NCBI GenBank assembly: GCA_025924835.1
Contig: JAICHO010000006.1
Location: 1-34,162 of the forward strand
DNA length: 34,162 nt
Source of the DNA: Candidatus Saccharimonadota bacterium
Lineage (GTDB): Bacteria > Patescibacteriota > Saccharimonadia > Saccharimonadales > JAICHO01
Reading direction: 5' to 3'
The position numbers and the translations under genes are program-made. Under the pieces are notes generated by a model. The model had not been told where the DNA came from. It ran no database searches and saw only the letters and a program-made list of their open reading frames with translations. This document shows, in pieces, positions 1-34,162 of the stretch (the first letter of the stretch is position 1; the number at the start of each line of letters is the position of its first letter).

Positions 1-1
1 C

Positions 2-1282
2 CGTGAAGCTCCACCAAGCTTATTTAGGGATGGGATTCGTAGCAACAATGCTATAACTGATGTCGCTTTTGACGCCCAGCCGGCTTTGGTTGCGGCTAAG
101 CGTGCCATGGAAGCCGATATGAAGACTGCCGGTATGGCAAGTGCCATTGTGCGAGTATGTGCCGGACCCGGTACGGACATTTTATTTAGCGGAGTTAGCC
201 TACAACGGGCATTTGACGCTTCATCATACCTTGATGTATGCGACTTTATGCAATCCGGGGAAGGAATTAGGCGTATAGGCGAGAATACTCGGCCCGACAC
301 CCGGCGTAATCAGTCAATTGATGAAATCTGTGCGACCGTCGGGCTTATTGCTCACCATGGTCTAAGGCCAGAATACGCCGATCCCGCTTTTGTGGTCTCC
401 CGGCTGAGAAAACGCGTAGCACATTTGCCGCCGTTAGCTATGCCTGACAGCCCTACGCTAGACAGAGCACTTGTAGAAATATTCGCCTCCCAGCAAGCCC
501 GACTCACGTTGGCCGCAGACGAAATATACGCAGGGACTATCGCTGCAGTTACTGGTAACACCTTGGCGGAAGTGCGTACACAAACCGGCTCGCCGTTGCT
601 CCCTATCACGCCTCATGTTAGTTCCTTGGTCGAAAATACAAATAACGCTTTAGGGATCAGCAGAATTGAAGGATGGAAGAGCATTTTGGCACGAGAAAGT
701 GCCACGATTTCCAACGAAAACGAGCAGTACCAGCGTCAGTTTGCCGCTTCGCGCGCCGCCGCTCACTTTTTGCTTCAAAACGTCGTCCATTACCCCGATC
801 CTGTCATAATCAGCCGCTGGGGAGCAGGCCCGCCTAACCTTCCGCCGCCACTGCTTGGATCTATCACCCATTCCGGTAATTGGGCCGCTGCCGCGATTAC
901 GAGCCAAGATGACTACCGGGGCATTGGCATAGATTTGGAATGCAGGCTTAATCCTTTACGGGGGCGAAACCGAGTTTTAACCTTAGCGGAACAAGCATTA
1001 CCAGAACTGGGCGCTTTAAATACACGAACCTTGTTTAGTATTAAAGAAGCCGTGTTCAAAGCTATACATCCACTCGTTAAACATAAGCACCCAAATGCAT
1101 TTTGGTTTCACGACGCAGAGATTACAGAAGATGATATCATTGCACGCAAAGTAACGGTACGGTTAGCCGCCACAGAACGCGGCAGAGCTGTGGAAGCAGC
1201 TTTAGGAAGTTCGCTTATTGAATGTTACTACCTGGAAAAGGATTTCTACTCTTCCGCTGTCTGTGTAGTACACAATGACTAA
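2..1282 (+). CDS. 4'-phosphopantetheinyl transferase (EntD/Sfp-like C-terminal domain) with uncharacterised N-terminal region; 5' end truncated by window
   Basis: Frame is open from position 2. C-terminal half has EntD-like motifs: RQFAASRAAAHFLL, GSITHSGNWAAAAI, GIGIDLE, FSIKEAVFKAIHP. First listed start is TTG at 86 but the frame reads upstream without a stop. Confidence 0.75.
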   Translation, partial: REAPPSLFRDGIRSNNAITDVAFDAQPALVAAKRAMEADMKTAGMASAIVRVCAGPGTDILFSGVSLQRAFDASSYLDVCDFMQSGEGIRRIGENTRPDTRRNQSIDEICATVGLIAHHGLRPEYADPAFVVSRLRKRVAHLPPLAMPDSPTLDRALVEIFASQQARLTLAADEIYAGTIAAVTGNTLAEVRTQTGSPLLPITPHVSSLVENTNNALGISRIEGWKSILARESATISNENEQYQRQFAASRAAAHFLLQNVVHYPDPVIISRWGAGPPNLPPPLLGSITHSGNWAAAAITSQDDYRGIGIDLECRLNPLRGRNRVLTLAEQALPELGALNTRTLFSIKEAVFKAIHPLVKHKHPNAFWFHDAEITEDDIIARKVTVRLAATERGRAVEAALGSSLIECYYLEKDFYSSAVCVVHND

Positions 1283-1338
1283 CCTCCAACCATAGTTTAC
1301 AAAATTGCAATTCATAAAAATCATGGTAATCTTTTCTT

Positions 1339-1554
1339 ATGACATACGAGATTGGACCAGGTGCACCAAACCAACATTGGGTTGATTTTTGGGAAGCCGC
1401 CGCGCTTCCACTTCTCCCAGAAGCTGCGTTTCCAGATGCTGAAGTAGCGCGTTGGGAAGCTAGTGAGACCGCAGCACATTTCTTTTTGAGGAGTGAGCTA
1501 GATGAAGCATGGCGAGTCATAGATGCTGCCAAGGCTCTTCCGGGCGATAATTAA
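1339..1554 (+). CDS. hypothetical protein, 71 aa
   Basis: Short ORF with ATG start, followed by a strong palindrome; no recognised domain. Confidence 0.4.
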   Translation: MTYEIGPGAPNQHWVDFWEAAALPLLPEAAFPDAEVARWEASETAAHFFLRSELDEAWRVIDAAKALPGDN

Positions 1555-1584
1555 ACCCAAATCATTTAAGGCAAAGACCATTGA

Positions 1585-1609
1585 TTTTACGAGGACTGTC
1601 CTCGTAAAA
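1585..1609. terminator. perfect palindrome / probable bidirectional terminator
   Basis: TTTTACGAGGAC-T-GTCCTCGTAAAA: 12-bp arms, 1-nt centre, between convergent genes. Confidence 0.5.
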
Positions 1610-1642
1610 GATAGAGATTCTATGTATCAAACACTGGGCTAG

Positions 1643-1984
1643 TTATTCATCTACGCGCAGCCGCACAGCAGCCATTAGCTCAAGGGCACCTATAAACCCG
1701 GCTTGTATTATCTCGAAAGCCAGTCCCCTGTCTATGCCCTCTTCATTTGCAAATTGTTGGGCCATCACCGTCATATACTCTCCGGACACCTCCCTGAGCG
1801 GGACAACACCAAAAAAAGCTAGCGTACCCGTAGCACTACCGTCAGTGGACATTTTAAAGCTCAGGTCGTCCGCCGCGCCCTGAGCTTCTTCAGGTGTAGG
1901 CGGACGGAACCCAAATACTTCTTCAAAACTTCCATCCTGTCCAGCCATAGGCTTAAGAGTAAGTAAGTCTTCTGTGTTTCGCAA
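1643..1984 (-). CDS. hypothetical protein, 113 aa
   Basis: ORF starts 6 nt downstream of the flavin reductase stop on the same strand; no recognised domain. Confidence 0.6.
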   Translation of the reverse strand: MRNTEDLLTLKPMAGQDGSFEEVFGFRPPTPEEAQGAADDLSFKMSTDGSATGTLAFFGVVPLREVSGEYMTVMAQQFANEEGIDRGLAFEIIQAGFIGALELMAAVRLRVDE

Positions 1985-1990
1985 GCATAA

Positions 1991-2563
1991 CTAATTAGGT
2001 CGGTCTTCGGCGAAGGTTGTTTTTACAGATTGAAAAACTCGGTCACCGGTTGGTGATCTACCGGCAAAATATAGTTGCTCTTGGTCGGCATCATAGTGCG
2101 CTGCTACCACCCGGCCTATGCATAGGTAATGATCACCCGTTAGCACTGCTTGCTCCAGCACACACTCAAAATTAGCTCTAGCTTGGGCAATAAGCGGGAC
2201 GCTGATTTCAGCAGCTGGCTGGGTGCGTAGATCCGTATGTTGGAATTTATCGGTAACTGCACCAGAAACCGAACCGACATATTCCAGCTGCTCCCGAAGT
2301 TCCGGGCTGGGAACCGCAAGCACGAACTCGCCGACTTCTCGTACCAACCTCTCTGTATGATGACCCTTTTGAAGGGCCACGGCCATCATGGGTGGATCAT
2401 AAGAACACTTCACGTTCCAGCCCGCGGCCATTACATTAACTTTGCCATCATTCCCCCGTGACACCACAAAAACAGTCGGCTCAATACTATGCCGTCTCAT
2501 TGCCGTTGGAATATCGGTGTATCTTTTTAACATGGTAGGTAGATCATAACAGAATAAAAGCAA
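1991..2563 (-). CDS. flavin reductase family protein (FMN-binding split barrel)
   Basis: VVSRGNDGKVNVMAAGWNVKCSYDPPMMAVALQKGHHTERLVREVGEFVLAVPS is typical of the flavin reductase-like domain. Confidence 0.85.
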   Translation of the reverse strand: MLLFCYDLPTMLKRYTDIPTAMRRHSIEPTVFVVSRGNDGKVNVMAAGWNVKCSYDPPMMAVALQKGHHTERLVREVGEFVLAVPSPELREQLEYVGSVSGAVTDKFQHTDLRTQPAAEISVPLIAQARANFECVLEQAVLTGDHYLCIGRVVAAHYDADQEQLYFAGRSPTGDRVFQSVKTTFAEDRPN

Positions 2564-2590
2564 ACCCGATGTTCATAGCACAAACAGCAC

Positions 2591-4123
2591 CTATTCAGCA
2601 TCTAATTCTGGGTACTCGTCATACGGCTTCCCGGCTTCGATTTGGGCGGCATTGCTGCGAAATATACGCTTTGCCCGCTGTCTTGATAAGTTAGCGGACT
2701 GCCAATGATCTGAAATGCTGTCCATACGTCGCTCTTGCTTGTACAAAATGTTCGCGGCACTCTTTTGCAGATTTTGATTGGGATGTTTTAGCAGCCCGGC
2801 AATTGTTGGCGCGGCGTCTTCCGACAAGTTGCTCAGGTAGTACAGGTCAATCTTACCAACCCTATTAAAACGATTAATATTCTGGCGGGCAATAAAATTA
2901 TCAGGATTAATAATATTTATAAGGGCGAAAAAGCAAAGCAAGCTAATAAATACCTGGAACGCGAAGCGCTGATCACTTTTACCCCTAACTATATTTACAA
3001 AGAGCATTAAGAAAGCAAATGCCAGCCACAATATGAAAAGGTGGCTTAATAGCCGGAGGGTCGTAAAACCATACGCGTCTTCGTATAAATTAAGCCTCAT
3101 GTGGGCAGAAAGCATAATAACCATTACCTCCGCAATTAGTACGCCGCTCAACCATTTAAAGACGAGAGTCGTTGGAGCGGTGCGAAACACCGTAGCTTTT
3201 TTAACGGCCATGATAAGTAACAACGAGAGAGCGGCTACCGCGATCAGCTCAAAAAACCCTTTGCGCGCATATTCCGCATAGGTGTGTCCAGTAGAGGCTA
3301 TGTGGTTAGCGCCCCCAAAAAGATAGGCAAACTGTACTATTACAAATACAAAAAACAATAAACTAACAGACCCCAAAATTACCGATGATTCCGTCGTGCC
3401 TATATTAAATCTGATTCTGTCAGGTGTTTGATTGGTGTCAGGTACTGAACTAGGCATAAAAATAAGAGCGCTTGCGCCAGCGCAAAAGCTTGCCACAAAT
3501 CCGATTAGGCCCAAACGAAAAACTGTTTCGGGCGAGATGGAAGGATTAAAGAGCGAGCCTACAAATTGCTTAAACACCAAATCAGCCGACGATAAGAGAA
3601 TCAGGAACAAGACTAAGACAGGCAGGCTGAGTAGTACGCCGCGGATAATAGGTGCAGCTGAAGATTTTGAAGGCTTAGATGCCGCAATGGTACGGTTACC
3701 GATTAACCCAAGTAAAAAATGCAGGGATTCGTTAATAATACGCAGCGGCATGCCAGCGACCTGGCTTACGTATTGAAAAATTTCATATTGCCTTAGATTT
3801 AAACCTGGCTGATGGCTCAAGCGCACCGCCAATAGCAGCAGAAAAATCACTATAAAAATGTTCATAACCATTAGGAATGGATTTGCCCTAACAAATAGCA
3901 TGAAAGAAAAGAATAATATTACAGGCGCCAGCCAGTACAGGGACTTGTTAAGAGGTTGCCGAAACTTATTGGCAAGATAAAAGGTAAAACCCAGGATTAA
4001 CGAGGTGAATATAAAAACCGAAATGCCCGGTAACTTACCGTAAAACAACCAGTCAAACGCAAACCCTAGCAGGAGCGAAGTAATTATAATCGGCACGCTT
4101 TTTCGCTTCATAATTCCCCCCAT
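2591..4123 (-). CDS. multi-pass membrane protein, DUF4173/DUF4153-like
   Basis: Many TM segments; central and C-terminal motifs (YARKGFFELIAVAALSLLLI; LRLLSHLFILWLAFAFLML) resemble DUF4173. Start may be MKRKS at 4111. Confidence 0.7.
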   Translation of the reverse strand: MGGIMKRKSVPIIITSLLLGFAFDWLFYGKLPGISVFIFTSLILGFTFYLANKFRQPLNKSLYWLAPVILFFSFMLFVRANPFLMVMNIFIVIFLLLLAVRLSHQPGLNLRQYEIFQYVSQVAGMPLRIINESLHFLLGLIGNRTIAASKPSKSSAAPIIRGVLLSLPVLVLFLILLSSADLVFKQFVGSLFNPSISPETVFRLGLIGFVASFCAGASALIFMPSSVPDTNQTPDRIRFNIGTTESSVILGSVSLLFFVFVIVQFAYLFGGANHIASTGHTYAEYARKGFFELIAVAALSLLLIMAVKKATVFRTAPTTLVFKWLSGVLIAEVMVIMLSAHMRLNLYEDAYGFTTLRLLSHLFILWLAFAFLMLFVNIVRGKSDQRFAFQVFISLLCFFALINIINPDNFIARQNINRFNRVGKIDLYYLSNLSEDAAPTIAGLLKHPNQNLQKSAANILYKQERRMDSISDHWQSANLSRQRAKRIFRSNAAQIEAGKPYDEYPELDAE

Positions 4124-4125
4124 AA

Positions 4126-4347
4126 CTATCCTCTAATACTTTCGTTACTTTGATATTCCAAAATGTCGCCGGGCTGGCAGTCTAATGCCTTACAGATCGC
4201 TTCCAGGGTTGAGAGTCGGACTGCTTTGGCTTTGCCATTTTTTAGTATAGAAAGATTGGCCATAGTTATCCCTACCTTCTCAGTTAGCTCTGTAACGCTC
4301 ATCTTGCGTTTGGCCAGCATTACGTCGATATTAATTATTATTGCCAT
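4126..4347 (-). CDS. helix-turn-helix transcriptional regulator (XRE/YozG-like)
   Basis: MLAKRKMSVTELTEKVGITMANLSILKNGKAKAVRLSTLEAICKALDCQPGDILEY is a canonical Cro/C1-type HTH. Confidence 0.9.
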   Translation of the reverse strand: MAIIINIDVMLAKRKMSVTELTEKVGITMANLSILKNGKAKAVRLSTLEAICKALDCQPGDILEYQSNESIRG

Positions 4348-4473
4348 CCTCTAGCTCCATTACGAGTTACACGTTTAGATGCCAGATTTGATTTCTCCGC
4401 GAGCAGCGTACTGAACCGTACAAGCCGTACGGTGAGGGAGCAGCACAGCGGAAAATCGGATATGGAGCCAAAA

Positions 4474-4518
4474 GCCCCAGTATACAGCCGCGCCTGTGGC
4501 GAGGAAGTATGCTGGGGC
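4474..4518 (-). promoter_or_regulatory. stem-loop between the DUF2975 and HTH genes
   Basis: GCCCCAGTATAC (4474-4485) pairs with GTATGCTGGGGC (4507-4518), 12 bp with one wobble. A second stem is ACCGTAC (4415-4421)/GTACGGT (4427-4433). Confidence 0.5.
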
Positions 4519-4534
4519 GTCGTGTAATTCGTAC

Positions 4535-4999
4535 TCATACCGTTAAATCGTTTTCTGATTTAATATCCACGGCATTCTGCAATAGGCTCTGGAATACCGC
4601 CGCAGCCATCGCGATCACAAAGGACGCGCTCATAATGACCAGCCCAATAGCTATCACGCCCGGGGCATCGTCCTTATTGGCGACATAATACGTATAGGGC
4701 ATGCCTACCGCAAACAATGCGCTGATAGCGAGCGCACAGTATTTTATATACTTTAGGGCATCTACCGACTGCTGAGAAAACGCCTTGTCCCTGTCAATAT
4801 AGCCCAGCAATTTCATGGCCTGTCGCAGCGCGACAAAAAACGGTATCGCTGGCACGTATAAGCTTAGTAAAATAGGGTCATAGCCTTTTAGGTCGAGTGA
4901 ACCAATCGCACGAGGTACACCGAAAACGCACAAAGCCAGCACTACTAAGCCGAGAACGATAACCGTTCCTTTTAAAATAAGTGTTGATCCGCGTTTCAT
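4535..4999 (-). CDS. DUF2975 domain-containing membrane protein
   Basis: Four TM helices, IDRDKAFSQQSVDALKYIKYCALAISALF motif, adjacent to YozG-like HTH as is common for DUF2975. Confidence 0.8.
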   Translation of the reverse strand: MKRGSTLILKGTVIVLGLVVLALCVFGVPRAIGSLDLKGYDPILLSLYVPAIPFFVALRQAMKLLGYIDRDKAFSQQSVDALKYIKYCALAISALFAVGMPYTYYVANKDDAPGVIAIGLVIMSASFVIAMAAAVFQSLLQNAVDIKSENDLTV

Positions 5000-5082
5000 G
5001 TATATGCCTTTCTTATTTTTGTTGACTTATATATAGCACGTTATTTATCGTAAGTCAATAAATAAACATTGTTTCTCAATAC

Positions 5083-5763
5083 CTAATTACTGCTCTTTGG
5101 TTTGCGCTTCCTGCCTCCCACCGTAACATCGGCATAGTTGTAAAAATATTCAATTTCACCGTTAGGCTGGACATATAACGACACCACAATATTAGTTTTA
5201 TTAACGTCATCCACCAAGGTGTCTTGATATCTGGATTCAAACGATTCTAAAAACGACGCTTTAGGGTTGACGCTGTGGTGCAGTAACGACGCCAAGGTTT
5301 TTCTTATATTTGCCTGGTCTTTTTTGGAATAGCGCTTAATTTTTTCACCAATATTGTCACCCGGCATGATCTTTACTGCTTCTGCCCAATAACCTTTATG
5401 TGTTGGCCGGCTTACTTCTGCCAGCATGGCAAAATACGGCCCACTGGTAGGAGCTTGGAAGTCTTTAATATTTTCATCATCCGCGGTTTCCCGCTTGTCC
5501 TGTAATGGCCAGAATTTTATAACTTCGCCGTGCCAATCCTCTATGGTGCACTTTGCGCCCACCAGACTACCCTTGTAATCAGTCTCCATAGAAACAAAAA
5601 AGTGGTCCTCGCTATTAGTGCCGGTTGTGCGGAACAGTAACAGAAAACAGTCAGGTGTTATGGCCTCAAACTTTATAGGCGTAATACTAGGGGCCATACC
5701 TGGGGCAAACGGTTCAAGTAATTTTTTTAAGTAAGCTTTACTAAACGCGTTGAAATTGCTCAT
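5083..5763 (-). CDS. hypothetical protein, ~226 aa
   Basis: ORF; start placed at MSNFNAFSKAYLKK (ATG at 5763) because the upstream extension overlaps a terminator-like region. Confidence 0.6.
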   Translation of the reverse strand: MSNFNAFSKAYLKKLLEPFAPGMAPSITPIKFEAITPDCFLLLFRTTGTNSEDHFFVSMETDYKGSLVGAKCTIEDWHGEVIKFWPLQDKRETADDENIKDFQAPTSGPYFAMLAEVSRPTHKGYWAEAVKIMPGDNIGEKIKRYSKKDQANIRKTLASLLHHSVNPKASFLESFESRYQDTLVDDVNKTNIVVSLYVQPNGEIEYFYNYADVTVGGRKRKPKSSN

Positions 5764-5812
5764 AACAATAGTATAACAGGGGTAACGCAATTTTAGTTTG
5801 CGCGGCTGGGCA

Positions 5813-5846
5813 AACAAAAAGCCCCACAAGAGTGAGGCTTTTTGTT
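5813..5846. terminator. intrinsic terminator-like hairpin next to tRNA-Phe 3' fragment
   Basis: AACAAAAAGCCCCACaagaGTGAGGCTTTTTGTT. Confidence 0.7.
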
Positions 5847-5863
5847 GGTGGCTCCTCCCAGAC
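5845..5863 (-). repeat. tRNA-Phe 3'-end fragment (19 nt direct repeat of 6019-6037)
   Basis: TTGGTGGCTCCTCCCAGAC is identical at 5845-5863 and 6019-6037; the second copy is the 3' end of the intact tRNA-Phe. Confidence 0.85.
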
Positions 5864-5981
5864 AGCGGCCTTCGGCCTTTTCCGCACAGACATGCTCGTA
5901 ATAAATTCCGGCGCGTGACTGTGCTCCACCGAACTGGCGGCTACGCCGACTCCCAGTGCAAGTCACGGACAATGTCCGTCC

Positions 5982-6020
5982 AAGTAAAAGACCCTGAGCT
6001 TTAGCTAGGGTCTTTTACTT
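5982..6020. terminator. terminator hairpin abutting the CCA end of tRNA-Phe
   Basis: AAGTAAAAGACCCTgAGCTttAGCTAGGGTCTTTTACTT, 14-bp outer stem. Confidence 0.8.
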
Positions 6021-6095
6021 GGTGGCTCCTCCCAGACTCGAACTGGGGACACAAGGCTCTTCAGGCCTCTGCTCTACCAACTGAGCTAAAGAGCC
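6020..6095 (-). tRNA. tRNA-Phe (GAA)
   Basis: Reverse complement folds as GGCTCTT TA GCTC..GAGC A GAGGC CTGAAGA GCCTT GTGTC CCCAG TTCGAGT CTGGG AGGAGCC A CCA; anticodon GAA; CCA encoded. Confidence 0.95.
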
Positions 6096-6163
6096 ACATC
6101 TTATAGATAGCTGTAGTAGTATAAAATACCTTTGTGATTAATGCACGGACCTAGAGCTTACAC

Positions 6164-6892
6164 ATGAGAAAAAGCACCATTACTACTTCCCAAGACCAGT
6201 CTGGCGAGTATGAGATCGAGCTATTTGACCACCCTGCTCCAAAGCGGGTTATCGTCTGCTCTCATGGCAACGGCGCGAGACGCTGGGATGGTGAGGAATT
6301 CTTTTACAGGGTGGCGGAGCATTATGCGGATTCCGCGGTCTTGCTCGCCGATCAAAACCAGCCGGATGGTGACGCCGTCAAAATAAATCCACTGCCCATT
6401 TTGGTGGAGCGTTTACAGAGTCTAATTGCAAAAGCCCAGGAATTATACGCCGGCGTACCCATTATTGTCGTAGCGCACTCCATGGGGTGCGGAGTCACCA
6501 CCCTGTTGGACCTTACGTCTGTTAAAGCCATAATTTTTGTAGCGCCAGCTACCGGCACGCCGCAAGATGACCTAATCAAACGATATGGGCAGGACATTGT
6601 TCATGGCAAAACAGTAAAAAGTAGCGACGGCTTAACCAAAATTATCAGTGCCGAATACTACCATTCGCTGCAGGGCATAAACTGGGAGGACGAATACATC
6701 AGACTTGCCAAAGGCTATTCACCTACATACGTGTTTGAGGCTGGCAATGAAGAGATTTTGGCCGATAGTCACTTTCAGCACCGCGCAATTCCTTTTACCA
6801 ACTACCAAATCATTAAAGGCGCCAAGCACAACTTTTCCGGCCAACCACTCCAAGAGCTGTTCCAAAAAATGGATCAGTTGCTTGAGCAGTAA
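6164..6892 (+). CDS. alpha/beta hydrolase
   Basis: VIVCSHGNGARRWDGEEFFYRVAEHY, nucleophile elbow VAHSMGCG, C-terminal GAKHNF. Confidence 0.85.
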   Translation: MRKSTITTSQDQSGEYEIELFDHPAPKRVIVCSHGNGARRWDGEEFFYRVAEHYADSAVLLADQNQPDGDAVKINPLPILVERLQSLIAKAQELYAGVPIIVVAHSMGCGVTTLLDLTSVKAIIFVAPATGTPQDDLIKRYGQDIVHGKTVKSSDGLTKIISAEYYHSLQGINWEDEYIRLAKGYSPTYVFEAGNEEILADSHFQHRAIPFTNYQIIKGAKHNFSGQPLQELFQKMDQLLEQ

Positions 6893-6949
6893 AAATAGGC
6901 TAAAATTCCCCCTGTTCCATATCCTTGCGGTATAGGGAAAAGAGCACCT

Positions 6950-7032
6950 GTCGTTTGTCTTAATCGATTTTCCAAACCAAGGAGTCGGCTTTGCCGGCTC
7001 GACTGTTTGGAAAATCGTAAGGAATAAACGAC
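6950..7032. other. long imperfect inverted repeat / structured intergenic element
   Basis: GTCGTTT(6950-6956)/AAACGAC(7026-7032) and CGATTTTCCAAAC(6965-6977)/GTTTGGAAAATCG(7005-7017), with an inner AGTCG/CGACT stem. Confidence 0.7.
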
Positions 7033-7089
7033 CTAAAGCTGCAACAAATCAATTTATTGTATTTGTGAAAGCTGTTTGTCGGTTATGAC

Positions 7090-7165
7090 GCGGGTGTAGC
7101 TCAGTTGATAGAGCGCTTCCTTGCCAAGGAAGAGGCCACGAGTTTGAGTCTCGTCACCCGCACCA
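7090..7165 (+). tRNA. tRNA-Gly (GCC)
   Basis: GCGGGTG TA GCTC AGTTGATA GAGC G CTTCC TTGCCAA GGAAG AGGCC ACGAG TTTGAGT CTCGT CACCCGC A CCA; CCA encoded. Confidence 0.96.
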
Positions 7166-7201
7166 ATCAAAGGACCAGACCTTGTGTCTGGTTTTTTGAT
7201 T
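7165..7201. terminator. terminator hairpin abutting CCA of tRNA-Gly
   Basis: AATCAAAGGACCAGACcttgtGTCTGGTTTTTTGATT. Confidence 0.8.
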
Positions 7202-7283
7202 GGTCTGATATGTCTCAAACTCGTGGCCCTTCAAAATTAATCATTGCCACATTTTTGCCGCTACCAGCATGGCTGGTTGCGGC

Positions 7284-7303
7284 TTTGAGTCTCGTCACCC
7301 GCA
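7284..7303 (+). repeat. tRNA-Gly 3'-end fragment (20 nt direct repeat of 7143-7162)
   Basis: TTTGAGTCTCGTCACCCGCA is identical at 7143-7162 and 7284-7303; an inverted 15-nt T-arm copy (CTCAAACTCGTGGCC, 7214-7228) lies between them. Confidence 0.9.
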
Positions 7304-7320
7304 GCAATTGTATTTATGTC

Positions 7321-7350
7321 AAACTAGTGGTATGCTAATCACTAGTTTTT
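7321..7350 (+). terminator. terminator hairpin downstream of tRNA-Gly fragment
   Basis: AAACTAGTGgtatgctaatCACTAGTTTTTT. Confidence 0.75.
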
Positions 7351-7368
7351 TATATTATAGGAGTTAAT

Positions 7369-8031
7369 ATGACACATGGAATAGTACGATCCTCTCATGG
7401 TGATGGAGGGACTCCTCCGGAATATGACGCTGAGATTCATAATTTTCAGGGACTGGAAGTATTTACACACAACACGCCGGAATCTATGGCGGCAGCACTA
7501 GGCAATGAGCAGCCAGATGGCAGGGTAATGACCTTTACTGCACCATCACTGTTTATGATGTCTCAAAGTATAGGGTTTATTGATCGTCAGAGGCGCATAC
7601 ACCATTTTTCTGCACAGGTATCCACAGATGAACAGGCTACAGCTGTCGAAGACGTTGTATGGGGCGCGATAGAGTCACATGGGCATACTGAAGCAGACGG
7701 CGTAATTAAGGTCGACGACCAAAATGGCCATGTATACCAAGTATACGCGACTGAGGAACCTGACGAGGAGGATCGTCTTAAAGCGCAAGTAGATGCATGG
7801 GCAGAGGATGTACGTGCCGCTTCAATGGTTGACCCCGTAGACAGCTTACTGCAGTATGTTAGCGAAGACGGCGTAACTATTGCGGACTATACACAAGGCA
7901 GGCACCACAGAGTAACTGTTTTGCGTGAAGCCGCGGGTTTTACGCTTACTACTGTCATGGAAGGTATGCCTTATATCCCTCTTCAAGACAATGCCCCTGT
8001 GGTCAGATGGGCTAAGGTCGTAACTTCATAG
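7369..8031 (+). CDS. hypothetical protein, 220 aa
   Basis: ORF with upstream AGGAG (ataggagttaatatg); no recognised domain. Confidence 0.75.
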   Translation: MTHGIVRSSHGDGGTPPEYDAEIHNFQGLEVFTHNTPESMAAALGNEQPDGRVMTFTAPSLFMMSQSIGFIDRQRRIHHFSAQVSTDEQATAVEDVVWGAIESHGHTEADGVIKVDDQNGHVYQVYATEEPDEEDRLKAQVDAWAEDVRAASMVDPVDSLLQYVSEDGVTIADYTQGRHHRVTVLREAAGFTLTTVMEGMPYIPLQDNAPVVRWAKVVTS

Positions 8032-8094
8032 GTTAATAAATCACGTAAAAAGGTTTCAACCTAATTTGTAAGTTTAGCAATAGCGTATTTGCAC

Positions 8095-8136
8095 ACCTCT
8101 GAGAATAGTTACACTTTAACTAACAATGCTGCACCA
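8095..8136. repeat. intergenic repeat copy A
   Basis: acctctgagaatagttacactttaactaacaatgctgcacca; same spacing as 12276-12317, 35/42 identities by eye. Confidence 0.55.
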
Positions 8137-8264
8137 AGATGACACCTAAAAAAGCTCCCTTGATCGGGGAAACGGTTTCAACTTATGTCCGGTGAGGTAG
8201 ACCTCACGAGACAAATAGTGCCGCTTTCTTGATTAGAATGATGGTTATAACCTAAGCTGTAGTT

Positions 8265-8555
8265 ATGCTAAGACGGCAAGAAATACGCACTCAGGTCCAG
8301 GACATTTTGGAGTATAACCCCTCTGGAGATCCTCATCAGAAACAAATGAAGCAGTTAGAGGGTCTCGGGATTGTAAGTATGCTTATGCTTGATGAGACTA
8401 TCGACAAGATGATTGCTATCAACAAAAAACTAGACTCAAGCAATAAGGCGCTTGCTGAGTCCAATCTAAAACTTCAGAAGCTAGCAATCGGGATATCGGT
8501 ATTTGCCATAGTAATATCCGTAATTCTTGGAGTTATCGCCATAAAGTCGAATTAG
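8265..8555 (+). CDS. small tail-anchored membrane protein, 96 aa
   Basis: Coiled-coil-like middle and a single C-terminal TM helix (LAIGISVFAIVISVILGVIAI). Confidence 0.6.
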   Translation: MLRRQEIRTQVQDILEYNPSGDPHQKQMKQLEGLGIVSMLMLDETIDKMIAINKKLDSSNKALAESNLKLQKLAIGISVFAIVISVILGVIAIKSN

Positions 8556-8696
8556 TTAAAATTTTAATGGCTATCATTCTTGTACCCCATCATACAGATA
8601 ACAAATTTCTAAGCCGAAACGTAGATAATTAGGTGTACCCAAAAATGGCACATTCGCAATTTATAATCTGTTAAAACGTGCCTCGAGCTCAACCGC

Positions 8697-9638
8697 TTAT
8701 TGTTTCTTGGCAAAAGCTTCCAACTGTACTTTCGAACTACCAATTAGATACTTATCAAAAAGCATTGAGGTCGTTGTATTCATTTCGCGTACCGCATCAG
8801 CAGTAACGGTTTTAAAGTCTTGATAATATTTCGTATTAGCAATTGAGATACAGATTTTATCCGTTAGAGGAAATACTGTTATCGCCTTCTCAAACTCATG
8901 ACCACCATAGATCATTCTTCGCCATATTCCATCTATGCGAGCCATAGCGTACACCGGTATATCAGAAGTTATAAAGCTTTCTCCATCTGGCGCATACTGA
9001 AAATTCCACCCCATTTTAAGCAAAGAATCCGCGAATCCATCGACCATTTCGAGAGAGGTTATGAGAATGTTATTCCTTGGTATGTCATACTCAACTTTTA
9101 TTTTTTTACCATCGATAATATTCTGTACATTTTCCCGTGTTAGCTCATGGTCAAATTCAGGGTGCTCGAGTTTAAATTCGGCCATTACCTTATCTCGATA
9201 ATCGTCGTCAAGTAACTTAGCCCACTCTTTATTAGCTGTCTCGCCCAATTCATCTCGTCCAATCTTCTCTATAAACTGCAAGGTGGTTGGTAGACGAAGG
9301 AGTTGGCTAGAAATACAATAAGCAAGGTCTGCAATATCGGGGTTGCTAAGCCATTTTCTTTCCTCGACTTTTTTAACCAAATAAGGAAATCTATTCTCAG
9401 GTCCACGAGCAAAGGACTCCTCGACAATAAGCTCCTTGTCACCGTTTGCATCTTCTGTTTGGTAAAGATACTCCGCGTGGCATATATCTTTTACAAGATG
9501 TTGTTCAATTTTGTTATTAGATTTATCGAAAGCATATACTTCTTGCTTCTTTTTTGATTTGTTTTTATTGAACGCAAAACCCCTTAGGTAAGTTTGTGGT
9601 ACGAAGTGATGATTCTTGGTAGGCATAGATGTAGACAA
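8697..9638 (-). CDS. DUF4238 domain-containing protein
   Basis: N-terminal KNHHFVPQTYLRGFAFN..KKQEVYAFDK and later FITSDIPV match DUF4238 hallmarks. Confidence 0.85.
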   Translation of the reverse strand: MSTSMPTKNHHFVPQTYLRGFAFNKNKSKKKQEVYAFDKSNNKIEQHLVKDICHAEYLYQTEDANGDKELIVEESFARGPENRFPYLVKKVEERKWLSNPDIADLAYCISSQLLRLPTTLQFIEKIGRDELGETANKEWAKLLDDDYRDKVMAEFKLEHPEFDHELTRENVQNIIDGKKIKVEYDIPRNNILITSLEMVDGFADSLLKMGWNFQYAPDGESFITSDIPVYAMARIDGIWRRMIYGGHEFEKAITVFPLTDKICISIANTKYYQDFKTVTADAVREMNTTTSMLFDKYLIGSSKVQLEAFAKKQ

Positions 9639-9721
9639 GTATATACCGATACGGCGGATATACTTCCCTTAAAAACGCCACCTTATTGCTATAGTTATTA
9701 TAAAGTGTTGGAGCCCTAACA

Positions 9722-10492
9722 ATGATTGATAATAATGCCCGTAAGATTACCTACCATTACACAGAGCAAAACTATCTCCCGCTCAAAGATTTGAGTATCA
9801 CCACATGCTATATATGTAGTTTGCCTTTAGATTCTAAAGTAAGTCCTGACCACCTAATACCAAATGGTCTGTTCATCACTGGCTCCCCTAAACGACCGGT
9901 TCTGCCTGTGCATGCGGCGTGTAATAACCAAAAATCTAAAGATGATAGGTGGTTCCTTAAAGAGCTGAGTATTATGTGCGGCCTCCAACCTGATGCATAT
10001 AAAACGTTTGAGGACTTTATAGACAAGGCACAAATAGAGCGAGAAAATATTGGCCTAATCGGGAAGTCACAGGAATTAAAGAATTATAAATTGGCAAAGA
10101 CTCTATTGGAGAAGAATACTTGGGGGCTAGACGTAACTCATTTAGGCGAAAATCTGAGCTTGTTACACCTTGACCCTGGTAGCGTGAACCGCGCTAATGA
10201 CTATGTGAAGGAAATGTGTAGAGGTCTTTACATAAGGAACGTTCCAAATGCATCTCCCCGGCAAGTAAAACTTATGGGATTTCAGTACGCAAAAGCAAAG
10301 GTTGACGGTACTTTTGACGAGCATATTAGAAACATTCAAACTCTATCTGATATGTCGTTTGAGAGGCGGTTTATGCAACGATGGGACGACCGTGTAGCAT
10401 ACTTAGGAAATTCAACGACTGACAACCCTTCTGCAGGATTTCTGTTTATAGAATTCTACGAGGCCCTTGGTTACCTGGCTGCGTTCAAGTAG
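9722..10492 (+). CDS. HNH-endonuclease-like protein
   Basis: CYICSLPL..SPDHLIPNGLF..LPVHAACNNQKSKDD: Cys pair, DH and H..CN arrangement of HNH nucleases. Confidence 0.65.
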   Translation: MIDNNARKITYHYTEQNYLPLKDLSITTCYICSLPLDSKVSPDHLIPNGLFITGSPKRPVLPVHAACNNQKSKDDRWFLKELSIMCGLQPDAYKTFEDFIDKAQIERENIGLIGKSQELKNYKLAKTLLEKNTWGLDVTHLGENLSLLHLDPGSVNRANDYVKEMCRGLYIRNVPNASPRQVKLMGFQYAKAKVDGTFDEHIRNIQTLSDMSFERRFMQRWDDRVAYLGNSTTDNPSAGFLFIEFYEALGYLAAFK

Positions 10493-10598
10493 CCTCACAA
10501 AAAGTGGGAGAGAGCTAGTCATGAATCCATGAGGTAAACTATTAGTAAGTATTGTTATTCGTGGTGGAGACGCAAGATACTTTCAGGAGTAAATAGAT

Positions 10599-12218
10599 AT
10601 GCCACATGCAAAAAAGAGAACAGTTAAGAATGATGTGATAGCTAAGGCTTTTGATGATGTGCCTGAAGTGGGTGCTAGGTGGAACAGATGGTATGACATA
10701 CCCTATAAAATCGCATGGTGGCAGATGAGAGGCTGGCGCAAAAAGGTTTTTCCAAGAACTTTTCGAGATGCATCAATTAAGTTGGTTAACATACTGTTAC
10801 AGTTCAACGAGTATGATCGCCAAAAAGCATGGGATAAGAAAGATAAACATAATAATATTAATATTCCTAAAGACGAGAGCGTTTCGATACCTTCTATTTT
10901 TATTGTTGAACTCTTCACTGCTAATGAGGCAAAAATTCTTGAAAAATCTATTAGGAAAAACGGTTGGGACAAATACAAGAGGGCGCTACATAAGAAAGAT
11001 ACAAATCTTGACCGCTTAGCCAAAGCTAGGACCGAACAAGGTGCATCCTGGTGGAGGCTTGCCGATGTCCGGAAAAAAGATAGTAAGTGGTTTATGCCTG
11101 ACGCAAAAGTTGGCCGCCTACCAGAAGGATTTGAGTCTGCGAGTCTCCGAGCAGTACAAATTGGATCAGGGTTAACAGCTGTAGTAGCCCGCTTTAGTTT
11201 AAGTAATTCTTACAATAAACATGTTGATGATGTTTGGCGCAGCCAGCACGAACCTAAGATCCAGTACATATCAGGCAGTTTTAGAGTGTTGAATAGGCTA
11301 TTCTCAGCCTACGAAACTACTCAGAAAACTCGCGAGCAGCTGCATAACCAGGCTAGAGACTGGATGTCAGAATTTTGCCCTGGATTCTTTTCTATGCACA
11401 AGGAACAGCACGTTTCTTTAGATATTATTCTTACCGAGCAGCTTGACCCTACGAGTCGAAGCAAAAAATTTTCAGAGCATGAGGCGGCAGACGCATATAG
11501 AGCATTAGGAGTAGATATATCAAGTTTCCGACGCATCACTTCTAAACATCTCCCCGGGCTATTACTTCAACAAGCCGATAGGCTGTCTGAGCCTAACATC
11601 AACACCAGACGAACCTGGAGTCTAATTGGCAAAAGGTCAAAGCTTGCCACGCTTACGGATAACTTTAAATATTACTCTGATGAGGAGTCAGGTGTGTCTA
11701 ATATGTCCGAAGATTCGATGGGCTATACATTGACGTTGTTAGGAGTACAAGAAATGCTCGCTTCGATAGAAAAACGCTTTTCTAGCCTTAGAGACCAAGC
11801 AAATCAGAACCACAAAAAGTTTAAGGTAAGAAATTTACGCAAGCTAAATAGGATAATTATGGACTCGAGCTTTACGCTGACTAGTATTAAACAAGATATC
11901 ACTACCTACCTTTACGAAGAGCGGTGGTATGACGGAGCAGAACTGATCGTTACAATATCACCTCCTTTTAAAGATAGGCTTAAGGATACCTACAAAGAGT
12001 CTGAAAGCTTCCACAAGCTCGTAATTAAGCAGCTAAACGATAGACATAATCGACTCTTAGCTTTAGATAAAGACATTAGGGATATATTGTCTACTGTCGC
12101 AAACCTTGGCTCATCTGCAAGCAGCATTGTATTGGGTAGATGGGCATTAGGTGTTTCAGCTCTTTCATTGTTAGCGGCTGTCGCAGCATTGGTCGTATCA
12201 ATGCACTTGCATAAATGA
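10599..12218 (+). CDS. hypothetical protein, 539 aa, with C-terminal TM helix
   Basis: Long ORF with SD (caggagtaaatagatatg); C-terminal ALGVSALSLLAAVAALVVSM. Confidence 0.8.
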   Translation: MPHAKKRTVKNDVIAKAFDDVPEVGARWNRWYDIPYKIAWWQMRGWRKKVFPRTFRDASIKLVNILLQFNEYDRQKAWDKKDKHNNINIPKDESVSIPSIFIVELFTANEAKILEKSIRKNGWDKYKRALHKKDTNLDRLAKARTEQGASWWRLADVRKKDSKWFMPDAKVGRLPEGFESASLRAVQIGSGLTAVVARFSLSNSYNKHVDDVWRSQHEPKIQYISGSFRVLNRLFSAYETTQKTREQLHNQARDWMSEFCPGFFSMHKEQHVSLDIILTEQLDPTSRSKKFSEHEAADAYRALGVDISSFRRITSKHLPGLLLQQADRLSEPNINTRRTWSLIGKRSKLATLTDNFKYYSDEESGVSNMSEDSMGYTLTLLGVQEMLASIEKRFSSLRDQANQNHKKFKVRNLRKLNRIIMDSSFTLTSIKQDITTYLYEERWYDGAELIVTISPPFKDRLKDTYKESESFHKLVIKQLNDRHNRLLALDKDIRDILSTVANLGSSASSIVLGRWALGVSALSLLAAVAALVVSMHLHK

Positions 12219-12275
12219 ACAGATTCTAACTTCGTTAACAATGCCCAGCATTTGGCGGCTGAAACCTTAAGCATG

Positions 12276-12317
12276 ACCTCTGAGAAAAGTTACACTTTCA
12301 AAAATGGTGCTGCACCA
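12276..12317. repeat. intergenic repeat copy B
   Basis: acctctgagaaaagttacactttcaaaaatggtgctgcacca; includes the palindrome AAATGGTGC-T-GCACCATTT at 12302-12320. Confidence 0.55.
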
Positions 12318-12364
12318 TTTCTATGTAGCATAACTCGGGCAATAGCTTTTGTTATTATAAAAAC

Positions 12365-12937
12365 GTGAAATCTGACTACGAAATTATTGCTTTTAAAGAT
12401 TCGGCTTTATGGCGTCGCTGGCTTGATGAAAACCATGACAAAGTAGACGGTGTGTGGCTGAGACTTTATAAAAAAGGGGCAAATTTCCCCACCGTAACAT
12501 ATGCGGAGGCTCTTGATGAGGCATTATGTTATGGCTGGATTGACGGGCAAAAAAAGACTTATGACGAAAAATCATTTCTGCAAAAGTTTACGCCACGACG
12601 CCCAAGAAGTATGTGGTCAAAGCGTAATATTGAGCATGTCGCGCGATTAACCGAGCATAAGCTGATGATGCCATCAGGTATGGCCCAGGTAGAGCAAGCA
12701 CAACAAGACGGCCGCTGGGCTGCTGCGTACGATAAACCGAGCGACATGGTTGTCCCGGATGAGTTCATGGCTGAATTAAAGAAACATCCCGTTGCAGAAA
12801 AGTTTTTCGCTACGCTTAACAAGACAAATATTTACGCGATTGCGTGGCGACTCCAGACCGCAAAGACCGAAGAAACTCGCAAGCGGCGACAGGATAAAAT
12901 AATCGCGCTTCTCAACGCCGAGCAGAAGCTGCATTAA
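12365..12937 (+). CDS. YdeI/OmpD-associated family protein
   Basis: WRRWLDENHDKVDGVWLRLYKKG..TYAEALDEALCYGWIDGQKKTYDEKSFLQKFTPRRPRSMWSKRN. Confidence 0.9.
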   Translation: MKSDYEIIAFKDSALWRRWLDENHDKVDGVWLRLYKKGANFPTVTYAEALDEALCYGWIDGQKKTYDEKSFLQKFTPRRPRSMWSKRNIEHVARLTEHKLMMPSGMAQVEQAQQDGRWAAAYDKPSDMVVPDEFMAELKKHPVAEKFFATLNKTNIYAIAWRLQTAKTEETRKRRQDKIIALLNAEQKLH

Positions 12938-13539
12938 TTCCGCACATTAGAATGATGCCGGGCTTCCTCAAATGCAGCACGACCCTCTTTTAACCCGTAA
13001 TAAACAATGATTAAAGCTGATACTAAATCCGCCCACCACCAGTGCAAGGTCGCGTTCAGGAGCAGACCTATTAATACCGAGGCCGCAAGGTAGGCGTCTA
13101 CCATGGTCACTTTACCCTCAGTCAACAGTACTGGGTTCTTGAGTTTTGTCCCCACGGTACGTTTGCCCCGTGCCAAAGCCAACATTACCACCAAAGTAAT
13201 GGCGGTCCAAGTTATGCCGAGCGGTGAGGAGCGTGGATGGCTACCCTGAACCAATAAATAAGCTACTTGTAGCAAAATGTACGTAGCGATTGCATAAAAG
13301 CTAGCGCCAATAATCCTGAGTGCTTTAGGTCGTATATCTTCCCTTGTATTTGTTAATTCCCAGATTACGACTGTACTCGCGCCTATTTCTATGACCGAAT
13401 CCAGGCCAAATCCTCCAATGGCAATAGAACGAGCTTTGATTGCCGCTATAGCTGTTATAACTATACCCATAACATTCCATAGGAGTGTTGCATATTCCAG
13501 GCGCAAACCCTGCTTTAGTAGCATTTCTTTTTTACCCAT
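12934..13539 (-). CDS. cation transporter (cation diffusion facilitator-like)
   Basis: AIKARSIAIGGFGLDSVIEIGAS and KVTMVDAYLAASVLIGLLLNATLHWWWADLVSALIIVYYGLKEG resemble CDF TM segments. Confidence 0.75.
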   Translation of the reverse strand: MGKKEMLLKQGLRLEYATLLWNVMGIVITAIAAIKARSIAIGGFGLDSVIEIGASTVVIWELTNTREDIRPKALRIIGASFYAIATYILLQVAYLLVQGSHPRSSPLGITWTAITLVVMLALARGKRTVGTKLKNPVLLTEGKVTMVDAYLAASVLIGLLLNATLHWWWADLVSALIIVYYGLKEGRAAFEEARHHSNVRN

Positions 13540-13673
13540 TTGCTAATTATAGCGGTTACTGCACATTGCTTACGAAGCAGCTTAATACGCGCCCAACAAG
13601 AATTTACTTAGCACCGTCCTGTCACCTGCCCTAGTCATCGTAAACATTTGTGTAAATTTGTTACCATAAAGGT

Positions 13674-14228
13674 ATGAGAAAACTTATTATGTGGAATGTC
13701 ATTTCGCTTGACGGCTATTTTGAGGGCAAGAAGGCTTGGGACTTGGACTTTCACCAGATTGTATGGGGCCAAGAGCTAGAAGACTACAGTATTGAGCAGC
13801 TTAAGACTGCCAATATGCTGGTTTTTGGACGTAAAACATACGAGGGGATGGCCGACTACTGGTCAAACGCCGAGGGCGAACCAGAGACTCCGCACATGAA
13901 TAACATACAGAAAATTGTCTGCTCTACCACGCTCCAAACCGCGGACTGGAATAATTCTGTGGTAGTTAGTGACGCGGTAGCCGAAATACCAAAATTAAAG
14001 CAGCAAGGTGATGGAAATATGTTTGTTTTTGGTAGCGGCAATTTGTCAGAATCCCTTATTGGTGCCGGCCTGTTTGATGAATACCGTTTGTGCGTCGCGC
14101 CAGTTTTCTTAGGTGAAGGCAAACAATTGTTTAGCGCAGGCTTGCCATACCAAAAACTAAAGCTACTTCAAGAACGCCCACTACAAACCGGCGGAGTCAT
14201 TTTAATGTACGCGCCGATTTCAAAATAG
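13674..14228 (+). CDS. dihydrofolate reductase family protein (RibD C-terminal-like), paralog 1
   Basis: MRKLIMWNVISLDGYFEG..LVFGRKTYEGMADYW..VFGSGNLSESLIGAGLFDEYRLCVAPVFLGEGKQLF. Confidence 0.9.
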   Translation: MRKLIMWNVISLDGYFEGKKAWDLDFHQIVWGQELEDYSIEQLKTANMLVFGRKTYEGMADYWSNAEGEPETPHMNNIQKIVCSTTLQTADWNNSVVVSDAVAEIPKLKQQGDGNMFVFGSGNLSESLIGAGLFDEYRLCVAPVFLGEGKQLFSAGLPYQKLKLLQERPLQTGGVILMYAPISK

Positions 14229-14394
14229 TATTGCGGCTTATGAATTCGCATACTACTTATTTATTAACCTAGTCCGCCTTACATAGAGTCTGCATGGGAT
14301 CGCAAAGATTTGTCGGTCTCTCGCACCCTCCTATTCCTTGCATTGTTAGTTGCAATAAATTTGCTAATTTAAGATATAGTTTTATAATATACAT

Positions 14395-15390
14395 ATGGTT
14401 GATAGTGTTGTTCATAAAACGTCCATGGATGTATGGACCGATCCTGAGCGTCTGGATTTTGAAGGTAGACGTTTATGCCAAGTAGCACTTAGTCAAGTGG
14501 TGAGTAATTTTACCTATCAATACTTGCCAGAAGAACCGCGGACGGTAATTGAAATTGGTAGTGGAACTGGAGCTTTAGATGAACATTTGCATCCCTATAT
14601 ACCACGTACGTATTTAGAAGGCTCCCCTGAATTAGTTACTATTCATAGAGCCCGACTTGAAAAAACGGGCCATGACCCTGAACAGGTAAAAGCAGCTAGC
14701 TTATATGAATTGCCATTTGCGGGCAATTCAGTAGATATGGTTCTTGGTATGTTGGTGTTAGATGCGATGTTTGACATGGAGGGTGCGTTTGGTGAAGTAG
14801 TAAGAGTATTACGTCCTGATGGAGTTTTTGTGTACTTTCATGATGTGCGTGCCTCTACGAACGCTATTGCCCACCTGGCGCAGGAAGATGGCTACATACC
14901 TGTTCCTGTGCTCTCAGAAGAAGGCAAGATCACTCATCTGGCAACGCTATCTCCGAAGGAGTATAAAAGATTTGAAAGAAAAATAATTAAACGGTGGGGC
15001 AAAACAGAAGGTCGTCGCATAAGTGAAATACTGTCTGCAGCTGAATACGTCGATAACTGGAATGAGTATTTAGAGCATGTGCAGGAGTTCACAAATATAG
15101 TGCTAGGTGAAATGAAACTAGTAGGCAGCGTGACGCCGCATCTAAGTGATTTATTATCATCAATATTGTCAATGCTTGCTGAAGTAAATGGAATGACTGT
15201 TTTGAAAAACGAAGTCGTAACTGCTACGCATGAGGTTGATCGCCAAAACGTAAATGACCCGCAACTTGACGCCGAGGATAATGTAATTGAACATGGACCG
15301 TACGGGCTCGGGTCTGGCAAAGTTGAAGGTCTTTTACCAGGGCGGGTATTAACTATTGCTAACGCTTTGTGTTTTGCGGCAAAAAAATAA
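14395..15390 (+). CDS. class I SAM-dependent methyltransferase
   Basis: VIEIGSGTGALDEHL motif I, LPFAGNSVDMVLGMLVLDAMFDMEGAFGEVVRVLRPDGVFVYFHD. Confidence 0.85.
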   Translation: MVDSVVHKTSMDVWTDPERLDFEGRRLCQVALSQVVSNFTYQYLPEEPRTVIEIGSGTGALDEHLHPYIPRTYLEGSPELVTIHRARLEKTGHDPEQVKAASLYELPFAGNSVDMVLGMLVLDAMFDMEGAFGEVVRVLRPDGVFVYFHDVRASTNAIAHLAQEDGYIPVPVLSEEGKITHLATLSPKEYKRFERKIIKRWGKTEGRRISEILSAAEYVDNWNEYLEHVQEFTNIVLGEMKLVGSVTPHLSDLLSSILSMLAEVNGMTVLKNEVVTATHEVDRQNVNDPQLDAEDNVIEHGPYGLGSGKVEGLLPGRVLTIANALCFAAKK

Positions 15391-15493
15391 CAGGATTAAT
15401 CTAGCTCTTATTGTCAATGGTTGTCATTAACCGTGCTGCACCAAATGAGAATCACGATCATAAGTGCTGTTTTCTTTATGAGATAATGTAGTC

Positions 15494-16072
15494 ATGGGCA
15501 AATTAATTTACCTTATGACGACTTCGCTGGATGGCTATGTGGCCGACAAAGATGGCAACTTTGACTGGGCTGTGCCAAGCGAGGAAGTGCATGCTTTTGT
15601 AGATGACGTCTTGCGCAATGTAGGAACGGTTCTAATGGGACGCAACCTGTATAAGGTTATGAAGGTGTGGGACGATATCCCGACAGAAGGCACAAGCGGG
15701 CCGTATATGGACGGGCCAAGTCAAGCCATGAATGACTACGCCAAAATCTGGCAGGCCGCTAGTAAGATAGTGTATTCCACTACCCTTTCTGACGTCACAA
15801 TAGCTAATGCAACTCTCGAACGGTCCTTTGACCCCAGCACCATCCAAAAATTAGTGGCAGAGTCTGACAAGGATTATGACATTGGCGGCCCGAACTTAGC
15901 AGGCCAGGCCATAAAAGCCAATATCATAGACGAATACCATCAAATCATTGTCCCCATCATCATAGGCGAGGGCAATCATTGGCTACCAAAAGACGTTAAT
16001 GTAAAACTTGAGCTAACAGACATGCGCAAGTTTGAAAACGGCTTTGTGCACCTGCAGTACAGTAAGATTTGA
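15494..16072 (+). CDS. dihydrofolate reductase family protein, paralog 2
   Basis: MGKLIYLMTTSLDGYVADKDGNFDW..LMGRNLYKVMKVW..DIGGPNLAGQAIKANIIDEYHQIIVPIIIGEG. Confidence 0.9.
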   Translation: MGKLIYLMTTSLDGYVADKDGNFDWAVPSEEVHAFVDDVLRNVGTVLMGRNLYKVMKVWDDIPTEGTSGPYMDGPSQAMNDYAKIWQAASKIVYSTTLSDVTIANATLERSFDPSTIQKLVAESDKDYDIGGPNLAGQAIKANIIDEYHQIIVPIIIGEGNHWLPKDVNVKLELTDMRKFENGFVHLQYSKI

Positions 16073-16147
16073 ACCCCTACCACTCAAGAGTGTCATGATG
16101 ATTTTTAAGAGCCGTTGGCACAGTTAAGGAAGTGGTAGAATAACCGT

Positions 16148-16366
16148 GTGAGTGATTACGCCAAACAGCAAATCTCTGGCGCTATATGCGTATTAGCTGT
16201 TATTTTTATCGTTAGCTGCATAGGTCAAATGATCCCTTATGGTTTAGCTGGAGATACTGGTCATGTCAAAAAGTATTTCATTCTGATGATTATTGCGGTC
16301 GTTCTTGGCCTGCCGTTCGCAGTAGCTTATAGCTACTACCGCAAAAGTAATCAGGATGAAGATTAG
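16148..16366 (+). CDS. small two-TM membrane protein, 72 aa
   Basis: Short ORF with two hydrophobic segments, GTG start. Confidence 0.5.
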   Translation: MSDYAKQQISGAICVLAVIFIVSCIGQMIPYGLAGDTGHVKKYFILMIIAVVLGLPFAVAYSYYRKSNQDED

Positions 16367-16437
16367 GACCAAGTTCAAGGGTTAGCAAGGAGAATTGCCG
16401 GAAGTAGAGTAAGTCATACGCTCTGCTTTGATAGTAT

Positions 16438-16959
16438 ATGAATATGAAAATCTTAGCTGTTAGCGTTCCTGGATACACTGTTGATAAAGAACCTGACCAT
16501 AAAGCAATTGGCAAGTTGGTTGATGAAGTAATTAAAGATAACTTTGCGGGGCAGACTATAATTGCGCGTGGCTTAAGTTCTAAGGCACATCTTGACAAAA
16601 CAGTTGATGAACTAATTGGAATAATTAAGCAACACGGCACAGACCGTTATGACTCTGACCGCGCTGGCGATAGGTATGAGAATATCAAAGGCAAGCACAT
16701 TGACCTGTTTGCCTTTCGCAGAAAAGTCACGCCAAGGATGGAACTATTCAAAGATATTAGTTGGGGATTCTATCACGGTGCTAAAGCAATTCACGGCAAG
16801 CCTGTGCGCATAGATTTGCTAACCATCTATGACGCTTCACAGCTAAAAGCCGTAGCACATCAATATGAAGGGCGTGATGATATTAAGCGGGATGGTTTTG
16901 TATTTAAGTTTCCAGATAAGAAGATACAGGCATTAGTTGGTATAGTGAGAATTAAATGA
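16438..16959 (+). CDS. hypothetical protein, 173 aa
   Basis: ORF; no confidently recognised domain. Confidence 0.65.
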   Translation: MNMKILAVSVPGYTVDKEPDHKAIGKLVDEVIKDNFAGQTIIARGLSSKAHLDKTVDELIGIIKQHGTDRYDSDRAGDRYENIKGKHIDLFAFRRKVTPRMELFKDISWGFYHGAKAIHGKPVRIDLLTIYDASQLKAVAHQYEGRDDIKRDGFVFKFPDKKIQALVGIVRIK

Positions 16960-16973
16960 AGACGTGACACTTG

Positions 16974-17270
16974 CTAGGCGTTTTCTGGGTGCTGCTGGTG
17001 GAAGCCACACACCTTGCCTTTATATTTAGTGCTATAGCCATAAATCATGGCTGTAGATAAAGTCTGGATAGTGCCGAGGAATATGAACACAAAAGCTTTA
17101 ATATAAATTGCATTAACTGTGATGAGCAATGACGATATAAACCATAGCGCAAACGCACTCCGGCTAATACCTGCGGAGCATTGCTCCTTGATCAAATGCT
17201 TTATCTGAGGCAGGTATGCTGAACCGGCAATAATTGCACCTGTTAACCCAAGAAGATTTGGTCCATTCAT
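16974..17270 (-). CDS. PQ-loop / SemiSWEET-like membrane protein
   Basis: Three hydrophobic segments with GSAYLPQIKHLIKEQCSAGIS, matching the PQ-loop motif. Confidence 0.7.
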   Translation of the reverse strand: MNGPNLLGLTGAIIAGSAYLPQIKHLIKEQCSAGISRSAFALWFISSLLITVNAIYIKAFVFIFLGTIQTLSTAMIYGYSTKYKGKVCGFHQQHPENA

Positions 17271-17390
17271 ATAGGTAGTATAACTAAGATATCGCTTGGC
17301 CAGAACTAGCTGTCAAAAAATTAAAACTAAAATAATGCCGCGCCATAAGCAAACCAGATAGACATGGTATCTGGACGTATAATTAGCAGC

Positions 17391-17840
17391 ATGCCTCGTA
17401 AATCACGTAAGCAACATTACGCATCGGATTTTGGCCTGGATGTTCTATCTGGAGACACTGATATGTTCAGGTGGTTTTTGCTGTGTTACCTATTCGGAAA
17501 GCCAATTCAATCTGATGTAGCGGTATCAACATGGCGTCTTTTAGTTGAAGAAAAGTACGATACGCCCTGGGCAATCATAGAAGCTACGGACTACGGACTG
17601 GTGAGAGTATTGCACAGAGGAGGCTACACCCGTTACCAACATGTCACTGCACATGGTCTAAAGGTTTGCATGGAACAGCTGATAAAAAACTATGAAGGCT
17701 CATTGTACCTTATGTTGGACAATAGCGCCGACGAAGACGAATTTGCTAAAAGGCTTCAGGAGCTTTACGGCGTCGGGCCAAAAATTGCAGAAATCTTTAC
17801 GTGTGAACTTGAAGAGTTTTTTGCCCGCAGGGTGGAATAA
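17391..17840 (+). CDS. small helix-hairpin-helix-type protein (HhH-GPD-like)
   Basis: FGKPIQSDVAVSTWRLLVEE..LQELYGVGPKIAEIF hairpin motif. Alternative upstream start at 17364. Confidence 0.5.
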   Translation: MPRKSRKQHYASDFGLDVLSGDTDMFRWFLLCYLFGKPIQSDVAVSTWRLLVEEKYDTPWAIIEATDYGLVRVLHRGGYTRYQHVTAHGLKVCMEQLIKNYEGSLYLMLDNSADEDEFAKRLQELYGVGPKIAEIFTCELEEFFARRVE

Positions 17841-17931
17841 CCGATCAGTAAAACGTTGACTTTCTTACATTTTTAATTCTTAATTCCTGGCTTATACTGC
17901 GGCTAGTAGCTTAAAGCGAAAGGAAATAGTC

Positions 17932-18252
17932 GTGGCAAAATACATTCTGTTATACAAGTCGGATGAAGCAAGTGACTGGAGCCAATTGCCCGAACCAGAA
18001 GTGAAAAAGATTATGCAGGCATGGGGTGAGTGGGTTGGCTCTATAGGTGCGGCCAGAAAAGACAGTGGTCCTTTTAAGTTTGGCGGCAAAAGCGCCACCA
18101 AAGACGGTCCGAAAGACGCCGACAATTTATTTACTGGCTATGCCATTATTGAGGCACAAAACTTTGACGAGGCACTAAGCATCGCCCAAAAAGCCCCGAA
18201 CGTCCAAGGCGGTACGGGCACCATTGAAGTGTACGAAGCGTTTGGAATCTAG
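17932..18252 (+). CDS. YCII-related (DGPF-like) domain protein
   Basis: MAKYILLYKSDEA..ATKDGPKDADNLFTGYAIIEAQNFDEALSIAQKAP; SD aaagga. Confidence 0.85.
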   Translation: MAKYILLYKSDEASDWSQLPEPEVKKIMQAWGEWVGSIGAARKDSGPFKFGGKSATKDGPKDADNLFTGYAIIEAQNFDEALSIAQKAPNVQGGTGTIEVYEAFGI

Positions 18253-18286
18253 CCATAGAAGCATGGGAAAGCGCTATAATTAAGCT

Positions 18287-18889
18287 ATGAGAAAAATTAT
18301 TGTCCAAGAGTTTATAACATTAGACGGAGTTATGCAGGCACCGGGCGGACCCGAAGAAGATATATCAACAGGTTTTAAGTATGGTGGTTGGACAGCACCA
18401 TATTTTCGTGAAGCTGACGATGCGGCTGCTAATTTTATGGCAGAATGGATGCGGTCTACAGATATTCTTTTGGGCCGAAAAACATACGACATTTTTGCTG
18501 GCTACTGGCCGGCGCACGCGGACATATGGCCAGGTATCAATGATGTTACCAAATACTGTGTGAGCACGACTTTGGATAAGTCAGACTGGCAAAACACCAT
18601 ATTTCTTAAAAGCGTAGAAGACATCAAAAAGCTGAAAGATTCAGAGGGCGGCGACCTCAAAGTCCATGGCAGTGGTAACTTAGTTCAGACACTCCTCAAA
18701 CATGATTTAGTTGATGAGCTGGTGCTTCAGACATTCCCAATCACACTTGGGCAAGGCAAAAAATTATTTGAGGATGGTGCAATTGCGGCAGCTTGGACTC
18801 TCATGGACAGTTTGGTAACGCCGAATGGCGTAATCTTTGCCAGTTACAAACGGGCTGGAGAAGTCAAAACTGGTACGGTCGGAGAGTAA
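18287..18889 (+). CDS. dihydrofolate reductase family protein, paralog 3
   Basis: MRKIIVQEFITLDGVMQAPGGPEED..LLGRKTYDIFAGYW..VHGSGNLVQTLLKHDLVDELVLQTFPITLGQGKKLF. Confidence 0.93.
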   Translation: MRKIIVQEFITLDGVMQAPGGPEEDISTGFKYGGWTAPYFREADDAAANFMAEWMRSTDILLGRKTYDIFAGYWPAHADIWPGINDVTKYCVSTTLDKSDWQNTIFLKSVEDIKKLKDSEGGDLKVHGSGNLVQTLLKHDLVDELVLQTFPITLGQGKKLFEDGAIAAAWTLMDSLVTPNGVIFASYKRAGEVKTGTVGE

Positions 18890-18909
18890 GACCGGCTCAT
18901 TTGATTAAT

Positions 18910-19365
18910 ATGGCTGACAAAATTGGCTCTAAAGCGATAATTCCCAATCCGGCACTTAAGCCTTTTACGTTTTTGGTGGGCGAATGGCAAACCACCGGGT
19001 CACACCCTTATTTTCCTGACGCCGAACTACACGGCCGCGCATCTTTTGAGTGGATTGAAGGTGGTGCTTTTTTATTAACACGCTCCGAGCTTGATCATCC
19101 GAAATTTCCGGCCGGAATCGCTATTTACGGCAGTGATGACGACGCGCAGGCATACTATATGATTTATTTTGACGAGCGCGGTATTTCCAGAAAATATGAT
19201 GTTTCCATCACAGATAACCAGCTTAAATGGTGGCGGAATGACACAAAATTTTCGCAACGGTTTACGCTGAATATACAAAAAGACAAGCTGGTTAGTTACG
19301 GTGAAATGTCACGTGATGGCGGCCCCTGGGAAAACGACTTGTCACTGACTTACAAAAAGCTATAA
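18910..19365 (+). CDS. DUF1579-like small protein
   Basis: ALKPFTFLVGEWQTTGSHPYFPDAELHGRASFEWIEGGAFLLTRSE; start placed at the internal ATG (18910). Confidence 0.65.
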   Translation: MADKIGSKAIIPNPALKPFTFLVGEWQTTGSHPYFPDAELHGRASFEWIEGGAFLLTRSELDHPKFPAGIAIYGSDDDAQAYYMIYFDERGISRKYDVSITDNQLKWWRNDTKFSQRFTLNIQKDKLVSYGEMSRDGGPWENDLSLTYKKL

Positions 19366-19429
19366 CCTAAAATGCCAACTAGACGGGCTGGAGCGCAAGA
19401 CCAGTTTGTTTGCCTGGTATAATTGCCCT

Positions 19430-19852
19430 GTGTTAAACGCTACACCATTTTTGTTATTTGACGGCAACTGCGCCGAAGCAATGACGTTTTATCATGACTG
19501 TCTTGGCGGCGACCTAGTGCTGACCAAGCTTGGCGATACGCCTATGAAAGACCAATTCCCACCAGAAAAGCACGCCCGGATTATCAACGCATATTTAAAA
19601 AGCGGCGAAATTGAAATATCGGCGACTGATTGGATGGCTTCGCCGGAGTTTGACCCAATCCAAGGTAACACCTCCGCTATATTTATAACCGGGGAAACCT
19701 ATGATGAGCTAAAGACAGTTTTTGATAAGCTCAAAGACGGGAACAATAACACCAGACTGCAAGACCTGCATGATATGCCCTTTGGGATATACGGGCAGTT
19801 TTATGACAAATACGGTACCCAGTGGATTTTTAGGGGTGATAAAGCTGCGTAA
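19430..19852 (+). CDS. VOC family protein (PhnB-like)
   Basis: LNATPFLLFDGNCAEAMTFYHDCLGGDLVLTKLGD..MPFGIYGQFYDKYGTQWIF; GTG start at 19430. Confidence 0.9.
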   Translation: MLNATPFLLFDGNCAEAMTFYHDCLGGDLVLTKLGDTPMKDQFPPEKHARIINAYLKSGEIEISATDWMASPEFDPIQGNTSAIFITGETYDELKTVFDKLKDGNNNTRLQDLHDMPFGIYGQFYDKYGTQWIFRGDKAA

Positions 19853-19855
19853 CCC

Positions 19856-20251
19856 ATGACTGCAAATAAGCAAATCGACAAGTACATACAATCTCTCCCA
19901 GCCTGGCAGCAAAAAATATGTAAAGAAATGCGGCAGTTAATCCATGAAGCCGCGCCAGATATTCAGGAAGAGATTAAGTTTACCAACCGCCCTTACTTTA
20001 CGCTTAATGGGAATGTCTGCGCGCTGCTATCTGCCAAGGATCACATAAATGTTTTTATCTATGACCCCATCGCGCCCGACCCAAAAGGCATCATCAATCA
20101 GGGGCAAGGCAATGCTACGGCCCGCTCAATCCAGATATATCAGCACCACTCAGTGGATAAATCGGCATTTGTTGCATTAATAAAGGCAGTAGCCGCCAAT
20201 AACCGCAAGGGCGGCTGGCGCAAACTAAAGAAATTAGACTCAAAAGCTTGA
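19856..20251 (+). CDS. DUF1801 domain-containing protein (YdhG-like)
   Basis: IDKYIQSLPAWQQKICKEMRQLIHEAAPDIQEEIKFTNRPYFTLNGNVCALLSAKDHINVFIY; 3 nt after the VOC gene. Confidence 0.85.
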   Translation: MTANKQIDKYIQSLPAWQQKICKEMRQLIHEAAPDIQEEIKFTNRPYFTLNGNVCALLSAKDHINVFIYDPIAPDPKGIINQGQGNATARSIQIYQHHSVDKSAFVALIKAVAANNRKGGWRKLKKLDSKA

Positions 20252-20288
20252 GGCTGGGCGCTGCCACTGCTAAAAACAGATAATAAGA

Positions 20289-20505
20289 TTAGTTTTTGTG
20301 ACCGGTCTCGCGTGTCTGGCGCCACTTGCGTGGATGGATGATCGCATAGGCATTGAAGTCATATCCCAAGCCGTACCAGCGGTTATTCACAAATGGAGCG
20401 TTAGGGTTCCAAACCCTGGGATTTGAAACGTGCCTTGGTAGGCCGGCGAAAATCATATGGCATGCCCAAGAATGTACCGACTTTATTATGTTTACCCTGT
20501 GCCAT
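20289..20505 (-). pseudogene. DUF5808-like small protein, disrupted by a 1-nt frameshift
   Basis: Frame 1: MAQGKHNKVGTFLGMPYDFRRPTKARFKS; after a 1-nt shift in ATCCCAGG: RVWNPNAPFVNNRWYGLGYDFNAYAIIHPRKWRQTRETGHKN*. Not in ORF track. Confidence 0.65.
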
Positions 20506-20540
20506 GTACCTTAATATAGCCTGTTTGTTATGATTAAAAG

Positions 20541-20984
20541 ATGAAAACTACCTACGAAACAACTGTCATAGGCTACGGCAATCATGCTTCAATCGAAATT
20601 CCAGATAAAAACTTGGCTGAAATTGGCGGTAATAAACGAGCACCGCTGAAAATTACCATTAATGGCTACACGTATCAGAGCACGGCAACAGGGGTAGATG
20701 GCAAATGTATGGTAGTGTTCCCTATGCGTGACCGCCAGGCCTCCGGTGCCGCGGCTGGTGACCGAATAACAGTGACCTTGGAGCTTGACGATGGTTACAG
20801 ACACGTAGATGTACCCGCGGCATTAAGTGAAGTGTTGGCGGAAAATGGCCTAAGTGATACGTTCCATGACCTTACCTATTCAAAACGGAAAGAGTTCGCA
20901 CGCCAAGTCACTGAGGCAAAAACCGAAGAAACCAAAACCCGCAGGATCAAAAAGATTCTAAAGCAACTTGGACATAACGCATGA
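20541..20984 (+). CDS. DUF1905 / YdeI-OmpD-associated-like protein
   Basis: Small barrel N-term (GDRITVTLELDDGYRHVDVPAALSEVL) plus TFHDLTYSKRKEFARQVTEAKTEETKTRRIKKIL. Confidence 0.85.
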   Translation: MKTTYETTVIGYGNHASIEIPDKNLAEIGGNKRAPLKITINGYTYQSTATGVDGKCMVVFPMRDRQASGAAAGDRITVTLELDDGYRHVDVPAALSEVLAENGLSDTFHDLTYSKRKEFARQVTEAKTEETKTRRIKKILKQLGHNA

Positions 20985-21466
20985 AAAAACAAACTAAGTA
21001 TGTAGTCGCAGTAATCCTAAAAAATAAGACAAACCCTGACCAGTTTTTAGTAGTGAAACGACCTGATGATGATCCGGACTTGGGCGGCCATTGGGGATTC
21101 CCGGCCGCAACCATGAAGCCAGGTGAGCTACCAGAACAAGCGGCCAAACGCATTTGTAGGGAAAAGCTGAATTGCGACGCGGAATCAACAAGATTCCTGG
21201 GGGTTATGTTCCAAAAGCGGAATAGTTACGACATTTTTTTAATGGATATTGATATGGTGCTGGCCGACGGTCAGGAACCTGATGTCCATGCCGCAAATAC
21301 AGAGAATACTGCTTACGTCTATCAGAAATGGTCTACTGACCCTGAGGATCTACGAATGTCAGCTAACGGCGGCTCGTGTTGCAGCAGTATTTTTCTTACC
21401 GATCGTGGTCTACTTGATAAAGCAGATTGGATAGCCTCACTTGAAGGATCAGATACCGTTGGCTAA
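20981..21466 (+). CDS. Nudix hydrolase-like protein with degenerate Nudix box
   Basis: FLVVKRPDDDPDLGGHWGFPAATMKPGELPEQAAKRICREKLNCD; fold-level similarity to Nudix but catalytic positions altered. Overlaps previous gene by 4 nt. Confidence 0.7.
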   Translation: MKKQTKYVVAVILKNKTNPDQFLVVKRPDDDPDLGGHWGFPAATMKPGELPEQAAKRICREKLNCDAESTRFLGVMFQKRNSYDIFLMDIDMVLADGQEPDVHAANTENTAYVYQKWSTDPEDLRMSANGGSCCSSIFLTDRGLLDKADWIASLEGSDTVG

Positions 21467-21627
21467 CAACTCTACGATTTTATAAAATAGTGCTGCCCAA
21501 AAGCCATAACGTTGCTGATATTCTGACTTTACCAGCAGAAGTGTAGATTAACTAACTATTAATTACTCAAAAGTACTGTAAGGTAGGCGTATTACATGCA
21601 TTCAACTTTTAAATGAAGGAGGGGTCC

Positions 21628-22665
21628 ATGAAAGCGGCAAATTTTCAAGGAAAAGGAAAAGTAGTGTTAGGGGATTTTCCAAATCCCAAAATACAAGAGC
21701 AGACGGACGCAATTATACGAGTAGTACGGACATGTGTATGCGGCTCTGACCTATGGTATTACAGGGGTATTTTGGATCACGAAACAGGACGCATAGGCCA
21801 CGAACTCATAGGTGTTATTGAAGAAGTAGGTGGAGACGTAAAAGAGCTCAAGCCGGGAGATTTTGTTATTGCGCCCTTTAAATTTAGTGACGGTACATGT
21901 GCGAACTGTTTAGCAGGGTTTCAGTCTAATTGTATCCATGGTGCGTCATTTAGTGCGGGCACTGACGGGGGCCAAGGCCAGTTTGTGAGGTCACCTTATG
22001 CTGACGCGACATTAGTTAAAGTTCCTGGTTCGGACTTTTCAGAAGAAATGCTCGCTTCTTTCACTGCCCTATCCGATGTGATGTGTACCGGCTATCACGC
22101 CGCAATCAGCGCTGAAATTAAAGAAGGCGATACGATAGCAGTCGTAGGAGACGGTGCTGTTGGTTTGTGTGCGATTATAAGTGCGAAAAAGTTAGGCGCG
22201 AAGCGAATTATTGCTTTAAGCCGTAACCCTGCCAGGCAAGAGGTCGCTAAAGAGTTTGGAGCCACAGATATTGTTTCGGAGCGTGGCCAGGCAGCAATTG
22301 ATGCGACGATGAAACTAACTGATGGAGTTGGTGTAAATGCAGCGCTTGAGTGCGTAGGATCCGACGAAGCTATGGAGACGGCAGTTGGCATAACCCGTGC
22401 AGGCGGCATAGTTGGCGCAGTAGGTGTGCCTAACTACGACAACTTTAAATATCAAAGTGCTTTTTGGAAAAATGTTGGTATTCGTGGCGGTATCGCGCCA
22501 GCCCGGCAGTATATTCCTGAGCTATTAGAAGACGTGTTAAAAGGCCGCATAAATCCAGGTCGTGTATTTGACCTGACAACGGATCTTGAGCATATTTCGG
22601 AAGCTTATGCCGCCATGGATGAACGCAGAGCAATTAAGTCCCTGATAAAAGTTAGTGAATTGTAG
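21628..22665 (+). CDS. zinc-dependent alcohol dehydrogenase (MDR superfamily)
   Basis: CVCGSDLWYYRG, GHELIGVIEEVG, CANCLAGFQSNCIHG, VVGDGAVGLCAIISAKKLGAKRIIALS; SD gaaggaggggtccatg. Confidence 0.93.
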   Translation: MKAANFQGKGKVVLGDFPNPKIQEQTDAIIRVVRTCVCGSDLWYYRGILDHETGRIGHELIGVIEEVGGDVKELKPGDFVIAPFKFSDGTCANCLAGFQSNCIHGASFSAGTDGGQGQFVRSPYADATLVKVPGSDFSEEMLASFTALSDVMCTGYHAAISAEIKEGDTIAVVGDGAVGLCAIISAKKLGAKRIIALSRNPARQEVAKEFGATDIVSERGQAAIDATMKLTDGVGVNAALECVGSDEAMETAVGITRAGGIVGAVGVPNYDNFKYQSAFWKNVGIRGGIAPARQYIPELLEDVLKGRINPGRVFDLTTDLEHISEAYAAMDERRAIKSLIKVSEL

Positions 22666-22718
22666 GAAGATGAAAGTTACCAAAAATTCGGGCCAAGCTT
22701 TTAAAGAAACTACTTAAA

Positions 22719-23051
22719 TTACGGTGTGGATGATTTCTTTTTGAAGCGGTCTTTGTCGCGAGTTTTAACCTTGTTAAGGACCTTGACCATGGCAGCATCC
22801 AGATCAATTCCCTCCCTATTGGCAAGGCATATAAGGGCATATATGACATCAGCGATTTCCTGGTCCAGCTCCTGGCTAGCTTCGGTGAGCTTTTTTGGTT
22901 TGTCACCGTAAAGGTGATTTAACAGCCGGGCCACTTCCCCCACTTCTTCCGTAATCCGAGCTAAAATGCTCAACGGTTCCCAATACGGCTTTTCGTGCTG
23001 CTGTAGCCACTCGTCAATCTCCTTCTGCCAATACCCCAAATACCTCTTCAT
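22719..23051 (-). CDS. MazG-like nucleotide pyrophosphohydrolase
   Basis: ILARITEEVGEVARLLNHLYGDKP..ELDQEIADVIYALICLANREGIDL. Confidence 0.85.
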   Translation of the reverse strand: MKRYLGYWQKEIDEWLQQHEKPYWEPLSILARITEEVGEVARLLNHLYGDKPKKLTEASQELDQEIADVIYALICLANREGIDLDAAMVKVLNKVKTRDKDRFKKKSSTP

Positions 23052-23071
23052 AATTCATCATCCATTTTATC

Positions 23072-23194
23072 GGGACTGATTCACTTGAGTGCAATTTTGG
23101 TGGAAGGCCGAGCATCGGAGCGGAGCGTACTTTGGGTACGTGAGCACCGAAGCAGAGGTGTTGCGCCAGAAGTGTGCCAAGTGCATCGGTCCTT
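23072..23194. repeat. structured hairpin element, copy 1
   Basis: Outer arms GGACTGATTCACTTG / CAAGTGCATCGGTCC, inner TTTTGGTG / CGCCAGAA, apical GCGTACTTTGGGTACGT; related to 25755-25880. Confidence 0.6.
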
Positions 23195-23958
23195 TACGCG
23201 CGTTCTTTGGCCATGAAGTCCTTAACGCTATTAACGGTGTCCATAAACTGGCTCGGGAAGATAATGGTGCTGTTTTTTTCTACCGCGATCTCACTTAAAA
23301 TCTGCAGATTACGCAACTGTAAAGCGATTGGGTGAGCGGAAATGATGTCAGCGGCGTCGCCCAGAGCGGTGGCGCTTAGTTTTTCGCCTTCGGCGGCGAT
23401 AATTTTGGCGCGTTTTTCACGTTCTGCCTCGGCCTCTTTGGCCATAGCACGCTGCATACTGTCAGGCAGTTGGATGTCCTTGAGCTCTACATTACTGACA
23501 TAAATGCCCCACTTTTCGGTGGCGCTGTCCAGTATAGCCTTGACGGCTTCGTTAAGTTTGGAGGTTTCACTGAGTACGTGGTCCAGAGTGGTTTGGCCAA
23601 CCACATTACGAACGGTGGTCTGTGCAATCTGATATGTTGCCGACACAACGTTTTCAATTTCTACGATTGCCTTGATGGGGTCCACTACCTGGTAATAAGC
23701 CACGGCTGCGACATCTATGGAAACATTGTCTTTGGTAATGATTTTTTGCGTTTCAATTGGCAGTGTCACGGTCCGTAAAGCTACTTTACGCATCTGATCA
23801 ACAATAGGGATGATTACCCTGAAACCAGGTTCCTTAACGCCGCCCTGTACTTTCCCCAGCCTAAAGACTACGCCGCGTTCGTATTGATTTATGATCCTCG
23901 CCCCGTTGGCGATGATAATGATAATTATTATAATTAGCAGAACTCCGAAAAACCCCAT
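23194..23958 (-). CDS. slipin family (SPFH/Band 7) protein
   Basis: [73 protein letters not shown]. Confidence 0.95.
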
Positions 23959-24029
23959 AGCAGCTCCTTTGTTATGGTTACATTCTAGCTGTAAGGATTA
24001 CTGTGCGCAAGCTGACGAGCTAAAAGTAA

Positions 24030-24404
24030 TTATGTGCGGTTTTCCAGACTGCTTGCCAGTTGATCCAGACCCATTAGTTCCTGTTCCAAATTTTTGACCT
24101 GACTGTTGGCCTGGTCCTGAACGCTTGTCATGCCGTGTTGCAAATTCAGGACATTCGCGCGCATATCGCTGACGTCCTTGAGCTTTGTGGCCCGGTCCTT
24201 ATCCGGTTCTGTTTGATTGTTCTGACTCCTGGCAATGTCGGCTTCTTTGGCCTGTATCTGCGCCTGGAGTTGTTGTACTTCTTTGTTCAGCTCGGTTTTT
24301 TTAATTTCCGCTTGGCTACGGATATTGTTAATCTCCGTCCTTTTGAAATCTATAGCACGGCGTATATTGGAAGCCGCTACTTTAAAATAATCGCTTGCCG
24401 ACAC
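24030..24404 (-). CDS. hypothetical coiled-coil protein, 124 aa
   Basis: Heptad-rich, no TM; same strand just upstream of slipin. Confidence 0.7.
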   Translation of the reverse strand: MSASDYFKVAASNIRRAIDFKRTEINNIRSQAEIKKTELNKEVQQLQAQIQAKEADIARSQNNQTEPDKDRATKLKDVSDMRANVLNLQHGMTSVQDQANSQVKNLEQELMGLDQLASSLENRT

Positions 24405-24501
24405 GTTTAACTCCTATCAAGCCAACTATAAGCCCTGGTCATGAATTATAAAGTTAGATTACTTACGCGCGAAGAACCACTATGGTCGCATACGTACCGG
24501 C

Positions 24502-24530
24502 TTGACAACGCTTATAGCTAAAACTACACT
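24502..24530 (+). promoter_or_regulatory. sigma70-type promoter
   Basis: TTGACA - 17 nt - TACACT, 39 nt upstream of the next start codon. Confidence 0.7.
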
Positions 24531-24568
24531 GAGGTTTAAAGCATAAGTAACATGGAAGGATTTACCGG

Positions 24569-25063
24569 ATGATTGGGTTAAAAAATAATCAAGCAGGGTT
24601 CAGCAATGCCGTGGCGGTGCTATTCATATTAGCAATTGGCGTGGTGGGCGTATTAGCGCTTCATATGAGTAGCGCTCAGAGATTACGATACACTTTGCCA
24701 ACTATTTCCCGGCCGGCTTTTAGCTCCTCCTCTATTTGCAGTTCAAGTGGAGTAACGATGGTTGCAGGGGCAGGTCAAAGCTGCTCTATTACTCAGGACG
24801 CAAGTGGGGTACATTGTAAAATTAATGGTGCCGATGTAACCTGTCCGCCAGCGACCATCCCAAGTACCACCACCTCTGGCACGTCCGGAACTGCTACTAA
24901 TAACACCACTAAAACCACAACTAATGGCAGTACTGGATCAACCGGAACATCCGTATGTACGGCCGACGGTCACAAAATTACAGGCGCAAACTGTTCTATA
25001 AGCTCTGATTCGTCCGGCGTGCACTGTAAGCTTAGCGGCAAAGATGTCCCTTGCGACAATTAA
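24569..25063 (+). CDS. pilin-like surface protein with two cysteine-rich repeats and Ser/Thr linker
   Basis: NNQAGFSNAVAVLFILAIGVVGVLAL N-terminal helix; duplicated CSI..SGVHCK(I/L)(N/S)G.DV.C module; TTTSGTSGTATNNTTKTTTNGSTGSTGTS linker. Confidence 0.7.
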   Translation: MIGLKNNQAGFSNAVAVLFILAIGVVGVLALHMSSAQRLRYTLPTISRPAFSSSSICSSSGVTMVAGAGQSCSITQDASGVHCKINGADVTCPPATIPSTTTSGTSGTATNNTTKTTTNGSTGSTGTSVCTADGHKITGANCSISSDSSGVHCKLSGKDVPCDN

Positions 25064-25084
25064 AACCGTAGATTTTAGCAACAA

Positions 25085-25116
25085 ATTAAAAAGATCCCAT
25101 ATGGGATCTTTTTAAT
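25085..25116. terminator. perfect 32-bp palindromic terminator
   Basis: ATTAAAAAGATCCCATATGGGATCTTTTTAAT. Confidence 0.85.
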
Positions 25117-25145
25117 GGTGGGTGAAGGCCGGGGACAGGCGAACC
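25116..25145 (-). repeat. degenerate tRNA 3'-end (T-arm + CCA) fragment
   Basis: Reverse complement GGTTCGCCTGTCCCCGGCCTTCACCCACCA; shares GGTTCG.. and CCCACCA with the tRNA-Val 3' end. Confidence 0.5.
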
Positions 25146-25150
25146 AAGCT

Positions 25151-25187
25151 AAGTAAAAAGCCTATCACAAGGATAGGCTTTTTACTT
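25151..25187. terminator. terminator hairpin abutting CCA of tRNA-Val
   Basis: AAGTAAAAAGCCTATCacaaggATAGGCTTTTTACTT. Confidence 0.85.
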
Positions 25188-25263
25188 GGTGGGCGCTGAG
25201 GGACTCGAACCCCCGACCCTCTCGGTGTAAACGAGATGCTCTAGCCAACTGAGCTAAGCGCCC
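25187..25263 (-). tRNA. tRNA-Val (UAC)
   Basis: GGGCGCT TA GCTC AGTTGGCTA GAGC A TCTCG TTTACAC CGAGA GGGTC GGGGG TTCGAGT CCCTC AGCGCCC A CCA. Confidence 0.96.
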
Positions 25264-25322
25264 TGACAAACACTAGCCGATAATACCACATCTTATCTGT
25301 TGATTCCACGATTGAGTACACT

Positions 25323-25409
<87 letters not shown>

Positions 25410-25429
25410 ACGAGTAGATGAACTTCTGC

Positions 25430-25462
25430 TATCTTACGGATTTTAAGCTTAAAACTCAAGTT
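25430..25462 (-). promoter_or_regulatory. 33-bp repeat carrying tRNA-Leu promoter, copy 1
   Basis: Reverse complement AACTTGAGTTTTAAGCTTAAAATCCGTAAGATA: TTGAGT -17- TAAGAT; identical to 29138-29170. Confidence 0.8.
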
Positions 25463-25746
25463 CTGCCGCGACGGCGGCGCCCGCTTTTACTTGGGATTCG
25501 GCGTCGATCCGCAAAAGCAGTCAGCCCCCGAAAGGCTACAATAGCCCAAACGACATTAAGTAGTCCACTTATGTAGGCACGTAAATGTATTTGATAGATA
25601 ACCAGCAGTAGCGCGCCTAGGGTATTATCAAGCTCATACCAAAACGATTTGTTTTTCCATTGCCCAATACTGGTCCGATAAAACCCCAATAAGATTAGAG
25701 CCGCCCCCACAGTCCCTAAAACAGAATACATATAATCCTGCATCAT
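25456..25746 (-). CDS. small multi-TM membrane protein (CBU_0592-like)
   Basis: MYSVLGTVGAALILLGFYRTSIGQWKNKSFWYELDNTLGALLLVIYQIHLRAYISGLLNVVWAIVAFRGL. Confidence 0.65.
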   Translation of the reverse strand: MMQDYMYSVLGTVGAALILLGFYRTSIGQWKNKSFWYELDNTLGALLLVIYQIHLRAYISGLLNVVWAIVAFRGLTAFADRRRIPSKSGRRRRGRT

Positions 25747-25754
25747 TGTGCTCC

Positions 25755-25880
25755 ACGAGGGCTACATATATGAGTGCAGTTTGGTCCAAAAGCGAGCACC
25801 GTAAAAAAGGCGTACTCTAAGGTACGTCTGTTGCGGAGCGGAGCTTTTGGATCAAAATGTGCCATATATATAGCCCTCGT
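25755..25880. repeat. structured hairpin element, copy 2
   Basis: ACGAGGGCTA(C)ATATATG / CATATAT(A)TAGCCCTCGT and TTTGGTCCAAAAGC / GCTTTTGGATCAAA, apical GCGTACTCTAAGGTACGT. Confidence 0.75.
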
Positions 25881-27518
25881 CTAATTGTGGGGCATATGGT
25901 CATATAGATGCGCAAGGTTATATTCCTGACGCATCAGTGGTTTAATATCGTCTAGAGTAACACCGATTTTGACACCGGGATTAAGCGTACCGTATGGGTC
26001 AAATATTTGCTTGACCTGTTTAAAAAGCGAATAAACCTCTGGCCCGTATAACTGCTCCAAAAAGGGCGCTCGCAAACGGCCGTCACCATGCTCTCCAGTT
26101 GTACTGCCCCCCAGTCGCATAACCAAGGCATAATATTCTTCTAACAATTTAAACATTTTTTGTCTATCACCCACCTGACCCAAGTCAAGTAAAGGCTGGA
26201 CGTGTAGATTAGCGTTTCCGGCGTGCCCCCAGACCGAGACGGGTAAATGATATAGGTTAAATAAGCTATAAACACCCTCCAAAAATTCCTCAAACCGCTC
26301 TAAGGGCACGACACCGTCTTCAATAATCGGCAGTGGCTTAGCCCCTGATTCTTGATGTGCCAAAATCGCGGCCGCGGCTTCACGGACTTTCCATAATTGT
26401 TCTTTTTGATCGGTATCTGACTCTATTTTGTAGGTAGCGTTGGCATGTTCTAGCACTTTAAGCGTACGTTTGGCCATGCGTTTTTGAACCCTGTCGTTGG
26501 CATTATCAAATTCAATAAACAGCGCCAACTTCTGGAAGGGCGGTTCAATAATACCTTTCAGAAGTGTTGGGTTATGAACCTGTACAAAATCCAGCAAATG
26601 TCCGTCCACCATTTCTATAGCAGCCGGCGGATGGGGTAAAGCCTTCAGTTCAGTTATGACCGCCTGTGCGGATTTTATATCATCTATAAATGCGGCGATA
26701 AGCGTCGTAACAGGATTGTGAGTGACAGTTTCCAGCGTTACTTCGGTCACCAAACCCAGCGTACCCTGCGACCCTACAAGCAATGGCGTCAGATCAAATG
26801 AACCATCTTTGCGCTTAACATCGGCAAGCGCGTAACCGGCAGCATTTTTGGTAACGGGCAGGACCGATTGCTGCACAATATCGTGATTTTCATCAATCAA
26901 GGCGTCCAACTGGCGGTATACTTCCCCTTCCATGCTATTTAAGCCAAGTTTTTTGTTTAATTCACGACGATTAAGTCGACTCGTTTCAATAACTTCGCCA
27001 TTGGCCAATACAACACGCAACCGTTTCACATATTCCCTGGTTGAACCGTATTTGGTGCTTCGTTCGCCGCCGGCATTGTTCGCGACGGCACCACCGATTG
27101 TTGAATATTCCAAAGAGGCAGGGTAAGGCGGCAAAAATCTACTGTGCGTATTAAGGGTTTGTTGCAACTTACCATAATTAATACCCGGTTCCACAGTGAC
27201 ATCACCCGATTTGCCGTCAAATTCCAAAATCCGATGCATATGGGCTGGAAATACCACCAGTATGCCACCGCCCAATGCCGCTCCGCTCTGATCAGTTCCT
27301 GAACCGCGAGCAGTTATTGCAATCACCCTGCCGCGCTCTGCGAGTTGCCACGTAAAGCGGGCAGTTTTACGGACATCGTTTTCGCTGCGCGGGTAGACTA
27401 TGATGGCTGGTGTGAGTGTAAAAATGCTAGCATCAGTCGCAAAATATCGCCGCGCGTCAGCACCCGTCATAACCTCCCCGACAACGTGTTCCTGTAAATA
27501 ATGGGCGACTTTACTCAT
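25881..27518 (-). CDS. FAD-binding oxidoreductase (GlcD/D-lactate dehydrogenase-like)
   Basis: ITARGSGTDQSGAALGGGILV, YSTIGGAVANNAGGERSTKYGSTREYV, GSQGTLGLVTEVTL, WGHAGNANLHVQPLLD, GEHGDGRLRAPFL, DPYGTLNPGVKIG. Confidence 0.95.
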   Translation of the reverse strand: MSKVAHYLQEHVVGEVMTGADARRYFATDASIFTLTPAIIVYPRSENDVRKTARFTWQLAERGRVIAITARGSGTDQSGAALGGGILVVFPAHMHRILEFDGKSGDVTVEPGINYGKLQQTLNTHSRFLPPYPASLEYSTIGGAVANNAGGERSTKYGSTREYVKRLRVVLANGEVIETSRLNRRELNKKLGLNSMEGEVYRQLDALIDENHDIVQQSVLPVTKNAAGYALADVKRKDGSFDLTPLLVGSQGTLGLVTEVTLETVTHNPVTTLIAAFIDDIKSAQAVITELKALPHPPAAIEMVDGHLLDFVQVHNPTLLKGIIEPPFQKLALFIEFDNANDRVQKRMAKRTLKVLEHANATYKIESDTDQKEQLWKVREAAAAILAHQESGAKPLPIIEDGVVPLERFEEFLEGVYSLFNLYHLPVSVWGHAGNANLHVQPLLDLGQVGDRQKMFKLLEEYYALVMRLGGSTTGEHGDGRLRAPFLEQLYGPEVYSLFKQVKQIFDPYGTLNPGVKIGVTLDDIKPLMRQEYNLAHLYDHMPHN

Positions 27519-27768
27519 AAACTGGAAAACACCTACAAATCTTAAGCGTTAGCATTACTGTTAGGTATCATATCAAAAAAAACACTGATATAGGAGGGCT
27601 TTGTGGCGGTAAACCTCTGCTCGTAGTTCCCCGGGCACCCCCATGTTGGCATGGTGCACTGAAAGGGCAGAAATGTAAAGTTTGTGTTAGGCTGTTGTTT
27701 TCCATACTTCTTACGTATATTATTTTCTATAGAACAATAAAAACGTATTGCGATTGTTATTTTTTATA

Positions 27769-28944
27769 ATGCAAAACAAAACCCCGTCTAATGTGACTTT
27801 AAATAAAAATTGGTTCTGGCGAATACCTACTATTGCTGTAATCCTATCACTACTCCTAATTATTGGCCTGCGAGGCATACCTTTTGTTGTATCTAGCGTA
27901 TGCAATAACGTTCATGGTTGGGACGGTCTCGGCTGCTTCTTTATTGGTTTATACATCGGTCGGGTCATCGTGGGGATGCCCCTTATCATATTAAGCATAG
28001 CCCTGTTAAAGCGATTTGTTACGGATAGCCGTCGTTTGGCCATATTGATCACCCTTCCTTTAACTGCTTTTGTTGTGGCCTCAGTACTAACAAATGGCCT
28101 CGACTATGTAACTCCGGATTTTCCGGTTAACATCTCAGGGTATGTGCTACTTCTAATGATTGGCACAATTTTTATAAGTCTGTTAATGCTTCTAGCTATC
28201 CTGCTGTTTAGATATACAGACAGGGTCAATAAAGCTGTCAGTCTAATAATCTGCTTAGTGTTAATTCCGATTATCTATAGCACTACACAGTTTGCGTCAA
28301 CTAGTTTGCGATCCTCGCTATATGTACACGGTCAAAAAAATGAACTTAAAGATTTATCATTTCAAGTGTATCAACCATCATATGTCCCAAACGGCTACTC
28401 TCTAACAACCGGTATTGGCGGACCAGGTTTACAGCCAGGAGTTTCACTTTTAAGAAGCGCTGGTGAGCGGGAACTTTTTGTGCCAACCTACTATGATTTT
28501 TGGTATTATCCTGCATTCACATTCGGGGGAGACGTCAATCAACCCAAAGAATATACTTTATACGAATACGAGGCCAGCTCTGACTATAGCCCTCCTCAAG
28601 ATTGCGGAGGTACTGTCAGTATTATATCGGCAGGCGGTAGCACTTTCCCGGAGCTGGATGCATATGGTGATAAAACTCGACCTTGCGACTTAATTGGGAG
28701 CTCAAATGCTGGCTGCGATGTCTACTATGAAGAACATTCACTCGGTTTTGATGTTACGGGGTTGTTTGGTTATTGCAAAGTAGGCTCGACAGTAATTGCA
28801 CTTGCTGGCAGGAAGCCTTTTACAAATCACCAAGATACAGCCGCTCAGAAAGCAGAAATTATAAAAATATTTGATTCGCTTAAACAGCTTACTCCTCAGC
28901 AATTGGAAAACTATGCTTTGGAGAAAAGCAAGAATCGCACATAA
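27769..28944 (+). CDS. hypothetical membrane protein (about four TM helices plus extracytoplasmic C-terminal domain)
   Basis: Hydrophobic N-terminal half; soluble C-terminal part with LSFQVYQPSYVPNGYSL. Start chosen at MQNKTPSN. Confidence 0.7.
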   Translation: MQNKTPSNVTLNKNWFWRIPTIAVILSLLLIIGLRGIPFVVSSVCNNVHGWDGLGCFFIGLYIGRVIVGMPLIILSIALLKRFVTDSRRLAILITLPLTAFVVASVLTNGLDYVTPDFPVNISGYVLLLMIGTIFISLLMLLAILLFRYTDRVNKAVSLIICLVLIPIIYSTTQFASTSLRSSLYVHGQKNELKDLSFQVYQPSYVPNGYSLTTGIGGPGLQPGVSLLRSAGERELFVPTYYDFWYYPAFTFGGDVNQPKEYTLYEYEASSDYSPPQDCGGTVSIISAGGSTFPELDAYGDKTRPCDLIGSSNAGCDVYYEEHSLGFDVTGLFGYCKVGSTVIALAGRKPFTNHQDTAAQKAEIIKIFDSLKQLTPQQLENYALEKSKNRT

Positions 28945-29038
28945 ATACTTGTTGGGATCGTTAATACAAACGTGTTCCTACCCTATAAGCGAAGCGTCAA
29001 TAGACCTGGATTTTTCCATATTTATCAAAATCTCACTT

Positions 29039-29124
29039 TGGTGCGCGAGAGAGGACTTGAACCTCCACAGGATTGCTCCCACCACCACCTCAAGGTGGCG
29101 CGTCTACCATTCCGCCACTCGCGC
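29039..29124 (-). tRNA. tRNA-Leu (GAG)
   Basis: Class II tRNA: GCGCGAG..CCACC TTGAGGT GGTGG.. variable arm..GAGG TTCAAGT CCTC..CTCGCGC A CCA. Confidence 0.95.
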
Positions 29125-29137
29125 ATTATAACTTTGG

Positions 29138-29170
29138 TATCTTACGGATTTTAAGCTTAAAACTCAAGTT
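29138..29170 (-). promoter_or_regulatory. 33-bp repeat carrying tRNA-Leu promoter, copy 2
   Basis: Identical to 25430-25462. Confidence 0.8.
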
Positions 29171-30960
29171 TGATCACTTTTGACGGTATGTTCCTGGCGA
29201 ACCATCCAGTTTTCCACGTTGGCAAATCTATCCGCCGCACCATTAATGGTTTTCGGTGTAAAGCCGGTTAGCTGCCCGCGAACTACATACAAAAATCTTG
29301 GCTGGTAAAGCGCGAGTGCCGGAGCGTCGTTGCGCCAGGCTTGCAGGAACGGCACGTATTTGGCCGATCTCAGCTCTGGGTCAAGACGATTGCGGCCCGC
29401 TTCCAGCGCTTTATCAGTGGTCGGTGATTTATAATCCGACAGGTTTAGACGGCTTGGCGAGATTGGATCCGCCTGAGTACTGTGCCAATAAGCAAACATG
29501 TCCGGGTCGGTTCCGAGCGAAATACCATATACCAGCGCGTCATAATCCCTGCCTTTTACGGCCGCTTGTAGTTCTTGATCCGTCATAAGAGTCGTATCAA
29601 CCGACACCCCCACTTCTCCCCATGCTTTTTGCAATTGCCTGCTCAGGTAAATATTGTCTGAGTTATTCTGTGCTACTAATCGGATTTCCAGTTTCTTGGT
29701 ACCGTTTGTACGGATTTGTTCTGATCCTGAAAGCTTCCATCCCGCCTCGTCCAATAACTTTTTGGCTTGGTCGATATTCGTAGCCAGCTGTCGTAAACTA
29801 GGGTTATAACCCAATTGGCCGCGTAGTAATGGCTCATCGGCCGTAATGACCGGATAGCCTAAGCCGCTCACTATGGTACCGACGTTTACGGCTTGCACCA
29901 GAGCCTGTCTGATTTTGGCATCCTTCAGGGCTTCGCTGTCGGTTTTGAAAAAAACCATATTTTCTGCGGTCAAAGGTATATTGTATTCTTGAATGTCCCG
30001 CGCATTTACCAAATTATCAGGTGTTTTGTCCAGCCCGACCAAGGCGTTGATATCCTGTTTTTGAAATCCGGCAAGCAATTGCGGCTCGTCTATGTATGTT
30101 TTCACGATAAACTGCTTTAACGCCGGAGCGCCCGCATGATAACCGTCAAAAGCCCGCAGACCAATATGTTGTTCGCGAGTTTCCGGGCTATTGCCTACGG
30201 TTTCTATGGTTGCCCACTTGAAAGGACCGGCGCCAATAGGGCGGGCCGTATTAAATAGCGATGACCGTAATTGAGCCGGTTCAATCTTTTCTAAACTATG
30301 CTTAGGTATGATACCGGTGGTCAAACTATAAACAAACGGAGCGAAGGTGTTGGCAAGATGAAAAACAACCGTAGTAGGATCTGCGGCCTTTACAGTAATG
30401 CCCCGCCAACTGGCAAATAATGGCGAGCCCGCATCGGGATTTTGAATGGTCTGAAATGTAAAAACCACGTCGTCAGCAGTTAATGGCTGGCCGTCATGCC
30501 AGCTCAAATTGGGTTTAAGCTTAACCGTGTAGGTTTTGCCCGTTTCATCCACCGACCACTTTTCCGCCAAATCTCCTGCCAGTTTATTGTCGTTGTCGTA
30601 CTTCAGAAGACCGGCAAACAATAATCGCGACACCGTGTTGTCTACGATACCGGTAGCATAAAGTGGGTTGGCATTTGTGAAATTACCGACCATACCCTCG
30701 GCATATGTTCCGCCCGGCGCCGGCTGAAGACCCTGATAATAGCCCGCTAACGCCTGTGTTTGGAGCACGGCGATACCAGCCAGCAAAACAAATAGCAGCA
30801 CCCAGGCAGCCACAAAGCGCCGAACGTCCGCCAGGCGCGTTAAGCGCCGGAACAAATGCTGCTCCAGCTGTTCTTCGGCCTGAACGCCTATGCCCTCAAC
30901 TTGCCGGCGGCTACGTCTTAATTTGCGACGCCAGCGTAACTTGGTAGTTCTATCAATCAT
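29164..30960 (-). CDS. peptide ABC transporter substrate-binding protein (SBP family 5), membrane anchored
   Basis: GTYAEGMVGNFTNANPLYA..VSRLLFAGLLKYD..AEKWSVDETGKTYTVKLKPNLSWHDGQPLTADDVVFTF; N-terminal TM helix. Alternative start at 30981. Confidence 0.92.
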   Translation of the reverse strand: MIDRTTKLRWRRKLRRSRRQVEGIGVQAEEQLEQHLFRRLTRLADVRRFVAAWVLLFVLLAGIAVLQTQALAGYYQGLQPAPGGTYAEGMVGNFTNANPLYATGIVDNTVSRLLFAGLLKYDNDNKLAGDLAEKWSVDETGKTYTVKLKPNLSWHDGQPLTADDVVFTFQTIQNPDAGSPLFASWRGITVKAADPTTVVFHLANTFAPFVYSLTTGIIPKHSLEKIEPAQLRSSLFNTARPIGAGPFKWATIETVGNSPETREQHIGLRAFDGYHAGAPALKQFIVKTYIDEPQLLAGFQKQDINALVGLDKTPDNLVNARDIQEYNIPLTAENMVFFKTDSEALKDAKIRQALVQAVNVGTIVSGLGYPVITADEPLLRGQLGYNPSLRQLATNIDQAKKLLDEAGWKLSGSEQIRTNGTKKLEIRLVAQNNSDNIYLSRQLQKAWGEVGVSVDTTLMTDQELQAAVKGRDYDALVYGISLGTDPDMFAYWHSTQADPISPSRLNLSDYKSPTTDKALEAGRNRLDPELRSAKYVPFLQAWRNDAPALALYQPRFLYVVRGQLTGFTPKTINGAADRFANVENWMVRQEHTVKSDQT

Positions 30961-30964
30961 TGCT

Positions 30965-31177
30965 TTAGGTGATAAGACCAAGAAGTAACGATGCCGAAAA
31001 GATAATCACCAAAACAATTGTAATCTGATGTAGCGTCTTGTCTGAGCCTCGGCGAACCGTGTTAACTTCGCCACCTCCACCTAATCCGGCACCTAGCGAG
31101 GCGCCGCGCGTTTGTATCAGGATAAGGATGGTGAGCAGTACCATTGATGCGATTGTGACGTAGTTATAAATATTCAT
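30965..31177 (-). CDS. secG: preprotein translocase subunit SecG
   Basis: Two TM helices with LLTILILIQTRGASLGAGLGGGGEVNTVRRGSDKTLHQITIVL. Confidence 0.9.
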   Translation of the reverse strand: MNIYNYVTIASMVLLTILILIQTRGASLGAGLGGGGEVNTVRRGSDKTLHQITIVLVIIFSASLLLGLIT

Positions 31178-31539
31178 ATGTCCTCCAGTATGGCTGTTAC
31201 TAAGTAGTTTACCAAGCCTATTACCATACCGGCAAGCATAGCCGCGCCGAAATTAGTAACATGCAGGGAGGAATAGACTTTGCTGACCAAAAGTACCATC
31301 AGGCCATTGATAACTATCATGAACAAGCCAAGGCTGAAAAGAATAGCTGGCAATGACAATATGACTACTACCGGCTTGATAATGACATTGACCAAGGCCA
31401 GGATAAAGCCCGCGATAATTATGACACCGATGCGGCTGTCGTAGTTAATCCGTTGTCCCAAAATCCCGGCCGCAATCCAGATGCCAAGACCGCACACAAA
31501 CCAGCGTAAGATAAATCGCCCTAAAGGACCGCGTTTCAT
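31174..31539 (-). CDS. phage holin family / PF04020-type four-TM membrane protein
   Basis: IIIAGFILALVNVIIKPVVVILSLPAILFSLGLFMIVINGLMVLLVSKV. Confidence 0.88.
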   Translation of the reverse strand: MKRGPLGRFILRWFVCGLGIWIAAGILGQRINYDSRIGVIIIAGFILALVNVIIKPVVVILSLPAILFSLGLFMIVINGLMVLLVSKVYSSLHVTNFGAAMLAGMVIGLVNYLVTAILEDI

Positions 31540-31545
31540 AAGTTA

Positions 31546-32763
31546 TTATTGTACCAAATCTTGGCTAAGTATTTCTATGCCTTCACGCGTGATAAGTACA
31601 TTGTTTTCAATACGAACACCAATGGATTCTTCGGGAATATAGATACCAGGCTCAACGGCCAGAACCATGCCCGGTTCAAGTGGTCTCTGATAATCAGCGG
31701 CGTCATGAGCGTCCAGCCCGACATGATGCGACGTGGCGTGCGGAAAATATTTCCGTACCGTTTCCCGCTCAATTTCAGTAATTAGCCCAAGTTCACAAAG
31801 TTTTTCGCCCATGTAGTGTTCAATCTGTGTTTCGTACTCTTTGATTAGCACGCCCGGCTTAAGCAGGCTGTACGCGAAGCCCTGAACCGCGATAACCGCC
31901 TCATAGACGGCCGTTTCACGTTTGTTCCGTTCTGTTAGCCAATAGGTACTGCCGAGGTCAGCCGCATATTCGTCGACTTCCGCGCCGGTATCTAATAGTA
32001 CGAACCGGGCTCCGGATAAACTGTCGTTGTTGATATTGTAGTGGATAGTACAAGCATTTTTACCCGCTGCCACTATGGGGTGAAAAGCATGGCCTTTGGC
32101 GCCTTTGCGCAAATATGCCTGGATCAGGTCCGCCTCTATTTCATATTCGGATTTATAATCACGCAGATGGGTCTTTATGTATCCAAGCGTATCCGTAGTT
32201 ATTTTAATGGCCGTTTTTATAGTTGCCAGTTCTTGCGGTTGTTTGACCATGCGCATGGCTGTGACATGTCCGCGCAGGTCGTGTAGCTCAATCTGTGCGT
32301 TAATTGTTTTAATTTTTTCTTGCAGAACGGCGCGGCCGGGATTGGTATAAAACCCATAAAAGTCCAGATAGGGTTCGGGAGGTATGAGGGTGGCTACGCG
32401 TTTGATTCGTTTTAGCCGTTTATTCAATTGGCGCCAACCTTCCTGCTCGCCGACAATAGCATCTACGCCAGACCGCCCGAGCAAAACTTCCTCTAAAATT
32501 GGTCCGTCAAAAATTGTCTGGTGAGCCTGTTGGTCAGGTACGATAATATATTCTGTGTCCTTGTCCATAACCAACACGGCGCCAGCCACATTAATACCGG
32601 TTAAATACCAAAAACTACTGTCCTGTCGGAACGGATAGGTATTGTCACCGTTTCGTTGCAATAAGCCACTAGCTCCCACGACAATCGGTGTAGCGCGCCC
32701 ATACAATGTCCGCAGCCGCATGCGATTGCCGCGGAAAAACTCACTGGTAAACTCGGATTTCAT
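31546..32763 (-). CDS. Xaa-Pro aminopeptidase (aminopeptidase P, M24)
   Basis: AMP_N-type N-terminus; FHPIVAAGKNACTIHY, VLLDTGAEVDEYAADLGSTYW, HATSHHVGLDAHD, VLAVEPGIYIPEE, GVRIENNVLIT. Confidence 0.95.
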   Translation of the reverse strand: MKSEFTSEFFRGNRMRLRTLYGRATPIVVGASGLLQRNGDNTYPFRQDSSFWYLTGINVAGAVLVMDKDTEYIIVPDQQAHQTIFDGPILEEVLLGRSGVDAIVGEQEGWRQLNKRLKRIKRVATLIPPEPYLDFYGFYTNPGRAVLQEKIKTINAQIELHDLRGHVTAMRMVKQPQELATIKTAIKITTDTLGYIKTHLRDYKSEYEIEADLIQAYLRKGAKGHAFHPIVAAGKNACTIHYNINNDSLSGARFVLLDTGAEVDEYAADLGSTYWLTERNKRETAVYEAVIAVQGFAYSLLKPGVLIKEYETQIEHYMGEKLCELGLITEIERETVRKYFPHATSHHVGLDAHDAADYQRPLEPGMVLAVEPGIYIPEESIGVRIENNVLITREGIEILSQDLVQ

Positions 32764-32786
32764 GATTAGTACTTTAGTATAACAGA

Positions 32787-33497
32787 TCAGATATTAAGCA
32801 CCTGAGCGAAGGCACGGTACCAATTGCGATAGCCGCGGTCACTGGGGTGAAAAAAATCTGCACCGTAATCCCCAAGGTTGTCATTCGCCTTTGTCACGGC
32901 ATGTAGCGGCGCTAGGCGCAAATTATACCGTGCTGCCGCAGCAGCAATTATTTGTGAAGCGGCGAGCGCGCTGCTTTCCCGACTTTTGGCACGACCGCCA
33001 CCAAAGTATGGGATATCGGCAACAACCGATTGTGGTGGTAACTGTGAAAATAATTGGTCGGTTTGGGCCCCAAACTCCGTTTCATTGAACACGGCCATAT
33101 TATTGGCGCCAATCTCCACAGTGACAATATCGTTCTTATTCAGATTCATTTGTTGAAGTTTAGGGAGCTGGTCGCGCAACAGGTCGCTGACTGTGGCACC
33201 GGTAACACTTAGGTTTACAACATGTACCGGCCGGTTATAGCGCGCAGCCAACGCAGTAGCCACCAATCCGGCGTAGCCCAGTTGCGGTTGGCTGGCGCCG
33301 ATACCTTGCGCCGCCGAATCTCCTAACACTACATATTGCAAGGCGCCGTCGGCTGGCTTTATAGCGGCACGATTCTCCCAGTATTTTTTATAGGCCGTTA
33401 CATCATGTTTAAGCATCAGCAAACGGACTGATTGAGCCAAAATCAGGCCGGCACACACAAGTACCGTGACGCTTAAAACTGACTTAACGATTGACAT
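32787..33497 (-). CDS. SGNH/GDSL hydrolase family protein
   Basis: YVVLGDSAAQGIGASQPQLGYAGLVATAL, VTVEIGANNMA, DFFHPSDRGYRNW. Confidence 0.93.
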   Translation of the reverse strand: MSIVKSVLSVTVLVCAGLILAQSVRLLMLKHDVTAYKKYWENRAAIKPADGALQYVVLGDSAAQGIGASQPQLGYAGLVATALAARYNRPVHVVNLSVTGATVSDLLRDQLPKLQQMNLNKNDIVTVEIGANNMAVFNETEFGAQTDQLFSQLPPQSVVADIPYFGGGRAKSRESSALAASQIIAAAAARYNLRLAPLHAVTKANDNLGDYGADFFHPSDRGYRNWYRAFAQVLNI

Positions 33498-34162
33498 GGT
33501 GTTGTTTTTTTTCCTGTTTTAACGGCCGTAAATATTGCTTAAGTATAGCGGCTTTTTTATTGCCAATAGTTTTTTCAATTTCAAATTGGCGCGCATTTAA
33601 TAGTCCGCGCATACTGCCAAAAGTTCGGATCAGTTTTTTGCGGGTGATAGGACCAATGGTGGGGATTTCGTCCAGCATGCTGGCGGTCTGGCGTTTGGTT
33701 TTTAACACGGAATGATAACTGACCGCGAAGCGGTGAGATTCATCGCGGATTCGTTGCAGTAATTTGACGGCATGGGAGTTTTTGGGCAGCAAAAGCATGG
33801 CAAAATCGTCCGACTCGCTCATAAGCGCGTTAAGCCGATGCAGTTCTGACTTTGAAATGGTGGCCCTGGACTGTTTTAAATGCACAACTATTTCTTCTTC
33901 GCGTTTGGCCAGGCCAATCATAGGAATATGCACACCGGCCTCGTCCCGCGCCTTAATCGCAGCCGACAGCTGGCCCTTTCCGCCGTCGATCAAAAACAAA
34001 TCAGGCACTCCCCAGTCTTTACGATTTTTTTCGCTGAGCCGTCTGGTTAGCGCTTCGTTCATGTGGGCAAAGTCATCGTTACCCGGAATTCGTAATTTAA
34101 ATTTGCGGTAGGCGGCTTTTTCCGGAATACCGTTTGTAAACACCACCATGCTGGCTACATTA
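33484..34162 (-). CDS. uvrC: excinuclease ABC subunit C, C-terminal part (truncated at window edge)
   Basis: NVASMVVFTNGIPEKAAYRKFKLRIPGNDDFAHMNEALTRRL, PDLFLIDGGKGQLSAA, GLAKREEEI, HRFAVSYHSVLKTK, C-terminal HhH; frame open at 34161. Confidence 0.97.
   Translation of the reverse strand, partial: NVASMVVFTNGIPEKAAYRKFKLRIPGNDDFAHMNEALTRRLSEKNRKDWGVPDLFLIDGGKGQLSAAIKARDEAGVHIPMIGLAKREEEIVVHLKQSRATISKSELHRLNALMSESDDFAMLLLPKNSHAVKLLQRIRDESHRFAVSYHSVLKTKRQTASMLDEIPTIGPITRKKLIRTFGSMRGLLNARQFEIEKTIGNKKAAILKQYLRPLKQEKKQHHVNR

What the first reader, a model, noticed from the sequence alone, without database searches (positions are those of the whole stretch)
7143..7350. Same architecture at tRNA-Gly: direct 20-nt and inverted 15-nt tRNA copies bracketing hairpins
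tRNA-Gly-CCA and its terminator (7165-7201) are followed by an inverted 15-nt copy of the T-arm (7214-7228), a GCCGC..CCAGC/GCTGG..GCGGC hairpin (7257-7283), an exact 20-nt direct copy of the tRNA 3' end (7284-7303), then another terminator hairpin (7321-7350). This independently repeats the tRNA-Phe pattern 1 kb away. The extra inverted fragment and hairpin next to the direct copy look like the ends of a minimal mobile element or complex att site.
Basis: partly seen in the sequence, partly recalled or inferred. Interest (0 to 1): 0.65.

Follow-up and report, generated by a model that had tools for sequence, protein, structure and literature searches.

The report
Mini elements nested behind tRNA genes
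The odd repeats behind this tRNA gene are one copy of a widespread, apparently undescribed family of gene-less DNA elements of about 140-200 bases that sit in the T-arm end of many tRNA genes in Saccharibacteria, each carrying folded copies of its own host tRNA and seemingly able to spread from one tRNA gene to another.

Summary
Behind tRNA-Gly(GCC) lie a terminator, an inverted 15-nt T-arm copy, a hairpin, a direct 20-nt copy of the tRNA 3' end (24/25 nt) and a second terminator-like hairpin. It is not chance: three of 38 tRNAs in this Saccharibacteria genome have such copies, against none upstream. Two relatives have them behind 10/41 and 10/36 tRNAs.

It belongs to a family found across Saccharimonadia. 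Every unit has the same plan: terminator, inverted left half of the T-arm, a short direct copy pairing with it, a structured core, then the host tRNA's own 3' end, joined in or near the T-loop. A covariance model of one core type hits 41 of 100 genomes of the order and two other genomes of the class, none among about 260 other Patescibacteria. 85 of 103 hits lie just downstream of a same-strand tRNA. Several others were displaced by islands carrying large serine recombinases. Cores resemble others in the same genome, not those at the same tRNA elsewhere. Units occur in tandem and vary in number within a genus.

Best reading: non-autonomous cassettes that insert in tRNA T-arms. The recombinase is unknown; an integron-like folded-strand reaction is the most likely but unproven mechanism.

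The parts
7090..7165 (+). tRNA-Gly(GCC) with encoded CCA: the host gene; its T-loop (positions 54-60) is where the direct copy begins
   Evidence: ARAGORN and Rfam RF00005 71 bits
7162..7204 (+). terminator hairpin after the tRNA, carried on the element side of the junction
   Evidence: inverted repeat I3, 19-nt arms 89% complementary, then T-run
7214..7228 (-). INV: inverted copy of tRNA-Gly positions 45-59 (5' strand of T-arm plus T-loop); with one gap extends to 7233 and tRNA position ~40
   Evidence: 100% complementary to 7134-7148; the same part tracks the host tRNA in relatives
7246..7250 (+). short direct T-arm copy (GCCAC) that pairs with INV 7223-7227: stem P2, enclosing an A-rich loop
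   Evidence: minimum free energy fold as RNA and DNA; an equivalent INV stem in all 8 Gly-type elements folded
7257..7283 (+). P3 hairpin GCCGC.ACCAGC/GCTGGT.GCGGC immediately before the junction
   Evidence: P3 sequence differs in relatives but stays paired
7284..7303 (+). direct copy of tRNA-Gly 54-73, starting at the first T-loop base; displaced original 3' end (CCA decayed to GCA)
   Evidence: 20/20 exact, 24/25 to 7308
7321..7350 (+). distal terminator-like hairpin, read as the original terminator of the tRNA
   Evidence: sequence
6020..6095 (-). tRNA-Phe(GAA), second host tRNA in the window
5980..6022 (-). terminator after tRNA-Phe, element side
   Evidence: inverted repeat I4, 16-nt arms, 100%
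5854..5936 (-). type A structured core of the tRNA-Phe element (CACGCGC..GAGCATG stem-loop)
   Evidence: covariance model R1, 82.6 bits, E 6.7e-18 (the copy was among the sequences the model was built from); homologous elements behind tRNA-Phe in other families
5846..5863 (-). direct copy of tRNA-Phe 59-76 including CCA, followed by a second terminator (5813-5846)

Best explanation
These are integrated copies of a family of non-autonomous, ORF-less mini-elements ('T-arm cassettes') of Saccharimonadia. A cassette joins a tRNA gene in or near the T-loop. The element supplies a matching 3' half with CCA and a terminator, so the tRNA stays intact. The original 3' half and terminator are displaced about 115-230 bp downstream and appear as the direct copy. 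At its distal end each cassette has a foldable site: INV, a partner strand pairing with INV to rebuild the left T-arm as a duplex, then hairpin(s) next to the junction. Most likely this site acts as a folded single strand recombined with the tRNA T-arm, as an integron attC is recombined with attI. The recombinase would act in trans, possibly the single conserved Xer-type tyrosine recombinase of these genomes. Shown by sequence: anatomy, recurrence, tRNA association, tandem arrays, matching to the host tRNA, within-genome similarity of cores. Inferred: mobility (about 0.7). Weakly supported: folded-strand recombination (about 0.3) and Xer as the enzyme (about 0.15).
For: (1) The same anatomy lies behind tRNAs of most amino acids in many families; copies and INV match the variants of the host tRNA. 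(2) Model R1 of the type A core: 85 of 103 hits lie within 700 nt downstream of a same-strand tRNA (mostly 63-110 nt), versus 11 with a tRNA on the 3' side. (3) Nearest neighbour by core sequence is in the same genome for 29/99 (shuffles mean 8, max 16), but at the same tRNA in another genome for only 4 (mean 5), which is spread within genomes. (4) Tandem units with 3' copies at each boundary, and different unit numbers at the same tRNA in congeneric G023 and G061. (5) Direct copies start in or next to the T-loop: 31 of 41 start 16-24 nt from the 3' end. (6) Core stem covariation: 37 cells changed on both sides versus 11 +/- 3 in shuffles. (7) Distant tRNA-less hits still end in a tRNA 3' end; where traced (Glu, Leu, Gly, Pro) an island of about 5-18 kb separates them from that tRNA.
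Against: No excised circle, no strain-level empty site and no dedicated recombinase were found. Nearly every genome has only one core tyrosine recombinase. INV and its partner follow the variable T-stem of each host tRNA, which classical integration does not explain. The 29/99 same-genome figure includes some tandem neighbours, and the hits were not an unbiased sample.
Confidence: 0.6

Rival explanations
1. Att-site relics of larger integrated elements: a bigger island inserted at the T-arm and then lost its middle, leaving attL, a fragment and attR.
For: tRNA 3' ends are classical integration sites. Large-serine-recombinase genes sit just downstream of tRNAs in these genomes, two of two in G000 and five of six in G064.
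Against: The fragment is not random debris: its core, size and folding are conserved across families and different tRNAs. Where traced, serine-recombinase islands join at the CCA end and lie between the tRNA and an already present mini-element. No large island with the T-loop junction was found.
Confidence: 0.12
2. Functional structured RNA or regulator of the upstream tRNA, kept by selection: antisense to the T-arm plus a tRNA-like 3' end.
For: Strong covarying folds, antisense match to the host tRNA and tracking of tRNA variants.
Against: Sporadic presence at any given tRNA, tandem repeats, and cores shared within rather than between genomes at the same tRNA. The element lies beyond the tRNA terminator. 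No Rfam family matched.
Confidence: 0.12
3. Replication accident: template switching and slippage at the T-arm palindrome make the inverted and direct copies, and later homogenise them with the tRNA.
For: Template switching can create and repair hairpins (PMC8794818), which would explain INV tracking the tRNA. Inverting 7214-7289 between CTCAAA and TTTGAG rebuilds a continuous tRNA 40-73 copy.
Against: Does not explain homologous cores (types A and B) behind different tRNAs and across families. May still act on the tRNA-derived parts.
Confidence: 0.1
4. Non-autonomous IS110-type elements guided by a bridge RNA (inverted left target, direct right target).
For: Inverted left half plus direct right half is how a bridge RNA would carry its guides (own knowledge).
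Against: IS110 transposase is nearly absent: 2 of 100 genomes, none in element-rich ones. INV sits in a stem, not an open guide loop.
Confidence: 0.03

Closest known systems
Integron gene cassettes with attC sites (IntI tyrosine recombinase)
   Same: Tandem cassettes behind a fixed site; distal folded imperfect-palindrome site conserved in structure more than sequence; junction of type D elements at G^TT.
   Different: No intI found by the general integrase model; the 'attI' is the tRNA itself; cassettes mostly carry no ORF; the site copies the host tRNA instead of being independent of it.
tRNA-targeting integrative elements, ICEs and prophages with tyrosine integrase
   Same: Crossover in or near the tRNA T-loop, tRNA 3' end restored by the element, displaced 3' end kept distally.
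   Different: Only 140-200 bp, no integrase, extra inverted T-arm copy, many tRNAs used in one genome.
REP/BIME and MITE families
   Same: Small, palindromic, multi-copy, no genes, intergenic.
   Different: Tied to tRNA 3' ends, host-specific flanks; the Y1 (RAYT-like) transposase absent from most carriers checked.
IS110 bridge-RNA elements
   Same: Inverted left and direct right target halves within the element.
   Different: No IS110 recombinase; the guide-like part is base-paired.

Membership tests
Integron cassette array | Integron integrase (IntI) in the genome | tested here: not met
   Own genome has a single tyrosine recombinase, of the kind present once in nearly every genome of the order
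Integron cassette array | Folded attC site with paired boxes and extrahelical part at the cassette end | tested here: inconclusive
   P2 in all 8 Gly-type elements folded, outer T-loop stem in the best fold of 4 of them; type A lacks the outer stem
Integron cassette array | R-box consensus GTTRRRY at the junction | tested here: not met
   Junction sequences are T-loop variants such as GTTAGAG, GTTTGAG, GTTCGAN
Tyrosine-integrase tRNA element | Direct repeat of the tRNA 3' end bounding the element | tested here: met
Tyrosine-integrase tRNA element | Integrase gene on the element or a relative of it | tested here: not met
   Elements have no room for one; no larger copy with an integrase was found
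IS110/bridge RNA | DEDD recombinase present | tested here: not met
REP/RAYT | Y1 transposase in carrier genomes | tested here: not met
   2 of 7 carriers only
Retroelement | Reverse transcriptase in carrier genomes | tested here: not met
   none in G000, G006, G007, G023, G061, G064, G085
Any mobile element | Excision or new insertion observed | not testable with these tools
   needs reads or strain pairs

The most novel reading that the evidence does not exclude
Saccharimonadia carry an integron-like cassette system in which tRNA genes themselves are the docking sites. Single-strand-folded cassettes, whose site is rewritten to match each target tRNA, are inserted in tandem into T-arms by a trans-acting recombinase, and in places may carry genes (tRNA-Gln array of G023).
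Probability: 0.2. Interest if true: 0.9.

Novelty: new variant of a known kind. Interest (0 to 1): 0.7.

Why it matters
A repeat family this common at the 3' ends of tRNA genes in one bacterial class, with no gene of its own and with parts that copy whichever tRNA it sits behind, is not covered by the element types I compared it with. It would show how epibionts with tiny genomes rearrange around essential tRNA genes. It also gives a concrete question: which enzyme, if any, recombines a folded T-arm. It matters for annotation too, because the displaced 3' ends mimic tRNA fragments.

Tried and rejected
Rfam searches of window and relatives: only tRNAs, plus an unrelated sub-threshold tmRNA match in L040. 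IS110, reverse transcriptase and Y1 as mobiliser: absent from most or all rich carriers. Large serine recombinases as the direct cause: their islands join at the CCA end and lie between the tRNA and an older mini-element. Large autonomous version bounded by T-loop copies in the 8-kb tRNA-Phe loci: none. Viral, phage and plasmid collections: no match. Literature: no paper found in the open-licence library on integron-like or tRNA-anchored mini-elements of Saccharibacteria; subscription papers and preprints could not be searched. MAFFT alignment of Gly elements misplaced the P2 strand, so its consensus was not relied on; single folds were used instead.

Full report
What was reported. All of it is there at the stated places. 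The anticodon is GCC. The direct copy begins exactly at the first T-loop base and is 24/25 identical over 25 nt. The inverted copy continues with one gap to about tRNA position 40.

Is it chance? The window is contig 6 of a 1.0-Mb genome. Its closest sequence relatives in the named collection are Candidatus Saccharibacteria. Of 38 tRNAs, three have a copy of at least 15 nt of their own 3' end downstream: Gly-GCC at +119, Phe-GAA at +157 and an initiator-like Met-CAT at +152. In two relatives with all detected tRNAs checked, 10/41 and 10/36 tRNAs have copies of at least 12 nt. The upstream control gives none, and swapping tRNAs gives 0, 2 and 0.

The family. A search with the window's own stretch found the Phe and Gly elements, not only the tRNAs, in other families of the order. 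Scanning tRNA-Phe loci of many Saccharibacteria showed the same plan behind Phe, Gly, Val and Leu tRNAs. The plan is: terminator; inverted copy of about tRNA 40-61 at +38 to +60; a direct stretch that pairs with it; a structured core; then the host's own 3' end, CCA often included, at about +115 to +230. Where tRNA-Gly differs between species, both the direct and the inverted copy follow the local tRNA. Several core types share the plan. Type A has a stem-loop CACGCnCAG..GAGCATG and sits behind many tRNAs. Type B has GTGAGA..CGCAAGGA. Type C is the window genome's Met element. Type D is the window's Gly element. A variant joins at tRNA 48/49.

Structure. In type A, 11 of 13 predicted pairs have changes on both sides. 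Cells with such changes number 37 against 11 +/- 3 in shuffles, and slid controls lose the signal. In type D the inverted copy forms a stem in all eight elements folded. In four, including the window's, the inverted T-loop also pairs with the T-loop of the direct copy. The window segment folds with z near -4 as RNA or DNA.

Link with tRNAs and spread. Model R1 of the type A core hits 41/100 genomes of the order and up to 23 sites in one genome. It hits two genomes in other orders of the class and none of about 260 others in the phylum. Of 103 hits examined, 85 lie within 700 nt downstream of a same-strand tRNA, mostly 63-110 nt away; a tRNA on the other side occurs in 11. The most similar core is in the same genome for 29/99 (expected 8, maximum 16 in 300 shuffles). 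It is at the same tRNA in another genome for only 4 (expected 5). The 29 include some tandem neighbours, but clear cross-tRNA pairs exist, such as Ser-GGA/Ser-GCT in G023 (98%) and Pro-TGG/Phe in G085 (86%). In the congeneric pair G023/G061 the number of tandem units differs at Ser-GGA, Arg-CCT and Gln-CTG. This pattern suggests spread inside genomes with renewal of the tRNA-derived parts, rather than descent at a fixed tRNA.

Hits without a nearby tRNA. Many still end in a tRNA 3' end. In G064, tRNA-Glu-CTC and tRNA-Leu-TAG are followed at once by a large serine recombinase gene, and the mini-element lies 13 and 18 kb further on. In G023, tRNA-Gly and tRNA-Pro show the same displacement over about 15 and 5 kb. 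These islands join at the CCA end, so they came later than the mini-element. In G023 tRNA-Gln-CTG is followed by three tandem units and then two more after ORF-bearing stretches of about 4 and 2.6 kb. Whether those stretches are true gene cassettes or later rearrangements is open.

Mechanism. Shown: element boundaries, the T-loop as the usual junction, restored tRNA, displaced 3' end. Inferred: site-specific recombination at the T-arm. Type D junctions fall at tRNA 53/54 and many type A junctions near 60/61, the two edges of the 7-nt T-loop. A tyrosine recombinase would cut at such edges. IS110, reverse transcriptase and Y1 enzymes are absent from most or all rich carriers. The only tyrosine recombinase is, in nearly all genomes, one Xer-like gene. 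The paired inverted and direct T-arm copies resemble a folded integron attC site, in which one strand only is recombined (PMC2727003), so that is my preferred but weakly supported mechanism. Template switching, known to create and maintain hairpins (PMC8794818), may explain how the inverted part keeps matching the tRNA.

Judgement. The finding is real, recurrent, and not covered by the families I could compare. I file it as a new variant of a known kind (tRNA-targeting mini-elements), not as an integron, because the integrase and the R-box consensus were tested and not met.

Noticed in passing
window 6950-7032, upstream of tRNA-Gly: A second conserved tRNA-linked structure: a hairpin leader (AAACCAAGGAGTCGGC..GGCTCGACTGTTT) whose AACCAAGGAGTC motif lies 112-119 nt before the start of tRNA-Gly here, tRNA-Met in the same genome (L001), tRNA-Asp in G032 (L331, 86% identical over 83 nt) and tRNA-Leu-GAG in L120. 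No Rfam match.
   Followed up: partly
G000:C11:10959-11405, G000:C20:5539-5988 and L319, L336, L338, L340: Large serine recombinase genes sit directly downstream of tRNA genes in Saccharibacteria and mark islands of roughly 5-18 kb joined at the tRNA CCA end.
   Followed up: partly
L318 (G023:C4:343300-354000): tRNA-Gln-CTG followed by three tandem mini-elements, then two more after ORFs of 609, 198 and 589 aa: possible gene-bearing cassettes.
   Followed up: partly
L076, L087, L131 (downstream of tRNA-Phe): Variant elements join at tRNA position 48/49 (variable loop) instead of the T-loop, with the inverted copy shifted to match (tRNA 40-50); in L076 the direct repeat runs through the terminator (about 64 bp).
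   Followed up: partly
window 8000-12000: Lower G+C (0.39-0.41 against about 0.46 elsewhere) with a DUF4238 protein and ORFs without Pfam match; possible acquired region.
   Followed up: no
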